64,000 bases of DNA from positions 2,170,001 to 2,234,000 of the forward strand of contig BFBT01000001.1 of the NCBI GenBank assembly GCA_003112755.1, written 5' to 3'. This document shows, piece by piece, positions 1 to 64,000 of the stretch. The stretch comes from Lawsonibacter asaccharolyticus (lineage in GTDB: Bacteria; Bacillota; Clostridia; Oscillospirales; Oscillospiraceae). Numbering within the stretch: position 1 is the stretch's first letter; the number at the start of each line of letters is the position of its first letter. The notes under the pieces were generated by a model that saw nothing but the letters and a program-made list of their open reading frames with translations, was not told the DNA's origin and did not search any database. The translations under genes and the position numbers were made by a program.

Positions 1-620
1 AGAAGGATCACAGGGCGGAGCAGACCGGCCAGCATGGGGGCGGGCAGAGAGGGGCAGAGGACCAGCCTGGGCAGACGGCGCAGGCCCATCTGGTCCCCCA
101 GCGCCCGGTACCGCGCCAGCAGGGGAGTCTCCTCAGCCTCCCGGCCCCAGCGGCGGAGCCAGCGGCAGAACCTGAGGTGACAGCCCACATTCCACAGGAG
201 GACCCCCGCCGCGCCCAGCAGCCACAGGATCAGGAGGAGCTGGGCGAGGGAGAGGGAAAATCCTCCTGATTCCGCCGGGGCCTCCGGCTGGACGGCATTC
301 TGGACCGGCTCAGACCGGGAGGGCGCGGCCTGGGACTGGGCTGGGCGGCTGGAGGCCGCCGGGGGCTGGGAGACAGGCGGCGAATAGGTGAAGACCACCG
401 GGTTGGAGGGGACGGTCAGCTGGACTGGTGCCTCGGCCGGCCCCATATGGGGGAGCAGGGGGAAGGGGACAGCCAGCCGCAGGGAGAGGAGCAGCCAGGC
501 AGTACAGCGCCACCGGGCGGCGTAGCGGCCCCGGGTGAGACGGGCAGCCAGCAGCAGGAGCAGGACCACTGCCCCGCCGCCCAGGGAGAGGGCGGCCAGA
601 TCAAGGAGAAATCGGTTCAT
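1..620 (-). CDS. M56-family membrane metalloprotease/sensor (BlaR1-like), 3' end outside window
   Basis: Reading down from the ATG at 620 the frame stays open to the window edge. The first ~45 residues hold a hydrophobic segment (many Leu/Val after MNRFLLDLAAL), a second membrane segment follows a Pro/Ser/Ala-rich loop, and the last visible part contains a PAPMLAGLLRPVILL stretch, which matches the conserved P-x-x-x-G-x-x-x-P motif preceding the HExxH zinc site in M56 peptidases. The HExxH itself would lie beyond the edge. The start overlaps the BlaI stop by ATGA, so the pair is translationally coupled, as usual for BlaR1/MecR1 sensors that sense a signal and cleave their repressor. The ligand cannot be told from this part. 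Confidence 0.8.
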   Translation of the reverse strand, partial: MNRFLLDLAALSLGGGAVVLLLLLAARLTRGRYAARWRCTAWLLLSLRLAVPFPLLPHMGPAEAPVQLTVPSNPVVFTYSPPVSQPPAASSRPAQSQAAPSRSEPVQNAVQPEAPAESGGFSLSLAQLLLILWLLGAAGVLLWNVGCHLRFCRWLRRWGREAEETPLLARYRALGDQMGLRRLPRLVLCPSLPAPMLAGLLRPVIL

Positions 621-988
621 TTGGCGCCCCTTTCCAGCTCATCCAGCAGGGCCCTGAGCTCGTCCACCTCGCCGGGGGCCAGCCCGTCCCGGGCCAGGGC
701 AGCCACGAAGTTTCGGGGGGAACTGCCGTACAGGCGGGAGAGGACGGAGCGGCTGTCAAAGGAGAGGTAGTCCTCTCGGCTGACCAGAGGGGTGTACCGG
801 TTGCTCCTGCCCAGGCGGCGGGCGGATAGAAACCCTTTGTCCGCCAGCCGGGTGAGATAGGTGTTGATGGTGTTGGCGGCCCAGCCGTGGGGGGCCAGAG
901 CGCGCTCCAGGGCGGCGCGGGGGGGGTCGGGGCCGGAGTCCCAAAGGGCCTTCATGACCTCCAGCTCAGTGTCGGGGAGTCGTTTCAC
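617..988 (-). CDS. BlaI/MecI/CopY-type transcriptional repressor
   Basis: A 123-residue protein, the normal length of the family. It opens with LPDTELEVMKALWDSG, the typical first helix of BlaI, followed by a winged helix (TINTYLTRLADKGFLSARR) and a C-terminal dimerisation helix. It lies directly before the M56 gene with a 4-bp overlap. Two BlaI-like palindromes sit in its own promoter, predicting autorepression that is relieved when the M56 partner triggers repressor cleavage. No beta-lactamase gene is visible nearby, so the regulated target is unknown. Confidence 0.9.
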   Translation of the reverse strand: MKRLPDTELEVMKALWDSGPDPPRAALERALAPHGWAANTINTYLTRLADKGFLSARRLGRSNRYTPLVSREDYLSFDSRSVLSRLYGSSPRNFVAALARDGLAPGEVDELRALLDELERGAK

Positions 989-1005
989 AGCTATCGCTCC
1001 AATCT

Positions 1006-1058
1006 ACTACTTTTGTAGTTTGTAATAATATACTACATTTGAAGTAAATAAAGGTCAA
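1006..1058 (-). promoter_or_regulatory. blaI promoter with two palindromic operators
   Basis: On the minus strand TTGACC (1058-1053), a 17-bp spacer and TAGTAT (1035-1030) form a sigma-A promoter. One dyad, TACTACATTTGAAGTA (1031-1046), covers the spacer and -10; a second, ACTACTTTTGTAGT (1006-1019), lies just downstream of the expected start. Both have the TAC..GTA form of BlaI/MecI operators, so binding would block the polymerase. Confidence 0.75.
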
Positions 1059-1108
1059 GTTACAGTGTGGTTACAGAGCGGCCGGGGCAGGGCTCTGGCA
1101 GAACAAAG

Positions 1109-1138
1109 CAGGCCGCCTGCCAAAAGGCAGACGGCCTG
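1109..1138 (-). terminator. Terminator after the HD gene
   Basis: CAGGCCGCCTGCC and GGCAGACGGCCTG pair with one mismatch around an AAAA/TTTT loop; a short T-rich run follows on the minus strand, downstream of the HD gene stop. Confidence 0.6.
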
Positions 1139-1177
1139 AAAATAGGGAAAAGCGGTGCCGCGGAGGGGAGCGGGGCA

Positions 1178-1840
1178 CTAAAGCAGGATCTGTCCGTTGA
1201 TCTCCAGCCGGAATTTGAGGTCCAGGGTCTCGGCAGCTTTCCGGCTGAGGAGCATCCGCTGGAGAAAGATCTCAAAATAGTCCATGACGGCGCACACCTC
1301 CGTGTTGATGGAGAGGGAGAGAGTCACGGTCCGTCCCGGCAGGTCCAGCAGCACCTCGGAGCGCTCCACGGAGTAGTTCACCCGGTCGTGGATGTCAAAG
1401 GTGGACATGTCCTTGTTCCGCACCCGGCTGCGGCGCACATCGGTCTTGTCGGCCAGGATCAGGGCGGCGGCGATGGCGTTCACCGGGTAGGCGGTGGAGT
1501 CGTCGTGGTGGCCGATGGCAGTGATGACGGCGGCCACGTCGGGGGGCTCCATCCCCATCTTGTCCAGGATGCGGAAGGCCATGGTGGCCCCGCTGAGGGC
1601 GTGGTCGTGGCGGTTGACCACGTTGCCGATGTCGTGCATGTAGGCGGCGATCCTGGCCAGCTCCACCTCTTTCGGGGTGTAGCCCAGCTGGGTCAGGATG
1701 CGGGCGGCCACCTCGGCGCACTTGGTCACGTGGGCGAAGGAGTGCTCCGTAAAGCCCAGCGCCGTGAGCGAGGCGTCCGCCTGGGTGATGTAGGTGCGGA
1801 TCTCCGGAGAACTCCTCACCATCTCAAAGGTAACATTCAT
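1178..1840 (-). CDS. HD-domain metal-dependent phosphohydrolase
   Basis: A 220-residue protein. It carries the HD superfamily ligands: H in EHSFAHV, the HD pair in AAYMHDIGNV, then H and D in AIGHHDD and ILADKTDV. Such proteins hydrolyse phosphate esters or nucleotides; the substrate is not evident. The ATG at 1840 is preferred over the upstream in-frame start at 1876 because AAAGGAG lies just before it and because it overlaps the stop of the MGMT-type gene by 4 bp (ATGA), so the two are probably cotranscribed. A terminator hairpin follows. Confidence 0.8.
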   Translation of the reverse strand: MNVTFEMVRSSPEIRTYITQADASLTALGFTEHSFAHVTKCAEVAARILTQLGYTPKEVELARIAAYMHDIGNVVNRHDHALSGATMAFRILDKMGMEPPDVAAVITAIGHHDDSTAYPVNAIAAALILADKTDVRRSRVRNKDMSTFDIHDRVNYSVERSEVLLDLPGRTVTLSLSINTEVCAVMDYFEIFLQRMLLSRKAAETLDLKFRLEINGQILL

Positions 1841-2172
1841 AGGGTGCTCCTTTCTTCTCCGCCGTCCCACAGGCAACGGGACAGGTCCACCCTGCCATCG
1901 GGCAGGAAGGGGACGCCCTCTCCTTCCAGCAGCAGGCGCTGGATGCCCGTTCCGCCGAACACGTCCGCGGGGCTGAGGCCCCCATCCCGGTACAGGACTC
2001 GATGACAGGGCAGGCCCTCCGGTGCCCGGGCCAAGGCGCAGCCCACGATGCGGCTGGCCCTGGGCCGGCCGGCCAGAAAGGCTACCAGACCATAGGTGGC
2101 CACCTGTCCTGCCGGGATGCGGGCCACCACGGCGTAGACCGCCATAAAAAAATCAGGACGCCCGGGAGTCAC
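1837..2172 (-). CDS. MGMT-family (O6-alkylguanine-DNA alkyltransferase-like) protein
   Basis: A 111-residue single-domain protein resembling the C-terminal DNA-binding/active-site domain of MGMT. It has the RIPAGQVATYG helix region, the RIVGCAL arginine-finger region and a PCHRV active site with Cys near residue 56. Bacterial alkyltransferase-like (ATL) proteins of this size often have Trp in place of that Cys; here the acceptor Cys is kept, so a real repair activity is possible. The start shown is a GTG without a clear ribosome site; an internal ATG at about 2145 is an alternative. It overlaps the HD gene by 4 bp. Confidence 0.8.
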   Translation of the reverse strand: MTPGRPDFFMAVYAVVARIPAGQVATYGLVAFLAGRPRASRIVGCALARAPEGLPCHRVLYRDGGLSPADVFGGTGIQRLLLEGEGVPFLPDGRVDLSRCLWDGGEERSTL

Positions 2173-2628
2173 AGGGCACAGCGGCGGGGGCGCCCCGCTT
2201 GGGCGGGACGGGCCCCTCTATGGGCCGGGCAGAAAAACAGATAAAACACAGACACCAACACTCCATCGATCATAAGCGGCCTGGAAGCAGGTGCTCCCCG
2301 CCCTTGCAGGTTGGAAAAACAGCTGGGGACATCCCTATTGTATGGGATGATCCTGGTAATTTCAAGCCCCAAGAGCATCAGGACAGAAAATTTCTCCTAA
2401 GCTGGGCATCGTTCCCGCAGGCGGATGAGGGAATAGGAGATCGTTGCGGGAGAAGCGGGGAAATGGAAACGGGCTCCCGTGGAAATGCCTGATGCCCGCT
2501 GCATGTGCGGAAGAAAAAGGGGAATTTCCACCATAACAGGTGGAAGTGTATGCTGGACTATGATATAGTAGTTTCAAACAGGCTGCGGGCAGGCCGTCCG
2601 GCGGGCGCTTTGGAGAGGGGGAGACAGG
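2173..2628. other. Intergenic region with no recognised feature
   Basis: About 455 bp between the minus-strand MGMT gene and the plus-strand radical SAM gene. It must contain the promoters for both. I found no convincing riboswitch, tRNA or conserved ORF; only a short hairpin (TTCCACC / GGTGGAA near 2526-2546) is notable. Confidence 0.5.
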
Positions 2629-3531
2629 ATGAAGCTTTCTTCATTTCTGCATTTTGCCGCCTTTGGGGTCAGGACCATTCTTCTGCGGGAAAAAAAGCCC
2701 ATCCTGGGCACAGTGATCGTCACAGACCGGTGCAATCTGAAGTGCAGGCACTGCTCTGTCCACGATCTGACATCGGTGGACCATCCCTATGAACAGATCC
2801 GCCGGGAGATGGAGCTCCTCTACCATATGGGGGTGCGCATCCTGTTCTTCTGCGGGGGAGAGACCTTCCTGTGGCATGACGGGGCGCGCACGGTGCGGGA
2901 CCTGGTGGTGGAGGCCAAGAAAATGGGCTTTCTCCTGGTCAACGTCGTGACCAACGGCACCTTCCCCATTGATCTGCCGGAGGCGGATCTGATCCTGCTC
3001 AGCCTCGACGGTGACCGGGCACGCCACAATGCCATCCGGGGCGACACATACGACACCATCATGGAACATGTGGAGCACGCCACTTCCGACAATATCTGCT
3101 TCTATATGGCGATCAACCAGATCAACAAAGGCGCAGTCCGGGATGTCTGTCTGGCGGCGCAGGAGACCAAAAATGTGCGGGCGGTCTCCTTTAATTTCCA
3201 CACGCCCTATCCCGATACCAGGGAGCTTGCCCTCACCCGGGAAGAAAAGGCGGAGTGCTGCGGCGTTATCAGGGAGATGATGAAAGCGGGCGCGCCTGTA
3301 TTCAATCTGCCCGGCGCTTTCCCAGCCCTGATCGAGAACCGCTTCCCCACGCCGTGCCACCAGTGCGTGGTGGTGGAAAACGGAAAGCTGTCCACATGCG
3401 GGCGCTGCATTGAAGTGCCCGGCCTGTGCAGGGAGTGCGGCTACTTCTTTGTGGCGGAATACACCCTCTTGTTCCGGGGACATCCCAGGATCGTTCTGGA
3501 GATGCTGCGGACCTACCTGAAGTATATTTGA
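2629..3531 (+). CDS. Radical SAM protein
   Basis: A 300-residue radical SAM enzyme. The iron-sulfur motif is CNLKCRHC (CxxxCxxC) after VTDR near residue 35, followed by a CGGETF segment in the place of the usual GGE SAM-binding motif. A second cluster of cysteines (CHQC, CGRC, CRECGYF) near the C-terminus could bind an auxiliary cluster. GGAGAGGGGGAGACAGG precedes the ATG. It is followed after 8 bp by a HemN/HemW-like radical SAM gene, then by a TetR regulator, suggesting an operon for one anaerobic modification pathway. The substrate cannot be told; similarity is general to the SPASM/MoaA-like group. Confidence 0.85.
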   Translation: MKLSSFLHFAAFGVRTILLREKKPILGTVIVTDRCNLKCRHCSVHDLTSVDHPYEQIRREMELLYHMGVRILFFCGGETFLWHDGARTVRDLVVEAKKMGFLLVNVVTNGTFPIDLPEADLILLSLDGDRARHNAIRGDTYDTIMEHVEHATSDNICFYMAINQINKGAVRDVCLAAQETKNVRAVSFNFHTPYPDTRELALTREEKAECCGVIREMMKAGAPVFNLPGAFPALIENRFPTPCHQCVVVENGKLSTCGRCIEVPGLCRECGYFFVAEYTLLFRGHPRIVLEMLRTYLKYI

Positions 3532-3539
3532 GGAGCATC

Positions 3540-4793
3540 ATGAGTATCATCACAGACCTGACGAGGATGTGGCTGACCCGCTCGGCCAAGCCCTTTCTCT
3601 TTCAAAATGAATACGACCAGCAGCTGCCCTTTTCCCAGTGTGAGGGGCTGGGACTGTATGTGCATATCCCGTTTTGCAGGGAGCTGTGCGGCTTCTGCCC
3701 GTATTGCAAGGTCCAGTATGACAGGGCGGTCTGCGACCGCTATCTGGACCGGCTGATCCAGGAGATCCACCTGGTGGGCGGTCAGCTCCCCGGCAGGAAA
3801 AGGGTCACCAGCCTCTACTTCGGCGGCGGTACGCCGGCGCTGGCGGCCGGCCGGCTGAAAGAGGTGATGGAAGCCATCGAGGCGCATTTTATCATCACCG
3901 AGGGCGTCGGGGTGGAGCTGCACCCGGAGAATGTGGTGCCCTCCGTCCTGCGCATTCTGCGGGATGCGGGGGTGACCAGGATCAGCATCGGGGTCCAGTC
4001 CTTCCAGAGAAAGTTCCAGGGACTGCTGGGACGGAGGCCTGTGGACCTCCCAGCCCTGCGGGAGGCGCTGTCCCAGGTCCACTTTGAAACGGTGTCCATG
4101 GATTTTATTTTTGCCCTGCCCGGACAGGACCTGGAGGATCTGGAGATGGACCTGGAGACTGCATTCCAGGCCGGTGCCAATCATGTGGCGATCTATCCCT
4201 TCATTGATTTCACCTTCACGTCCAGCACGGTGCAGGCTATGGGAAAGGGGGAGAAGCGGGCGCTTTTGGACGGCATCACCCGCTGGTGCCTGGACCGGGG
4301 ATACATCCGTAGCTCTGTGTGGACCTTTGCAAAGGATCAGGACGCAGTGTATTCCTCCATGACAAGGGACCATTTTCTGGGGTTTGGGTGCTCAGCCGCC
4401 ACCCTGCTGAGAGATCAGTTCAAAATCAACACCTTTTCTGTGGAAGAATACTGCAGAAGGATCGACGAAGGGAAGCTCCCCACCTCCCTGACACTCCGGT
4501 TTTCTCTGCGTCAGCGGATGGTCTATTATCTGTTCTGGACCGCCTACAGCACAGAGGTGGATGCCGGTGCCTTTGAACAGTTTTTCGGCGTCCCATTGAA
4601 AAAGATGTACGGTATGGAGCTGAGGCTGGCACAATGGATGGGGCTGGTCACCCGGCGGGATGAGAGATACAGCATGACGCTGAAGGGCGCGTTTTACTAC
4701 CACTACTATGAAAATTTCTATACCCTGGCCTATATCGACAAGATGTGGGGGGTGCTGAGAAACGAGGCATTCCCGGAAAAGATCGAGCTGTGA
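3540..4793 (+). CDS. Coproporphyrinogen III oxidase-like radical SAM protein (HemN/HemW/HutW family)
   Basis: A 417-residue protein of the HemN-like branch: YVHIPFCRELCGFCPYCK gives the CxxxCxxC cluster, SLYFGGGTPA the GGGTP SAM motif, then SIGVQSF and DFIFALPGQ, all hallmarks of HemN/HemW relatives. The ATG at 3540 lies 8 bp after the preceding stop with GAGGAG inside that gap, so it is translated with the first radical SAM gene. The family includes true coproporphyrinogen dehydrogenase, heme chaperones and anaerobic heme-degrading enzymes (ChuW/HutW); the sequence alone does not decide which. Confidence 0.85.
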   Translation: MSIITDLTRMWLTRSAKPFLFQNEYDQQLPFSQCEGLGLYVHIPFCRELCGFCPYCKVQYDRAVCDRYLDRLIQEIHLVGGQLPGRKRVTSLYFGGGTPALAAGRLKEVMEAIEAHFIITEGVGVELHPENVVPSVLRILRDAGVTRISIGVQSFQRKFQGLLGRRPVDLPALREALSQVHFETVSMDFIFALPGQDLEDLEMDLETAFQAGANHVAIYPFIDFTFTSSTVQAMGKGEKRALLDGITRWCLDRGYIRSSVWTFAKDQDAVYSSMTRDHFLGFGCSAATLLRDQFKINTFSVEEYCRRIDEGKLPTSLTLRFSLRQRMVYYLFWTAYSTEVDAGAFEQFFGVPLKKMYGMELRLAQWMGLVTRRDERYSMTLKGAFYYHYYENFYTLAYIDKMWGVLRNEAFPEKIEL

Positions 4794-4830
4794 TCTGAGC
4801 ACGGCGGGAGCTCACAGATCTGTCCTGTAC

Positions 4831-4858
4831 TTGATTTTTGAAAAAAATGTGTTAAAAT
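4831..4858 (+). promoter_or_regulatory. Promoter of the TetR gene
   Basis: TTGATT (4831-4836), 16-bp spacer, TAAAAT (4853-4858), about 45 bp before the GTG start of the TetR gene. Confidence 0.6.
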
Positions 4859-4902
4859 AAGAACAAATTATAGAAAGTGTTTTTATTTGAGGGGGTGCGG
4901 GT

Positions 4903-5520
4903 GTGCCAAAGGTGGCCTATTCTGAGGAGGACCGGGAGCGGATCAGGGCGGCACTGGTCACTGAGGCGCTGGAGCGGATGGCCAGGCAGGGCATCCAGCA
5001 TACCACGGTGGAGCAGATCTACAAAGCGGTGGGCATTTCCCGTACCTTTTTCTATTCATTTTTTCCGACGAAAGAGGACCTGATCGTGGAGACCCTCTAT
5101 CTCCAGCAACCCAGGATACTGGCCTACGCGGAGCGGCTGATGGCAGATCCGGCACTGACCTGGCGGGAGGGGGTCCGGCAGTTCCTCCATGCATGCTGCT
5201 ATGGTGAGAAAAACGGCATCGCTGTTTTGACCATTGAGGAGCAGCAGCTGATCTTCCGGCGCCTGTCAGCGGACAACTGCCGCGTGTTCCGGGAGAAGCA
5301 GGCCCGCCTGTTCGGGAAGATCCTGGAGTGCTTTGGGGTCCGGGCAGACCGGGACCGGGTGGAGCTGTTCACAAACCTGAGCCTGACGGCCATGATCGTG
5401 CGCCGGGCTATCCCGGAAAGTCTGCCGCTGTTCGTGCCGGAGGCCGCTGATGCGACGGTGGCCTTCCAGATCGACGCCATCGTGGACCGCCTGGAGCGCC
5501 TGAAGGAGCAGGGATCCTGA
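4903..5520 (+). CDS. TetR/AcrR-family transcriptional regulator
   Basis: A 205-residue regulator. The N-terminal helix-turn-helix reads TTVEQIYKAVGISRTFFYSFFPTKEDL, typical of TetR. The remaining ~140 residues form the ligand domain. Start is GTG at 4903 with GAGGGGG upstream. It lies about 110 bp downstream of the radical SAM pair with its own promoter, and is the natural candidate to control those genes, though no operator palindrome was identified. Confidence 0.85.
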   Translation: MPKVAYSEEDRERIRAALVTEALERMARQGIQHTTVEQIYKAVGISRTFFYSFFPTKEDLIVETLYLQQPRILAYAERLMADPALTWREGVRQFLHACCYGEKNGIAVLTIEEQQLIFRRLSADNCRVFREKQARLFGKILECFGVRADRDRVELFTNLSLTAMIVRRAIPESLPLFVPEAADATVAFQIDAIVDRLERLKEQGS

Positions 5521-5737
5521 CCGGAGCGGGGATGCGGCCCGCCGGGATATCTGGCACAGCAGTCCGGACCCGGCGGGCTTTCGACTCCCCTAAATAAATA
5601 CAAAATATGAAGAATATCTTTATTTTGACGGAGCCGGCAGAGCTCCGAAGCATGTCCCCAAGCACCCGACCGGGCGGAGGACAGGAAAGCACTGTGTCCG
5701 GCGGAGATCACATACTATCATTCAGGAGGAATCTATT

Positions 5738-6223
5738 ATGGGATTTTTCAGCAAATTGTGGAAAGGTCCGGAAGTGGATCTGGAGAAGAGCGGAGAAAAC
5801 GCGAAAAAGATGCGGCAGATGTTCGACCGGGTTGTGGAAAACGGAGGCGAGTACAGGCTGATCTCCGGCTATACCGAGGATGTGAGCCGATTCAACTATG
5901 GGTTCGTCCACGGGAGCAGGCGGAAGGTGGGAAGCCTGATCGTGGGGTGGAACGAGGAAAGCCAGACCATCGTGGTCGTCCCCACTGTTCCGGATCTCTC
6001 CGGCTGCGGCGAGCCAGTGTATTACCGACGCGCGGATATTCTGAAGGCCTACCGCAACCGCTACCCCACCGACGCCTTTGTCATCTACCCCGACAGCCGG
6101 GGCTATATCGCCATCAATGCCTACGACTGGCTGGAAGACGAGTCACTGTACATCTATGTATCCCAGGAGGAGGAACTGGCGGCCTTCACCAAGTTCTTCC
6201 TGGAGCGCTTCGCAAAAAAATAA
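5738..6223 (+). CDS. Hypothetical protein, 161 residues
   Basis: Well-placed gene with CAGGAGG 9 bp before the ATG. The product is soluble, with an amphipathic, charged N-terminal third (MGFFSKLWKGPEVDLEKSG) and a beta-rich remainder containing repeated aromatic residues (IVGWNEES, VYYRRADI, YIYVSQEEE). No catalytic motif, membrane segment or cysteine pair is visible. I do not recognise the family. It is followed by a bidirectional terminator shared with a convergent HTH gene. Confidence 0.7.
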   Translation: MGFFSKLWKGPEVDLEKSGENAKKMRQMFDRVVENGGEYRLISGYTEDVSRFNYGFVHGSRRKVGSLIVGWNEESQTIVVVPTVPDLSGCGEPVYYRRADILKAYRNRYPTDAFVIYPDSRGYIAINAYDWLEDESLYIYVSQEEELAAFTKFFLERFAKK

Positions 6224-6259
6224 GGCCCGCAGGGGCTGGGGAGCACCCGGGGAAACGGA

Positions 6260-6293
6260 AAAGCGCAGGCGAAGGGGACTTCGTCTGCGCTTT
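6260..6293. terminator. Bidirectional terminator
   Basis: AAAGCGCAGGCGAA and TTCGTCTGCGCTTT form a 14-bp stem between the convergent hypothetical gene and HTH gene. Confidence 0.7.
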
Positions 6294-6313
6294 CATGGCC
6301 GGTATGGTCAAGG

Positions 6314-6559
6314 TCATTTTTCCGGGCTGAATTTCAACAGAAGATAGGGTTCGATCTCCAGGACCGTGGCGATGTTGAAAAGCAGCTCCAGAGAGAGGCC
6401 GCGGTTCATGTTCGGGGCCTCGATGGCGGCGAGATGCTGGCGGCTGATGCCCAGCTCCTCCGCCAGCTGCTCCTGAGACATGCCCCTGCGCCTGCGGTAA
6501 TAGCTGATGGCGAAGAACAGATCCGCCATTTTTTCACGGTTGTCAAATTGCCGTGCCAA
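6314..6559 (-). CDS. XRE-family helix-turn-helix regulator
   Basis: A short Cro/CI-type protein whose HTH reads RRRRGMSQEQLAEELGISRQHLAAIE, followed by a second helical half that is typical of SinR/Xre. The TTG at 6559 is chosen because AAGGGGGG lies 9 bp before it, giving 81 residues; an open frame extends upstream to 6607 and an ATG exists at 6529 without a ribosome site. A perfect 12-bp inverted repeat at 6612-6643 lies immediately upstream and overlaps a divergent promoter, so the protein probably represses itself and the divergent transcript. Confidence 0.8.
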   Translation of the reverse strand: MARQFDNREKMADLFFAISYYRRRRGMSQEQLAEELGISRQHLAAIEAPNMNRGLSLELLFNIATVLEIEPYLLLKFSPEK

Positions 6560-6611
6560 GCCCCATCCCCCCTTGTCTATAGTGTACCCAAGATGAGGGG
6601 GATACAAAATA

Positions 6612-6656
6612 ATTTAAAACACGGCTATTGACGTGTTTTAAATATCGATTTATAAT
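6612..6656 (+). promoter_or_regulatory. Strong plus-strand promoter overlapped by a perfect palindrome
   Basis: TTGACG (6628-6633), a 17-bp spacer and TATAAT (6651-6656) form a near-consensus promoter reading right. The palindrome ATTTAAAACACG (6612-6623) / CGTGTTTTAAAT (6632-6643), 8-bp spacer, covers the -35. It sits between the HTH gene and the downstream region, consistent with an HTH operator. Confidence 0.75.
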
Positions 6657-6829
6657 TTTGACATGGCAAATATCAAATCAGACACGATAAATGACGTGAA
6701 AAGCGGGGGCAGGGAAATTCAGAGGGGGATGTTCTTTTGTTGCGGCCTCTGTTAGAATAGAGGGATATCCCAGGCCCACGCTTCGGACACGCCTGGGCGG
6801 ATCAGAGAGAACAGAGAGGAGCGAGGCGT

Positions 6830-6907
6830 ATGGAGCAGTACGGCCCTTTTGCGGGGAGGAGCGGCACAGCGCACCTGAGTGCGCCGGCTTTTTGCGGACT
6901 TTTTTGA
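6830..6907 (+). CDS. Possible 25-residue leader peptide
   Basis: ATG at 6830 is preceded by AGAGAGGAG at 8-bp spacing and reads MEQYGPFAGRSGTAHLSAPAF plus four more residues to a TGA at 6905. Two hairpins overlap or follow its 3' part (6869-6893 and 6909-6957), the layout of an attenuator-type leader. No run of one amino acid is present, so an amino-acid sensor role is not supported; it may also be part of a non-coding RNA. Confidence 0.3.
   Translation: MEQYGPFAGRSGTAHLSAPAFCGLF
6869..6893 (+). terminator. Hairpin with T run
   Basis: GCGCAC (6869-6874), loop CTGA, GTGCGC (6879-6884), then CGGCTTTTT. It lies within the candidate leader ORF. Confidence 0.5.
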
Positions 6908-6908
6908 T

Positions 6909-6957
6909 CCCCTGCGCGGTGCCGGCTGGATCCCGGCACCGCGCAGGGGACCTTTGT
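6909..6957 (+). terminator. Long GC hairpin, possible terminator
   Basis: CCCCTGCGCGGTGCCGG (6909-6925) pairs perfectly over 17 bp with 6933-6949, loop of 7, followed by ACCTTTGTTT. It stands between the promoter at 6628-6656 and the large TPR gene at 7134, and could attenuate that gene. Confidence 0.5.
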
Positions 6958-7133
6958 TTCACGGCCTGGGGTACGGCCCGGAATGTCACAGGGCGGAGAC
7001 GATCAATGGAACGCCTGCGTAAACTCTGTGGGGCGTTGGGGGAGGAGATATCTGCTTCCCGCACCCTGCGGAGCAGGAAGACAGATAGACAAACGAAATA
7101 GCAAAATAGGAAGAAATAAAGGAGAGCACCCAT

Positions 7134-10100
7134 ATGACTTTGCTGGACCAGTGTAAGATCTGGAACGAAAACGACGAGTATCAGAAGATCATCGAGGCCT
7201 TGGAGGCCGTCCCCGCCCAGGAGCGCACCCCGGAGATGGACAGCGAACTGGCCCGGGCCTACAACAACCAGGCCGCGCCGGGGGACCGGGAGCTGTTCCG
7301 CAAGGCCATTGCCCTGCTGAAGCCCCATGAGGCGTATTTCGCGGGGGACCATTGCTGGAACTTCCGCATGGGTTATTCCTACTACTACCTGGACCAGGAG
7401 GGCCGGGCGCTACCCTATTTCCAGGCGGCGCTGGAAGCCCGCCCCGGTGACGGGGATACCCAGGAGTTCATTGAATGGTGTCAAAAGGGAGTCGCTCTGC
7501 CCCGGTTCTCGGAGTGCTTCCGGGAGCGGACGGAGGCGGCATGGGAGAAATTTGCTCAGCAGGAGGCACAGCTGCGTCAAAGGATGGATGAGGACAAGGA
7601 CCATCAGCGGGGGGATGAACTGGTGGCCCAGATGGAGGATGTTCTGCACCTGGCCTTTGATGACATATCCTTCGAAATGGGCTTTAACGGCCAGAAGCAC
7701 GAGCTGATCCTCACCCCGGAGGGGGACAAGGTCAAGCTGTTTGAACTGGTCTACTTCCAGAAGCACGCACCGAAAAAGGTGCTGGAGCACTGGAATATCC
7801 TGGCGGGCCGCCAGCCCAACCCCGGCATCGGACTGCGTACCGACGACGGCTGGGAGGTCTCCGGGGAGGATGTGCAGGTCTGGCTGGAGGAGCGGGGAAA
7901 AAACAGCTTCGCCCTGTCCGCCTATTGCGAAAAGCTGCTCCCCCTGCTCCGGGAGGAGGAGGGCCGGGCCTGGTGGATGCTCACCACCCTCACCGACCAG
8001 GTCTTGGGCGAGATTTCCCATATGCGGTACATCGACGCCTTCGACGTGCTGGAGGAGCCCAAAGGGGAGCAGTCTATTCTCCTGTCGGACCTGCCGGACA
8101 AGCTGAAGGGCATGGGCCTGGATCTGGCTGCCGACCCGGAGGACTATCTGGAGAACTACATCGGCTATGAGATGGAGCCCAACGAGGACCCGGAGGCGGA
8201 CTGGCGGCTGGATGTGATCGCCGGCTCCACCAACTGCGCTCCCCTCATCAACGGCTATCTGAGCGCTGAAAACGACTCCATGGATGACCTCCACGCCGAC
8301 GGCGTAGTGGCGGGCTTCTTCTGCTATCCACTGGACACCCTGCGGGAAGAGGAGGGCAGCGACAAGATCTTTGCTTTCCGGGACGAGCTGGAGGACTATC
8401 TGAGCAGTGCCTGCGGCCCGGACGTGCTCATCCTCACTGGCGGGGCCACCGGCATCTTCTGCGGCTATGTGGACTTCATCGCCTGGGACCTGCCCGCCGT
8501 CCTGAACAAGGTCCAGGACTTTTTCGCGGACACGGATCTCCCCTGGGCCGACTTCCACACCTTCCGCCGGGAGGCCGGGACGGTGTCCCTCAAAAAACCG
8601 GAGGAGGACGAGCTGGAGGAGACGCTGACCGGGATGGACTACATTCCCTACACCCTGGAGAACGCCGACGCCTTTTACCGGCAGCTGGAACAGTGGAACG
8701 ACGAGGACGAGTACACCCGCTGCATCCAGGCCCTGAACGCCATCCCGGAGGACTGGCGGGACTACCGCTTTGCCTACGCCCTGTCCAGGGCGCTGGAAAA
8801 CTACGCCATCATCGGGGACCGCGAAGAGGGCACCCCCGGCCGCAAGGGGGACAAGGCCCTCCTGCGGGCCATCCAGGTGCTGGAGGCCGTCCGGGAGGAG
8901 GGCCGGGACAAGGCGGAGTGGAATATGCGCATGGCCTATGCCTATCAATACCTGGAGGGGCAGGAGGAGAAGGCCATCCCTTACGCCCAGCGGTGGATGG
9001 AGCTGGACCCCGAGGACAAAAACGCCCCGGCGGTGATCCGGGAGTGTGAGGAGGAGCTGGCCAAACGGAGCGGCGGAGAGCTGGAGAACGGAGCGGAAGA
9101 GAGAGCACCGGCTGGCCCGGTGCTAACAGCTGAGGATGTGCGGGAGCTGGAGTCCATGTGCGAAGGGGTATCCGGCTACTTCTACAAAATGCTGAACTTC
9201 CTGGAGGAGCGGCTTCAGGACGGTGTCCGCCGGGGGCGCTTCACCTGGGAGCGGGTGCGGGCGGATCTGGACACGGCCCTGTGGTACTCCTATATCTGCA
9301 ACAATGTGGATGAGTACGAGTATTATTACCGGGCGGCCCAGTGGATGCCGGATTCGGAGCAGGCGGCAGAGCAGGCCCGGAGCGGGGTCTGGTACTATCG
9401 GTACGCCTGCGCCCTGACCTACTGCGGACGGCTGGAGGAGGCCCTAAAGTACGCGGAGAAGGGAGTCGGACTGGACCCGGAGTATGTGTGGGGCTGGCTC
9501 ATGTACGGCAGGCTGCTCAGCCACTTTGGGGACCGGGAGGGGGCCCTGGCGGCGGCGGACCGGGGGCTTGCCCTGGAGCCGGGAGACTATGAATTCACCA
9601 CCCTGCGCCGGGAGATCCAGAAGGGGCGCACGCTGGAGGAGATGGAGTTCCACTGGATCGACCCGGAATCTGACAGAAAACTCCAGGCGGGGATGGACGA
9701 GAGCGCCGGAGACAAGAAGCGGGCGATCTCCTGCATCCTCTGCCGCCGGGAGGCGCTGGAGGAGATCAAGGCGGCCCTTGCGCCTGTAGAGTGGGAGGCG
9801 GACGCCCCTTACTGCACGTTCACCATGCCCTATCAGGGGAGCACGGTGGAGGGGCGGTTCTTCGGGAACGAGGCCGCCCTGTCCAAGGTGCCGGCCGAGT
9901 GGGTGCGGGAGCTGGTCCGGCGCCTGCCGGAGCTGGACCGCCGGGGTCTGACCTTCCTCTCCGCCCGGGCAGGGCTGGGGACTGGGGGACTGGCCCTGGA
10001 GCGGTTCACCATCCAGATGGACCGCCGGCTGTGCCTGTTCTACCAGCGGGGGGAGGAGCAGCAGATGGTCCGCTTCGCCCCCGACTTTGCCCTGTGCGAG

Positions 10101-10913
10101 GAGGACCAGCCCGCTCTGGCGCAGCCTGAGGGGGGGACCTTCCTGGCCTTCGTGCTGCTGGAGCAGCCGGAGTGGGACGCGGAGGAATTTAAGCGGACCC
10201 TGCGGGACGACTGGGGCATCCCCTGCATGACGGAGGAGAAGGACAGCGGGGAGGGGGGAAGCACCCTGGTCTTTGAGGCGGAGGGCTTTCTGACGGCGGT
10301 GAGCCTCTACCCCTTCCCCGTGCCCAAAGGGGAGGCGGAGCAGAATGCGGGCCGCAACTACCTGTGGAGCGAGGCGGAGGAGACCACACGCCGGCACCGG
10401 GGGCAGATCCTGGTGTCCACCATGGCACGGGACGGAGATGTGGGGCAGGCCGCCCGCCTCCAGGTGAAGCTGGTGTGCGCTGCCTGTGGACAGGACGGCG
10501 TGCTGGGCATCTACGCCAACGGCACCGTGTACCAGCCGGAGTTCTATCTGGAGGCGGCCCAGATGATGGAGGACGGGAGCCTTCCCCTGCTGAATTTGGT
10601 GTGGCCGGGGCTGTACCGCCGGGAGGGAGGCCTGTGCGCCTACACCGAGGGGCTGCGCGCCTTCGGCAAGGACGAGCTGGAGGTGCTGGACACCCGGGCG
10701 GAGCCCGGGGACCTGCGGGGGTTTGTGCTGGACATCGCCTCCTATGTGCTGGAGCAGGATGTCACCCTCCGGGACGGGGAGACCATCGGCTTCAGCGAGG
10801 GGCAGAAGCTGCCCATCACCCGCAGCGCGGGGATCTGGCACGACGGCATGACGCTGAAGATCGGATATCCGTCAAAGGAGGAGGGGGAGGACGAGAACAG
10901 CGGAGAGACCTGA
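7134..10913 (+). CDS. Large TPR-repeat protein with C-terminal DUF4261 domain
   Basis: A 1259-residue soluble protein. TPR-like helical repeats occupy about residues 1-130, 520-640 and 690-850 (for example DRELFRKAIALLKPHEAYF and EEALKYAEKGVGLDPEYVWG). A beta-rich block lies at about 150-500 with a second DEYxxCIxALNAIP repeat start near 535. The last ~260 residues match DUF4261: a VLLEQPEWDAEEF start, GIYANGTVYQPEFY, then IGFSEGQKLPITRSAG and TLKIGYP at the end. No membrane segment or signal peptide. The ATG has GGAG upstream. The N-terminal EYQKIIEALEAVP and the internal EYTRCIQALNAIP suggest an internal duplication. Function is unknown; single-copy multi-domain proteins of this type occur widely in gut Clostridia. 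Confidence 0.8.
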   Translation: MTLLDQCKIWNENDEYQKIIEALEAVPAQERTPEMDSELARAYNNQAAPGDRELFRKAIALLKPHEAYFAGDHCWNFRMGYSYYYLDQEGRALPYFQAALEARPGDGDTQEFIEWCQKGVALPRFSECFRERTEAAWEKFAQQEAQLRQRMDEDKDHQRGDELVAQMEDVLHLAFDDISFEMGFNGQKHELILTPEGDKVKLFELVYFQKHAPKKVLEHWNILAGRQPNPGIGLRTDDGWEVSGEDVQVWLEERGKNSFALSAYCEKLLPLLREEEGRAWWMLTTLTDQVLGEISHMRYIDAFDVLEEPKGEQSILLSDLPDKLKGMGLDLAADPEDYLENYIGYEMEPNEDPEADWRLDVIAGSTNCAPLINGYLSAENDSMDDLHADGVVAGFFCYPLDTLREEEGSDKIFAFRDELEDYLSSACGPDVLILTGGATGIFCGYVDFIAWDLPAVLNKVQDFFADTDLPWADFHTFRREAGTVSLKKPEEDELEETLTGMDYIPYTLENADAFYRQLEQWNDEDEYTRCIQALNAIPEDWRDYRFAYALSRALENYAIIGDREEGTPGRKGDKALLRAIQVLEAVREEGRDKAEWNMRMAYAYQYLEGQEEKAIPYAQRWMELDPEDKNAPAVIRECEEELAKRSGGELENGAEERAPAGPVLTAEDVRELESMCEGVSGYFYKMLNFLEERLQDGVRRGRFTWERVRADLDTALWYSYICNNVDEYEYYYRAAQWMPDSEQAAEQARSGVWYYRYACALTYCGRLEEALKYAEKGVGLDPEYVWGWLMYGRLLSHFGDREGALAAADRGLALEPGDYEFTTLRREIQKGRTLEEMEFHWIDPESDRKLQAGMDESAGDKKRAISCILCRREALEEIKAALAPVEWEADAPYCTFTMPYQGSTVEGRFFGNEAALSKVPAEWVRELVRRLPELDRRGLTFLSARAGLGTGGLALERFTIQMDRRLCLFYQRGEEQQMVRFAPDFALCEEDQPALAQPEGGTFLAFVLLEQPEWDAEEFKRTLRDDWGIPCMTEEKDSGEGGSTLVFEAEGFLTAVSLYPFPVPKGEAEQNAGRNYLWSEAEETTRRHRGQILVSTMARDGDVGQAARLQVKLVCAACGQDGVLGIYANGTVYQPEFYLEAAQMMEDGSLPLLNLVWPGLYRREGGLCAYTEGLRAFGKDELEVLDTRAEPGDLRGFVLDIASYVLEQDVTLRDGETIGFSEGQKLPITRSAGIWHDGMTLKIGYPSKEEGEDENSGET

Positions 10914-10970
10914 AACATGACCTGCGGACCGCTGGAAGCCGCCGGGGGAGTCTGATTTCATCCACTCAAT

Positions 10971-11013
10971 AAAAACACCGTGGCGTATCGGAAACGATAC
11001 GCCACGGCGTTTT
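10971..11013. terminator. Bidirectional terminator
   Basis: CCGTGGCGTATCG (10978-10990), loop GAAA, CGATACGCCACGG (10995-11007), flanked by AAAAAC and GTTTTT, so it works for both the TPR gene and the convergent dehydrogenase gene. Confidence 0.85.
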
Positions 11014-11024
11014 TCATGAACAGC

Positions 11025-12212
11025 TTATCGGGCCGCCCGGTAGATATCCTTGATCTCCTCCAGGCCCAGCACCTTAAAGGAGCCAATGGTGCGCCTGCCC
11101 TCAAAGGTACACATCCAGGCCAGCTTTTCGATGGCCTGCTCGTCCAGCGTGATGCCCAGCTGCCCCACGGTGGTGGGCATGCCGATGGAGCGGAGGAAGT
11201 GCTCAAAGGCCCGGATGCCGGCCAGCGCGGTCTCCTCGTCGGAGCCGGGAGTATCCACCCCCATCACCGCCCGGGCGAAGCGGGCGAACCGCTCAGGGGC
11301 CGCGTCCATGACATACCGGGACCAGGCCCCCCAGACGGCGGCCAGACCGGCCCCGTGGGTGACGTCGAACATGCCGCTCAGCTCGTGCTCCAGCTGGTGG
11401 CTGGCCCAGTCCCCGATGCGGCCGCAGCCGCCCCGGCCGCAGCCGGTGAGGCTGTTATGGGACAGGCTCCCCGCCCACATGATGCCGGCACGGGCATCAT
11501 AGTCCCGGGGGTCCCGGACCACCCGGCGGGAGAGCTCCAGCATGGAGCGCATCAGCCCCTCCGCCATAGAGTCGGTGGGCTCCACCGTCTCAGGGCCGGA
11601 GAAGTAGCGCTCCATGGTGTGGTAGATGATGTCCACGCAGCCGGAGGCAGTCTGATAGGCGGGGAGGGTGAAGGTGAGCTCCGGGTCCATCACGGCAAAG
11701 CGGGGGCGGCACAGGTCGGTGTTCAACCCCCGCTTTTTCCAGCCGTCCTCGTTGGTGATGACGCAGGAGTTGCTCATCTCACTGCCGGCGGCGGCGATGG
11801 TGAGCACAGTCCCCACCGGGAGGCAGTCCTGGGCAGGCTGGCCGGAGAACAGGTCCCACACGTCCCCCTCGTAGGCCAGCCCCAGGGCGATGGCCTTGGC
11901 GGAGTCAATGACGCTTCCGCCCCCCACGGCCAGCAGGAAGTCCACACCCTCCCGGCAGCACAGCTCCATCCCCTCCCGTACCTTGGACAGCCGGGGGTTA
12001 GGGACCACGCCGCCCAGCTCCACGTGGGCCACGCCGGCCCGGTCCAGACTGGCCAGCACCCGGTCCAGAAGGCCGCTCTCCCTGGCGCTGCGGCCGCCGA
12101 AATGGACCAGCGCCCTGGTCCCGCCCTGCTCCTTCACCAGCTGGCCCGCCTGCTCCTCGGTGCCCCTGCCGAATACCACCTTAGTGGGGGTATAGTACTG
12201 AAAGTCGTTCAT
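11025..12212 (-). CDS. Iron-containing alcohol dehydrogenase (BdhA/YqhD-like)
   Basis: A 395-residue group III dehydrogenase. It has the NAD(P)-binding VGGGSVIDSAKAIA, and the iron ligands in SGCVDIIYHTMERYF and DWASHQLEHELS...THGAGLA (His residues at the expected places). AAAAAGGAG precedes the ATG. It would reduce aldehydes such as butyraldehyde to alcohols in the cytoplasm. It is the last gene of a minus-strand run with ahcY and a ureohydrolase; the 87-bp gap to ahcY allows cotranscription. Confidence 0.88.
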   Translation of the reverse strand: MNDFQYYTPTKVVFGRGTEEQAGQLVKEQGGTRALVHFGGRSARESGLLDRVLASLDRAGVAHVELGGVVPNPRLSKVREGMELCCREGVDFLLAVGGGSVIDSAKAIALGLAYEGDVWDLFSGQPAQDCLPVGTVLTIAAAGSEMSNSCVITNEDGWKKRGLNTDLCRPRFAVMDPELTFTLPAYQTASGCVDIIYHTMERYFSGPETVEPTDSMAEGLMRSMLELSRRVVRDPRDYDARAGIMWAGSLSHNSLTGCGRGGCGRIGDWASHQLEHELSGMFDVTHGAGLAAVWGAWSRYVMDAAPERFARFARAVMGVDTPGSDEETALAGIRAFEHFLRSIGMPTTVGQLGITLDEQAIEKLAWMCTFEGRRTIGSFKVLGLEEIKDIYRAAR

Positions 12213-12299
12213 ACAGCTCTCCTTTTTACAGTCGATAAGATGTGTCTGCTGGTAGCTCTCCCACAGGAGAGCCTGCCCGCTGATGCAGCCGGCCCCGGT

Positions 12300-13544
12300 T
12301 CAGGCCTCCCAGCCCGCCAGATAATCCTTCTGCTCCTGGGTCAGCGTATCGATGGAAAGCCCCATGGCGGCCAGCTTCACCCGGCCGATCTGGTCGTCGA
12401 TCTCTTCGGGGACGTTGTAGACCTTCTTCTCCAGCATTCTGGCATGCCTGGCCATCCACTCCAGGGAAAGGGCCTGGACGGCGAAGGACATATCCATGAT
12501 CTCCGCCGGGTGGCCGTTTCCGGCGGCCAGGTTGACCAGCCGCCCCTCCGCCAGCACGTTGAGAACGCGGCCGTCGGGCAGGCGGAAGCCCTCGATGCCT
12601 GCCCGGCGGGGGAAGCGCTCCTCCGCCAGCTGGCCCAGGCGGGCCACGTCTACCTCACAGTCAAAGTGCCCGGAGTTGCACAGCAGGACATTGTGCTTCA
12701 TCACCTGGAAGTGGCGCTCCACGATCACGTCCTTGCAGCCGGTGGCGGTGACGAAGATATCGCCGTATCGGGCGGCCTCGTCCATGGGCATCACCCGGAA
12801 GTTCTCCATGGTGGCCTCCAGGGCCTTGAAGGGGTCCACCTCGGTGACGATCACGTTGGCCCCCATGCCCTTGGCCCGCATGGCGATGCCCTTGCCGCAC
12901 CAGCCGTAGCCGGCCACCACCACCGTCTTGCCCGCTACCATCAGGTTGGTGGTGTGCATGATGGCGTCCCAGGTGGACTGGCCGGTACCGTATTTGTTGT
13001 CGTAGTAGTGCTTGGCCTTGGCGTCGTTTACCGCCATCATGGGGCAGGGGAGGATGCCCGCCCGCTCCCGGGCGTACAGGCGGTGGATGCCGGTGGTGGT
13101 CTCCTCACAGCCTCCCAGCAGCCGGTCCCCGTAGGGAGCGCACCGCCCCCCCAGCAGGGAGATCAGGTCGCCGCCGTCGTCCACGATCAGGTGGGGGTGG
13201 CACTTCAGGGTCTCGGTCAGCAGGTCCTCATAGCCCCGCATGTCCACCCCGTGGACACCGAAGGTCTCCACCCCCAGGCTGGCCATGGCAGCGGCCACAT
13301 CGTCCTGGGTGGACAGGGGGTTGCAGCCGGTGAGATACACCTGGGCGCCCCCCTCCCGGAGCACCAGCCCCAGGTTGGCGGTCTTGGCCTCCAGGTGGAC
13401 AGAGACGGCGATGGTCAGGCCCTCAAAGGGCTTCTCCCGGCGGAAGCGCTCTTCGATGCCGCCCAGGGCGGGCATGAAGTCCCGGACCCACTGGATCTTC
13501 TGCAGGCCGGAAGGGGACAGAGACAGGTCTTTCACGATGCTCAT
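12300..13544 (-). CDS. ahcY: S-adenosylhomocysteine hydrolase (thermophile/archaeal-type short form)
   Basis: A 414-residue enzyme that splits S-adenosylhomocysteine into adenosine and homocysteine, recycling the by-product of methyltransferases. Visible motifs: VHLEAKTANLGLVLREGGA and GCNPLSTQDDVAAA at the substrate site, NDAKAKHYYDNKYGTGQS with the catalytic Lys/Asp region, and the NAD site AGYGWCGKGIAMRAKGMGA. It ends without the long C-terminal extension of the eukaryotic form, as in Thermotoga and archaeal enzymes. ATG at 13544 has AAAGGAG upstream; the open frame continues to 14006 but only as antisense-like sequence across the next gene. It is 34 bp after the ureohydrolase gene, so cotranscribed. 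Confidence 0.92.
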   Translation of the reverse strand: MSIVKDLSLSPSGLQKIQWVRDFMPALGGIEERFRREKPFEGLTIAVSVHLEAKTANLGLVLREGGAQVYLTGCNPLSTQDDVAAAMASLGVETFGVHGVDMRGYEDLLTETLKCHPHLIVDDGGDLISLLGGRCAPYGDRLLGGCEETTTGIHRLYARERAGILPCPMMAVNDAKAKHYYDNKYGTGQSTWDAIMHTTNLMVAGKTVVVAGYGWCGKGIAMRAKGMGANVIVTEVDPFKALEATMENFRVMPMDEAARYGDIFVTATGCKDVIVERHFQVMKHNVLLCNSGHFDCEVDVARLGQLAEERFPRRAGIEGFRLPDGRVLNVLAEGRLVNLAAGNGHPAEIMDMSFAVQALSLEWMARHARMLEKKVYNVPEEIDDQIGRVKLAAMGLSIDTLTQEQKDYLAGWEA

Positions 13545-13578
13545 ATCATTTGCTCCTTTGATTTGATGGGGATGGGGA

Positions 13579-14550
13579 TCAGCGTTCTCCCCTGCGCTCC
13601 CGCTCCTTGGTGATGAAGCCCAGGAAGTCGGCCAGGATCCGGGCGGCCAGATAGCAGGTGGTGCCCGCCGCGTCGTCATAAGGGGGCGAGACCTCCACCA
13701 GATCCACGCAGATGACCTCGCCCAGCTGGGCGATGCCCTCCAGCAGGTCCACCGCCTCGTCATAGAGCAGGCCGCCCAGCATGGGGGAGCCGGTGCCGCC
13801 GGCGATGGAGTAGTCGAAAGCGTCGATGTCGATGGTGACATAGTAGCGCCCGCCCTGGGGCAGCTGTTCCAGAACCTTCTGGGCTCCCATGGCCCGGATC
13901 TGGCGGGCGGAGAGGATCGTTGCCCCATAGGCCCGGGCGTCCTGGAAGTCGGAGCGCTTGCTGCTGCCGATGCCGTGGATGCCCAGGTGAGCCATCCGGT
14001 CCACATAGGGCAGCTGGGACATGTAGCGCATGGGATGGCCGTTGAAGAGCCGGTTCCCGCCCAGCTGATCGGTCCAGTCCAGGTGGGCGTCCAGCTGGAT
14101 CACATGGAAGGGGCCGGACTGGTCCAGCCCCCGGGCGACCGGGATGGAGATGGAGTGGTCGCCCCCCAGCACCACAGGCAGGCAGCCCCGGCTGCGGAGC
14201 AGGCGCACCGCGGCCTCGATGTTGCCGAAGGTCTGCTCCAGATCGCCGGGGACATAGTCGATGTCGCCGCAGTCCATCACCGACCACTTCTCGGTGCTCA
14301 GGTAGTAGTCGTCCCGTTCTGGATCATAGGAACCCTGGGGACTGAAGCGAAAGCGGGTGGACTGGGTACGTATGCCCCGGGGGCCCAGCCGGGCGCCGGG
14401 GCGGCCCTGGATAGCCATATCGCAGGGGGCGCCGATGACAGCGATGTCAGCCTGGATCTGGCGGATGTCAGGGCAGATGGGACATTTGGCAAAGGTGGCG
14501 ATGCCGGTCGGGGCCATGTTGACAGGGGCGCTCTGGCTGAAATTCTCCAT
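13579..14550 (-). CDS. Agmatinase/ureohydrolase family enzyme
   Basis: A 323-residue manganese ureohydrolase. The binuclear metal motifs are GGDHSISIP, DAHLDWTD and DIDAFDYS, plus SPPYD near the end. The family includes agmatinase (agmatine to putrescine and urea), guanidinobutyrase and guanidine hydrolases; the exact substrate is not decided by these motifs. The ATG at 14550 is chosen because an upstream in-frame ATG (14559) lies inside the ribosome site AAAGGATGG. It heads the ahcY/dehydrogenase run and has its own promoter. Confidence 0.85.
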   Translation of the reverse strand: MENFSQSAPVNMAPTGIATFAKCPICPDIRQIQADIAVIGAPCDMAIQGRPGARLGPRGIRTQSTRFRFSPQGSYDPERDDYYLSTEKWSVMDCGDIDYVPGDLEQTFGNIEAAVRLLRSRGCLPVVLGGDHSISIPVARGLDQSGPFHVIQLDAHLDWTDQLGGNRLFNGHPMRYMSQLPYVDRMAHLGIHGIGSSKRSDFQDARAYGATILSARQIRAMGAQKVLEQLPQGGRYYVTIDIDAFDYSIAGGTGSPMLGGLLYDEAVDLLEGIAQLGEVICVDLVEVSPPYDDAAGTTCYLAARILADFLGFITKERERRGER

Positions 14551-14594
14551 AAAGACCATCCTTTCGTGGGCGAAACTAAAAAATTTCTTTCTTT

Positions 14595-14623
14595 ACTTTA
14601 CAATGTTTCGGAGACAAATTCAA
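14595..14623 (-). promoter_or_regulatory. Promoter of the ureohydrolase-ahcY-dehydrogenase run
   Basis: Minus strand TTGAAT (14623-14618), 17-bp spacer, TAAAGT (14600-14595). Confidence 0.6.
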
Positions 14624-14685
14624 TGCTGAATGAGAAAACTTTCCGGCCCATGGGAGACAAAGACAAATAATTTACAGATTTGTCA

Positions 14686-14714
14686 TGGACAATTCCCGAA
14701 AACCGGGGTACAAT
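14686..14714 (+). promoter_or_regulatory. Promoter of the rhomboid-like gene
   Basis: TGGACA (14686-14691), 17-bp spacer, TACAAT (14709-14714). Its position rules out the upstream start at 14680 and supports the ATG at 14752. Confidence 0.65.
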
Positions 14715-14751
14715 GAAAAACGATTTGACACAAATGTTAGGAGGCTCCTGT

Positions 14752-15615
14752 ATGGGCGCGATTTCCCGCTGGCTGGACCGCTTCTGCTACAAGCATCCCC
14801 GGCTCGGCATCCCAGGTCTGATGAAGTACATCGTCATCGCCAATGTAGCGGTCTATCTGATGGATATGTTCAGCAACGGCTACTTCTCCGCTATGCTGCG
14901 GTTCTACCCGGCCCTGATCATGGAGGGGCAGGTGTGGCGGCTGCTCACCTTTATCTTCGTCCCCACCAGCGGCGGTTTCATCCTGTGGTTTGCCTTGACC
15001 ACCCTGTTCTACTACTACATCGGAAACGCTCTGGAAAACCAGTGGGGGTCTACCCGGTTCACCGTGTTTTACGGGGTGGGCGTCCTGCTGAACATTTTCA
15101 CCGGGATGGTGACTTACTGGATCTCTGGTGCCTTCCTGGAGACTGCCAGCATGTACTACGTGAACATGTCCATGTTTTTTGCCTTCGCCACCCTGTACCC
15201 GGATATGCGGGTGCTGCTCTACGGGATCCTGCCCCTGAAAGTGAAGTGGCTGGCCTGGGTGGATGCGGCCCTCTTTGCCTTTGATATTGGTCATTACTTT
15301 ATGAACGGCAACTGGGTCCAGGGAATGGTCCCCATTGTGGCCATCCTGAACTACTTCATCTTCTTCTGGGACGATCTGATGGCCATCCTCCGCCGGGGGA
15401 GCAGCCGGGCTGCTCACCGGGTCGATCCTCAGACCATCAACTTCAAAAAGGCTCAGAAGGAAGTCCAGAACCGGAAGGGCTATCTCCACAAATGCGCCGT
15501 GTGCGGCATCACCGACGCGGACGACCCCAACATGGAGTTCCGCTACTGTTCCAAATGCAACGGCTACTACTGCTACTGCATGAAGCATATCAACGACCAT
15601 GTGCACATCCAATGA
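14752..15615 (+). CDS. Rhomboid-like integral membrane protein with C-terminal zinc ribbon
   Basis: A 287-residue protein with about six membrane segments between residues 20 and 215 and the rhomboid-type loop EGQVWRLLTFIFVP. The usual catalytic GxSG is replaced by VNMSMFFA and no membrane His is present where the dyad His should be, so it is probably a non-proteolytic rhomboid relative. The last ~50 residues form a cysteine-rich ribbon (CAVCGITDADD, CSKCNGYYCYC). TTAGGAGG precedes the ATG at 14752. It stands alone between promoter and terminator. Its role is unknown. Confidence 0.75.
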   Translation: MGAISRWLDRFCYKHPRLGIPGLMKYIVIANVAVYLMDMFSNGYFSAMLRFYPALIMEGQVWRLLTFIFVPTSGGFILWFALTTLFYYYIGNALENQWGSTRFTVFYGVGVLLNIFTGMVTYWISGAFLETASMYYVNMSMFFAFATLYPDMRVLLYGILPLKVKWLAWVDAALFAFDIGHYFMNGNWVQGMVPIVAILNYFIFFWDDLMAILRRGSSRAAHRVDPQTINFKKAQKEVQNRKGYLHKCAVCGITDADDPNMEFRYCSKCNGYYCYCMKHINDHVHIQ

Positions 15616-15620
15616 GGGCG

Positions 15621-15656
15621 GGCGCCCCCGGACCGACGGCCCGGGGGCGCCTTTTT
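15621..15656 (+). terminator. Terminator
   Basis: GGCGCCCCCGG (15621-15631) and CCGGGGGCGCC (15641-15651), then TTTTT, directly after the rhomboid-like gene. Confidence 0.9.
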
Positions 15657-15708
15657 GCGCGAGAGCTGGGGCGCTCCCTCCGATGGGAAAAGGCCGTGAA
15701 AAATCCTG

Positions 15709-15737
15709 TTGATAAATTCTGCCGGATGCAGTATAAT
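15709..15737 (+). promoter_or_regulatory. SRP RNA promoter
   Basis: TTGATA (15709-15714), 17-bp spacer, TATAAT (15732-15737); expected start near 15744. Confidence 0.8.
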
Positions 15738-15744
15738 ATATCCC

Positions 15745-16060
15745 AGCTTTGTTCCAGACCTCGGTGTGGGGCAAGGCCGCACTAGTCGGGGAGATAGCGG
15801 TGCCCTGTTCCTGCAACCCGCTTCAGCAGGGATGAATCCCGGCCCCCGGACGTGCATTGTGCTGTCTGACCTGGATAAGCAGCGATGATAGACCGGTCCC
15901 GCGCAACGCGGCTCCGTGAACCGTGTCAGGCGGGGAACCGAGCAGCACTAAGCGGCCCGCCGCGTGTGCCGCGGGGTTACTGTTCTTGAGCCGGCTGTCC
16001 AGGTAACGGGTATAGTGTACGCTTCAAAGGCCGGTGTGCGGCCTTGCTCTGCATCGAGTA
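15745..16060 (+). ncRNA. ffs: Signal recognition particle RNA, large Firmicutes type
   Basis: Sequence CTAGTCGGGGAGATAGCGGT and the following segment match the Alu domain of large bacterial SRP RNA. The Ffh-binding domain IV is clear at 15918-15955: GTGTCAGGCGGGGAACCGAG followed by CAGCACTAAG. GCAAGGCCGCAC (15771-15782) pairs with GTGCGGCCTTGC (16036-16047), closing the long helix; a T run follows at 16060. As in Bacillus (scr), it lies directly upstream of dnaX. It forms the SRP with Ffh for cotranslational membrane targeting. Exact ends are estimated. Confidence 0.9.
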
Positions 16061-16103
16061 TTTTTTGCCCGGATGGGCAGAGAAAAGGATTTGAGGTGAT
16101 ATC

Positions 16104-17807
16104 GTGTATCAGGCCCTGTACCGCAAATGGAGGCCCCGCACTTTTGACGATGTGGTGGGCCAGAGCCATATCACCGACACTTTGAAGCAGCAGGTGGCGG
16201 GGGGGCGGCTGTCCCACGCCTATCTGTTCACTGGGACCCGGGGGACGGGCAAGACCACCTGCGCCAAGATCCTGTCCCGGGCGGTGAACTGCCAGAGCCC
16301 GGTGAACGGCAACCCCTGCAATCAGTGCCCGGCCTGCCTGGGCATTGAAAACGGCTCTATCCTGGATGTGCTGGAGCTGGATGCCGCCTCCAACAACGGC
16401 GTGGACCAGGTCCGGGCCCTGCGGGATGAGGCGGTCTATACCCCGGCGGCGGTCCGTAAGCGGGTCTATATCGTGGACGAGGTCCATATGCTCTCCACCC
16501 CAGCCTTCAATGCGCTGCTGAAGATCCTGGAGGAGCCGCCGTCCCACCTGATGTTTATCCTGGCCACCACGGAGCTGCACAAGGTGCCGGCTACCATCCG
16601 CTCCCGGTGTCAGCAGTTCGCGTTCAAACGCATCCTGCCCGGACAGATCGCCCAGCGCCTGGAGTATGTGGCGGGGCAGGAGGGCATCGACCTGACCCCG
16701 GAGGGAGCGGCCCTTCTGGCCCGGCTGGCTGATGGCGGCTTGAGGGACGCCCTTTCCCTGCTGGACCAGTGCTCCGGCGGCGGACAGCAGGTGGACGAGC
16801 AGGCGGTGCTGGATACCCTGGGGCTGGCGGGAAATCTGGAGACCGCCCGGCTGATGGAGCTGGCCGCCCGGCACGACACTGCCGCCGCCCTGGAGACCCT
16901 GTCCCGGCTGTACGCCGGGGGAAAGGACGTGGGGGCGGTGCTGGGGGAGCTGTCCTCCCTGGCCCGGGATCTGCTGATGAGAAAGACGGCCCCCAGAGGC
17001 GGCAGTGCCCTGCTGACCGGTGGATATGACGAGACCACCATGCGCGGCCTGGGAGAGCTGCTCACCGCGCCCCGCCTGCTCCAGATGCTCAACCGCCTTC
17101 AGGACACTGCCGCGCTGCTGCCCCGCAGCAGCAGCCGGCGGACGGACGCGGAGCTGTGCCTCATCCGCCTGTGCGACGAGACGCTGGACGACTCGGCGGC
17201 CGGACTGTCCGCCCGCATCGCCCGGCTGGAGGAGCAGTTGGCCTCCGGCGTCCCGGCTCCGCAGACGGCCGGTTCGGCGGGGGACGGCGGGGCGGCGCAG
17301 CAGCCCGCCCGGCCTCAGCCGGCGCCCGTGGAGGCTCCTCCCTGGACGGAGGAGCGTCCGCCCCTGCCGGAGGAACCGGAGGAGGAGCGGACCCTGGAAG
17401 AGCCGGAGAGACGGCCTGCGGCGGTCCCGCCTGCCCAGCCGGCCGTCGCTGGGGGCGAGAGCTCCTTCTGGCCCGCCTTCGCGGCGGAGGCCAAGCGAAA
17501 GCTGCCCTCCGCGGGGCCCTATCTGGTGAACCCGGAAAAGACGGTGGGGACCTGGAAAAACGGGGTGCTGACCCTGTGGGTGGACAGTGCATTCACCAAG
17601 GCGATGCTCAACAAGCCCAACATCACGGAGGTGCTGGCACAGGCCGCCGGGCAGCGGTTCGGCGGGCAGGCCAGAGTAGCCTTCCAAATCGGGAAGCCCT
17701 CTCCGGAGGACCTGGGCACGGGGCAGTCCCCGGAAGCTGGACAGCGGGACGCCCTGGACGCCCTGCTGGAGTTTGGGGAACAGTTTGACAATATCATCAT
17801 CAAGTGA
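16104..17807 (+). CDS. dnaX: DNA polymerase III subunits gamma/tau
   Basis: A 567-residue clamp-loader ATPase. N-terminal YRKWRPRTFDDVVGQ, Walker A GTRGTGKTT near residue 47, a four-Cys zinc module (CQSPVNGNPCNQCPAC), Walker B IVDEVHML and the sensor region ATTELHKVPATIRSRCQQF are all present. A Pro/Glu-rich linker at about 380-450 leads to a short tau-like C-terminal domain. Start is GTG at 16104 with GAGGTGAT upstream. It follows the SRP RNA and precedes ybaB, a conserved Firmicutes order. recR, often next, is not in this window. Confidence 0.96.
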   Translation: MYQALYRKWRPRTFDDVVGQSHITDTLKQQVAGGRLSHAYLFTGTRGTGKTTCAKILSRAVNCQSPVNGNPCNQCPACLGIENGSILDVLELDAASNNGVDQVRALRDEAVYTPAAVRKRVYIVDEVHMLSTPAFNALLKILEEPPSHLMFILATTELHKVPATIRSRCQQFAFKRILPGQIAQRLEYVAGQEGIDLTPEGAALLARLADGGLRDALSLLDQCSGGGQQVDEQAVLDTLGLAGNLETARLMELAARHDTAAALETLSRLYAGGKDVGAVLGELSSLARDLLMRKTAPRGGSALLTGGYDETTMRGLGELLTAPRLLQMLNRLQDTAALLPRSSSRRTDAELCLIRLCDETLDDSAAGLSARIARLEEQLASGVPAPQTAGSAGDGGAAQQPARPQPAPVEAPPWTEERPPLPEEPEEERTLEEPERRPAAVPPAQPAVAGGESSFWPAFAAEAKRKLPSAGPYLVNPEKTVGTWKNGVLTLWVDSAFTKAMLNKPNITEVLAQAAGQRFGGQARVAFQIGKPSPEDLGTGQSPEAGQRDALDALLEFGEQFDNIIIK

Positions 17808-17839
17808 TATGGTTATATCGGAATAAGGAGTGGATGGAT

Positions 17840-18184
17840 ATGGCAAAGGGCTTTGGAGGCCGCGGCGGCATGGGCGGCATGGGAATGAACGCCAACATGC
17901 TCAAGCAGGCCCAGAAGATGCAGCAGGATATGATGCGCATGCAGCAGGAGCTCCAGGAGAAGGAGTACGAGGCCGCCGCCGGCGGCGGGGTGGTGACTGC
18001 CACTGTGACCGGCAAGCGGGAGCTGAAGGCGCTGGAGATCGATCCTGAGGCGGTGGACCCGGATGACGTGGAGATGCTCCAGGACATGATCGTGGCCGCC
18101 GTCAACGAGGCGCTGCGGGCTGCGGAAAACGATGCGGCTTCCACCATGCAGAAACTGACCGGCGGGCTCGGACTGCCGTTTTAA
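17840..18184 (+). CDS. ybaB: YbaB/EbfC nucleoid-associated protein
   Basis: A 114-residue protein with a Gly/Met-rich N-terminus (FGGRGGMGGMGMN), then NMLKQAQKMQQDMMRMQQEL and the core GGGVVTATVTGKRELKALEID typical of YbaB/EbfC, which dimerises and binds DNA. The second ATG (17840) lies 9 bp after AAGGAG and is preferred to the ATG at 17834, 3 bp after it. Cotranscribed with dnaX and closed by a terminator. Confidence 0.93.
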   Translation: MAKGFGGRGGMGGMGMNANMLKQAQKMQQDMMRMQQELQEKEYEAAAGGGVVTATVTGKRELKALEIDPEAVDPDDVEMLQDMIVAAVNEALRAAENDAASTMQKLTGGLGLPF

Positions 18185-18192
18185 GAGGAACG

Positions 18193-18236
18193 ACGCCCCA
18201 TCCCCCCGGAAGAGACCGGAGGGATGGGGCGCTTTT
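18193..18236 (+). terminator. Terminator of dnaX-ybaB
   Basis: CGCCCCATCCC pairs with GGGATGGGGCG, followed by CTTTTTT. Confidence 0.85.
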
Positions 18237-18305
18237 TTACCGCTGGCGGGCGGCGGAGAGAGGAAGGCAGGGAGAGAAGCCGGGAAAGGCGGAAAGGAGA
18301 AAAAA

Positions 18306-19709
18306 GTGAAGCGGGAAAGTCCGGAAGAACAGCGGAAACAGATGCTGGAGGCCCCCATCCCGGGACTGATCGGCAGGCTGGCGGTGCCCACCATCATAAG
18401 CATGCTGGTGACCTCCATCTACAACATGGCGGACACCTATTTTGTCTCCCACATCGGCGCGGGGGATGGAGCCACCAGCGCCTCCGGAGCGGTGAGCATC
18501 GTCTTTTCCCTCATGGCGATCATCCAGGCGGTGGGCTTCACCGTGGGGATGGGGGCGGGGAGCATCACCTCCCGGCTGCTGGGGAAGGGATGGAAAGAGC
18601 GGGCGGACCAGTACGCATCCAGCGCCGTCATTCTGGGACTGGTGCTGGGGCTGCTGCTCATGTCCGTCTGCTTCGTCTGGATCGATGAGCTGGTCTGGCT
18701 GCTGGGGGCCACCCCCACCATCTATCCCTACGCCCTAGACTACGCCAGGTATATCATCTTCGGTGCCCCGGTGATGATCCTGGCCTATATCCTCAACAAT
18801 TTGCTGCGGTGGCAGGGAAAGGCCAACCGGTCGGTGATCGGCCTGGGATTCGGCGGACTGCTGAACATCGTGTTGGACCCCATCCTGATCTTCACCTTTG
18901 ACATGGGCATCTCCGGGGCGGCCATCGCCACCCTGTTCAGCCAGTGCGTCAGCCTGGCTATCCTGGCCTCCTTCTTTGTGCGAGGGCAGAGCGACATCCG
19001 GGTCAGCCCCCGGCTCATCGCTCGAGAGGCCAAGGTGTATGGAGACATCCTGAAAAGCGGTCTGCCATCCTTCCTGCGGCAGGGCATGTCCAGTGTGGCC
19101 TCCGTGTCTCTGAACCTCAATGCGGGGCTCTACGGCGACCCGGCGGTGGCCGCCATGGGGATCGTGACCAAGGTGTTTACCTTCATCATGTCCGTCGTCA
19201 TCGGCTTCGGCCAGGGGTTTCAGCCTGTAGTAGGCTTCAACTACGGTGCGGGGCGGCTGGACCGGGTGCGGGAGAGCGTGAAGTTCTCCATGAAGTCCTG
19301 CACCTTGGTGCTGACTGCGGCGGCCGTCATTGGGTTTCTTTTCGCACCCCAAGTGATCCACTTCTTCCGGGAGGACACGGAGGTGATCGCCATCGGGGCC
19401 CGGGCTTTCCGGTTCCAGTGTGTCAGCCTTCCCCTGGGGGCGGTGCTGGTCTTTGCCAACATGCTCTTCCAGTCGCTGGGGTGCTCCTGGAGGGCCTCCT
19501 TCCTGGCCGTATGCCGGCAGGGGCTGTTCTTTATCCCTCTGATCTTCCTGCTGCCCAGGCTGTTTGATCTCACCGGGCTGGAGATGACCCAGATGGTGGC
19601 GGACTTCATCACCTTCCTGTGCAGCGGAGGGATGCTGCTCCACTTCTTCCGTACGGAGCTCGCCCGGGAGGGGGAGAAGTCCCCGGCCCCCGCAGAACGG
19701 AAGATGTAG
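18306..19709 (+). CDS. MATE-family multidrug/metabolite exporter
   Basis: A 467-residue integral membrane protein with about twelve hydrophobic segments. The MATE start is clear (PIPGLIGRLAVPTIISMLVTS then YNMADTYFVS), with the second-half repeat GFGQGFQPVVGFNYGA, the family signature around membrane segment 7-8. It exports cationic compounds using a Na+ or H+ gradient. GTG start at 18306 with GGAAAGGAG upstream. No linked regulator. Confidence 0.92.
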   Translation: MKRESPEEQRKQMLEAPIPGLIGRLAVPTIISMLVTSIYNMADTYFVSHIGAGDGATSASGAVSIVFSLMAIIQAVGFTVGMGAGSITSRLLGKGWKERADQYASSAVILGLVLGLLLMSVCFVWIDELVWLLGATPTIYPYALDYARYIIFGAPVMILAYILNNLLRWQGKANRSVIGLGFGGLLNIVLDPILIFTFDMGISGAAIATLFSQCVSLAILASFFVRGQSDIRVSPRLIAREAKVYGDILKSGLPSFLRQGMSSVASVSLNLNAGLYGDPAVAAMGIVTKVFTFIMSVVIGFGQGFQPVVGFNYGAGRLDRVRESVKFSMKSCTLVLTAAAVIGFLFAPQVIHFFREDTEVIAIGARAFRFQCVSLPLGAVLVFANMLFQSLGCSWRASFLAVCRQGLFFIPLIFLLPRLFDLTGLEMTQMVADFITFLCSGGMLLHFFRTELAREGEKSPAPAERKM

Positions 19710-19808
19710 AAATAGGGATGCCTCCGGACCGGTGGGCCTGCTGTCTGCTGGTCCGGGGCAGCAAAAAAGAGGAAACCAAAATTTGCGCAAAAAAAGTGAA
19801 AATAGTGG

Positions 19809-19837
19809 TTGACAAGATGGAAAGACTTTAGTATAAT
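19809..19837 (+). promoter_or_regulatory. tRNA operon promoter
   Basis: Consensus TTGACA (19809-19814), 17-bp spacer, TATAAT (19832-19837), 35 bp before the first tRNA. Confidence 0.88.
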
Positions 19838-19872
19838 AAGCAAGCCGTCGTGAGACAGCGACAGCAAACCGG

Positions 19873-19948
19873 GGGAGCATAGCTCAGCTGGTAGAGCACA
19901 TGCCTTACAAGCATGGGGTCACAGGTTCGAGCCCTGTTGTTCCCACCA
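19873..19948 (+). tRNA. tRNA-Val (anticodon TAC)
   Basis: Acceptor GGGAGCA pairs with TGTTCCC, anticodon loop CTTACAA, TTCGAGCC T-loop, encoded CCA. First of a five-tRNA transcript. Confidence 0.97.
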
Positions 19949-19973
19949 CATTGGCCCCATCCCATGACTACCT

Positions 19974-20050
<77 letters not shown>

Positions 20051-20052
20051 TT

Positions 20053-20129
<77 letters not shown>

Positions 20130-20171
20130 AGTCCCTGACGGGATAAGAATGATCCCGTCAGGGCACAATAT

Positions 20172-20247
20172 GCGAGTGTAGCTCATCTGGTAGAGCGCCA
20201 CCTTGCCAAGGTGGAGGTAGCGGGTTCGAGCCCCGTCACTCGCTCCA
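20172..20247 (+). tRNA. tRNA-Gly (anticodon GCC)
   Basis: Acceptor GCGAGTG/CACTCGC, anticodon loop TTGCCAA, TTCGAGCC T-loop, encoded CCA. Confidence 0.97.
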
Positions 20248-20254
20248 TATTTTT

Positions 20255-20328
20255 GGTGCCATAGCCAAGTGGTAAGGCAGAGCTCTGCAAAAGCTCCACC
20301 CCCAGTTCAAATCTGGGTGGCACCTCCA
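20255..20328 (+). tRNA. tRNA-Cys (anticodon GCA)
   Basis: Acceptor GGTGCCA/TGGCACC, anticodon loop CTGCAAA, short D arm typical of tRNA-Cys, encoded CCA. Confidence 0.96.
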
Positions 20329-20332
20329 GCGT

Positions 20333-20366
20333 CGGAGCAAGCGTTATATCGCTTGCTCCGATTTTT
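20333..20366 (+). terminator. tRNA operon terminator
   Basis: CGGAGCAAGCG (20333-20343) and CGCTTGCTCCG (20350-20360), then ATTTTTAT. Confidence 0.9.
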
Positions 20367-20688
20367 ATTGAAATTAGAGTGCGCTCATTCTGCTGTTCCT
20401 TCTTCCGCATCATAACCACTTTGCTGGGCTGTGATGTGGTTTGAGTACGAACTAGGGAGTGACGGCATCTATAGTGTTTGGACAAGACATGGTCGGAGTA
20501 AGCGTTTGTGCGCTTGCTCCGATTTTTTATCAGAGGGGAGAGTATTTCCTAGTGAAGAGGGTACCCCTCTGTCTCTATTTTGGTTCCGAGCAGCAACCTG
20601 CCACAGGGCTGACACTCCGTAAGGAAGTGTCGGCCTTCGTCTAATCTGTAAAGAAATTGATCCTTAATTTTGGACGTTGTGGCGGTCG
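20367..20688. other. Non-coding junction between the tRNA operon and mobile-element remnants
   Basis: No supported gene. It contains a second copy of the tRNA terminator hairpin (CGGAGTAAGCG 20493-20503 / CGCTTGCTCCG 20511-20521, T run) about 160 bp after the first, and a small hairpin near 20608-20634 (GCTGACACT / AGTGTCGGC). The repeated terminator suggests a duplicated or displaced tRNA-operon end next to the integration of a mobile element. Confidence 0.5.
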
Positions 20689-22170
20689 CTACGCCGTCTT
20701 TTTCTTTTGTGCCGCAAGATATTTCTGGAACAGTTCTTCCATTTCTTCTGGGGAGGGGGCGCACCACAGGCCAATGGTCTTGTAGTAAATATCTACCTGC
20801 AGATGGCGTTTGCCATCCACCTTGTCAGCCTGGGACACCATGATCTTCTCAATGAACTCGTGGACGATCTCCGGCGTCAACTCCGTCAGCCGCGTCACCT
20901 GTCTGGCCCGCTCAATAAAATGTTGAAGGTCATTGGCCTTGTCCGTGGCGGTTTCCACACTTGCCTCCATCTCCGGGATGGCCTCTTTCAACCGCTTCTG
21001 CTCGCTTTCCAGCGATACCGTCAGCGTGGAGAATCGTTCTTCACTGAGAAGCCCCTTACTCATGTCCTCGTAACTTTTCTGAATCAGCCCGTCTATTTCT
21101 ATCACGGGCTGTTTGGCCTTCTCCAATTCCCGCTGTCTGGCATCCAGTTCCCTCCGCTCTTGCAGACCAAACTGCTCCATCTGCTCCTGGGCGAACTGCT
21201 TTTCATAGACCTGAACGTACCACAACAGCTGTTGCAGGCCCTCAAGTACCAATTCTTCAACCACTTTCTCTCGAATAAAATGGGCGGAACATAGATCGGA
21301 ATTGCCACGATAAGCGGAGCAAAAGAAAAATGCCTGTTCATGCTTGTAGTTATTAGTGGCGCTATACCCCAGCTTACTGCTGCAGTCGGCACAATAGAGC
21401 AGCCCGGAAAACATACTGACAATGCCGGTTTTTGTGGGCCTGCGGCGGTGCTGGCGAAGGTCCTGGACCAAGGCGAAGGTCTCCCAGTCGATGATGGCAG
21501 AGTGGGTGTCCGGGAACACCTTCCACTCCTCCTGGGGTCGGTTCAGCCGTTTCTTCTGCTTGAAGGACCGGCTGAACGAGCGGAAGTTCACCGTGTCGCC
21601 GGTGTACTCCTGCCTGTCCAGGATGTCTGTTACGGTGGCGGAACACCAGTTGTGTGGGAACGCCGGGGGCCTTACCGGGCATTTCACGCCGATGCTGTGC
21701 TGGTACTCACTAGGGGTCATCACGCCCTCGGAGCGCAGTTTTTTAGCAATCTGGGTCGGCCCCAGGCCAGACACGCTCATGCGAAAGATACGCCGCACCA
21801 CCTCCGCTGCCGGTTCATCCACCAGCCACCTGTTCCTGTCCTCCGGATCTTTCCTGTACCCAAAGGGCGGATTGGTGGTCAGGGGTATTCCGGCATTGCC
21901 CCGGCTCTGCATGACGCGCCGTACCTTGTCGCTTGTGTTTTTGGCGTGCCACTCATTGAATAAATCCTGCATGGGCACGATGTCACTCACGCCCCTGGCG
22001 ATGTCGATGTTGTCCATGATGGCAATGTACCGCACATTCAGCCGCACAAAGTCCTCCTCCAGCAGCTGCCCCACCACAAGGCGGTTGCGGCCCAGCCGGG
22101 AGTGGTCTTTCACCACCAGGTTTGCCACAAGCCCCTGTTCTGCTACCTCCCCCAGCCGATAGAGCCGCAC
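20689..22170 (-). pseudogene. Large serine recombinase, N-terminus lost (mobile element integrase)
   Basis: The frame encodes most of a TnpX-like large serine recombinase: VVKDHSRLGRNRLVVGQLLEE from the end of the catalytic domain, the recombinase domain (PPFGYRKDPEDRNRWLVDEP), a zinc ribbon starting LLYCADCSSKLGY, and a long coiled coil. About the first 60 residues, with the catalytic Ser in the Y-x-R-x-S motif, are missing. Upstream the frame runs directly into relaxase-like sequence (GGKKAVRLYRLGE), so an internal deletion fused the end of the relaxase gene to the recombinase. The product could not catalyse strand exchange. Confidence 0.8.
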
Positions 22171-22898
22171 CGCCTTTTTGCCCCCGGTCCGCCGCAGGGT
22201 GGCGTATTGGCAGGCAGGGTCGGCGTCCAGCTCATAGCCCTGCTCCCTGTAGGGCTTTCCGCAGGTCGTTCCCGTCCACGCTGACCTTGAGAGCGGCGTC
22301 CAGGGCTGAGGTTGTACCGGGTGGGTTTACCACTCTGCTCGTCCAGCCAGACGGGGCGGCTGGGGGCTTTGCGGCCATGCTCGATCACGGACAGGCCATA
22401 CTCCCGGCAAAGGCTATCGGAGATGTCCCGCAAACGCTGTCGTTCAGCCTTGGAATAGTTGTACTTTTGCCCGTCCTGAAAAGAAACTGAATTGAAGCAG
22501 AAATGGTTGTGCAGGTGGCCTTTGTCCAGATGGGGGGTGACGATGAGCTGAAACTGCTCGCCCCACATCTCACGAGCCAGCTTTACACCGATCTCATGGC
22601 ACCGCTCCGGGGCGACTTCTCCCGGTTTGAAGCTCTGGTACCCATGCCAGGCGATGTAGTTGTCCTCCTTGCCGTACTGCTGTTTGGTCAGGATCATCTG
22701 CTGGAGGGCCGTCTGCTTCAGGCAGTTGAGGGCGGTGACAAAGGAGCCGTCCGCGGTTTTCTGCGGGTTCTGGATATACGAAAACACATTGAAGAAGTCC
22801 TCGGAGCCCTTGGGGACGGTTTTCGCCGGGTTTTCCACATAGGCGATCAGGTCGCTGAGCCGTCCTTTGATGTGCCACAGGCTGGTGGTCGCCATCAC
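22143..22898 (-). pseudogene. Relaxase (MobA/Mob_Pre-like), truncated and frameshifted
   Basis: The first ~200 residues are a good relaxase: TTSLWHIKGRLSDLIAYVEN, catalytic region and the metal-binding PHLDKGHLHNHFCFNSV histidine triad. After GKPTRYNLS the reading frame slips: a +1 shift leads through LDAALKVSVDGNDLRKAL and a second through GYELDADPACQYATLRRTGG, then the sequence passes into the recombinase gene. The rest of the relaxase, normally another 150-250 residues, is gone. The start overlaps mobC by 4 bp. This was part of a mobilizable element that can no longer move by itself. Confidence 0.8.
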
Positions 22899-23185
22899 GC
22901 CACCTCCTGCAAGAGTAGGACAAGCCGCTCAAGCCGGGAACATTCCTCGGCGACTTCAAGGCGGTAGGCTGCCAGCCGCTCCAGTTGGCCGTGGACTTCA
23001 TACAGGGCGTCCAGCAGGTCCCAGAACTCCGGCGGCTGTTTGGGGCGGGGCTGCTTACCCAGGCAGAGTTGCCGGGGATACTCGGATCGGGTCAGGCTGC
23101 ACAGGGCAGCGCCATGTTCCAGCTTGGCTTTTTCCGTTTCATCCAATCTGATTTTCAGCCGTACTTTTTCAGTTTTAGTACGCAA
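22895..23185 (-). CDS. mobC: MobC-like relaxosome accessory protein
   Basis: A 96-residue protein with an N-terminal ribbon-helix-helix-like segment (KVRLKIRLDETEKAKLEHGAA) and CSLTRSEYPRQLCLGK, followed by a charged helix. This matches the small protein that precedes the relaxase in many Firmicutes mobilizable elements and nicks or bends oriT with it. ATGA overlap with the relaxase gene. Intact, but its partner is broken. Confidence 0.75.
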   Translation of the reverse strand: MRTKTEKVRLKIRLDETEKAKLEHGAALCSLTRSEYPRQLCLGKQPRPKQPPEFWDLLDALYEVHGQLERLAAYRLEVAEECSRLERLVLLLQEVA

Positions 23186-23431
23186 AATAATTCCTCCATT
23201 CTGTCTGATTTCCGCTGTGGAAGGGGGTATTCAGGGGGACTCCCCTGGGGATGGATTCTGCCCCGTGGGGGGGGGGCGAAATCCGATGCTCGCTATTCCA
23301 CAAGACAGGGAGATTTTGAAAGTCCAAAGGGAGATGGGCAGTCCAGGAAAGCAAGAACACCTCCCCATCTCCTACTACAACTTTCCATGTGCAAAACAGA
23401 ACTTTTTCATAAAACTTTTTGGACAAAAAGA

Positions 23432-23510
23432 AGCCGGTCACATACGTGCCGTACCAGCAGGACAGACTGTGTCCTACTGGACTCCGTTTGGTTTGCGTAT
23501 GTAACCGGCT
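23432..23510 (-). repeat. Nested hairpin element, copy 1
   Basis: Outer arms AGCCGGTCACATACG (23432-23446) and CGTATGTAACCGGCT (23496-23510); inner arms CCAGCAGGACA (23454-23464) and TGTCCTACTGG (23470-23480). Both single mismatches become G-U pairs when transcribed on the minus strand, where the hairpin is followed by TTCTTTTTG. A relative lies at 24590-24655 in the other orientation. It may terminate the mobC/relaxase side or be part of oriT. Confidence 0.65.
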
Positions 23511-23626
23511 TTTTCCGCACCAAATCAGTACAAACCTGTTCATTTGGCTTCCACCAAGAGAGAACATTACAGGGCCCTGCACCAGAAAGCGGTTTCAATT
23601 ATAAGCCTGGAATCATTGAGCAGACA

Positions 23627-24520
23627 TCATTCAAGAATAATTTCTTGTCCTCGGTATTTCATTTGCTGATAGTAGACCTGGACAAATGACCAAAAATCCA
23701 ATCCGACTTCTGAGAGCTGGTAATCGGGTTTTCTTGTTAAACAGGAGGTTTTGGTCTCGTTAAAATTCTCAATGGGAAATATTTGAAGGCCCGATCTTAC
23801 CTTTTTTGCCGCCCGAATACATGAGGTGGGCAGAACCGCGATGCCATGTCCGTCCCCCACCATCGTAAGCTTGGAAGAAAAGTCCTCTGTGCAAAAACGA
23901 ACCTTTGGAATAAAGCCAAAATTGTTTCCCAGATGGGTCAGTATATCCACATAGCCAAAGTGATCGGGGAAAATAAGGTCTCCAATAAACCAATCTTCTT
24001 TTAGGGAGAGGGGAGAGATGGAATCCATATCCGGGGGATAGACCCGATATTTGGGAGAGATAACAATGTAATATTGCTCCTGATACAGAGAAATTGCGAT
24101 CCTTGACTTACCCCAGATGCTCTGCAACTCGCCTTGGGAGCACAGTAAAAAGTCTGCCCCCTCTGCCAGATGAGTATCTCCTGATTTGGATTAAAACAAA
24201 TAGACGTGAACAGAGGGGTTTAGTTTCATATACTCCGAAATACAGTCCAAAATTCCGTCGGCAAACACGTGGCAGATAATGCGAATTTTCCCCTGAAAAT
24301 CATATTTGTTTTGCTCCAGAGAATGTAGTCCCACCTGTAGTGTGTTCAAACTTTACTCTGCGTAATGAGCGAACTCCTTTTCTAATTGGTTTAAATGAAT
24401 GCGATTCCCTATTCGATCAAAAAGTTTGACTCCAAGTTCGTTTTCTAAATTGTGAATGCTTTTGCTAAGCGCAGGCTGTGAGATATTTACAAACACTTGT
24501 TCTATATGGTGAAAAATCAT
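23627..24520 (-). pseudogene. LysR-family regulator, broken by two stop codons
   Basis: One continuous minus-strand frame reads as a LysR protein: the HTH part FVNISQPALSKSIHNLENEL with GVKLFDRIG, then the ligand-binding domain to QYYIVISPKYRVYPP and beyond. It is interrupted by TAA at 24355-24353 (after AHYAE) and TAA at 24193-24191 (after VHVYLF). The first ~20 residues of the normal N-terminus are also missing. The downstream third is open from 24127. Base composition is lower in GC than neighbouring housekeeping genes, suggesting foreign origin. Confidence 0.75.
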
Positions 24521-24589
24521 TTATATATTGGCTAATTAAATAACACAAACACATATAAGCACATCCTTTTGCCGCTTGTGAAATACAAG

Positions 24590-24655
24590 GCCGGTACATC
24601 AAACTTGCTTCAGCAGAACGAAAAATCCCGCTGGAGCTGGTTTTGATGTACCGGC
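24590..24655 (+). repeat. Nested hairpin element, copy 2
   Basis: Perfect 14-bp arms GCCGGTACATCAAA (24590-24603) and TTTGATGTACCGGC (24642-24655) with an inner GCTTCAGC/GCTGGAGC stem, then TTCTTTTTG. Compared with copy 1 read on the minus strand it shares the ends GCCGGT-ACAT and ACCGGCTTCTTTTTG, but the loops differ. Confidence 0.65.
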
Positions 24656-24785
24656 TTCTTTTTGCCCTAACAACTGAATGACCGTCTGAATGAGGTGCTC
24701 CGCCATGACCTCCGCCATGGGGAGAGCGAGACAACGCGGCTGAACAGAGGCAGGAACACCATTTAGAGAAAACGGCAAAACAGTG

Positions 24786-24917
24786 TGACGGCAAATTGCT
24801 GTCACTTAATCTCCCTCAAAGCTGTCATGGCGGCATTTTGCCGTCTACCACAAGGCGACGACAGAATTGCCGTCACTCAACCAACTGAGACTAACCATGA
24901 CGGCAGTTTTTCCGTCA
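24786..24917. repeat. Four spaced palindromes of TGACGGCAA..TTGCCGTCA type
   Basis: Imperfect palindromes at 24786-24804 (TGACGGCAAATTGCTGTCA), 24827-24846, 24857-24874 and 24898-24917, spaced about 30-41 bp. They lie just upstream of a mobC-like gene and may be binding sites for a relaxosome or replication protein. Confidence 0.55.
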
Positions 24918-25117
24918 CCTTTGCGTGGCATCACAGGTGATGTCACTTTTGTGCGAGCTATCTATGAGAATGGCATTACCTATGATGCCATAGCCAAAGC
25001 GTGGAACGGGTCAAACAGAACTATGAGAAATATTCTCAGCACAGCCCCTGCGAAAGAAGCCGAACCCGTCCGCTTGACAGGGCTTCCACCCCTATGCCTC
25101 TGGAGAAAGGAGAAGCC

Positions 25118-25435
25118 ATGCGAAGCAGAACAAACCAAATTAACGTCTGGTTGTCCGATGAGGAGCTTGCCGGCCTCAATGAAAAGGGTCCCAAGATACG
25201 GAGCTCCCGTGAGCGGTTTATCCGGCAGTGTATCAACAGCGCTGCCATCCGGGAGGCACCCTTCGTCGATGTGCCGAAGCTGATCTACGAAGTCCGCAGG
25301 GTGGGGGCCAGTCTCAACCGCACCCTCATCGTCGCCAACGCCAGAGGTCTGCTGGAATTGCCAGAACTCCGCAAGGCATTGGAGCGGAACCGGGAAGTGG
25401 AAGCACGCATCGTAGACGCTTACATGAAGGACTGA
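25118..25435 (+). CDS. Second MobC-like mobilization protein
   Basis: A 105-residue protein: ribbon-helix-helix start MRSRTNQINVWLSDEELAGL, SSRERFIRQCINSAAIREAP, then PKLIYEVRRVGASLNRTL and LLELPELRKALE, the typical order of MobC proteins of Clostridium mobilizable elements. ATG at 25118 follows GAGAAAGGAG; the open frame upstream to 25001 has no such support. No relaxase follows it, so it is an orphan of another element. Four palindromes precede it. Confidence 0.75.
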   Translation: MRSRTNQINVWLSDEELAGLNEKGPKIRSSRERFIRQCINSAAIREAPFVDVPKLIYEVRRVGASLNRTLIVANARGLLELPELRKALERNREVEARIVDAYMKD

Positions 25436-25739
25436 CAACAAAACGAACCGCACAGCCTCACGGTCATGCATTGCTTACATAGGTTATGATATTGTCCGAT
25501 CAATGTAGGGAAAATAACGGCAACCTCACATATGTACAATAACAGAATATAAAACTGTTCAGGTGTTACAGATCGTATGGCCGACTCTCTGCCAAGGTTG
25601 GATGGTCTCTCTTGCTTCGGCCCTGCAAATATGTAAAGGTTGTCCACCTAAAGCACCCACCAAAATTCACCTAAATGACCAGAGTTGTGTGGGGGGACTC
25701 CACGCCGCCCGGACGCAGGGACTCAAGTGCCGCTGGGCA
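25436..25739. other. Intergenic stretch without a recognised gene
   Basis: Between the orphan mobC gene and the sortase remnant. Low coding signal; no RNA or palindrome recognised. Confidence 0.4.
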
Positions 25740-26096
25740 GAACAGTAGGCCACCACCACAAAGCGACCGTTTTGGCACCAGGGTCAGCAGTTCTCCGCCG
25801 TCTCCGCCGCCACGCCGGTATCATACAAAACTACTTCCCCGGACCTGCTCCACATACTCATCAAAGGTGTCCTGAGTTGAGCACTGAGTTCGCTGCACTG
25901 CTATAAGCGGAACACATTCTCCTCCGTCTGGAGGAATGCCTTGGAATAGAAGGCCTCCAGTACCTGGTAGCTCCGGCTTTCGTCCAGGGTATCCAGGGTG
26001 ATGGCGGGGTGTGCCTGCCAGAACTTCCGGTCGGCAAAGGAAGAGAAGGGCCAGGACCATCAGGAGGGGCAGACGCCAGGATATCTTCCGCTTCAT
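25740..26096 (-). pseudogene. Class B sortase remnant
   Basis: Starting at the ATG at 26096 (KRKISWRLPLLMVLALLF) the pieces of a sortase B can be read only by changing frame: FADRKFWQAHPAITLDTL, RSYQVLEAFYSKAFLQTEEN, TFDEYVEQVRGSSFV, and a degraded LLTLV..NGRFVVVA where the catalytic Cys (TLSTC-like) has been deleted. Several frameshifts, so non-functional. Sortase B genes are common cargo of conjugative elements. Confidence 0.6.
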
Positions 26097-26394
26097 ACAG
26101 GGACCTCCCAAGACAGCGGGGTGGCCAACAGATAGCCCAGAGGTGCAGCCCACTCCACCAGCTGATAGTTGCCGTAGCCTCATGCTCGGTAAGCACGCCG
26201 GAGGCAACCACGATGGTGGCTTCTACCAGGCGGATCTGCCAGGAGGGGAAGCCCATTATCAGGCCGATGATAACGGCAATAAACACACCATAACCCAGGA
26301 ACTGCACGTCCATGTTCATCAGCTCTAGGGCGTCCAGGGCATTGGTGATATGGCGGCGGGCATAAATACTCCGTAATGGAGCTAGTCTCCCCAA
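26097..26394 (-). pseudogene. Remnant of a small membrane protein
   Basis: The minus frame has one hydrophobic segment (FLGYGVFIAVIIGLIMGF) and later the tail YLLATPLSWEVPV, reached after a frame change, whose TGA overlaps the sortase ATG. No family recognised. It probably belonged with the sortase remnant to one element. Confidence 0.35.
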
Positions 26395-26491
26395 CAGGCT
26401 AGAAACGAGGCTGTGTATATACGCAATTGTCGCATTTACGACCCAATTTCTTTCGAACGCATCTTAATACTGTATCACATCTCAGGATTTT

Positions 26492-26857
26492 TTGCGACAG
26501 TTAGATGCAACCGCCATACGAGAGACGACAGCCTGCGTGGTGTTTATTGATTCTCCCCAAGACCTCAGCGAGTCAGAGCGGCAGACGCTTTGGGATCGTC
26601 TACGGCAGTTTAATCAGCAGCAAGGGATGCCCTTTTTGACCTACCGACTTCAGCATCGCTTTGAGCTGACCACCAACACCTTAATGCTGAAAGAATTGAC
26701 CCAGCAGTATCCCACCTACTCTCTGACTGCGTTTCCGGCTGAGAAGCTCACCATTCCCTTCTGCATTGGTTGGGGCAGTGCTGGCAATGACCAGAGCAGG
26801 CTCAGGGCGCTGAAACAGTCCCCTTCAACGGGAACCACTTCCACCTACATTATTTTA
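26492..26857 (+). pseudogene. Truncated regulator-like gene ending at the rearrangement breakpoint
   Basis: The plus frame to about 26857 looks coding: VVFIDSPQDLSESERQTLWDR and FCIGWGSAGNDQSRLRALKQ, which resembles the nucleotide-cyclase-like sensor fold (G-x-G ... A..AL) of some large transcriptional regulators. It has no good start (TTG after in-frame stops) and beyond 26857 the frame merely continues antisense to pfkA. I infer a gene fragment cut on the right by the pfkA breakpoint and decayed on the left. Confidence 0.4.
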
Positions 26858-27463
26858 GAAGTCCACATCCCGCTCGGGGATCAGTACGGCGGTAGCACCC
26901 ACCGCAATGCCCACATAGAGGGCCAGATAGCCCGCATGGCGGCCCATCACCTCCACCACCGAGCAGCGCTCGTGAGACTGCATGGTGTCCCGCAGCTTGT
27001 CGATGCACTCGATGGCAGTGTTGCAGGCAGTGTCAAAGCCGATGGTGTAGTTGGAGCAGCCGATGTCGTTGTCGATGGTGGCCGGAATCCCTACCACCGG
27101 GATGCCCATCCGGGACAGCTCCAGCGCGCCCCGGAAGGTGCCGTCGCCGCCGATGGCCACGATGCCATCCAGACCCAGCAGCTTACAGGTGGCCACCGCC
27201 TTCTTCCGGCCTCCTTCGTTTATAAACTCCTCACTGCGGGCGGTGAACAGAATCGTTCCGCCCCGGTCCAGGATGTGGCTGACGCTGTCACTGTCCATTG
27301 GAAAAAAGTCGCTGTTGATGAGCCCGTTCCAGCCCCGGCGGATGCCCACGCACTCAATGCCCTTGCCAAGCGCGGTGCGGACCACCGCCCGCACCGCCGC
27401 ATTCATGCCGGGGGCGTCTCCTCCGCTGGTCAGGATGCCGATCCGCTTTACCATATTTGCCAT
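26858..27463 (-). pseudogene. pfkA: 6-phosphofructokinase, N-terminal part of split gene
   Basis: About 200 residues of ATP-dependent PfkA: KRIGILTSGGDAPGMNAAVR, GGDGTFRGA, PATIDNDI with TIGFDTA, and EVMGRHAGYLA. After GATAVLIPERDVDF the sequence leaves PfkA and stops (TAA at 26855). The missing C-terminal part starts at 32102 on the plus strand with FEKDVVERIRES, exactly where this one ends. ATG at 27463 has AAGGAGG at good spacing. The catalytic base is in this half but the fructose-6-phosphate and effector sites of the other half are absent, so the fragment should be inactive. Confidence 0.85.
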
Positions 27464-27891
27464 GGTGCTTTCCTCCTTACGCTCTCCTTCTTCCTCAAGG
27501 TCTTTTCATTATGGCATGTCACGCCCCCGGTGTCAAGCGTCCGTCCCTCCCTTACCAGCAACGAGAGCCCATATACATTAAATCCTAAAATTACATTTTG
27601 GGAAAAGCAATTAAATTTTCAGCATACTTTTCCGTATATTATAACTGCTCTAGATGCCTTTCCTTGCCGTCTTTCTCGGATTTTGCCTAATCATATTTTC
27701 CTATGCTAGTTTAAGAGTGCTGTGAAGGGACCAACGAGATATAACAATACGTACTAAAAAAATCTCTTTACACCCCCTCACCCACCACTCCGCTCGCTAT
27801 TTCTGATGCCTTGCAAAAATGAAGAAACTCTTCTATTTGTAAAAAGCTATACTTTCAAGAAAATATTTAATCCTATCACACTGGAAATCAG
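27464..27891. other. AT-rich intergenic region between pfkA 5' end and GntR gene
   Basis: About 430 bp, clearly richer in A+T than the flanking genes. It should hold the divergent pfkA promoter (a TATAAT-like box on the minus strand near 27640-27645) but no clean -35 was found. No ORF or RNA supported. Confidence 0.4.
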
Positions 27892-27920
27892 TTGTCAGAA
27901 TCCAAAACAGTCGTTATAAT
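27892..27920 (+). promoter_or_regulatory. GntR gene promoter
   Basis: TTGTCA (27892-27897), 17-bp spacer, TATAAT (27915-27920), 33 bp before the ATG. Confidence 0.8.
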
Positions 27921-27952
27921 ATGATTACCGAGTATATAGGAGGTAATTATCC

Positions 27953-28671
27953 ATGAGCAAACCGATTTTGGAGGCCAATGCTGTCGTTCCACTATACAGG
28001 CAGTTGATGGAAAAGCTGCAGAAAGAAATTACCTCCGGAATATTGAAGCCCGGAGATAGACTGCTCCCCGAAGTCGAAATGGCGAAATATTACCAGGTCA
28101 GCGTCATCACCGCACGAAAAGCGATGGATGAATTGGCAGCTCAGGGACTTATTGAAAAGAAACAGGGGAAGGGCACCTTTGTGACTTCCCCTAAATATGG
28201 CCGGGATTATACACATATTCAAGGCTTCTCTGAATCTTGTCTTGCACGCGGGCTTAAACCAGGCGCCAGGCTGTTGCAGAAGGAAATCGTTGCTCCAAAG
28301 TCCAGTATTCTGGAGAGTCTTGGCCTGGATGAGAATTCCCAGACTGTAAAAATTGTCCGGCTTAGATATGTAAATGACGAGCCTATGGTAATTGAGACCA
28401 GCTATTTTCCACTGGACTATGCTTTCCTGCTGCAAGAGAATCTGGACGGGTCGCTTTTCCAGGTCCTGCGCGAGAAAAAAGACTTGGTCATAGACGGCTC
28501 AAAAAAATCGTTGAGATCTGCCGGGCTACCACCGAGGAGGCTCGTTGGCTGAAATTGCGGAAAAATGCACCTTTGCTCCTGGTCCGCAGTGTGGCATTCG
28601 GCAACGCCGGCCAGCCTGTATATGTATGCATGCAGGTTATCAACGGTGAACGTTTCCAATTGATTTTGTGA
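27953..28671 (+). pseudogene. GntR/HutC-family regulator with a frameshift
   Basis: Residues 1-75 form the GntR winged helix (VPLYRQLMEKLQKEITSGIL, then GDRLLPEVEMAKYYQVSVITARKA), followed by a UTRA ligand domain (YGRDYTHIQGFSESCLARG). At 28501-28507 a run of seven A breaks the frame; the first frame stops at 28552, while the next frame continues as KIVEICRATTEEARWLKLRK with NAPLLLVRSVAF to a natural end at 28671. Restoring one base gives the usual ~240 residues. It may be a recent mutation, a slippage-variable site or a sequencing error. AGGAGG precedes the ATG. Confidence 0.8.
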
Positions 28672-28674
28672 TAT

Positions 28675-29301
28675 CTATCTTTTTCGGCCTGCCCATCGGT
28701 AAAATGCTCTGGGTCTCCCCCGTTTTCCATAGGTATTTTTGACCTCAACCATCTGCTCACGAATCAAATATCGCAAATATCGATGTATCGTTTTGGGATT
28801 GAGATTTGTCTGCCGTTGAATGACTCCTACGTCCAAATAGTCTTCCGAACAGGAAAGGCAGGATACAATGATCTCCAATGTAGATTGGTTGATGCCCTTA
28901 TCCGCCTCAGAGTAAAACTGCTCTTTCTCGTGGTAGCGCAGATGGGTATTGATGCGGGAGACCAAATCCACAGGTTTAATGGGTTTGACTGCATAGTCAT
29001 CTGCGCCGGCTTCTAGAAAACGCTCCATGACTGCTGTCTGCTCTTCAATGGTAAGCACAACAATCGGCACATTGATCCCCATTTCTCTCATACGGCGGAC
29101 AATCTGGATTCCGTCCGGCTGAGGCAGGTGATAGTCCACAAGGATCAGATCCAGCCTTCCATTTCCATACTGCGTCAGAATGTGCTCGGCCTCTCTGAAG
29201 TTTCTTGCCAGCAGGGGCGTCCATCCTTGATGAAGAATGATCTCCTGAATTGTATAGAGGATGTCTTCGTCATCATCAATTGATAAAATGTTCTTTCCCA
29301 T
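28675..29301 (-). CDS. Two-component response regulator
   Basis: A 208-residue regulator. Receiver domain with ILSIDDDED acidic pocket, phospho-acceptor Asp in LILVDYHLPQPDG, Thr/Lys of VVLTIEE and DDYAVKPIKP; the C-terminal ~70 residues are a winged-helix-like DNA-binding region (QRQTNLNPKTIHRYLRYLI). It overlaps the 3' end of the histidine kinase gene by 26 bp, so they form one operon with the desuccinylase-like genes upstream. Target genes are not evident. Confidence 0.88.
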   Translation of the reverse strand: MGKNILSIDDDEDILYTIQEIILHQGWTPLLARNFREAEHILTQYGNGRLDLILVDYHLPQPDGIQIVRRMREMGINVPIVVLTIEEQTAVMERFLEAGADDYAVKPIKPVDLVSRINTHLRYHEKEQFYSEADKGINQSTLEIIVSCLSCSEDYLDVGVIQRQTNLNPKTIHRYLRYLIREQMVEVKNTYGKRGRPRAFYRWAGRKR

Positions 29302-30667
29302 TGTGCTCTCCTTTATTTTGAGGCAGGATGATCGTGATCCTTGTATATTCTCCGGGACTGCTCTTTACCTCTATTGTTCCGTGATGAAGGTCAACCACCT
29401 GCTGCACAAAGCTGAGCCCCAGTCCTGTGGAGCCGCTTTCAGAATAGCCATGCGTCCACATACGCTGAAGGATCTCTGGGTTTATGCCAATACCGTTGTC
29501 CACTACTTCCCAATGGGTTGTCCCACTGCAGCAGGATACAATCAGCTGGATCTCCCCTTTCTCCGGGTCAATCGCTTTACATGCGTTTTCCAGCAGATTT
29601 ACCAATGCTCGAGCCATACGGATGGAATTCACATATACCCGAACCTCAGGACACTCATTGTGGACAGAAATTCGAGAAACCAAGGGGTTTGACGCCATGC
29701 AGGAGAGCGTCAGGCGCAGAAGCCGCTCTGTCGGGACCAGGGACATTCGGTCCTCATAGAGAATTTCAGAAACCATCTGTCCCATCCGGTCACACGCATT
29801 CACAATCCTCCTCTGATATTTGGCCAGTTTTGGATCCTCTACCAGCTCCTCCGAAAGTCCAGCCAGCCCCTGAATGGTGGTAAGCGGGGTCTTGAGGTCA
29901 TGGACCAAATTCTGTATCTCCCGAAACGACCTCATTTCAATATTTTTCATTCTAGCCTGGTAGAGCTGCAGCTCATCCTGTTCCGCCTTTCGGTGGGCCT
30001 GAATCAAATGCTGCTGTTCCAGATCCAGAAGCCCCATTAAAACAGTAGCGGTGGCAAAAAAGCACAGAAGCAACAGCACAAAATAAGTCAGAAGCAATTC
30101 AGCGTCCAAAATGGGCGCTATGGCCTTGATATCAGTGGAGATCTCACCATTTCCAAATCCCAATTTTGTCATGACCGGCAAAACATCCAGCCCCTGCACG
30201 GTAATGAGAAACAGGGTGATGATGATCAGCTTGTAATGCAGGCGGAAAGAAAACCGAGTCAGCAATTCAATGCAGATAAACACTAAGATAGCTGGCATGC
30301 CGATGTCCAGTCTTAGGGAATAGACCATATATACGACCTGGTAAAGTGAAATTTGGAACAGGCAGCAGAATGGAATCTTAACAAAGGGGATCTCCCGTCC
30401 ATTCCACTGAATGCTAATCCCATCCATCAAAAGCGTTATGGCCAAGTAGTCAGGACCAGAACGAAGGGTATTCAGGGCAATCAGGTGAATGGCCCCTAAT
30501 GCCAGAAAACCGGAATCCAGCTCATTCATCGCCTGATAGAGCAAATCATAGATCCGGAAATTCCGCTCTGTAAAAATCAGAGGGGTCAGTAATCCAACTG
30601 CCATCAGTCCCAACGCCTGGAAGACTCTCACCGCATTCCAAGTAATAGACAATCGTTTTATCCCCAT
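29276..30667 (-). CDS. Membrane sensor histidine kinase
   Basis: A 463-residue kinase. The N-terminal ~220 residues contain about six membrane segments with no large extracytoplasmic domain, then a coiled linker (EQQHLIQAHRKAEQDELQL). The H box is VHDLKTPLTT, the N box NLLENACKAI, the G boxes DNGIGI and GSTGLGLSF. It would phosphorylate the response regulator encoded just downstream. The multi-helix sensor resembles receptors for membrane or peptide signals. Start ATG at 30667. Confidence 0.88.
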   Translation of the reverse strand: MGIKRLSITWNAVRVFQALGLMAVGLLTPLIFTERNFRIYDLLYQAMNELDSGFLALGAIHLIALNTLRSGPDYLAITLLMDGISIQWNGREIPFVKIPFCCLFQISLYQVVYMVYSLRLDIGMPAILVFICIELLTRFSFRLHYKLIIITLFLITVQGLDVLPVMTKLGFGNGEISTDIKAIAPILDAELLLTYFVLLLLCFFATATVLMGLLDLEQQHLIQAHRKAEQDELQLYQARMKNIEMRSFREIQNLVHDLKTPLTTIQGLAGLSEELVEDPKLAKYQRRIVNACDRMGQMVSEILYEDRMSLVPTERLLRLTLSCMASNPLVSRISVHNECPEVRVYVNSIRMARALVNLLENACKAIDPEKGEIQLIVSCCSGTTHWEVVDNGIGINPEILQRMWTHGYSESGSTGLGLSFVQQVVDLHHGTIEVKSSPGEYTRITIILPQNKGEHNGKEHFIN

Positions 30668-30796
30668 ACTGGCCTCACAATCACAAAACTTCCCAACAGG
30701 GGCTCTTTTTTAGAATAGCAAAAACCAATGCAAAATGCAAAGTTTTTCACTCTTGCGGCGGAAAATCCTCTTTAAACAAGCATGCACAGCAACAAG

Positions 30797-30832
30797 GCAC
30801 AGGCGTACAGAATTGGCTCTGTACGCCTGTGC
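30797..30832. terminator. Bidirectional terminator hairpin
   Basis: GCACAGGCGTACAG (30797-30810) and CTGTACGCCTGTGC (30819-30832), flanked by AACAA and TTTGTT. It separates the desuccinylase-like gene from the kinase gene on the minus strand. Confidence 0.75.
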
Positions 30833-30838
30833 TCTTTG

Positions 30839-31621
30839 TTATCCTCCGGACTCCGGGCGCAGTTTGAACTCCATCCCATATTGCTGCAGGATATTTGTAA
30901 CAATCAAAACCTGTTGGCTGACCCGCACTTCCATGGGCAGCTTTTGGCTGGTTTCTATTGTAAACGCATCAATCCCCAGCTCCCTGGATGCCGTACAGTT
31001 CAGACTTCCAACAGGTGCGTTTCCTTCCAGAGCAAAATCAGGATAATCGCCATTCTGGCTGTTTACCATCTCCAGTATATCCAGAGCATTGATAAATCCG
31101 CTCTGTGTCTGTCCCACCACGATAGAATTTCCGATGCTGCCGTTTACGCCGTAGAAATTGACTCCCTCATGCATATCAACCACGCAGACTGGCTGATATT
31201 TTTGGATCAGCTCCATAATCTGTGCAGACAAGACCTGAATGGGATTTCCATCCTCTGCGCCAGGATAGGAACGATTCATATCCACGCCATCCGATGCGGT
31301 CCTTTGGTTCAACTCAATGGCCTGCTGATTGGCATGCGGTACAAGAATGATGCGTCCCGTCTTTGGTTCAAGCCGTTCCAGCAGCTGCTCCGCACCCTTG
31401 AATCCGGCGGGTTCATTCCCGTGCGTGCCGGCCAGCAGGAAAATTGTCGGCCCCTCCTTCCCAGAGTCCATGATGTGACACTCAGTTTGACTTGCAAGCC
31501 CCTCAGCCAGGAAAAAGGTCGTATGTGACACCGGAGCAGGCCTCAAAAACAAAAAGTACACAACTACTCCCATGCACAGAAGGAGTACTGCCGCAATCGA
31601 CCACTTTATTTCTTTTTTCAT
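30839..31621 (-). CDS. Membrane-anchored succinylglutamate desuccinylase/aspartoacylase-family protein
   Basis: A 260-residue protein with an N-terminal membrane anchor (IAAVLLLCMGVVVYFLFL) and an extracellular AstE/AspA-type zinc hydrolase domain: ligands in LAGTHGNEPAG (His and Glu) and CVVDMHEG (His), and the Arg/Asn substrate region VDMNRSYPG. The family removes acyl groups or cleaves C-terminal amino acids as M14 relatives. ATG at 31621 is chosen for the AGGA upstream; a GTG at 31645 overlapping the previous stop is possible. It follows a broken paralogue and precedes a two-component system. Confidence 0.8.
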   Translation of the reverse strand: MKKEIKWSIAAVLLLCMGVVVYFLFLRPAPVSHTTFFLAEGLASQTECHIMDSGKEGPTIFLLAGTHGNEPAGFKGAEQLLERLEPKTGRIILVPHANQQAIELNQRTASDGVDMNRSYPGAEDGNPIQVLSAQIMELIQKYQPVCVVDMHEGVNFYGVNGSIGNSIVVGQTQSGFINALDILEMVNSQNGDYPDFALEGNAPVGSLNCTASRELGIDAFTIETSQKLPMEVRVSQQVLIVTNILQQYGMEFKLRPESGG

Positions 31622-31641
31622 TTCTGTCGATCCTGCCTTGA

Positions 31642-32101
31642 TCACGTGGTAGGCTCATTGAGGTAGGGACCCATTCCATTTTTCACAAGTTCATCATAGC
31701 TGGGCATCCCGGTGACAATGATCGGCTCCTCATACATTTCGCTGTAATTGGCCAGGATACGCTCTATTCCAAACACATGGCGGGCACAGCGCACCTCAAT
31801 GGGCCATCCATTTTCGTCATAGGGCACATAGAGCTGCCCAATCTCACCGGCCTTCACATAAGTCTCCGACTTGCCTGTCAGGACGAGCGCCTCATCGGTG
31901 CGGTCACGCAGGCGGCCCTGGGCGGGATTGGGGGCTTCCATTAAAAGCGCCAGCGTATCCGTGTGATCGCCAAGCTCACGGTGGGTCAAGCCGCGCAGAT
32001 CTGTCGGAGAGGGCTCCAGGGATATCTGCACTCCCTCCATCTGCATGTCCACGACCACATTCGATGCCAGATTCATGGCCCGTTCATGGGCAATCAAAGC
32101 A
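31642..32101 (-). pseudogene. M14/desuccinylase-like protein, N-terminal half missing
   Basis: Only the C-terminal ~150 residues remain (from ALIAHERAMNLASNVV through EAPNPAQGRLRDRTDEALVL to the end NEPTT). Sequence beyond 32101 is pfkA on the other strand, so this gene was cut at the same breakpoint. The catalytic zinc motifs would have been in the lost half. It overlaps the start region of the intact paralogue. Family assignment rests on context and general pattern and is moderate. Confidence 0.6.
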
Positions 32102-32503
32102 TTTGAGAAGGACGTGGTGGAGCGTATCCGGGAGTCCCGTCTGGCAGGCAACACCCACTTTATGATCGTGGTGGCCGAGGGTGCGGGCAGCGCCGTAGAG
32201 ATCGGCAAGCGCATTCAGGAGACGGTGGGCATCGATCCCCGGGTCACCGTGCTGGGACACATCCAGCGGGGCGGCTCTCCTACGGCGCGGGACCGGGAGA
32301 CGGCCAGCCGGATGGGCTATGCTGCGGTCAAGGCCTTGGCAGAAGGCCGGATGAACTGCATCGTGGGCACCAACGAGGGACATCTGGTGGAGATCCCCAT
32401 TGAGAAGGCGCTGAACATGACCAAGCACCTCCAGATGGAGCGCTACGAAGTGCTGGAAGCCATGCACAATCAGGTCCCGCTGAAGTGCGGGCCGATCCAG
32501 TGA
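32102..32503 (+). pseudogene. pfkA: 6-phosphofructokinase, C-terminal part of split gene
   Basis: Starts within FEKDVVERIRESRLAGNTHF and continues through VVAEGAGSAVEIGKRI, VTVLGHIQRGGSPTARDR and the C-terminus NQVPLKCGPIQ of PfkA. It lacks the ATP-binding half, which lies at 26858-27463 on the opposite strand. A strong terminator follows, as expected for the native 3' end. The open frame upstream of 32102 is antisense to the M14 fragment and is not PfkA. Confidence 0.85.
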
Positions 32504-32515
32504 CAAGAGGAGAAA

Positions 32516-32550
32516 GCAGGCGGCAGATCTTTGATCTGCCGCCTGCTTTT
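32516..32550 (+). terminator. pfkA terminator
   Basis: GCAGGCGGCAGATC (32516-32529), loop TTT, GATCTGCCGCCTGC (32533-32546), then TTTT. Confidence 0.9.
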
Positions 32551-32688
32551 GCATGAGATCAGGAAAAACGGAAAAAATAATTCACAGTCTCATGGTGTGT
32601 CCTTGGGGGAAGTCTCTCTTTACGGTTTCTGTCCCTGCGGGATGGGAACACACCATAGGGGTGAGGTAAAAATAATGCCATGGACGGG

Positions 32689-32717
32689 TTGACAATCCAA
32701 ACTGTAAATATTATAAT
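32689..32717 (+). promoter_or_regulatory. trxA-trxB promoter
   Basis: Consensus TTGACA (32689-32694), 17-bp spacer, TATAAT (32712-32717). Confidence 0.9.
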
Positions 32718-32764
32718 TACAGTATAAGGCAAAAACTGACACGACTACAAAGGAGGAAACGATC

Positions 32765-33091
32765 ATGTTGGAGCTGAATTTAAACAATTTTCAGGCTGAG
32801 GCGCTGGAGGCTGACCAGCCGGTGCTGGTGGATTTTTGGGCCCCCTGGTGCGGCTACTGCCGCCGGCTGGGCCCCGCAGTGGAGCAGCTGGAGCAGGAAC
32901 TGGCGGGGCGGGTGACAGTGGCCAAGCTGAACGTGGACGACGCTCAGGTGCTGGCGCAGAAATATGAAGTGGAGACCATCCCCACCCTGATCCTGTTCCG
33001 GGGAGGGCAGGCCAGCGAGCAGCTCATCAACCCGGCCTCCAAAGCGGCGATCCTGGAGTGGCTGAAGGGGCAGGGCGCGATAGAGGGCTGA
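32765..33091 (+). CDS. trxA: Thioredoxin
   Basis: A 108-residue thioredoxin with FWAPWCGYC (Cys29, Cys32) and the cis-Pro segment VETIPTLILF. The active site is CGYC rather than the more common CGPC, which changes redox potential in related proteins. AGGAGG before the ATG. The thioredoxin reductase gene starts 39 bp downstream, so it is the electron donor for this protein. Confidence 0.92.
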   Translation: MLELNLNNFQAEALEADQPVLVDFWAPWCGYCRRLGPAVEQLEQELAGRVTVAKLNVDDAQVLAQKYEVETIPTLILFRGGQASEQLINPASKAAILEWLKGQGAIEG

Positions 33092-33130
33092 GGAGCCCTG
33101 CCTGCACAGAAATGAGAGGAGGGTCACAAG

Positions 33131-34057
33131 GTGGAACAGAAGCTCTATGATGTAGCGATTATCGGCGGAGGGCCGGGGGGATATACCGCTGGGCTGTACT
33201 GCGCCCGCAGCGGATTTTCAGTGGTGGTGCTGGAGAAGCTGTCCCCTGGGGGACAGATGGCAACCACCGGACAGGTGGACAACTACCCAGGGTTCGAAGG
33301 GGGAGTGGATGGCTTCGAGCTGGGGGAGAAGATGCAGCGGGGGGCGGAGCGCTTCGGGGTGGAGACCCGCTTCGCCGAGGTGACCGGTGTGGAGCTGGCT
33401 GCGGTTCCCAAGGTCATCCAGACCAGTGAGGGGGAGGTGCGGGCCAGGGCTGTGGTGCTGGCCACCGGGGCCTCTCCACGGGAGATGGGACTGCCCGGGG
33501 AGCAGGAGCTGCGGGGCCGGGGGGTGGCGTACTGCGCCACCTGCGACGGCATGATGTACCGAAATAAAACAGTGGCGGTACTGGGTGGAGGGAACAGCGC
33601 TGTGGCGGACGCACTCTACCTGTCCAAGCTGTGCAGAGAGGTCTATCTGATTCATCGCCGGGATACCCTGCGGGCCTCGAAGGTGTACATGGACGCGTTG
33701 AAGGACAGCGGTATCCAGATCCTGTGGAACAGCCGGGCAGTGGGGCTCCTGCGGGATAAGCGGGTGAGCGGCCTGGTACTGGAGGATGTGAGGACCGGGG
33801 CACGGCGGGAGCTGGCCTGTGAGGGCATCTTTGTGGCCATTGGCCGGGTCCCGGATACAGAGCTCTTCCGGGGGCAGGTGGAACTGGACGAGCAGGGGTA
33901 TATCAAGGCTGACGAGACGACCCGCACCGGGCTGCCGGGGGTCTTCGCCGTGGGGGATGTGCGGACCAAGCCCCTGCGGCAGATCGTGACCGCCACGGCG
34001 GACGGGGCGACGGCCTCCCATTTTATCGAACAATACCTCATGGAAGAAAACAGATAA
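33131..34057 (+). CDS. trxB: Thioredoxin reductase
   Basis: A 308-residue FAD/NADPH flavoprotein. FAD site IIGGGPGGYTAGLYCARSG, redox-active CATC (Cys135, Cys138), NADPH site VLGGGNSAVADALYL, and the C-terminal FAD loop GVFAVGDVR. GTG start at 33131 with GAGGAGGG upstream. It forms an operon with trxA and is closed by a strong terminator. Confidence 0.95.
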   Translation: MEQKLYDVAIIGGGPGGYTAGLYCARSGFSVVVLEKLSPGGQMATTGQVDNYPGFEGGVDGFELGEKMQRGAERFGVETRFAEVTGVELAAVPKVIQTSEGEVRARAVVLATGASPREMGLPGEQELRGRGVAYCATCDGMMYRNKTVAVLGGGNSAVADALYLSKLCREVYLIHRRDTLRASKVYMDALKDSGIQILWNSRAVGLLRDKRVSGLVLEDVRTGARRELACEGIFVAIGRVPDTELFRGQVELDEQGYIKADETTRTGLPGVFAVGDVRTKPLRQIVTATADGATASHFIEQYLMEENR

Positions 34058-34063
34058 AAAGCA

Positions 34064-34101
34064 GGCAGGAGCCCCCACGGTTTTCCGTGGGGGCTCCTGC
34101 C
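34064..34101. terminator. Terminator between trxB and hslO
   Basis: A perfect 17-bp stem (34064-34080 with 34085-34101) around TTTT, preceded by AAAAA, between convergent genes. Confidence 0.85.
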
Positions 34102-34128
34102 CTTATCCTTTCCCAATAGGAGGGGGTG

Positions 34129-35007
34129 TCACATAGAGGACAGCAGCCCCTCCAGCTCCTCCTTTGAGAAGTGGTAGACCTTGTCGCAGAACTGACAGGA
34201 CAAGTCGGCCTGTCCCTGCTCCGCGATGAGGGAGGAGAGCTCCTCACGTCCCATGCTGATCAGCGCTCGGGACACCCGCTCCCGGCTGCAGCTGCACCGG
34301 TACTCCACCGGGTGGGTCTCCAGGACCTCCAGCTGAAAGTCAGAGAGCACCTCTTCCAGCAGGCCCTGGGCGTCCAGCCCGCGGGAGAGGGCGTGGCTCA
34401 CAGAGCCCACCCGGCGAACGCCGGCCTCGATCTTGTCGATCAGGCCCTCCTCTGCGCCGGGCAGCAGCTGGATCAGATAGCCGCCGGCGGCCAGGACGCT
34501 CTGGTCCCGGTCCACCAGAACTCCCAGGGCGCAGGCGGTGGGGATCTGCTCGCTTTCCACAAAGTACATGGCGATGTCGTCGGCGATCTCCCCGGAGAAC
34601 AGGCCGATAGAGCCGATATAGGGTTCCTTCAGTCCCAGGTCCTTGATGACGGTGAGACTGCCGTCGGTGCCCACGGCGGCCCCCACATCCAGCTTACCGG
34701 GGACCTTCTCCATCAGCTCTACATGGGGATCCTGCACATAGCCCCGCACGTTCCCGCCGCAGTCGGAGACAGCCAGAATGGTGCCCAGGGGCCCGCCGCC
34801 CTTGATCTGGAGGGTGAGGGCGCCGTTGTCCTCTTTCAGCATATCCCCCATCATGGAGGCGGCCAGCAGGGTGCGGCCCAGGGCGGCGGTGGCCACGGGG
34901 AGCAGGGTGTGGATGGTGCGGGCACGCTCCACCAGGTCCCGGCCGGTGATGGCGACAGCTTTGACCGAGCCGTCGGCGGTGATGGCGCGGATGATATGGT
35001 CGGACAT
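34129..35007 (-). CDS. hslO: Hsp33 redox-regulated chaperone
   Basis: A 292-residue Hsp33. The C-terminal zinc switch CSCS ... CQFC holds the four cysteines that release zinc and form disulfides under oxidative stress; the core includes GGGPLGTILAVSDCGGNVRG. The ATG at 35007 (MSDHIIRAI) is the native start. It follows the methyltransferase gene by only 2 bp, so hslO, the methyltransferase and yerC form one minus-strand operon. Confidence 0.93.
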   Translation of the reverse strand: MSDHIIRAITADGSVKAVAITGRDLVERARTIHTLLPVATAALGRTLLAASMMGDMLKEDNGALTLQIKGGGPLGTILAVSDCGGNVRGYVQDPHVELMEKVPGKLDVGAAVGTDGSLTVIKDLGLKEPYIGSIGLFSGEIADDIAMYFVESEQIPTACALGVLVDRDQSVLAAGGYLIQLLPGAEEGLIDKIEAGVRRVGSVSHALSRGLDAQGLLEEVLSDFQLEVLETHPVEYRCSCSRERVSRALISMGREELSSLIAEQGQADLSCQFCDKVYHFSKEELEGLLSSM

Positions 35008-35009
35008 GA

Positions 35010-35762
35010 TCAGACTTCCTTTCGTGCGGTGAAGAAGATGCGGTCCTCCCCAGGCTTGGGGGGACGGTGCTTCAGATTTCCATATTGCTTGATCTGGGTG
35101 AACCCGGCGTCGCGGAGATAGCTGGTCAGCTCCTCCGGCGTGTAGGCCCGCTCCTCGTGGAGCTCCTCTCCCCGCTCCCACAGGCCGCTCTCCTCCTCCA
35201 GGCGGAAGATATCCATGAAGTAGGAGCAGACCCGGCGGCGGCGGGAATACTCTGCCCGCCAGACGCAGTAGGCGTCCTCCGTCTCGTCCAGAAAGACCTG
35301 GCCATCCAGGCCCTCCAGCTTGGCGGGGGTGTTGACGTCAAAGAGGAACAGCCCGCCGGGCATGAGGAACAGGTGGACCCGCTGAAAGGCCCTCCGCAGC
35401 TTTTTGGGGTCGGTGACATAGTTGATGCTGTCCAGACAGCACACGCAGGCGTCGATGGTGCCATACAGGTCCAGCTGATCCATGCTCTGGCACAGAAAAA
35501 TGGGGGCGATCCCCTCCGCATCCCGGTTCTTTTCTGCGGCCTGGGCCAGCATGTCGGGGGAGAGGTCCACCCCGATCATCTCATATCCCCGCAGGGACAG
35601 CTCGCGGGTGAGGGAGCCGGTGCCGCAGGCCAGATCCAGCACAGTGGAGCCGGGCAGGCCCGCCCGTTCAAAGTGGCGCTGGATGTATTCGGCCCAGGCG
35701 GCGTAGTCCACATCGGTGGTGAACTCATCGTAGCAGCCGGCCAGAAATCCATAGCTGTTCAT
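35010..35762 (-). CDS. SAM-dependent methyltransferase (class I)
   Basis: A 250-residue enzyme: motif I VLDLACGTGSLTREL, motif II GVDLSPDMLAQA, and SINYVTDP in the central region. The start YGFLAGCYDEFTTDVDYAAWAEYI is characteristic of a Firmicutes family of unknown substrate usually found near yerC. ATGA overlap with yerC and 2-bp gap to hslO. Confidence 0.85.
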   Translation of the reverse strand: MNSYGFLAGCYDEFTTDVDYAAWAEYIQRHFERAGLPGSTVLDLACGTGSLTRELSLRGYEMIGVDLSPDMLAQAAEKNRDAEGIAPIFLCQSMDQLDLYGTIDACVCCLDSINYVTDPKKLRRAFQRVHLFLMPGGLFLFDVNTPAKLEGLDGQVFLDETEDAYCVWRAEYSRRRRVCSYFMDIFRLEEESGLWERGEELHEERAYTPEELTSYLRDAGFTQIKQYGNLKHRPPKPGEDRIFFTARKEV

Positions 35763-36055
35763 TCCTGACGCTCCTTCAGACGGGGGATGACGGCCTGATA
35801 GCCATCGGCGCCGTAGTGAAGACAGCGGTTGACGCGGCTGATGGTGGCGCTGGAGGCGCCGGTGCGCTCCAGGATGTCACTGTATATCAGCCCCTGGTCC
35901 AGCAGCATGGCTACCTCCATCCGCTGCTCCATGGCTTTCAGCTCGGACACGGTGCACAGGTCCTGAAAAAAGCGGCGGCACTCATCCACGTCCTGTAAAG
36001 ACACGATGGCTCGGTACAGAGTGTCGCTGGATTCCTTCTCTAAAAATTTAGACAT
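35759..36055 (-). CDS. YerC/YecD-type TrpR-like regulator
   Basis: A 98-residue DNA-binding protein of the Trp-repressor superfamily: FFQDLCTVSELKAMEQRMEVA and the helix-turn-helix DILERTGASSATISRVNRCL. The family is nearly universal in Firmicutes; its ligand is not tryptophan in known cases and its targets are poorly known. First gene of the yerC-methyltransferase-hslO operon. Confidence 0.9.
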   Translation of the reverse strand: MSKFLEKESSDTLYRAIVSLQDVDECRRFFQDLCTVSELKAMEQRMEVAMLLDQGLIYSDILERTGASSATISRVNRCLHYGADGYQAVIPRLKERQE

Positions 36056-36216
36056 ATTGGGTGCTCCTTCTCCAGAGAAAATCTTGCCTCCCGGCGGCCC
36101 AACAAGGTCCCGCCGCGCTCTTTTATATTTTAACAGGCTAATCTATGAAAGTAAACGGGGAGTGAAGAAAAAAATCAAAAACCGGCCGCTCAAATGCGGC
36201 CTGCGGAGGTTTTGAC

Positions 36217-36477
36217 ATGAGCGAACGGGAATATAAAGCGCTGCGCAGTGTACCGGCTTCCACCTGGATGGAGGGCTTTTGTGTGACCAAGCAGATGGAA
36301 GAAGCCTGCATGTGCCTCATGAGCGGCGAAGTGTCGGTGACCGCCCAAAGTCAAACCGTCAGCCGAGCGCATAGGTTCCCTCTGTCAGTGGCAAGCTGTC
36401 AGCACGGCAAGCGGGACAGTATCGGAACGCCCACAGAAGTATTTGCCGCTGTGGGCGTTGCTTTACCCGTAAAATAG
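36217..36477 (+). CDS. Possible small hypothetical protein
   Basis: ATG at 36217 is preceded by GGAGG at 7-bp spacing; the open frame gives 86 residues starting MSEREYKALRSVPASTWMEG. The second half overlaps a terminator-like hairpin (36426-36459), so the true product may be shorter or the frame fortuitous. No family recognised. A GGCCGC/GCGGCC hairpin lies just upstream. Confidence 0.3.
   Translation: MSEREYKALRSVPASTWMEGFCVTKQMEEACMCLMSGEVSVTAQSQTVSRAHRFPLSVASCQHGKRDSIGTPTEVFAAVGVALPVK
36426..36459 (+). terminator. Terminator-like hairpin
   Basis: AACGCCCACAG (36426-36436) and CTGTGGGCGTT (36449-36459), followed by GCTTT; lies before the recombinase gene. Confidence 0.55.
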
Positions 36478-36505
36478 CCATATAGAACCATCAAGGAGGA
36501 GTACC

Positions 36506-37351
36506 ATGAGCGAACACAGACCAGCATTGGAACACATCCAGGCGTATGCGGACCATCTTCGGCTGGAAGAAAAAAGCGCCGCCACCGTAGAGAAATATCT
36601 GCGGGACGTCCGGGCCTTCGCCCGCTGGCTGGAGGGGCGGGAGATCACCAAGGAGCGGACGGCGGCGTGGAAGACCCATTTGGTGGAGCGGGGCTACGCC
36701 CCCGCCAGCGTCAATGCCATGCTCTCCGCCCTGAACAGTCTGCTGGACTTTCTGGGCTTCGGGGACTGCCGGGTGAAGTTTCTCAAGGTCCAGCGGCGAA
36801 TGTTCCGGGATGACAGCCGGGACCTGACCCGGTCCGACTACAACGCCCTCACCGCTGCGGCAAAGGCGCAGAACAAAACGCGGCTGGCTCTGTTGATGGA
36901 GGCCATCTGCGCCACCGGCATCCGGGTCAGCGAGGTGCAGTATATTACCGTGGAGGCGGCCAGAGCGGGCCGGGCGGAGGTCGCCCTGAAAGGCAAGATC
37001 CGCACCATCCTCATCCCCAGCAAGCTGTGCCGCAAGCTGCTGAAATACGCCAAACAGCAAAAAACCGCTTCCGGCGAGATCTTTCTCACCAGAAACGGGA
37101 CGCCCCTCAGCCGCCGTCAGATCTGGGCGGAGATGAAGGGGCTGTGCAAGACGGCGGGGGTCGCGGCCAGCGAGGTCTTTCCCCACAACCTTCGCCATCT
37201 GTTCGCCGCGGCCTTTTACCGGGCCAGCCGTGACATCGTGAAGCTGGCGGATGTGCTGGGCCATTCCAGCCTCGAGACCACACGCATCTACCTCCTGACC
37301 TCCGGGGCGGAACACCAGCGGCAGCTGGACCGACTGGGACTTGTATCGTAA
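36506..37351 (+). CDS. Tyrosine site-specific recombinase, candidate DNA invertase
   Basis: A 281-residue XerC/integrase-type protein. The N-terminal SAM-like domain (HIQAYADHLRLEEKSAATVEKY) is followed by a complete catalytic set: Arg140 in TGIRVSE, Lys in LKGKIR, His227 and Arg230 in FPHNLRHLF, His253 in LGHSS and Tyr262 in TRIYLL. AAGGAGGAG precedes the ATG. Its stop codon is 4 bp before the left arm of an inverted repeat pair, and no other element genes flank it. That placement suits a local invertase acting on 37356-37620 rather than a phage integrase. Direct proof is lacking. Confidence 0.85.
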   Translation: MSEHRPALEHIQAYADHLRLEEKSAATVEKYLRDVRAFARWLEGREITKERTAAWKTHLVERGYAPASVNAMLSALNSLLDFLGFGDCRVKFLKVQRRMFRDDSRDLTRSDYNALTAAAKAQNKTRLALLMEAICATGIRVSEVQYITVEAARAGRAEVALKGKIRTILIPSKLCRKLLKYAKQQKTASGEIFLTRNGTPLSRRQIWAEMKGLCKTAGVAASEVFPHNLRHLFAAAFYRASRDIVKLADVLGHSSLETTRIYLLTSGAEHQRQLDRLGLVS

Positions 37352-37419
37352 AGTCGAAATTCTCATTCTGTCTCATTTGCTGTAAATATAAAACTGCCAG
37401 AATTACATATTCCATGTAA

Positions 37420-37448
37420 ATATTACCACTTTCTTTTCAAAAGAGCAA
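37420..37448 (-). promoter_or_regulatory. Promoter inside the invertible segment, now pointing away from the surface-protein genes
   Basis: Minus strand TTGCTC (37448-37443), 17-bp spacer, TAATAT (37425-37420) with an extended -10 TGG. Inversion between the repeats would move it to about 37528-37556 on the plus strand, ~90 bp before the start at 37644. A small dyad TTACATATTCCATGTAA lies just downstream of its -10. Confidence 0.6.
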
Positions 37449-37480
37449 GAGCGGGACCTGCTTTTGAGCACAAAAATATG

Positions 37481-37508
37481 AGCCGCAAAATGGAATATTT
37501 TTGCGGCT
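37481..37508. terminator. Bidirectional hairpin terminator inside the invertible segment
   Basis: AGCCGCAAAA (37481-37490) and TTTTGCGGCT (37499-37508). It lies behind the promoter in either orientation and would block read-through from the recombinase gene in the present one. Confidence 0.6.
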
Positions 37509-37643
37509 TTCCTTGCTACGGCTTTTTACCTGTTTTTAGAACAGCAAAAGACGCCTTTCATTCGCTTTATCTCTCTTTGTATGGCCTATACAGCAAATGA
37601 TGGGACAGAATGAGAATTCTGAAAAGATTGGAGGCGATAAATA

Positions 37644-38072
37644 TTGCGAATGACTCTCTACGACTACTGCGCGGAGCGGGATGAGCTGGTCCTGCTGACC
37701 CAGTGGGCACCGGTCAAAAACAGGACGCTGACGCCAAGAGAGGGGTCCTATGGCAGGAGACAGAAGAACTGGCGTACTTACTGGCCCGAGAGGTGGCCGC
37801 CCAGTGGTGCGTCCCCCGACCTAACCCCGGAGCACGTGACAGCGGGAAGCCGCCGGATGGCTTGGCGGGAGTGTCCCAACGGTCATATCTGGAAGGCCGC
37901 CATTTATTCCAGGGCGGGGCCGCAGAAGTGCGGCTGTTCCCGTCTGCGCCGGGAAAGTCAGCCCAAAACGGCTGGAACGCTGTCGGCGGGCGCTGGAAGA
38001 ATGGGAATAAAATGGGGCCGGTCAGCTCTAATTCCCGGTCTGGAAAATCGTAACAGGAGGAACGAGAAATGA
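37644..38072 (+). CDS. Small zinc-ribbon-like protein, probably degenerate
   Basis: Starts TTG at 37644 (GGAGG at 9 bp) or ATG at 37650. The beginning TLYDYCAERDELVLLTQW and the later LTPEHVTAGSRRMAWRECPN followed by GHIWKAAIYSR resemble two halves of the repeated zinc-ribbon domain (C-P-x-G-H-x-W) found in many Clostridia; the linking part has changed frame, and the expected paired Cys of the first repeat are gone. Its TGA overlaps the ATG of the surface-protein gene by 4 bp, so it may act mainly as the leader cistron for it. Confidence 0.5.
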   Translation: MRMTLYDYCAERDELVLLTQWAPVKNRTLTPREGSYGRRQKNWRTYWPERWPPSGASPDLTPEHVTAGSRRMAWRECPNGHIWKAAIYSRAGPQKCGCSRLRRESQPKTAGTLSAGAGRMGIKWGRSALIPGLENRNRRNEK

Positions 38073-39543
38073 AAAAACGGATATTGTCAAGTTTCTTATC
38101 GCTGGTACTGGTATTATCGCTGATGCCTGTGAGCGCGCTGGCGGCGGAGGGACCGCAGAATGTGGCTCCTGCCGTGGTCACAGAGGAGCCTGGAGAGGTC
38201 CACGGTGAGCCTCCGGTGGAGGAGGCGGCCGGGCCGGAAGAGCCGGCCTGCATCTGCGAGTCCCTTTGTACCGGGGAGACCGTGAACACGGACTGCCCCA
38301 TCTGCACGGCGGACTATACCGCCTGCACCTATGAGGCTCCTGCTGATGAGCAGCAGGAGCCGGCGGGTGAACAGGGAGAACCTGTCGGCCCCACGGCGGA
38401 GGAACAGCTTACGGCGCTGATCGCGGCTCTGCCTGACCCAGCTGATATTGATCCGGAGGACGAGGAGCAGGTGGAGAGGATCAGCGACCAAATCTCCGAG
38501 ATCTACGCCTATGCCGAGGAACACGGCCTTGATGCGGAAAACGATGAAACCATCAATGCCGTGATTATGGCTCTCTACCCTGTGGAATTGCTGGAATATA
38601 CAGCTGAAGAGGGTACACAAGAAAATCCGTGGGATATTTCCGCTGAGGGCGAGGGAAACAATATCACTGCCTATCTGGAGAAAAACAACGGTGATGAGTC
38701 TACTCCCACCTATACGCTTGTCATCTCCGGAAGCGGTGCGATGGCGGATTTTCCTGACGCGGGTCAGGCTCCTTGGTATCTGTATTTTCCTGATAAAGGC
38801 GCTCAAACGGCGATTACTGAAATCACAATCGGAAAAGATGTGACCACCATTGGTGCCAATGCCTTTGTCTGGTGCAAAGCTGTCAAAAATGTGAACTTTG
38901 AAGCAGGAAGCGCATTGAAGGAAATCCACCTGAATGGCTTCCATTCACTGGTTCAATTAACATCCATTGAACTCCCTGCCTCGTTGGTGGAGATCGGGGG
39001 AGCCGCGTTTTATGGATGTACCGCACTTCAAACGGTTTCCTTTCAGGATCCGGAGAAGTTGACTATCATTGAAGACAGTGCATTTGGCTCTTGTAAAGCA
39101 CTGGAACACTTCAACTCGAACGTAGATGGAAAATGTGACATTCCTCAGAATGTTGTATCGATTGGTGGGATGGCTTTCCAATACTGCACCAGTCTAACAG
39201 ATGTAACGATCCCGGCAGGGGTGGAAACCTTGAGTGCAACATTTTATAGCTGTTCCAAGCTGACGTCTGTAACCTTTGCGCCTGGCTCCGTGGTAAAGCA
39301 CTTATCAGGCTCCAGTTCCAGCGATGTAGGTGTATTTACCGCAACAGCCTTAACCTCCATTGATCTGCCGGACAGCGTAGAAACGATAGGAAGAAGTTGC
39401 TTCCACAGATCAAAACTAACTGCGATTTCGATTCCTGCGCGGGTGCAAAGCATAGGAATCAATGCGTTTGCCGGGTGTCCTCTGACTTCGGTTACATTCG
39501 CAGAGAACTTTGAATTAAAAGAAATCGGCACAGGTGCATTGTA
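38069..39543 (+). pseudogene. SLH/BspA-type surface protein, N-terminal part interrupted by IS66
   Basis: Encodes a Sec signal peptide (LSLVLVLSLMPVSALAA), a short Cys-rich segment (CICESLCTGETVNTDCPIC), an acidic helical spacer, and BspA-type leucine-rich repeats of the LRR_5 kind from about residue 230 (IGANAFVWCKAVKNVNFEAG, IGGAAFYGCTALQTVSF). The reading frame stops at TAA (39542) 2 bp inside an IS66 element inserted at 39541. Removing the element and one copy of the 8-bp duplication restores an in-frame 1352-residue protein together with 43382-45968. ATGA overlap with the preceding ORF. Possible phase variation is discussed under the inverted repeats. Confidence 0.88.
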
Positions 39544-39567
39544 AGCGTCAAATATAATATGAGATAA

Positions 39568-39609
39568 AAAGAACGAGAGCAGCCAATACTTTGTCTGCTC
39601 TCATTCTTT
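39568..39609. terminator. Hairpin near the left end of the IS66 element
   Basis: AAAGAACGAGAGCAG pairs with CTGCTCTCATTCTTT; may stop transcripts of the element or from the host gene. Confidence 0.6.
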
Positions 39610-39644
39610 GCTTCTGGAAGCAATAAAAATTTTGAGACTACAAT

Positions 39645-39992
39645 TTAAGCAGGGCGCTCAAATTCGTCAGAGCAGACTGCATGGAAAAGTACAGCAAGAA
39701 ATTCAGCGGAACGCAAGCGCCTGTCAAGGTGTCTATGGGAAAGAGATTCCAACAAGGGGAGATTGTGCTTCCAGGCAATAGTAGATACAGTTCGAATATT
39801 TCGTTCCACCGCCTTCCAGTTCGTCCCATACTTCCTGGCGACATCGGGATACAGCCACTTTGTCACCAACAAAAGCCTGTCTTGCTGTTCCACGCACAAA
39901 GATACTGCATAAGCGGTATGGAGAAATCCTTTGTAATTAGCGGATATTCCAAGCTGGTATAATAGATCACAAATGGCTGAGGAGGCAACCAT
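39645..39992 (-). CDS. IS66 passenger: Spo0A C-terminal-domain-like protein
   Basis: A 115-residue protein whose whole length resembles the DNA-binding domain of the sporulation regulator Spo0A: ICDLLYQLGISANYKGFLHT, then LVTKWLYPDVARKYGTNWKAVERNIRTV. There is no receiver domain. It is the last gene of the element on the minus strand. It could regulate transposition or interfere with host Spo0A control; neither is shown. Confidence 0.7.
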   Translation of the reverse strand: MVASSAICDLLYQLGISANYKGFLHTAYAVSLCVEQQDRLLLVTKWLYPDVARKYGTNWKAVERNIRTVSTIAWKHNLPLLESLSHRHLDRRLRSAEFLAVLFHAVCSDEFERPA

Positions 39993-40046
39993 CGTATCAT
40001 CTCCTTATATGGTTTCTAAAGACTTTATTAAATATTTCAATCCCTT

Positions 40047-40733
40047 TTAAGTGGAGATTAGAACATCATCCTTGTCAAGAATATTGAGTGCTGATTTTTG
40101 CCCGGGGTAGATGATCTGGGCGTGCTTGTACCAACGCCAATCCAGGCGTTGTCCGCAATGGTCACAAAAGTTCTGGCCTTCACGTTCCAAAGTGGCCATA
40201 CACGCGGGACAGACAGGAAATGTGGTCAATCCGGCCGGGGATGTAAAAGCCATTGCTTGAGAAACCAGGAGCGGTTTGTTGCGCAGCAGCAACTTTGTAG
40301 TCGATTCAGGCGGAATATCAGACATTCCGAATATGTCAGGCGAGTCTCGGAAAAGAAAACCAGGGTCACGCTCAATGAATTCAAAAAACGGGATATCGGA
40401 TTGAATGTAGACAGCTAGATAGGTAATAAAAACGCTGGGATCTGGTTCCTGCTTCATAGAGCGTCCCAGATAAGAAAGAACCAAATCTTGTTCCACAAGT
40501 GCATCCCAGCAGCGATGCGCCAAGCGTATCACGCTCTTGTACACAGTTTCAGGCTTTTTATGAAGCAGTCTGGCAACATCGGGGTAAATATGTTTCGTTG
40601 CTTTAATATCGGACATGGAGATATGCTGTTCAAATAAGAGGTCATTGGTAATGTTTAGAGCAAGAACGAGTGGACGAATATTCGGACGAGTTGTACCAAA
40701 AATATTGCGCAGGAAAATTTCTGTGTTTGCCAT
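40047..40733 (-). CDS. IS66 passenger: Spo0A-C-like protein with zinc ribbon
   Basis: A 228-residue protein. The N-terminal ~110 residues again resemble Spo0A-C (DIKATKHIYPDVARLLHKKP, ETVYKSVIRLAHRCWDAL); near the C-terminus two Cys pairs (CPACMATL, CDHCGQRLDWRW) form a zinc ribbon. ATG at 40733 follows AAAGGTGG. With the neighbouring gene it forms a two-gene passenger module between tnpC and the left end. Role unknown. Confidence 0.65.
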   Translation of the reverse strand: MANTEIFLRNIFGTTRPNIRPLVLALNITNDLLFEQHISMSDIKATKHIYPDVARLLHKKPETVYKSVIRLAHRCWDALVEQDLVLSYLGRSMKQEPDPSVFITYLAVYIQSDIPFFEFIERDPGFLFRDSPDIFGMSDIPPESTTKLLLRNKPLLVSQAMAFTSPAGLTTFPVCPACMATLEREGQNFCDHCGQRLDWRWYKHAQIIYPGQKSALNILDKDDVLIST

Positions 40734-40909
40734 AAAAGAACCACCTTTCATAAGATAGTTCCATAATATGACAAGATCAGACAGATAGACGACATGGGAT
40801 AAAACAGGACAAAACTTCCTTGTTTTTCCACACCGCGGTGCCAATAATCCCTATTGGAAAAAGCAAAAGCGGGCTTACCAATGGCAATCCCGCTTTCACA
40901 AGATATATT

Positions 40910-42499
40910 CTATTTCTTTGTAATACAACATTCTGGGGGAATATTTTCCGGGAGCAGCTTTGCGGCCCAGTTCTTGTCGGTAACTGCCAGTCCGGGTGCC
41001 TTGGAAAACACATGAACCAAATATCGGTATGGATCAAGGTTATTCTCCCTGGCCGTTTCAATCAGACTGTAAACAATGGCGCTGCTCTGAGCACCGCCCT
41101 CCGTATTGGCGAACAGCCAGTTCTTCCGCCCCATCACAAAGGGTTTAATGCTCCGCTCCGCCCGGTTGTTGCTTATTTCCAGACGCCCGTCCTCTAAAAA
41201 GCGTTTCAGATATGGCCACTGCTCCCGCAGATAGTACAGCGCCTTTCCCAAAGAGGACTTGGGCGGGGCGGTCTTCGTTTCCGCCCATGCCAACAAAGCG
41301 TCCATCACCGGCTTGGACCGAGCCAGACGCTGGATATAACGTTCTTCCGGCGGCAGATCCGCTAGTTCCTTTTCAATGGCGAAAAGAATATTACAGTATT
41401 GCAGTCCCTCCAACGCCGTGCAGCCAACCTGCTGCTCTTTTGGCAAGGCGTTCACCGCCTCGTCAAACTTTCGCCGCAGATGCGCCCAGCAGCCAACCAC
41501 CCGGATGTTCTCCGGCAATCGGTGGTAGCCGGAATACCCATCCGCATGGAGCCAGCCCGTAAAGCCCTTGAGGAATGCTTCGGCATTCTCCGCCTTCCGG
41601 TTCTGCTGGTACTCATACAGAACTATGGGATGCTCGGCGTCTCCGCCAGTCCGGTACAGCCACATATAGCACTTGCTCCTGGCTGTCTGCCCTTCCAACT
41701 TCAGCACCTGCAAGGTTGTTTCATCCGCATGGAGAACCTCGCGCTGAAGCAACTGCCGGTGCAAGTGGTCATAGATGGGCCGCAGCCAGTCCTCCGCCAC
41801 CCGCAGCACCCAGTTGCTCATCGTCTGCCGGGAGAGCATCACCCCAGCACGATTCCATTCCTGTTCCTGCCGGTACAGCGGAGCGTACATCACAAACTTC
41901 TGCACCATGATATGGGCCACAGCCTCCGGGGAGGCATAGCTGCCCGAAATCAGGGGAGGCTCTTTGGGGGCTTTCAGGATAGGTGTTTCCGTCCCTGTCT
42001 GCTTGCAGTTCTGGCAGGCGTATGTAAAATAAACATCTTCCCGGATCTTCACCTGGGCAGGGACCATTACCAGAGTACGGCGCACCTCGGTCCCAATCTC
42101 TGTCATGAGCGTACCGCATTCAGGACAGTTACGTTCAGACTCCGGGACGCGGTGCTCCACCACCTCAACAGGGATGTTCTCAGGCAGAACCTCCTCCACA
42201 CGGGAGGATCGCTTCTGCCGGGTATGAGCGGCAACCCTGGTTTCCCTCGTGGCAGTCCTCCTGGTAGACAGCCATGCTTCCGTCTCATCAAACATGAAAC
42301 TCAGCTGGCCAACCAACTCCTCCTTCGTCTGCTCGGAGGATGTCCCATAGACCTTCTTTTTGGCAAGACGCACCTGTTCCATCAGCCAGTCCAGCTTCTG
42401 GTTCAGTTCGTCTCGTTCCGCCTTTAGAGACTCATATTCCGCACGGGAAATGGTCATCATTTCTGTGCTGCTTGTGGTAATGTTCACTTCGTTTTTCAT
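40910..42499 (-). CDS. tnpC: IS66 transposase (TnpC)
   Basis: A 529-residue DDE transposase. A coiled-coil start (YESLKAERDELNQKLDWLME), a zinc finger (CPECGTLM ... CQNCKQTG), the catalytic region VLHADETTLQVL, HADGYSGYHRL and the terminal Glu in ISNNRAERSIKPFVMGRKNW are all present. The ATG at 42499 (MKNEVNITT) is preferred to the upstream open frame. It needs TnpA and TnpB, encoded just upstream. Confidence 0.93.
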   Translation of the reverse strand: MKNEVNITTSSTEMMTISRAEYESLKAERDELNQKLDWLMEQVRLAKKKVYGTSSEQTKEELVGQLSFMFDETEAWLSTRRTATRETRVAAHTRQKRSSRVEEVLPENIPVEVVEHRVPESERNCPECGTLMTEIGTEVRRTLVMVPAQVKIREDVYFTYACQNCKQTGTETPILKAPKEPPLISGSYASPEAVAHIMVQKFVMYAPLYRQEQEWNRAGVMLSRQTMSNWVLRVAEDWLRPIYDHLHRQLLQREVLHADETTLQVLKLEGQTARSKCYMWLYRTGGDAEHPIVLYEYQQNRKAENAEAFLKGFTGWLHADGYSGYHRLPENIRVVGCWAHLRRKFDEAVNALPKEQQVGCTALEGLQYCNILFAIEKELADLPPEERYIQRLARSKPVMDALLAWAETKTAPPKSSLGKALYYLREQWPYLKRFLEDGRLEISNNRAERSIKPFVMGRKNWLFANTEGGAQSSAIVYSLIETARENNLDPYRYLVHVFSKAPGLAVTDKNWAAKLLPENIPPECCITKK

Positions 42500-42578
42500 A
42501 TCTTTATTATAACATAAAAACCCTTGAAATACCAGTTCTTTCAATGGTTTGCGAGAAAATAGCATCCAATTTTCAATG

Positions 42579-42935
42579 CTATACCATACTCAGGCCAGTC
42601 ACTGCTTTGTGCGCTTTGGGCTGTTCGATCTTCAGCCCTTCCATCAGCCAGCGGTACTGCTGCGGCGTCAGCATCTTCACCTCAACTTCGGACCTCGGCC
42701 ACTGGTACGCTCCCTGCTCCAGCCTCTTGTAGAGGAGGATGAAGCCATCCCGTTCCCAGTACAGCCCTTTTATTCGGTCCCGCTTTCGCCCGCAGAACAG
42801 AAACAGTGTGTTGGTGAATGGGTCCAGTTCAAACTGCTGCTGTACCATCGTGGCCAAACCATCGATCCCTTTGCGCAGATCTGTATATCCACAGGCGATG
42901 TAGACCTTGTCTGCTCCGGTAAAATCGTTCAGCAT
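42579..42935 (-). CDS. tnpB: IS66 accessory protein TnpB
   Basis: A 118-residue protein with YIACGYTDLRKGIDGLA, LFLFCGRKRDRIKGLYWERDG and the C-terminal LTPQQYRWLMEGL, the standard IS66 Orf2 signature. It overlaps tnpA by 7 bp, implying coupled translation. Confidence 0.95.
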   Translation of the reverse strand: MLNDFTGADKVYIACGYTDLRKGIDGLATMVQQQFELDPFTNTLFLFCGRKRDRIKGLYWERDGFILLYKRLEQGAYQWPRSEVEVKMLTPQQYRWLMEGLKIEQPKAHKAVTGLSMV

Positions 42936-43273
42936 TGTCTCAGCAGCTCCACCAGAGTCCGCAGCAATTCCGGCCCCATTTCCTGATACAGATCAATGCT
43001 GCTACTCCCGATGTTGAGTGTAGCGGTACGTTCCGAATTATTTCGCAATGGTTGCGGTGCTGGCAGTTCTACAAATGTGCCCCCAGAACGTCCCTCGGCG
43101 TCTTTCCTACCTATACCGGACAGAACCTCTCTTTCCCATCGGTAATATGTTGTTGGCGTGATGCCCCGCTGGCGGCACCACTCCCGCACTGACAGCCCGC
43201 TGCTCCGGCAGTCCTGTATTGCCAATCCCCATTTCTGAACCTTTGCCTGGTGCTTCAGTTCATTGCTCGTCAT
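42929..43273 (-). CDS. tnpA: IS66 accessory protein TnpA
   Basis: A 114-residue HTH protein (QDCRSSGLSVREWCRQRGIT, PTTYYRWEREVL), typical of IS66 Orf1. First gene of the element's main operon, starting 100 bp from the right terminal repeat. Confidence 0.92.
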   Translation of the reverse strand: MTSNELKHQAKVQKWGLAIQDCRSSGLSVREWCRQRGITPTTYYRWEREVLSGIGRKDAEGRSGGTFVELPAPQPLRNNSERTATLNIGSSSIDLYQEMGPELLRTLVELLRQC

Positions 43274-43373
43274 CCGGATACACCGCCTAATAGTTAATAG
43301 TGCCGGAACGTCTCAAAACGTTCCACCACTATTCTCTCATGTCTGTCTACCCGTCACTTTACTTGACGCTTAC

Positions 43374-45968
43374 GGTGCATTTGCCGGTGCAACGGTTAAC
43401 GAGTTCATTATTCCTGAAGGTGTAGAGTCGATAGGTGATAGCATTCTCCATAACGGAAAAGTCACCAGCCTAATTCGGGTTCCCAGCACACTGACAGCAG
43501 GGTTTTCACTTGGCTGGGTATCTACAAGTGATAACTGCATATTAGATACAAGTCGAACAGTCCATCAGATCAAACCTTATGGAACCACTCGATATAAGCT
43601 TATTTATATTCCCGCTGAGAATCAGAAGTCCAATTACACCAGTCAAAATACCTTTGCTGTTACTAACGGTGGCATAGCCATTGGTAACAGCGAAGGTAAC
43701 ACGCTGATGGATGTGGAACGCAATGGCTATATCTTCGACGGCTGGTATCAAGATGCCAACTTCCAGACACCGGCGAACAAGAATGAGGCTGGTGACTATA
43801 TCTATCAAAATAGCAAGACCTACTACGCCAAGTGGGTCTACAATATCACTTTTGATGCCAACGGCGGCGAGGGCACCATGGAAGCTCAGGCGGTCACCGA
43901 AGGCGATCAGACCACGAAATTGATGAACAGTACTTTTACCAGAGCCGACTACACCTGTGCCGGATGGAATACAAAACCGGATGGTACGGGGACAGCCTAT
44001 GCGGCAGATGCGGTGGCCTCCACCGTCCCCAACGGAACCACCCTGTACGCCCAGTGGACCAAAAAAATTGGTGAGTCCACTCCATACACCGTGAACGCTA
44101 TCCAGGGTCATGTCTACACTGGCAAGGAGATCAAGCCCACTGTTATCATTAAGAGTGGTGAAACGGTTTTGAACAGTGGATATACCGTTTCTTACTCCAA
44201 TAACATCGATGTCGGTGAGGCAAAGGTCACCGTTACGATCGGAAACGATTCCGCCGAGGTCACATTCCAGATCACCAGGGACAACGCCCCCACTGTTGCA
44301 ATGTCCGATGTATCTGTGACCTATGGCACTGCATATGCGATGACTGCTGCGGCCAAGACCAGCGCGGGCAATGCGATTACAGATGGTACCATCACCATCC
44401 GGTATTATACCAATGAAGATTGTTCCAAGGATGAGTCTGAAACCGCTCCCACTGCCGCGGGCATCTACTATGCCAAGGCGACTCTGGCCGAAACGGACAA
44501 CTATGGCAGTGCAAGCGCATCTGCAAAGATCACCATCCGCAACGCCGACTTCTCTGTCACCGCTCAGGGCTACGACGGCACTTATGACGGCCAGCCGCAC
44601 TCCATCACTGTAACGGCAGAGGGCGCGGCTGTGACTTACTCCACCACGGAGAACGGCACGTACAGCGAGACGAATCCCACCTTTACCGACGCAGGAGAAT
44701 ATACCGTCTATTACAGGGCTGCCAAGGCCAACCACAACGATGTGACCGGCAATGTGACTGTGAAGATCGCCAAGGCTGTCCCCGCCATCACCATTTCTTC
44801 CGACAAAGCCGAGCTTCGCGGCGGCGGTACTGTGGAACTGACAGTCAAGGCCGCCCCCGCGGACAGCACTGTGGCCGTCACCCAGACTGATGACCAAGGC
44901 AGCGAGGCCAAGATTTTGACTCTGACGGATGGGACCGTATCTGTCAAGCTGGACAACAGGGATGCCAGGTACACCTTTACCGCATCCTGTGCTGAAACGA
45001 ACAATTACACCGCAGGGAGCAGCGAATGCACCGTGACCGTCTCCCGCCGCTCCTCCGGCGGTGGCGGCGGCTCCAGCAGCACTACCGCGGAGACCACCAC
45101 CAACAGGGACGGCTCCAAAACCACCACTGTCACAGACAAGAAAACCGGCACCGTCACTGAGACCACCAAGTTCCAGGACGGCTCCATCCTAGTGGTGGAG
45201 ACCCAGAAGGACGGCACTGTGACCACCACCGAGACAACCAAAAACGGTGTCAAGATCAAGACCGTGGATGAGCCGGGCGAGGATGTGACTGCTGAGATCA
45301 CCGTCCCAAAGTCCGTGGGCGAGGCCGTTGTGATCATCCCTGCCGACGTGGACTGCGGCACTGTGGCCGTGGACACGGACACCGGCGAGGTGGTGAAGCT
45401 GTCCGTCCCCACTAAGGAGGGGATGACCGTCAAGCTGGCCGGCTCCGCTGAACTGGTGCTGGTGGACCGCAGCAGGAATTTTGATGACACTCGGAACCAC
45501 TGGGCGAAGGACGCCATCAACTTCGTCACAGCCCATGAGCTGTTCTCTGGTACCAGTGACACCGCCTTCACCCCTGACAGCCCCATGACCCGTGCCATGC
45601 TGATGACTGTTCTGGCCCGCTTTGACGGACAGGACACCACCGGCGGGGCTGTGTGGTATGAAAAGGCCATGGAATGGGCCAGGGAGAACGGCATCTCTGA
45701 CGGCTCTGATCCCGACGGTTCCATCACCCGGGAGCAGCTTGCCACCATGCTGTGGCGCTATGCGGGCAGTCCCACTGGGGGCGGCTCCCTGTCCTCCTTC
45801 GGGGACAGCGCCAGCGTCAGCGCCTACGCCCTGGAGGCTGTGCGCTGGGCCGTGGGCGAGGGCCTGATCTCCGGTACAGATGCCGGCCTGCTGGCCCCTC
45901 AGGGCAGCGCAACCCGGGCGCAGGTGGCCACCATCCTCATGCGCTTTGTGGAGAGCCTGACCAAGTAA
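43374..45968 (+). pseudogene. SLH/BspA-type surface protein, C-terminal part after IS66
   Basis: Continues in frame from the first part after the duplicated GGTGCATT. It holds one more leucine-rich repeat (FIIPEGVESIGDSILHNGK), two InlB/Listeria-Bacteroides-type repeats (GYIFDGWYQDANF, FDANGGEGTMEAQAV with CAGWNTKPDGTGTAY), several MBG-like beta repeats, a Thr/Lys-rich stalk, and three S-layer homology domains (NHWAKDAINFVTAHELFSGT, WYEKAMEWARENGISDGS, YALEAVRWAVGEGLISGT) that anchor to cell-wall polymers. Without the first part it lacks a signal peptide. Open frame extends to 43263 inside the element but has no ribosome site. Confidence 0.88.
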
Positions 45969-45990
45969 AGTAAATCGCCCCTGCATGAAT

Positions 45991-46025
45991 AGGAGGGCGG
46001 GACGGCACAGCCGCCCCGCCCTCCT
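45991..46025 (+). terminator. Surface-protein gene terminator
   Basis: AGGAGGGCGGG (45991-46001) pairs with CCCGCCCTCCT (46015-46025), then TCTGTTT. Confidence 0.75.
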
Positions 46026-46051
46026 TCTGTTTCGATGCTGGATCAAGGACA

Positions 46052-46092
46052 GCCGCAGGGCAAGTCGTCACGACGTTTCCCTGCGGCTTTTA
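46052..46092 (+). terminator. Second terminator hairpin
   Basis: GCCGCAGGG (46052-46060) and CCCTGCGGC (46079-46087), then TTTTATT. Confidence 0.7.
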
Positions 46093-46262
46093 TTCTCTCC
46101 TGTATTTCTCCCACAGGCGTGGTGCCCTTTTCTGGTCACGAAGTTTTTTGAATGTCAGAGAAGGCCGGCAGAGAGTCCGTTCCACCCGGCAGCATGAGCA
46201 CAGTGCCATGGCGGAAGCGACTCAGAAGATGCTGGCAGTTGGAGAGCGGAATCCCGCGTTAA

Positions 46263-46303
46263 GTGATGTCATCACGGAAATGCAGCCGGGATCTGGCTAT
46301 GAT
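46263..46303 (+). promoter_or_regulatory. Activator-type promoter of trx-rhodanese-CoADR, site 1
   Basis: Perfect 13-bp palindrome GTGATGTCATCAC (46263-46275) followed by GGAA; -10 TATGAT at 46298-46303, whose first base is 29 bp after the palindrome centre. No -35 box (CGGAAA at that place). Geometry of class II Crp/Fnr activation. Confidence 0.7.
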
Positions 46304-46337
46304 AGAGCCATAAAGAAACAAGAAGGAGGATCTGAAT

Positions 46338-46643
46338 ATGTCCGCTATCAATATCGATCAGAACAACATCCAGAGTGAAGTGATGAATTCCGACAAGCCC
46401 GTTCTGCTGGACTTCTGGGCTCCCTGGTGCGGTCCCTGCCGCATGGTCGTCCCCATCGTGGAGGAGATCGCCCGGGAGCGCAACGATATCAAGGTCGGCA
46501 AGGTGAACGTGGACGAGCAGCCGGAGCTGGCGAGCCGGTTTGGCGTGGTGAGCATTCCTACCTTGGTCGTCATGAAGAACGGAAAGATCGTCGATCAGGC
46601 TATAGGTGCAAGACCCAAGAATGCAATTCTTGGGATGCTGTAG
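46338..46643 (+). CDS. Thioredoxin-family protein
   Basis: A 101-residue thioredoxin, with FWAPWCGPC (Cys31, Cys34) and the cis-Pro segment VVSIPTLVVMKNG. AAGGAGG precedes the ATG. It is the first gene of a run with a rhodanese and a CoA-disulfide reductase-rhodanese, so it probably reduces persulfides or disulfides in that pathway rather than acting as the general thioredoxin, which is encoded at 32765 with its reductase. Confidence 0.9.
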   Translation: MSAINIDQNNIQSEVMNSDKPVLLDFWAPWCGPCRMVVPIVEEIARERNDIKVGKVNVDEQPELASRFGVVSIPTLVVMKNGKIVDQAIGARPKNAILGML

Positions 46644-46655
46644 GGAGGGATGACG

Positions 46656-46976
46656 ATGGGGTTCTTCGATCTCTTCCAGCAAGCCGATATCGATCAGGGC
46701 GTAAAGGAATATTTGGCCACGCCCGGTGCTGTCCTGCTGGATGTCCGTACCTCTGAAGAATACAGAGACGGCCATATCCCCGGCAGCAAAAATGTTCCGC
46801 TTCAGGCTCTTGACAAGGTGGCCTCTGTCGCAGAAAATAAAAATATGGCACTGTATGTCTACTGCCACTCTGGCGCCCGGAGCCGTCAGGCTGCCGGCTT
46901 GCTGCGGCGTATGGGATATCGCAATGTAAACAACATCGGCGGCATTGCAGCTTATGCGGGAAAGGTGGAACGATAA
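46656..46976 (+). CDS. Rhodanese-domain sulfurtransferase
   Basis: A 106-residue single rhodanese domain: VLLDVRTSEEYRDGHIPGSKN and the active-site loop CHSGARSRQAAG with Cys70. It carries sulfane sulfur as a Cys persulfide. The second ATG (46656) is 7 bp after GGGAGG and preferred to 46650. 12 bp after the thioredoxin and 1 bp before the CoADR gene, so one operon. Confidence 0.9.
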   Translation: MGFFDLFQQADIDQGVKEYLATPGAVLLDVRTSEEYRDGHIPGSKNVPLQALDKVASVAENKNMALYVYCHSGARSRQAAGLLRRMGYRNVNNIGGIAAYAGKVER

Positions 46977-46977
46977 T

Positions 46978-48669
46978 ATGAAAGTCGTGATCGTAGGCGG
47001 TGTGGCAGGCGGAGCCACAGCCGCGGCAAGGCTCCGCAGACTGGATGAGCAGGCTGAGATCGTGGTGTTCGAGCGTTCAGGCTTTGTTTCCTACGCTAAC
47101 TGCGGTCTGCCTTACTACATCGGAGATGTGATCACTGCCCCTGAAGAACTGACCCTTCAGACACCGGAGAGCTTTTTCGCCCGGTTCCGTGTGAACATGA
47201 AGGTCCGCCACGAGGTGAAGGCTATCCACCCGGACAGGAAAACGGTATCGGTAAAAAATCTGGAGACCGGAGAAGAATTCGAAGAGAGCTATGACAAGCT
47301 GATCCTGTCCCCTGGTGCGAAGCCCGCTCAACCCCGCCTCCCCGGCGTTGGATTGGAGAATCTGTTCACTCTGCGCACCGTGGAGGATACCTTCCGGATC
47401 AAAGATCACATCAATAAGCATAACCCCAAGTCTGTCGTTCTGGCGGGCGGCGGTTTTATTGGTCTGGAACTGGCGGAAAATCTGCGGGAGCTCAGCATGG
47501 ATGTCACTATCGTCCAGCGCCCCAAGCAGCTGATGAATCCCTTCGATGCGGATATGGCATCCTTTATCCACGCAGAGGCACGCAAGCACGGTGTGAAGCT
47601 GGCCCTGGGATATACCGTGGAAGGCTTTGAGGAAAAGGACGGCGGTGTGGATGTGCTGCTGAAGGACAGCGCTCCCCTTCATGCGGATATGGTGGTGCTG
47701 GCCATCGGCATCACGCCGGACACCGCTCTCGCGAAAGAAGCTGGTCTGGAACTGGGGATCAAGGGCAGTATCGTGGTCAACGACCGGATGGAGACATCTG
47801 TGCCGGACATCTATGCCGCGGGCGATGCGGTGCAGGTGAAGCACTATGTCACCGGCGAGGATGCCCTGATCTCCCTGGCCGGTCCCGCCAACAAGCAGGG
47901 GCGCATCATTGCGGACAATATCTGCGGCGGCGACAGCCGCTATTTGGGGTCTCAGGGAAGCAGCGTGATCAAGGTATTTGATATAACTGCCGCCACTACC
48001 GGCATCAACGAGACCAATGCAAAAAAGGCGGGGCTGGATGTGGACAAAGTGATCCTGTCCCCCATGAGCCACGCGGGTTATTACCCCGGCGGAAAGCTGA
48101 TGACCATGAAGGTGGTCTTTGAGAAGGGGACCTGCCGCCTGCTGGGCGCTCAGATCGTAGGTTACGAGGGTGTGGACAAGCGGATCGATGTGCTGGCTGC
48201 CGCCATCCATGCAGGCATGAGAGCAACTCAGCTCAAAAACCTGGATCTGGCCTATGCACCTCCTTACTCCTCCGCCAAGGACCCTGTGAACATAGCGGGA
48301 TTCATGATCGACAATATTGCAAACGGTACCATGAAGCAGTGGTATCTGGAGGACGTTGACCATCTTCCAAGGGATGGAAGTGCAATCCTGCTGGATGTCA
48401 GGACCCCGGACGAATACGCTGGGGGCCATATGGAAGGATTCGGTAATATTCCGCTGGATGACTTGCGGGACCGGCTGGATGAGATAGAGCCGGGTAAGCC
48501 TGTATATGTGACCTGCCAGAGCGGCTTGCGCAGCTATATTGCCTGCCGCATTCTGGAAGCCAACGGCCACGAAGCCTATAACTTCGCCGGAGGGTTCCGC
48601 TTCTATGATGCGGTAACAAACGACCGGGCATTGGTTGAAAGAGCCATGAGCTGTGGAATGGACAAATAA
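46978..48669 (+). CDS. CoA-disulfide reductase with C-terminal rhodanese domain
   Basis: A 563-residue flavoprotein. N-terminal FAD site VIVGGVAGGATAAARLRRLD, the single redox Cys42 in SYANCGLPYYIGD, the NAD(P)H site VVLAGGGFIGLELAENL, FAD site IYAAGDAV; then from about residue 460 a rhodanese domain (AILLDVRTPDEYAGGHMEG) with active CQSGLRS. This CoADR-RHD architecture reduces CoA persulfide or polysulfide in other bacteria. Here it is cotranscribed with a thioredoxin and a free rhodanese, pointing to sulfane-sulfur reduction or detoxification. Confidence 0.93.
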   Translation: MKVVIVGGVAGGATAAARLRRLDEQAEIVVFERSGFVSYANCGLPYYIGDVITAPEELTLQTPESFFARFRVNMKVRHEVKAIHPDRKTVSVKNLETGEEFEESYDKLILSPGAKPAQPRLPGVGLENLFTLRTVEDTFRIKDHINKHNPKSVVLAGGGFIGLELAENLRELSMDVTIVQRPKQLMNPFDADMASFIHAEARKHGVKLALGYTVEGFEEKDGGVDVLLKDSAPLHADMVVLAIGITPDTALAKEAGLELGIKGSIVVNDRMETSVPDIYAAGDAVQVKHYVTGEDALISLAGPANKQGRIIADNICGGDSRYLGSQGSSVIKVFDITAATTGINETNAKKAGLDVDKVILSPMSHAGYYPGGKLMTMKVVFEKGTCRLLGAQIVGYEGVDKRIDVLAAAIHAGMRATQLKNLDLAYAPPYSSAKDPVNIAGFMIDNIANGTMKQWYLEDVDHLPRDGSAILLDVRTPDEYAGGHMEGFGNIPLDDLRDRLDEIEPGKPVYVTCQSGLRSYIACRILEANGHEAYNFAGGFRFYDAVTNDRALVERAMSCGMDK

Positions 48670-48683
48670 CTGCAAACTGCCAA

Positions 48684-48718
48684 AGCCGCGCTTTCCATCA
48701 GGAGAGCGTGGCTTTTTC
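48684..48718 (+). terminator. Terminator of the CoADR operon
   Basis: AGCCGCGCTTTCC (48684-48696) with GGAGAGCGTGGCT (48701-48713) using two G-U pairs, then TTTT. Confidence 0.75.
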
Positions 48719-48730
48719 TATATTCAAAAG

Positions 48731-48771
48731 GTGATATCATCACGGAAGAAAGTGGATCTCTCCGGTATAAT
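48731..48771 (+). promoter_or_regulatory. Activator-type promoter of the ferredoxin-NapH-like pair, site 2
   Basis: GTGATATCATCAC (48731-48743) followed by GGAA; -10 TATAAT at 48766-48771, again with 29 bp from palindrome centre to its first base, and no -35. Confidence 0.7.
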
Positions 48772-48799
48772 GATGCCGATCAATGACGGGAGGGTGCTT

Positions 48800-49009
48800 A
48801 TGTCTGCTATCAGAAAGAAACGAAAAGCCTTTGTTGTGCAGGAGGACTGTGTTGCCTGTGGCTGTTGCGTGAAAGTCTGTCCTTTGGGAGCGATTCAGAT
48901 TATGAAGGGCATAATGGCGCAGGTGAATATGGACAACTGCGTGGGATGCGGGAAATGCGCGAAAGAGTGTCCCGCCAGCGTCGTCGAGATCCGGGAGGTG
49001 GAAAGATGA
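48800..49009 (+). CDS. Two-[4Fe-4S] ferredoxin
   Basis: A 69-residue ferredoxin with two complete CxxCxxCxxxCP sets: CVACGCCVKVCP and CVGCGKCAKECP, separated by about 20 residues. ATG at 48800 follows GGGAGGG; the longer open frame upstream crosses the promoter and is excluded. ATGA overlap with the following membrane protein, which should exchange electrons with it. Confidence 0.9.
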   Translation: MSAIRKKRKAFVVQEDCVACGCCVKVCPLGAIQIMKGIMAQVNMDNCVGCGKCAKECPASVVEIREVER

Positions 49010-49581
49010 AAAGACATTGGTATGATCATCTCTGGGTCGTTTCTCTGACCTATCTGATCTTGGGCTTTTTCAATATCCTGTTTGCATGGTTGGGGCTCTT
49101 CTGCTTCTTTATCCCGCTGATCATCTCCGCTGTGAAAGGAACAAAAGGCTACTGCAACCGCTACTGCGGCAGAGGGCAGCTGTTTGGCCTGCTGGGGGGC
49201 CGCTTCGGTCTCTCCCGCAGAAAGGACATTCCAAAGTGGATGAAAAGCAAAGGATTCCGATATGGATTTCTGGTATTCTTTTTTGCCATGTTCTTTGTGA
49301 TGCTCTGGAACACCTATCTGGTGTTTGCGGAAGCACAGGACTTAAAGCAGGTGGTGACGCTGCTGTGGACGTTCAAGCTGCCCTGGCAGTGGGGCTATCA
49401 CGGAACATTCCTCCATCCCGGCGTGGCGCAGTTCGCCTTTGGATTTTACAGCGTGATGCTGACCTCCACTGTTCTTGGCCTGATCACCATGGTGCTGTTC
49501 AAACCCCGCAGCTGGTGTGTGTACTGCCCTATGGGGACCATGACCCAGCTGGTCTGCAAGGCGCGGAACAGCAAAGTGTGA
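49006..49581 (+). CDS. NapH/NosR-like iron-sulfur membrane protein
   Basis: A 191-residue protein with three to four membrane segments (LTYLILGFFNILFAWLGLFC, FFFAMFFVMLWNTYLVF, then VMLTSTVLGLITMVLF) and cytoplasmic Cys motifs CNRYCGRGQLFG and CVYCPMGTMTQLVC. These resemble the CxxxCP polyferredoxin-type motifs of NapH/RnfB-like proteins that pass electrons between quinol or membrane carriers and soluble ferredoxin. It is coupled to the small ferredoxin. The electron donor and acceptor are unknown. Confidence 0.75.
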   Translation: MKRHWYDHLWVVSLTYLILGFFNILFAWLGLFCFFIPLIISAVKGTKGYCNRYCGRGQLFGLLGGRFGLSRRKDIPKWMKSKGFRYGFLVFFFAMFFVMLWNTYLVFAEAQDLKQVVTLLWTFKLPWQWGYHGTFLHPGVAQFAFGFYSVMLTSTVLGLITMVLFKPRSWCVYCPMGTMTQLVCKARNSKV

Positions 49582-49618
49582 TGTCATCACGGAACGGCCG
49601 GTATTCTTTAGGTAAAAT
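49578..49618 (+). promoter_or_regulatory. Activator-type promoter of the SDR gene, site 3
   Basis: Perfect GTGATGTCATCAC (49578-49590) followed by GGAA; -10 TAAAAT at 49613-49618, with 29 bp from centre to first base. It overlaps the stop codon of the preceding gene. Confidence 0.7.
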
Positions 49619-49674
49619 ATGAGCATACCCTCTGTACACTGAGGGGAAAATCAAAACAGAAAGGGGCACTTCCC

Positions 49675-50421
49675 ATGAGGCTGAAAGATAAAGTGGCGAT
49701 CATCACCGGAGGCAGCCGCGGCATTGGTTATGCTACGGCGGATAAGTTCCTGGGAGAAGGTGCTAGGGTCATCCTGACCGCAAGTTCACAAGCCTCTGCC
49801 GAAAAGGCGGTTGAACGGCTGAAAGAAAAATATCCTGATGCGATCATCGCCGGCATCAGCCCTGATCTGGCCAGTCTGGAGTCTGTGCGGGAAGCGTTCA
49901 GGTCTGCCACTGAGAAGTATGGATGTGTGGATATCCTGGTCAATAACGCAGGCGTTTCCGAAAGCACCCCATTTATGGAATACACAGAGGAGACCTTTGA
50001 TAAGGTCATGGATCTGAACGTAAAGGGCGTATTCAATACCACCCGCGCCGCAGCAGAGTGTATGGTGGCACGGGGGACGGGCGTGATCCTTTCCACGTCC
50101 TCAATGGTCAGCATCTCCGGTCAGCCCAGCGGTTTTGCCTATCCCGCATCCAAATTTGCGGTGAATGGACTGACCGTATCGCTGGCCCGCGAATTGGGAC
50201 CCAAGGGCATCCGCGTGAACGCGGTTGCTCCTGGGATTACGGAGACTGATATGATGAAAGCGGTGCCCAAGGAGGTCATCGAGCCTATGATCGCCAGAAT
50301 CCCGCTGCGCCGCCTGGGCCAGCCGGAGGATATTGCCAACGCATTTGCGTTCCTGGCCTCCGATGAGGCGTCCTACATCACCGGCGTTGTGCTGAGCGTG
50401 GACGGCATGGCAAGGACCTGA
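49675..50421 (+). CDS. Short-chain dehydrogenase/reductase (FabG-like)
   Basis: A 248-residue SDR: TGGSRGIG cofactor loop, NNAG, the catalytic Ser and YPASK, and the C-terminal YITGVVLSVDGM. It uses NAD(P)H to interconvert an alcohol and a ketone; FabG, glucose or hydroxysteroid dehydrogenases share this form, and the substrate cannot be told. AGAAAGGGG upstream. Promoter site 3 puts it in the same predicted regulon as the redox genes. Confidence 0.88.
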   Translation: MRLKDKVAIITGGSRGIGYATADKFLGEGARVILTASSQASAEKAVERLKEKYPDAIIAGISPDLASLESVREAFRSATEKYGCVDILVNNAGVSESTPFMEYTEETFDKVMDLNVKGVFNTTRAAAECMVARGTGVILSTSSMVSISGQPSGFAYPASKFAVNGLTVSLARELGPKGIRVNAVAPGITETDMMKAVPKEVIEPMIARIPLRRLGQPEDIANAFAFLASDEASYITGVVLSVDGMART

Positions 50422-50534
50422 CGAGTCGTAAGGCTGTGGTAAGTGGCAGCCTCAGAAGCAGATTGCAATATGGATCAGTAAATCAAACTCATATATGATC
50501 CTGCAAAGGGATACAGACAGAAAAAGGGGCTGCT

Positions 50535-50720
50535 ATGCAAAGAGAACAGTTTGATATTACCGGTATGCACTGGTCCACCAGAGTGGAGCGGTGTGCGGCA
50601 GAACTGCCCGGTATTGCGGAAGAGTCCGTCAGTCTGGAGGACAAAACAGCATCTGTCAGGCTGGATCGACCTGCAACAGACGACGCCTTCAAAGCCGCTG
50701 TGGAAAAAGCTGGGCGTTAG
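50535..50720 (+). CDS. HMA-like small protein lacking the metal-binding cysteines
   Basis: A 61-residue ferredoxin-fold protein of the heavy-metal-associated type (FDITGMHWSTRVERCAAELP, SVSLEDKTASVRL). The usual GMxCxxC is GMHWSTR here, with a single Cys later in the helix, so it should not bind Cu(I) or Zn in the normal way. AAAAGGGG lies before the ATG. It stands 113 bp after the SDR gene and may be cotranscribed. Confidence 0.7.
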   Translation: MQREQFDITGMHWSTRVERCAAELPGIAEESVSLEDKTASVRLDRPATDDAFKAAVEKAGR

Positions 50721-50745
50721 CTGCTGAAAATCAGATAAAAAGCTG

Positions 50746-50782
50746 AAAATGTCCGCCTTGTGTTCAACTCGGCGGACATTTT
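50746..50782. terminator. Bidirectional terminator
   Basis: AAAATGTCCGCC (50746-50757) and GGCGGACATTTT (50771-50782) between convergent HMA-like and Crp genes. Confidence 0.85.
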
Positions 50783-50783
50783 A

Positions 50784-51443
50784 TTATTGACCGTTCAATT
50801 CTTCCAGCTTTTTGGCATTGGTGATCTCGATGCTGCTGCGGGACAGCTTGACCATCCCCTCATTCTGAAAATATCGAAGCATTCTGGTGATCACTTCCCG
50901 ATGGGAACCCAGGTGATTGGCAATGGTCTCATGGGTGATTTTCAGATGACTGGTCCCTTCGATAGACACTTCCTCCAACAAGAATGCGGCTACACGCTTG
51001 TCGAGACTCTTCCACATGACCTGCTCCATGAGCCACATGACATCGGAGAAGCGAGAGGCCATCAGTTCGTTGGTATAGTTGGAAACAGGCGCAGATCCTT
51101 CCATGATGCTCTGATAAATTTCGGAAGGTATTACCCAAAGGTCAGTGTCCTTTTCCGCCTCAACGGTCACTTCGAACTGAATGGAACGCATGATACAGGA
51201 GGCGGAAAACAGGCACATATCCCGGTCAAACAGACGGTAGATGGTGATCTCGCGCCCCTCGTCGGAGAGAATATAGGCCCGAAGCTGGCCGGACTTCACC
51301 AACAGAAGGCCGGTGCAGTCCATGCTTCCATTGTGGATCACGGTCCCTTTGCTTACCCTGCGCTCCATCAGGCTGCCAAGGATGCGTTCCTGCTGAGCCG
51401 GTGTCAGCTTGTTCCAAACCGGGAAATAGCTTTGAAAGTCCAT
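50784..51443 (-). CDS. Crp/Fnr-family transcriptional regulator
   Basis: A 219-residue regulator: N-terminal cyclic-nucleotide-type beta roll (GLLLVKSGQLRAYILSDEGR, then EITIYRLFDRDMCLFS), dimerisation helix, and an HTH with THETIANHLGSHREVITRML. The HTH has the R-E-x-x-x-R pattern of Fnr-like readers. No N-terminal Fe-S Cys cluster is present; Cys residues occur at DCTG and in DMCLFSASC, which could sense redox or sulfane sulfur. It adjoins the operons that carry three common palindromes and is the likely activator. Its promoter has a separate palindrome. Confidence 0.88.
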   Translation of the reverse strand: MDFQSYFPVWNKLTPAQQERILGSLMERRVSKGTVIHNGSMDCTGLLLVKSGQLRAYILSDEGREITIYRLFDRDMCLFSASCIMRSIQFEVTVEAEKDTDLWVIPSEIYQSIMEGSAPVSNYTNELMASRFSDVMWLMEQVMWKSLDKRVAAFLLEEVSIEGTSHLKITHETIANHLGSHREVITRMLRYFQNEGMVKLSRSSIEITNAKKLEELNGQ

Positions 51444-51466
51444 ACCGAACCCTCCTTCTGCCTATC

Positions 51467-51511
51467 AGTATATTGAAATCATCAAGACCTGTCAACTGAC
51501 TCGTTGACAGG
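51467..51511 (-). promoter_or_regulatory. Crp gene promoter with overlapping palindrome
   Basis: Minus strand TTGACA, 17-bp spacer, TATACT (51472-51467). The perfect dyad CCTGTCAAC (51488-51496) / GTTGACAGG (51503-51511), 6-bp spacer, covers the -35, suggesting repression. It differs from the GTGATGTCATCAC sites. Confidence 0.7.
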
Positions 51512-52444
51512 CCGCGTTAGCTGATCTGCTCGGTCAGTTTCCATACTTTCCGGAAGGAGCCCGCGGCGGTGGTGAACGCCGGTTCAGGGCTTTGCTGACC
51601 AGACTGGCGAGGGGGCTGTCCCCTGCCAGCATGAGAGTATCGATCAGCCCGCCGCCTCCAACTTCCGGATATCCCTTTGTCCGCTGCCCGCTCCGCCGAT
51701 GTGGTGAAATGGGCAGTGGAGGGGATCACCGCCGGAACTACGGCCGCCATTTTTCTGCTGACAACACCTGCACCCATGGATCTTGACATTCCTATACTGC
51801 GACTTGGCGTGACTTCGTCCGAACACTTTGTAAAACAGCGCAATGTGATATGACCCCTCTAAGGTAGATGGTTGCAACTGAGAATCATTTTTCGGTGGCT
51901 TTTTTGCTGCTGGGCAGGCAGTTGAAGATTATAACTGGCAACTATCCTCCAGAATCGCTTCATCTAAAGCATTGACCAAACGGGGCAGGTCGAAATTTTC
52001 CATGGAGAGATTTAAAATACTCTCTTTACTTCAGGACAAACGCGGCTGTCCAAGAGCTGGTGTCGCCTGTAGGCCGCCTGTTCTCTCTTCCATTGTTAAC
52101 AATTGATAAATACGTGACTTGCCCCAATGCTCATATGTCATAAAGTAACAAACAAAAATTTGATAGATAGCAGCCCACTATTCCGGGTTACATTTTTTGT
52201 TATGTGTTTCATTTTTTGAAAATCGTGCGATAAATATAATAAAGCAGATAAAATTCTTTATTAAACAAGCAGAATAAATTTGTGTTTTTGTAACGATAAA
52301 ATCTTGTGCGGATATTATATTTTTGCCAAAAGTGCCGATTATATTTGTGGGGGATGTTTCTGCAGCAACGGCTCGTATAACTGTAAACTATGGTTATGAC
52401 AGTTATTCTTAAAACAGGGTTTATTATTATTTGGAGGTGTTCTT
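51512..52444. other. Long region without intact gene; decayed sequence
   Basis: From 51512 to about 51850 the minus strand has open stretches in two frames (for example GGGGLIDTLMLAGDSPLASL) that look like a frameshifted gene remnant of unknown family. AACTGAGAATCATTTTTC near 51870-51890 resembles a Fur-type iron box but no iron gene follows. 52000-52440 is A+T-rich and non-coding, serving as the upstream region of the gene at 52445. Confidence 0.4.
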
Positions 52445-52906
52445 ATGACGATTACAGGAATGACACGATTTGTGCAACAAAATTATAAGGTTCAAAATTC
52501 GCACTTAACCCCTAAACTTCCAAATGGCTCTTTGCCGCCAAAGGGTCATGTTAACCCATATTGTCCGGAGGGAATGGATATTACAGGTCGAACGGATTTT
52601 CGCCGCATTGTCCCTGTTGACGAGGGCGTTGCAAATAAGATAAAATCTTTGGTGTTTGAGAGAATGGAAAAGAACGGCGGCATGAGTGGTGGAGAGATTG
52701 AGAGCGAAATTATAAAGGATTACGTTATGTCATTGCCACCCGAAGAACGAGCTGCCGCTGGGTGGACATTAAATCAGATTAGTCTGCAAGAGGCTGACCG
52801 GTTGGGAGAATATGTACATCAGCGAGACCCCTCATGGAATTGGGGAAAGCCAGTCAAGCCCGATATCTTGGATGACTACAAATCAGGCATGAATATACTA
52901 ATATGA
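52445..52906 (+). CDS. Hypothetical protein, 153 residues
   Basis: ATG at 52445 follows TTGGAGGTG. The protein is soluble, starts TITGMTRFVQQNYKVQNSHL, has a Pro/Gly-rich segment and a helical centre (IKSLVFERMEKNGGMSGGEI). No motif recognised. Its codon use and surroundings are markedly A+T-richer than the rest of the window, suggesting horizontal transfer. Confidence 0.6.
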   Translation: MTITGMTRFVQQNYKVQNSHLTPKLPNGSLPPKGHVNPYCPEGMDITGRTDFRRIVPVDEGVANKIKSLVFERMEKNGGMSGGEIESEIIKDYVMSLPPEERAAAGWTLNQISLQEADRLGEYVHQRDPSWNWGKPVKPDILDDYKSGMNILI

Positions 52907-53090
52907 TGTGGTTGGAATAGTAATATTACAACTTTCCATTTGTAGGAGGGGAGCCCAAAGTGCTACCGCCCTCTTTTGTTATTTACAACTGAATATCCGC
53001 CGCCCCGCAGTGGCACATGAAGCAGTAAATCTGAAACTGAACTGCTCCCCGTCAAGAGGACAGAGAAAAAATATAAAATTTTCCCGGCCA

Positions 53091-53111
53091 GCAGCTAAAT
53101 GTTGCTGGCCG
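53091..53111. terminator. Hairpin near the IS3 left end
   Basis: CGGCCAGCA pairs with TGCTGGCCG, then CTTTTTA on the plus strand. Confidence 0.55.
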
Positions 53112-53115
53112 CTTT

Positions 53116-54049
53116 TTATGCAGCAAGGCACAACTTGTGTTTTTCTATCGGCGTCAGTACACCCAAGTTACGCTGGACTCTTCTGGTGTTGTAATAACGG
53201 ATGTAGCACTCAATCATTTGCACGAGTTCCTGTTTGCTGGTGAAACGCTTGCCGTAATAGCGTTCCCGTTTCAAAATGCCCCAGAATCCTTCCATAGGTC
53301 CATTGTCAATGCAGTGAGCCACACGGGACATACTCTGAGTCATTCCAGCCTGTACGAGTTTGTGGTGGAAGGCTCTGCCTGTGTATTGGAAACCTCTATC
53401 GCTGTGGAACAGCGGGTGGGCATCTGGATTCGCCTTAACAGCTTTGTCAAAGGTTTTGTAAACGAGTGGATTATCATTGCGCTCACTGAGCACATAGGAT
53501 ACGATGCGCCGGTCACAAAGATCCAGAATGGCACTTAGATAGAGTTTATGTACTTCCATGCCATCATACCATTTGAACTCTGTCACATCAGTAAGCCATT
53601 TCTCATTCGGCTTCTCCGCATAGAATTGGCGATTCAGCAGATTTTCAGCAAGATACTGAGGGTTCTTTGCCCGCCTTGTGCAGCCGCGGTTATTGTACTT
53701 CACAGTGGATCTTATATCTTTGGCTCGGCAGATGCGTAGCACCCTCTTGTCATTGACATAGATACCATGGTCATGACGCAGATCGTCATTCAATCTCCGG
53801 TAACCTTTATCTGGACTTTCTGAATGGATTTTCTCAATCTTGTCGGCCAACTGTTCGTTCTCCTTTACTCTGTGGCTTAGCTTTCCGGAAGCCCATTTGT
53901 AGTAAGCAGAACGGGATACATGAAGAAGGTCACAGGCTGTCTCAACAGCAACCCCTTGTTCTTCGTGACACTCTCGAATGGCTATATAAGTATGTCGTTG
54001 TCTTACTTCTGAAAGGCATCCCTCCTCTCTACTTCGTCCAATTTTTTTA
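53116..54049 (-). CDS. IS3 transposase OrfB (integrase catalytic part, by -1 frameshift)
   Basis: The catalytic domain has the DDE set: WLTDVTEF, HSDRGFQYTG and DNGPMEGFWGILK with its Glu, and the C-terminal YIRYYNTRRVQRNLG. The first ATG-like start is at about 53850 (TTG), but the frame is open to the A7 run at 54043-54049 and reads EGCLSEVRQRHTYIAIRE then VETACDLLHVSRSAYYKWAS, the normal OrfB N-terminus. So it should be made as an OrfAB fusion by -1 slippage on A AAA AAA. Confidence 0.88.
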
Positions 54050-54701
54050 ACAGTGCATTCTCCATTTCCGCCAGATACAGTTTATGTTTGAGCTGCTCAA
54101 TCTCAATTTGTGCCTGTTCCAGCTCGGTACGGGGAGTTTGGTCCTTCTTGCGCTGTCCACGCCGGTCTTGTAATCCTGCTTCTCCCATCTGTTCAAAACG
54201 AAGTGTCCAAGTACGAACTTGTTGGTAGCTTACCTGGTATTTTAAGGCTATTTCTCCGTAGTTTTTCCCTATAGCGATACATTCCCTGACGATTTGAACT
54301 CGTTCCTCAAATGTGGTTTCTCGTCCTTGCTTCATGTAACTTCCTCCTCCAGAAAACTTTGTAGAGTTGAAATCTCCATGAGCATTATACACCTTTATCC
54401 AGTTGCTGAGTTGACGATCATTTCGCAACTTATATTTTTTGCTGATTTCTTCGAGACTTCCCACCCCGGATAAGTATTCTAGCACCGCCTTTAACTTTAG
54501 TTCTGGCGGATAGACACGATTTTTCTGATATGGTAAAAATCCAGCCGCCCCTTCTGTCTCATATCGTGCACTCCATCTATAAATCGTCGTTGTCCCAACT
54601 CCTGCATCCCGGGCCGCCTGAACTAAGCTTATTTCCCCTTGCTGGTACTTCTTGATAATCTCGACTTTTTCTTCTGTGTTTAGTTTACCTTTTTGTGACA
54701 T
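54003..54701 (-). CDS. IS3 transposase OrfA
   Basis: A 232-residue protein with two HTH units (VQAARDAGVGTTTIYRWSAR and YGEIALKYQVSYQQVRTWTL) and a leucine-zipper-like C-terminus (LEQAQIEIEQLKHKLYLAEM). ATG at 54701 follows GGGAGCAA. Two-HTH OrfA is typical of the IS150 group. Confidence 0.88.
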   Translation of the reverse strand: MSQKGKLNTEEKVEIIKKYQQGEISLVQAARDAGVGTTTIYRWSARYETEGAAGFLPYQKNRVYPPELKLKAVLEYLSGVGSLEEISKKYKLRNDRQLSNWIKVYNAHGDFNSTKFSGGGSYMKQGRETTFEERVQIVRECIAIGKNYGEIALKYQVSYQQVRTWTLRFEQMGEAGLQDRRGQRKKDQTPRTELEQAQIEIEQLKHKLYLAEMENALLKKLDEVERRDAFQK

Positions 54702-54759
54702 AGAATTGCTCCCTTCATGATAACAGTTTGTTTTTTCACTGTCTCTCATAAAGGGAGCA

Positions 54760-55099
54760 TATCAAACCGATTTGCTGCTTTTTTGTTGTCTGTTTGGCAA
54801 ATTTCCAAATGCCCAGTAGTAAGGAGTGAAGCCCGAAAAAGTGGCGGTAGGAAGTGAGCGGCAGTCCGGCAGTTTCTTAGAGCAAGATTCTACCGAGGTG
54901 CCAAAATTCACTTTCTGCTCATTTTTGCCCCTGCGGGAATCTTGTTGGGGAGTGACTTCCCCAAACCCTGCCATGCGGCTTGTGTTGCTGAAAATCCCTC
55001 AAAATATTTTTTCGGATTTTTCAAAATAGTTCCGCTCCACACCCTGTTTTTCTGCTATTACCCGAATACCCTGCCGCTGTCAAAGAGCCGTTACAGAGG
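54760..55099. other. Decayed element sequence without a gene
   Basis: Between the IS3 right end and the relaxase remnant. Contains CACTTTCTGCTCATTTTTGC and TTGTTGGGGAGTGACTTCCC, a pattern reminiscent of oriT regions before relaxase genes; this is only a suggestion. Confidence 0.35.
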
Positions 55100-55430
55100 G
55101 AGAAAGCTTCAAAACCACCCCAGTAGCCAACACCTTGCAGCGCATGGTTGATCTGGAAGCCAAGCGAGCCGAGGGCAAAGGCATGGGCTATGACCGCTGG
55201 GCGGCAAAGCACAACCTAAAGCAGATGCGGCTACCGTTACTGCCTACCAGCAGTACGGCTTTTCTTCCCCGGAGAAATTGGACGAAGCCTGTTCCGCAGC
55301 CTATACCGCCATGCAGAAAAGCATTACAGAGCTGAAAAATGTGGAAAAGAGGCTGAACGGGAAAAGGGGCTGCAACGGCAGGTGCTTGCCTATTCCAAGA
55401 CCCGCCCCATCCGGGACGGGCTATGACGAA
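55100..55430 (+). pseudogene. Relaxase C-terminal remnant
   Basis: Readable pieces in shifting frames: VDLEAKRAEGKGMGYDRWAA and KHNLKQM, then TAYQQYGFSSPEKLDEACSA and MQKSITELKNVEKRLNGKR, LQRQVLAYSKTRPIRDGL. They follow the order of the long helical C-terminal region of relaxases from Clostridium conjugative elements. The nuclease part is absent. Confidence 0.55.
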
Positions 55431-55507
55431 AACAAGCCCCGCAGACAAGACATTGAGATTTATTATTCTTTTGTTGGCAAGGTGGACTTGCCCAAATAAC
55501 TGCCCGA

Positions 55508-55540
55508 CCTATCCGACACAATAGCTAAGTGCCGGATAGG
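55508..55540. terminator. Hairpin
   Basis: CCTATCCG (55508-55515) pairs with CGGATAGG (55533-55540); T-rich sequence follows on the plus strand after about 10 bp. Confidence 0.4.
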
Positions 55541-55646
55541 AACGGCAAAATTTTTTACACTTCTATTACTTCTTTATCACACATAAGAAAAATGGTACGG
55601 CATGAATCACTGTAGCCTATAAGTGGAGAACTGTTTGATAAAGGCG

Positions 55647-56438
55647 TTATCTCCTCATGTTCTTAAAGCCGCAAGCATGAACCAGATCTGGTAACTGGGA
55701 CAGATCCCGGACAACAAAATGGGCACCAGCCCTCCGGAATCGCTCCTCCACCTTCTGGCAGGCCGTCTCCCGCTCCTGGGGAGACATGGCCTCGTACTCC
55801 TGCTGGCTCAGCCCTAGCTCGGAGCTGCCCTCGATAACGCCTGCCGTCCACACACCGGCATTGACGCCCTCCTTGATGTCCGAGATGGTATCCCCCACCT
55901 TGACCACATTTCCTACCGCAGTAAGTCCCAGGGCCTGCATGTTGGCAAAGATCATGTAGGGGTAGGGGCGGCCCCTGCCCCCCACTCCGTCAGGGCTGAT
56001 CCAGAAGTCGGGGGCATAGCCCTGCTGGGCCGCCTTGGGCGCCACAATATTCATCATGGCATCGGTGTAGCCGGTGGTGGAGCCGATCTTCACCCCCATC
56101 TCCCGCAGCTTGGCTGCCGTCTCCACAGCAAAGGGCTTGGGGGCGGCGTACTGGTCCAGAATGGAGAACAGCTTGGGCTCAAACTGGGCGTACACAGCGT
56201 CCACATCCTCCTCGGTGGCTTCGTGGCCATGAACCCGTTTCCATTCCGCAGCGATGCGCTCCATATTCAGCATGGTTCGGATGTGGTCCCGCTTCAGCAT
56301 TCCCATGGGCTTGCGGGTCTCCTCCATGGTAACGGGCACTCCGTGGTGGGCAAAAGCCTCCATGAAGGCCTTCACCGGAGCAAAGCAGCCGTAATCCACC
56401 GTAGTACCTGCCCAGTCAAAAATCACCGCTTCAATCAT
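55647..56438 (-). CDS. phnX: Phosphonoacetaldehyde hydrolase (phosphonatase)
   Basis: A 263-residue HAD enzyme that splits phosphonoacetaldehyde into acetaldehyde and phosphate. Nucleophile Asp in IFDWAGTTVDYG, the Schiff-base Lys in GMLKRDHIR, STTGYT, and VKVGDTISDIKEG. Last gene of the phosphonate operon, with an ATGA overlap with phnW. Confidence 0.95.
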   Translation of the reverse strand: MIEAVIFDWAGTTVDYGCFAPVKAFMEAFAHHGVPVTMEETRKPMGMLKRDHIRTMLNMERIAAEWKRVHGHEATEEDVDAVYAQFEPKLFSILDQYAAPKPFAVETAAKLREMGVKIGSTTGYTDAMMNIVAPKAAQQGYAPDFWISPDGVGGRGRPYPYMIFANMQALGLTAVGNVVKVGDTISDIKEGVNAGVWTAGVIEGSSELGLSQQEYEAMSPQERETACQKVEERFRRAGAHFVVRDLSQLPDLVHACGFKNMRR

Positions 56439-57541
56439 GCGATCTGCTCCTTTCTCTCCTTCAGGAAGGCTGCAATGACGCTGGTCAGCTTGTCAATATC
56501 CTCGGGGTAAATTTCCCCGATGTTGCCGATGCGGAAGGTATCCATCTCGGTGAGCTTACCCGGGTAGATGGCGTATCCCCGCTCCTTGATGTAACGGTAA
56601 AACTCTTCAAACCGGAAGGATACCCCGGCAGGATAGAAGAAAGTGGTGATAATGGGGCCCTGGTGGCTTCCGTCAATGTAGGTAGCAAAGCCCATGGCCC
56701 GCATCTTCTCAATGAGCAGGCGGTTGTTTTCCGTGTAGCGGCGGCTCCGGGCGGGGATGCCGCCCTCCTGGGCCAGCTCATCCAGAGCCTTGGAAAAGGC
56801 CAGCACCACATGGGTGGGAGAGGTAAAGCGCCACTTGCCATCCTTTTCCATCCCCTTCCACTGGTCCAGCAGGTCCAGAGACAGGGAGCGGGCCTTGCCC
56901 TCGCTTGCCAGCAGTTTGTCCCGGCGGCACAGAATGAAAGAGAAGCCGGGCACGCCCTGGATGCACTTGTTGGCGCTGGACACCAGGAAGTCAATGCCCC
57001 AGTCGGCCACAGGGATATCCACCCCGCCGAAGGAGGACATGGCGTCCACAATGAATGTCCTGCCCGCGTCCCGGACCACTTTGCCCACCGACTGGATATC
57101 GTTAAGGATCCCGCTGGTGGTCTCGCTGTGGACCATGGCCACATGGGTGATAGAGGAGTCCTGGGCCAGCAATTGGGCCATATGGGCGGCGTCAGGCACC
57201 TTGTCGTAGTCCTGAGCATAGTGAAGAAAGGGGATGCGGCTGTGGGTGCAGATGTCGGTCATACGCTTTCCGTAAGCGCCGTTGGAACAGATGAGCACCT
57301 TGTCTTGGTCGCCCACCACGCTGGTGAGCACGCTCTCCACGCCGAAGGTGCCGCTGCCCTGCATCAGCACGGCAGTGTAGTCATCCTCGGAGACATGGGC
57401 CAGCTCCAGCAGCTGGCGGCGGATCTTCTGGGTGACGGCCTTGTAGTCGTCATCCCAGGTGCAGCGGTCCACCAACATCTCCTGCTTTACGGTATCCGTG
57501 GTGGTCAGAGGGCCGGGGGTCAGCAGTTTATAGGTATTCAT
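56435..57541 (-). CDS. phnW: 2-aminoethylphosphonate-pyruvate transaminase
   Basis: A 368-residue PLP enzyme converting 2-aminoethylphosphonate and pyruvate to phosphonoacetaldehyde and alanine. TPGPLTTTDTVKQEML, the PLP-binding Lys in SANKCIQGVPGF, and VDAMSSFGG are conserved family segments. Overlaps phnX and follows the binding-protein gene after 20 bp; together they complete uptake and breakdown of aminoethylphosphonate. Confidence 0.95.
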   Translation of the reverse strand: MNTYKLLTPGPLTTTDTVKQEMLVDRCTWDDDYKAVTQKIRRQLLELAHVSEDDYTAVLMQGSGTFGVESVLTSVVGDQDKVLICSNGAYGKRMTDICTHSRIPFLHYAQDYDKVPDAAHMAQLLAQDSSITHVAMVHSETTSGILNDIQSVGKVVRDAGRTFIVDAMSSFGGVDIPVADWGIDFLVSSANKCIQGVPGFSFILCRRDKLLASEGKARSLSLDLLDQWKGMEKDGKWRFTSPTHVVLAFSKALDELAQEGGIPARSRRYTENNRLLIEKMRAMGFATYIDGSHQGPIITTFFYPAGVSFRFEEFYRYIKERGYAIYPGKLTEMDTFRIGNIGEIYPEDIDKLTSVIAAFLKERKEQIA

Positions 57542-57561
57542 GGTATGAAAGCTCCTTTCGA

Positions 57562-58563
57562 TCAGCCCTTAGCAGACTCGGACAGCTGCTGGTGGGCCTG
57601 GAACAGTTCAAAGGTCAGAGGCTCGTCAAAGACGGAAGGGTTGGCGGACTGGTTGGCAGGATCGGCGGTCTCACCCTCATAGAGGGGGTTAGGGTAGGTC
57701 TGGAGGAGCTCCTCCCGGCCATTCTCAATGATACACTGGGCCATCTCCATGGCCAGGGGATTGGTGCTCTCCCCCTTGTCCAACACGGCCACGGACTCGG
57801 TGAGGGAGAAGTTGCCCTCGGCAGGGTCCACATAGTCGATGGGCAGGCCCTCCGCCTTGTCGGCCACCGCCTGGTGGCGCAGGCCGAAGCCAATGGCTAC
57901 CTCACCAGCCCGGCACAGCTTCAGGGGACCGGAACCGGAGGTTTCGATGTGAGCTCCGCAGTTGTCATAAATTCCGGACAGAACCGCCTGAGCTCCGTCG
58001 TCCCCGTAGGCATCCACCAGGGCCTGGATGAGCAGCCATGCGGTGGAAGAGGACTGGATGTCCGTGACCGCCACCTGACCCGCGTAGATCGGGTCAGCCA
58101 GGTCCTTCAGGCTGGTGGGAGTGGGCAGGCCCTCGGAGGCCATCAGCTCAGTGTTGAGGATGATGGCGCCCTCCTGAGAGGTGATGGGGGCGGTGTAGTC
58201 GGGAACCTCAGTGAGGGTATTCACTTCAAAGTCCAGAGGCAGGAACATGCTGTTCTGCTCCTGGGCGCTCTGGAGGTAGAAGGTGCTCATGGTCACCAGG
58301 TCGGCCTCCAGATTTGTCCCTTCCGCCAGCAGCTTGCCCCCCAGCTCGGAGGTGCCGTAGGTCTGGAAAATGTACTTGCCCTCATAACCGTTGCCGTCCA
58401 AGGCGTTCTTCATGGCGGTGACCGCCTCCTCATCGGCATTGGAGTAGATCACCACCTGCTTTTCTCCGCTGTTTCCGGCGCTGTTGTTTCCTCCGCAGGC
58501 GGTCAGCAGGGAGAGGCTCAGGGCGGCAGACAGACCAATGGACATCATTTTTTTGTAATTCAT
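57562..58563 (-). CDS. phnS: ABC transporter substrate-binding lipoprotein for 2-aminoethylphosphonate
   Basis: A 333-residue lipoprotein: signal MNYKKMMSIGLSAALSLSLL and lipobox LTAC at the Cys. The mature part resembles the ferric/AEP binding class (QVVIYSNADEEAVTAMKNAL, STAWLLIQALVD). ATG at 58563 overlaps the permease stop; a GTG 3 bp earlier is possible. Substrate is inferred from its operon with phnW and phnX. Confidence 0.85.
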   Translation of the reverse strand: MNYKKMMSIGLSAALSLSLLTACGGNNSAGNSGEKQVVIYSNADEEAVTAMKNALDGNGYEGKYIFQTYGTSELGGKLLAEGTNLEADLVTMSTFYLQSAQEQNSMFLPLDFEVNTLTEVPDYTAPITSQEGAIILNTELMASEGLPTPTSLKDLADPIYAGQVAVTDIQSSSTAWLLIQALVDAYGDDGAQAVLSGIYDNCGAHIETSGSGPLKLCRAGEVAIGFGLRHQAVADKAEGLPIDYVDPAEGNFSLTESVAVLDKGESTNPLAMEMAQCIIENGREELLQTYPNPLYEGETADPANQSANPSVFDEPLTFELFQAHQQLSESAKG

Positions 58564-60215
58564 CACTTGATTCCTTCCTTTTTTGTTATTTTAGGACTGT
58601 GTTTGGATCGGTACCCGGCCAGCCAGGAGAACAGCGCCTTGGCTGCCAGGTTGGTGGCTAAAATCAACAGGGACAGTACAAACACCTCGTTGAAGCGGTT
58701 GACATACTGCAGCTGTTTGATCATGGTGGTGAGGACCATGGTCCTGGCCCCGGCTATGAAGATGAGGGCGCTGATGGTGACCATAGAGTTGATGAAGTAG
58801 TAGCTGAACACCTCGATGAGACTGGACAGGGCGTTTGGCGTGACCACCCGCAAAATGGTCTTCAGCCAGCTGTCCCCCATGAGCATGGCGGTGGTCTCCC
58901 ACCCGGCGTTCATTTTGGACAGGGCGTTCTTCATCATCAGGTAGGGGGTGGAGAAGTAGTGCACAATGTTGCACAAAACCATCAACAGCAGGGTGTTCTG
59001 CAAACTGGTTCCGGAGAAGAGGAACAGGTAGGCCACACCCAGCACCATACCAGGGATGGCGTTGGTCACCAGAGCAATGCTCTCAATGGTCCGCTTATAT
59101 CCCCGACCCAGGTTGCTTCGGGCGGTGATGAGGGCCGCTCCGTAGGCAATCAGCGTACCGGCGGCAGCGGTCAGCAGTGCCATGAGCAGGGAATGCCCAT
59201 AGGCGGCCAGCAGGCTGCTGTCTGAGAGGACCGTCTGGAAGTGCTCCAAGGAGAATTCGGTCTGGTAGGGCCACTCCTCCACCGTGGGAACCACAAAGAT
59301 TACGGCAAAAATGGCCAGAATTCCCGCGGAAATTACGGTACCGGACAGGCCCCATCCTACATCCCGCAGAGAATTTTTCCGCAGATCCGCGTTGGAAATC
59401 CGGCTATACCGGATGTTGAACCGCTCCAGGATCTGCAGAATGCAGATGCTGCCGAGGGAGGGGATCAGCATTACCATGGCGATGACAGCGCCCCGGTTGA
59501 AGTCGGGGATCCCGCCCAGCATCTGGTTATAGAGCAGGGTGGCAATGACCTCATAGCCTCCGCCCACCGAGGCAGGAATACCAAAGTCGGTAAAGCACAG
59601 GAAGAAGGCCTGGATAAAGGCTCCGGCAAAGGTCCCCAGAAGGGGGCGCAGCACCGCGATCCAGAAAGTGGACAGAGCCTTGTCACCCATTACCTTGGAG
59701 ACGGTAAGGGTCTTTTTGTCCACAAATCCCATGGTATTGTGGATGAGCAAAAAGGCTACGGGAATGGTGTAGATCACATAGCCCACCATCAGGCCGAAAA
59801 AGCCGTAAATATCAAACAGCTGCCGCCCCAGAAGGCGGGTGATGAGGCCCTGCTTGCCAAAGGAATAGATGATGGCAAAGCCATAGGTAATGGTGGGCAA
59901 AAACATGGGCAGGGTGGCCACAGAGGTGATAAGCCGCTTGCTCCACTTGGGCAGGCCGGTGTAGTGCACCCCATAGGCCAGCAGAAAGGCCAGCAGCGTG
60001 GCCGCTGCCGCCGAGGCCCCGGCTACCGCGAAGCTGTTGCCCAGGGCCGGGAGAAATCCCTTCTGCGACAGTACCGAGGCATAAAATTCTCCGGTCAGTC
60101 CCCCGTCCCACAGGGACTTTCCCAACAAGATCAGAATTGGGCCGGCCAGGAACACAGCAAACAGGACAACAATGACCGCGAAAATCAGTTTCAGTTCACG
60201 ATTGGTCCGTGTCAT
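58563..60215 (-). CDS. ABC transporter permease, two domains fused (phosphonate uptake)
   Basis: A 550-residue membrane protein with about twelve segments and two copies of the permease core, each with an EAA-like loop (MGDKALSTFWIAVLRPLLGT and MGDSWLKTILRVVTPNALSS). It resembles FbpB/PhnU-PhnV joined in one chain, so one molecule can form the channel. 9 bp downstream of the ATPase gene; overlaps the binding-protein gene. Confidence 0.88.
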   Translation of the reverse strand: MTRTNRELKLIFAVIVVLFAVFLAGPILILLGKSLWDGGLTGEFYASVLSQKGFLPALGNSFAVAGASAAAATLLAFLLAYGVHYTGLPKWSKRLITSVATLPMFLPTITYGFAIIYSFGKQGLITRLLGRQLFDIYGFFGLMVGYVIYTIPVAFLLIHNTMGFVDKKTLTVSKVMGDKALSTFWIAVLRPLLGTFAGAFIQAFFLCFTDFGIPASVGGGYEVIATLLYNQMLGGIPDFNRGAVIAMVMLIPSLGSICILQILERFNIRYSRISNADLRKNSLRDVGWGLSGTVISAGILAIFAVIFVVPTVEEWPYQTEFSLEHFQTVLSDSSLLAAYGHSLLMALLTAAAGTLIAYGAALITARSNLGRGYKRTIESIALVTNAIPGMVLGVAYLFLFSGTSLQNTLLLMVLCNIVHYFSTPYLMMKNALSKMNAGWETTAMLMGDSWLKTILRVVTPNALSSLIEVFSYYFINSMVTISALIFIAGARTMVLTTMIKQLQYVNRFNEVFVLSLLILATNLAAKALFSWLAGYRSKHSPKITKKEGIK

Positions 60216-60224
60216 GGCTTCCCC

Positions 60225-60995
60225 TTATCCTGCCTGGACGGCCCATGTGGGACAGTCGCCAAACAGGGCATAGATGTTGTTGCGCTTGATCTCCAACTGG
60301 TTGAGGATGAACTTACGCACGAAGTCGTTTTTAGGCTGGTGAACAATTTCCTCCGGCTTGGCGTATTGGGAGATGGTGCCCTGCTCGATGATCAGTACCC
60401 GATCAGAGAGGGTCAGGGCCTCCTCCGGGTCGTGGGTGACGATGATGGTGGTCAGGTGATACTCCCGGGCGATGGTCTTGATCCGGTCCTTGATGGACTC
60501 CTTGATCACTCCATCCAGAGCGGACAGCGGCTCATCCAGAAGCAGGATTTTAGGCTTCATGACCATGGTCCGGGCCAGGGCCACCCGCTGCTTCTGCCCG
60601 CCGGAGAGCTGGTCAATGCGCTTGCTCAAATGCTCCCGCAGGCCCAGCAGGTCGATGAGCTCCTCCACCTCTTCTTTGGTAGAGATCCCCGGCTTGTTGC
60701 GCAGACCGTAAGTGATGTTCTGGAGGACGTTCAGATTGGGAAACAGAGCATAGTCCTGAAAGACAATGTTGAAGCCCCGCTTCTCCATGGGGGTACGGGT
60801 CAGGTCCTGCCCGTCGTAACAAATCCGGCCGCTGTCAGCATCCACAATGCCAAGGATCAAATTCAGCAGCGTGGTCTTTCCACAGCCGGAGGGGCCCAGA
60901 ATGGAAACGATCTCTCCGTCTGCCACCTGCAGGGAGATATCCTTCAGCACCGGCACACCGTCAAAGGATTTCTGGATGTGTTCCAGTTCCAGCAT
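60225..60995 (-). CDS. phnT: ABC transporter ATP-binding protein (phosphonate uptake)
   Basis: A 256-residue ATPase: Walker A GPSGCGKTT, Q loop region NIVFQDYALFPNL, signature LSGGQKQRVALA, Walker B ILLLDEPLSALD and switch His VTHDPEEA. ATG at 60995 is preceded by GAGGAG, and the upstream extension of the open frame crosses the promoter. First gene of the phosphonate operon. Confidence 0.9.
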   Translation of the reverse strand: MLELEHIQKSFDGVPVLKDISLQVADGEIVSILGPSGCGKTTLLNLILGIVDADSGRICYDGQDLTRTPMEKRGFNIVFQDYALFPNLNVLQNITYGLRNKPGISTKEEVEELIDLLGLREHLSKRIDQLSGGQKQRVALARTMVMKPKILLLDEPLSALDGVIKESIKDRIKTIAREYHLTTIIVTHDPEEALTLSDRVLIIEQGTISQYAKPEEIVHQPKNDFVRKFILNQLEIKRNNIYALFGDCPTWAVQAG

Positions 60996-61065
60996 AAAAT
61001 ATTGCTCCTCTCTCGGAAAAGTATTCTGTTGTTCCGTGCCGCCGTATCCTTCCGGCGGCGGCATC

Positions 61066-61095
61066 ATACTACCAGTTTTATTGCGGAACAAACAA
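61066..61095 (-). promoter_or_regulatory. Phosphonate operon promoter
   Basis: Minus strand TTGTTT (61095-61090), 18-bp spacer, TAGTAT (61071-61066). A TTTGTAATAAA motif lies at 61114-61124, about 20 bp upstream of the -35. Confidence 0.6.
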
Positions 61096-61140
61096 GCACT
61101 TCAAATTTAAGTTTTTGTAATAAAAAAGTAAAAAACGCTC

Positions 61141-61183
61141 AAAAAAACCTCCCTTCTGTGTAAGGAACTTACACGGAAGGGAG
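61141..61183 (-). terminator. rpiR gene terminator
   Basis: On the minus strand the 16-bp arms (61183-61168 and 61164-61149) pair with one mismatch around a 3-nt loop, followed by GTTTTTTT. Confidence 0.88.
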
Positions 61184-61192
61184 AACGATTTG

Positions 61193-62074
61193 TTATTCGT
61201 CTCCGTATCCCCGGTCGGCAATCACCGCACCGCTTTTGTCAAGACTGCGGGAAAATCGCTCATAGTCGCTTTGGATGATCCCCATGTACAGAAGATCTAC
61301 CACCGCCAGATCCGGGATACGTGAAAAGATGGCACTGCCATAGATGGACAGGGCGCGCCCTCCGGTGCTCAGGCACACATCGGCGTATTTCCCCAGCAGG
61401 GGCTCTTTGGGACTGGTGATGGCAATGGTGCCTGCCCCGGCCTTTCGTGCCTGTTTAAGCGCCTTAACAGTATCAATGGAGCACCCGGAATGGGACACTG
61501 CAACCGCCACATCTGCTACTCCCAGATGGGCGGCAGAGATCTGCTGGAGATAGGTGTCGGTGTGCATCCGGCAGTTGAGGCCCAGATAGGTAAGTTTTGT
61601 GAGCAGATCGCTGGCGGGTGTGACGGAGTTTTCCACCCCATAGATGTCAATGGTCCGGGCTGTAGCCAGCATTCGAACTGCTCGGCTCAGGGCATCGGCG
61701 GAGAGGAATTTCAGCGCGTCCTCCAACAGTCTCCCCGCAATACGCGTCTCCTTGAGGGGAAGGTCCTCCAGGCGGTCCCAGGGCTTGAGGTCAAAGTCAC
61801 CCAGGTGGTCAAAGTAGGGGCTCTTTGGAGATTTTCCACTCCGATCCCGCAGCAGGCAGTATTTGAAACTCCGGTAGCCGTCAAAGCCAAGCGCCTGCAC
61901 AAACCGGACCACCGTTGGCTGGCTTACCTGTACTTGATCTGCCAGTTCTGCGATGGTGCACCGGGTGCACTTCTCCGGATCAGCCAGCACCTGGTCTGCC
62001 ACCCGCTGCTCCGAGGGGCGCAGGGTAGCATAAGCGCTTTTCACTCGGTCTAAAACCTGTATGTCATGTTGCAT
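61193..62074 (-). CDS. RpiR-family transcriptional regulator (candidate phosphonate regulator)
   Basis: A 293-residue regulator with the RpiR HTH (LRPSEQRVADQVLADPEKCT, IAELADQVQVSQPTVVRFVQ) and a C-terminal SIS domain (DVAVAVSHSGCSIDTVKALK) that binds a phosphosugar- or phosphonate-like ligand. It lies immediately upstream of the phosphonate operon, same strand but separated by a terminator. The TTTGTAATAAA motif occurs upstream of both, so it probably controls both. Confidence 0.85.
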   Translation of the reverse strand: MQHDIQVLDRVKSAYATLRPSEQRVADQVLADPEKCTRCTIAELADQVQVSQPTVVRFVQALGFDGYRSFKYCLLRDRSGKSPKSPYFDHLGDFDLKPWDRLEDLPLKETRIAGRLLEDALKFLSADALSRAVRMLATARTIDIYGVENSVTPASDLLTKLTYLGLNCRMHTDTYLQQISAAHLGVADVAVAVSHSGCSIDTVKALKQARKAGAGTIAITSPKEPLLGKYADVCLSTGGRALSIYGSAIFSRIPDLAVVDLLYMGIIQSDYERFSRSLDKSGAVIADRGYGDE

Positions 62075-62089
62075 TTTTCTGCTCCTCGC

Positions 62090-62165
62090 TTTGTAATAAA
62101 TTTACATGGTCCAAGTTTTTTAAGTGCGTGTTATTACAAAATATTAGTGGTCCATTTGTAATAAA
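62090..62165. promoter_or_regulatory. Three TTTGTAATAAA motifs upstream of the RpiR gene
   Basis: TTTGTAATAAA at 62090-62100 and 62155-62165, and its reverse TTATTACAAA at 62131-62140. A fourth copy is upstream of the phosphonate operon (61114-61124). Likely operator of the RpiR protein. Confidence 0.65.
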
Positions 62166-62813
62166 TACTGAATTTTTTTGATGCGGATCACAGCTGATTA
62201 CCGTGGTCGTCTACTCTGTCAATGATGCGGGCAAGGCGTGCACCTTTTGCAACCGCACCCAATAAAAGGTACACGCTTCCCCGCAGTAATGATGGACAGC
62301 AGACCGGAGGAAAGATTGGGCGGCAGATAGATGTACTGTTTGAACCATTTCCTTCCCAGCGCCCTAATCTTTGTATTGTGTTCTGAGGCTCGGCCCAATC
62401 TGGGCCGAGCCTCAGAGGGCATTTTCGACAGAATACAGCGGGAGCACACCGCCAGACTTCCAGGAAATTCTGGTTTTGCCAGGCAAGTTTCAACAGCGTG
62501 ACCATCAGTTGAAACCTGGCTGTGGTGAGGCTGCTGAAATGCAGCATCATGGCGATGGCCTTTCCATCACCCGCAGGCTTTTCGCGCACAAGCTCAGCTT
62601 GTTTTTCTCCTTAATGCTTCTTTTATGACCGGGCCAGAAACATATCGTATATCAGCAAAGCTTTTTCAGCTACCGCACTGCGGTAAATTCTTTGTAAAAT
62701 ATATCGAAATATTTAAAGGAAGGCTCTCTTCCTGATATCCATTTGCAATGATGCAGTAAGAACTGTAGCAAAAGGACATTGCGCCTGCCTCAAGGAAGGC
62801 AGATACCCGCTGG
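62166..62813. other. Non-coding region with a perfect 16-bp inverted repeat
   Basis: About 650 bp with short open frames only and no recognised protein. TCTGAGGCTCGGCCCA (62382-62397) and TGGGCCGAGCCTCAGA (62401-62416) form a perfect hairpin with a 3-nt loop and no T run. The remainder looks like decayed sequence adjoining an integrase remnant. Confidence 0.45.
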
Positions 62814-63074
62814 ATGCTCCCTGTGTTCTTTGTGGAACGAATCAGCGGCCTGCGGAAAGGCGAACTGGCCGCCCTGCTCTGGAGCAATCTGGAGGTGGAG
62901 CGCAAAGCACTGTTGGTATCCAAGTGGGTCGTCCAGGGCGGAGGGATCAAGGTGACTCGGCCCAAGACAGCGACCTATGCCCGAAAAATCTCCATCCCCC
63001 AAGAAGCGGTGGATTTGCTGGTGCAGGAGCAGGCGGCGGAGAAGATGGGGAGTTTTATGACGCATGTCATGTGA
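62814..63074 (+). pseudogene. Tyrosine integrase fragment
   Basis: Reads RISGLRKGELAALLWSNLEV, then VTRPKTATYARKISIPQEAV, the central part of a phage/ICE tyrosine integrase with its first catalytic Arg. The N-terminus and the His/Arg/Tyr half are missing. It lies 140 bp from tRNA-Thr, a common integration target, so it is probably what remains of an element once inserted there. Confidence 0.7.
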
Positions 63075-63080
63075 GCACAG

Positions 63081-63126
63081 GAAAAGCACCGGAGAAAAGG
63101 CAAATCCCTTTTCTCCAGTGCTTTCC
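63081..63126. terminator. Hairpin after the integrase fragment
   Basis: AAAGCACCGGAGAAAAGG pairs with CCTTTTCTCCAGTGCTTT apart from one mismatch. Confidence 0.5.
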
Positions 63127-63180
63127 GCTTCTTTCAGCTTGTGGGCCAAGGCCCTGATGTATCCCGCAAAAGGGCGCAAA

Positions 63181-63214
63181 AACACCCCGCAAACGAGTAT
63201 GTTTGCGGGGTGTT
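63181..63214 (-). terminator. tRNA-Thr terminator
   Basis: AACACCCCGCAAAC (63181-63194) and GTTTGCGGGGTGTT (63201-63214); the minus strand continues with TTTGCG. Confidence 0.85.
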
Positions 63215-63215
63215 T

Positions 63216-63291
63216 TGGAGCTGGAAACGTGACTTGAACACGCGACCTGCTGATTACGAATCAGCTGCTCTACCGACTGAGCTATTCCAGC
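63216..63291 (-). tRNA. tRNA-Thr (anticodon CGT)
   Basis: Minus-strand acceptor GCTGGAA/TTCCAGC, anticodon loop TTCGTAA, T-loop TTCAAGTC, encoded CCA. Confidence 0.96.
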
Positions 63292-63615
63292 GTATCAGAA
63301 ACGTCTGGGCCCTGTCTGGGATGACTGGCTCTGGAAGCGGGCAGACGGCGCACACGGAATAAAACATAATTTTGCTGCGCTGAGATATGTGCTTAAATAT
63401 TATACGCAGAAAACCGGAGTGCGTCAAGAGGAAAACGCTGATTTGTCTAAACTGTCTGATTTCGAAAATAGCAGCCGCAGTTTTTTCTCGCCGCACCGCG
63501 CCCCGTTCCCCGGGATTTTAACAGAAAACAAATATTCAAACGGCAAAAAATGTAGTATGATAGGGGCGGAAGAAGCGAGACAATTGCAAGGAAACAGGGA
63601 AAGAGGTAACAGTTA

Positions 63616-64000
63616 TGCCTGAATTGAGAAAGACAAAGATCATATGCACACTGGGGCCCTCTGTGGACGATGAGGAGACCCTGCGCCAGCTGATTCTGGC
63701 TGGCATGAACGCGGCAAGATTCAACTTTTCCCATGGCACGCACGAGTCCCAGCTGGCCACGCTGCAAAAGCTGAAGCGGGTGCGGGATGAGCTGGGGCGC
63801 CCGGTGGCCACGATTCTGGACACGAAGGGCCCGGAGATCCGCATCAAGGCCTTCCGGGACGGCCCGGTGAGCCTGGAACGGGGCGCCCCCTTCATCCTGA
63901 CCACGGAAGAGGTAGAGGGCGATGCCGGACGGGTGTCAGTGACCTATCAGAACCTGGCAAACGAAGTGGAGCCCGGCTGTCACATCCTGGTGGACGACGG
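63616..64000 (+). CDS. pyk: Pyruvate kinase, N-terminal part (cut by window edge)
   Basis: 128 residues are visible: RKTKIICTLGPSVDDEETLR, GMNAARFNFSHGTHE with the substrate-binding Arg, TILDTKGPEIR, and the start of the B domain. It converts phosphoenolpyruvate and ADP to pyruvate and ATP. AAAGAGG precedes the ATG. It begins a new plus-strand unit divergent from tRNA-Thr; the split pfkA lies over 31 kb away. Confidence 0.95.

Follow-up and report, generated by a model that had tools for sequence, protein, structure and literature searches.

Tyrosine recombinases invert the promoter element of a surface gene in the fim-type switches of E. coli, and in C. difficile RecV acts on several sites, with some switches of that species acting after transcription start. 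Other described systems share this general plan. The UpaE element of E. coli, which bears the promoter of a surface gene, is inverted by a tyrosine recombinase (PMC6083910). In C. difficile, site-specific recombination turns round short segments upstream of surface, flagellar and c-di-GMP genes (PMC5903667, PMC7446863), and a 'master recombinase' acts on sites located at other places of the genome (PMC5903667). Inverton group 139 comprises, in the available part of the account, 33 invertons, 32 of them in Clostridia, and is tied to tyrosine recombinase invertase group 35; the same account describes an inverton of Intestinimonas butyriciproducens DSM-26588 with 14-bp arms 227 bp apart, whose orientation changes in culture (PMC11892184).

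The stretch of DNA analysed here, 64,000 nucleotides from Lawsonibacter asaccharolyticus (from this point on, the window), carries between a tyrosine recombinase gene and a surface-protein operon what is very probably a self-contained promoter-inversion switch. Its features are collected in Table 1.

Table 1. Features of the proposed switch and its target operon, in window positions
Feature	Position	Strand	Basis or remark
Tyrosine recombinase A, proposed local invertase	36506..37351	+	281 aa, one open frame
Left crossover site, GTCGAAA-TTCTCA-TTCTGTC (half-site, 6-bp core, half-site)	37353..37372	+	1 bp past recombinase stop codon
Left inverted-repeat arm	37358..37384	+	sequence
Unique interior of proposed invertible segment	37385..37588	.	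sequence
Predicted promoter, -35 TTGCTC (37443-37448), 17 nt, extended -10 TAATAT (37420-37425)	37420..37448	-	sequence; family position
Terminator-like hairpin behind promoter	37481..37508	-	scan
Right inverted-repeat arm	37589..37618	-	sequence
Right crossover site, minus-strand TTCAGAA-TTCTCA-TTCTGTC, same 6-bp core	37604..37623	-	sequence
Ribosome-site-like GGAGG of downstream operon	37630..37634	+	sequence
First gene of proposed ON transcript, 142-aa DUF4379 treble-clef protein, TTG start	37644..38072	+	profile match
5' part of secreted-looking LRR_5 (BspA-type) surface protein, signal-like start	38069..39544	+	cut by IS66 element
IS66-family element, 8-bp target duplication GGTGCATT, interrupts surface gene	39541..43373	-	sequence
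3' remainder of surface gene, List_Bact repeats and SLH domains	43374..45968	+	profile match

An earlier note on this DNA had called the recombinase intact, and the single frame bears this out; the profile search gives a Phage_integrase match (9e-26) and a SAM-like N-domain, and the catalytic-domain model PF00589 scores 91.1 bits, well above its cut-off of 27.1. The catalytic set R140, K164, H227, R230, H253 and Y262 is complete. Among 151 full-length homologs (134 different proteins, picked by coverage to residue 275 and not by catalytic residues), five of the six positions, with K164, H227 and Y262 among them, are kept in all 151 and H253 in 150. The AlphaFold model of recombinase A (pLDDT 83.5, pTM 0.60) includes the beta hairpin with K164. 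Scores against the Xer equivalog models fall below the cut-offs (XerA 141 of 220 bits, XerD 118 of 330, XerC 116 of 335), as do those against the NCBIfam 'tyrosine-type DNA invertase' models PRK09870 (35.4 of 221 bits) and PRK09871 (25.7 of 222), which we take to be models of FimB/FimE-type invertases. Judged by these scores, the protein is Xer-like with an N-terminal SAM-like domain, and is not Xer.

Inverted-repeat arms follow the recombinase gene, as had been claimed. Both carry TACAGCAAATGA and GACAGAATGAGAATT, the only departure from a perfect match being 3 nt inserted in the right arm. When positions 37341-37660 were shuffled 2000 times by mononucleotide, no shuffle gave an exact 14-mer inverted repeat more than 100 bp apart, whereas the real stretch holds two that overlap. 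Elsewhere in the genome, an exact copy of the 14-mer core occurs once, at C1:1832008, and the matches listed include no partner close to it. Inverted crossover sites stand on either side of a sequence-predicted promoter, which is the arrangement expected of a promoter inverton. The repeats could also be read as the ends of a mobile element, but this was rejected, since the recombinase lies outside them.

The minus-strand promoter is present where the earlier note had placed it, with TG preceding the -10 box, and faces the recombinase. Taken alone, it appears weak. The general promoter scan did not list it and gave instead a minus-strand site at 37386-37359 that overlaps the left arm, and with a matrix score of 8.9, where the best opposite-strand site reaches 7.5, it counts as ambiguous by the rule used. 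Of the 'bidirectional terminator' proposed between the arms, the hairpin exists, but the T-run test was passed by the minus-strand reading only. The distance of about 90 bp from the flipped promoter to the operon was close to the computed one, which is 87 bp from the end of the -10 box to the TTG codon.

In the proposed mechanism, recombinase A would bind the half-sites of both crossover sites and pair them, and strand exchange within the shared 6-bp core TTCTCA would turn round a segment of about 250 bp. As assembled, with the promoter directed at the recombinase gene and the hairpin separating that gene from the operon, the operon would be OFF. Once flipped, the promoter would switch ON the operon of the treble-clef and LRR/SLH surface proteins, and the hairpin would lie behind the promoter, shielding it from read-through. 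In this strain, where the IS66 element interrupts the surface gene, the ON state would yield at best a product that ends ahead of the SLH domains; the earlier note makes no mention of this element. We infer that this copy flips and that recombinase A is the enzyme at work on these sites, and likewise that the promoter is active and the present state OFF.

It is nevertheless conceivable, although unlikely, that the family is functional and this copy a decaying relic, locked OFF before a broken operon. The IS66 insertion with its target duplication fits such decay, as do the weak promoter and a first gene that appears shortened: its relatives in L058 and L133 measure 307 and 378 aa, and it has one DUF4379 match where L133 has five. 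Against decay stand the recombinase frame, its catalytic residues and both crossover cores, all of them intact, and a 98% identical protein, P0122, which represents 449 public sequences (proteins only). The switch machinery thus looks intact and the operon damaged, and with a broken target gene, selection on the switch may be weak. The IS66 element also carries two extra genes with a Spo0A C-terminal DNA-binding domain, at 39645-39992 (E 1e-24) and 40047-40844 (E 1e-5, barely above the cut-off), which is to our knowledge unusual cargo for an element of this family.

The reading as a self-contained switch is supported by related loci. Three close paralogues of the recombinase, with 64, 64 and 47% identity, occur in the same genome, and all three have inverted repeats at the 3' end of the gene. 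We gathered 112 loci in total: four from this genome, 29 from the same genus and 79 named loci, the latter being the best 79 of 577 confirmed matches. The named loci are labelled mostly as Oscillospiraceae, Lachnospiraceae or close to them; outlying labels, such as Mailhella (L112) and Christensenellaceae (L144), may be binning errors. The repeat test required at least 380 bp downstream, for which 15 of the 112 loci were too short, and used one mononucleotide shuffle per locus. Strong repeats (score at least 13; shuffle maximum 11) were found at the 3' end in 81 of the remaining 97 loci, which represent 75 distinct segments, some loci coming from two collections. In 79 of these 81 loci, the start of the repeats falls no further than 15 bp upstream or 20 bp downstream of the recombinase gene end, and in 69 the arms are 195-270 bp apart (full range 174-410). 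The other 16 homologs fall below the threshold by this ungapped method. One of them is the recombinase of the flagellar locus of this genome (L019), whose arm lies inside the gene end and beyond the search range; direct search finds perfect 21-bp repeats there. The layout of recombinase, repeat, promoter and repeat is conserved in the family. Viral contigs, when scanned with the recombinase family, yielded 10 loci, and the right arm of the window had no match in viral contigs.

Within the arms, the best common site consists of two 7-bp half-sites around a 6-bp core, GACARAA, six free bases and TTYTGTC. The core is the same in both arms at 81 of 81 loci, while the 14 half-site positions show 157 between-arm mismatches; the arms had been picked by ungapped similarity, which favours agreement overall and not agreement of the core above its neighbours. 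Between loci the core varies, with 50 different cores among the 81. An identical overlap flanked by recognisable half-sites is what strand exchange requires.

A segment that is invertible, but flipped in trans by another tyrosine recombinase of the genome, is distinctly improbable. The genome has 41 PF00589 matches (fragments and repeats included), the three close paralogues among them, and the likeness of half-sites across the family would favour such action; the repeats, however, adjoin the end of their own recombinase gene at nearly every strong locus. The cores also differ within genomes: none is shared in 20 within-genome pairs, from 11 genomes with at least two usable loci, but only 4 of 445 between-genome pairs share one. 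Differing cores were therefore rejected as proof of separate addressing, since sharing is almost as rare between genomes as within them. For this count, 20 paralogue stretches were fetched and seven dropped, five with a short downstream region or no stop codon and two (L202 and L211) below the score limit; L211, a duplicate left out of the within-genome count, has the same core as L212.

The earlier note had advised looking for the opposite orientation in related genomes, and homologous segments do occur both ways round, once at single-base resolution. This case is G007, a genome of the same genus in a single contig, in which two near-identical cassettes lie 792 kb apart on opposite strands. 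Their flanks are 99.7% identical over 968 bp on the left and 98.6% over 4439 bp on the right, but their 224-nt insides are exact reverse complements, while the outer 13 bp on each side are unmoved. The two arms have different half-sites, which allows the exchange to be mapped to AAAATAAAAATTT, core included. The duplicate could in principle be an assembly effect; even so, the exact inversion must exist in the sample. Of the two cassettes, L221 and L222 (C1, at about 537 and 1329 kb), the promoter by eye faces downstream only in L222.

In other relatives, a 467-bp block is inverted between L110 and L113 at 88% identity with collinear flanks of 84% and 86%, and L114 and its relatives are inverted with respect to L195 (83% over 225 bp for L114/L195). 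Three further groups, L108 against L118, L058 and L059 against L060, and L066 against L086, speak only for related segments lying both ways round, and not for a recent flip of one locus, since these loci have diverged and some cores are different. In the comparison that gave these three groups, 19 of 69 matching pairs are inverted; the pairs overlap in membership and include duplicate loci, and we count six independent inverted groups. Contig ends provide an indirect indication: they fall within 80 bp after the recombinase stop codon in 8 of the 79 named loci and within 80 bp before the start in none, and mixed orientations in a sequenced population would produce such breaks. With real inversions in relatives, with arms about 200 bp apart and with constant half-sites, for which a structure would have no need, around a locus-variable core matched between arms, the view that these repeats are an ordinary terminator or RNA structure that undergoes no recombination is hardly credible, even though a hairpin is present between the arms.

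The segment of the window has a single match in its own assembly, in one orientation, with no flipped or second copy there, and no match in 63 other genomes of the genus. Compared with the other segments, its longest match is 62 bp, partly hairpin, and the best match is L195, which is inverted. The assembly may hold repeated or variant stretches, as several integrase matches on contigs C3 and C5 are identical in score and frame to those on C1.

Promoter position and orientation were compared across the family with a matrix of general consensus frequencies. In 76 of the 103 distinct segments, the end of the -10 box is 35-60 bp away from its arm, as it is in 12 when each segment is shuffled once. 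Of the strongest hairpins in these segments, 83 are behind the promoter and 17 after it, and three overlap it. The matrix called 59 of 81 segments OFF, 15 ON and 7 ambiguous, the window being one of the ambiguous and its two 64% paralogues being OFF. Calls were opposite in 20 of 23 inverted pairs, while 54 of 59 same-orientation pairs were OFF/OFF and none opposite; these pairs are matches at E<=1e-8 with near-identical pairs removed, and overlapping pairs and duplicate loci are included. One apparent exception, L131 and L198, an inverted pair with equal calls, can be explained: the two are identical copies, and the inverted match is a hairpin self-match that was left after the filter had removed the same-orientation match. 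In the window, 43 bp separate the promoter from its arm, as is usual for the family, and the hairpin is behind the promoter, which makes the assembled state most likely OFF. An OFF state, an invertible promoter and a local invertase, all of which had been inferred in the earlier note, are thus supported by the family layout, the identity of the cores and the two orientations in relatives.

The 47% paralogue of the same genome (L055, C1:299000-314000) stands, by eye, before a flagellar operon from flgB onward. Its 21-bp repeats are 261 bp apart, the best promoter points toward flgB (11.7 against 7.6), and a third partial repeat begins 42 bp beyond the point where the right arm starts. This is probably a local flagellar switch, to judge from its layout, and ON as assembled.

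The first gene of the ON transcript often encodes a putative nucleic-acid-binding protein. DUF4379 proteins follow the switch in nine loci, including the window, and AP2-like proteins in 12, one of them a weak-repeat locus; when two of the AP2-like proteins were tested, one gave a match to AP2 under the cut-off and the other no match. A third class, B, is a second recombinase-like gene within 6 kb downstream in 27 of 98 loci, 18 with strong and nine with weak repeats, and in 26 of them it lies no more than 430 bp from the stop codon. It is mostly the first gene of the operon under the switch, and the genome of the window has a copy on the minus strand at L053:8239-9063. The three classes never occur together in the 98 loci, duplicate loci being counted in all of these figures. 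Other first genes encode response regulator-GGDEF proteins (five loci) or are of glycosylation type. The former stand directly after the switch in five genomes of the same genus (L078-L082; Pfam on one), which suggests phase-variable c-di-GMP signalling.

None of 25 B proteins compared has K164, H227, H253 or Y262, while 7 keep R140 and 10 keep R230; two partial proteins were dropped from this comparison and two fused ones retained, and the sequences align only loosely at these places. A tree was built from 78 A proteins (every second of the 151, plus those of this genome), 23 of the 27 B proteins and one Xer, and in it B forms a single long branch with 100/100 support. The AlphaFold model of B (pLDDT 91.5, pTM 0.68) has the two-domain recombinase shape but lacks the hairpin of the catalytic lysine, and one long helix takes the place of the tyrosine segment. 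Foldseek matches it best to Xer, Tn1549 and lambda integrases (TM-scores 0.37-0.59). These features mark B as a catalytically dead paralogue of the invertase. A protein search with B at E<=0.001 returned 1604 relatives; the 120 listed bear no functional name, and distant relatives may be of A type. A B-like gene with one internal TGA counted also occurs in the genome of the window (L056, C1:263831-264631), with no A recombinase near it among the search matches. Two proteins, P0006 and P0011, are apparent reciprocal A/B chimeras joined near a shared motif, and are perhaps assembly artefacts or products of recombination.

We offer as a tentative suggestion that the place after the promoter is a slot for a switch regulator made only in the ON state, and that B may bind the same half-sites and hold or bias the switch ON, which would make it a feedback factor evolved from the invertase. 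UpxY antiterminators are enriched among the genes that inverton promoters could drive in Bacteroidota (PMC11892184), so it is equally possible that slot proteins regulate the operon itself and not the switch. A limited exact-term search, taking in few subscription journals and no bioRxiv preprints, found no description of a dead recombinase in such switches. That such a protein is encoded in the ON transcript suggests that some of these switches may have a memory or feedback of their own. More generally, little-studied gut Clostridia become testable for phase variation from sequence alone: switches can be read in the order recombinase stop codon, half-site, 6-bp core, promoter and second site, and genomes can be read for the number of switches and their ON or OFF state.

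Among described systems, the fim-type switches and UpaE resemble the window in combining a tyrosine recombinase, a promoter-bearing element and a surface gene, but the window recombinase is Xer-like and far below the cut-offs of both 'tyrosine-type DNA invertase' models. The RecV system of C. difficile shares the inversion of short segments upstream of surface genes; there, as far as the available accounts go, one recombinase serves distant sites, whereas nearly every segment of the present family has its own adjacent recombinase. The available part of the group 139 account mentions no dead recombinase and no constant half-sites around a variable core, and the probable identity of that group with the present family is drawn from geometry and taxonomy. 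In both, a tyrosine-type recombinase lies near short invertons, with arms 195-270 bp apart in 69 of our 81 loci, and L133, from I. butyriciproducens An565, has 20-bp arms 262 bp apart. On this comparison, the window very likely carries a member of the group 139 kind rather than of a new kind.
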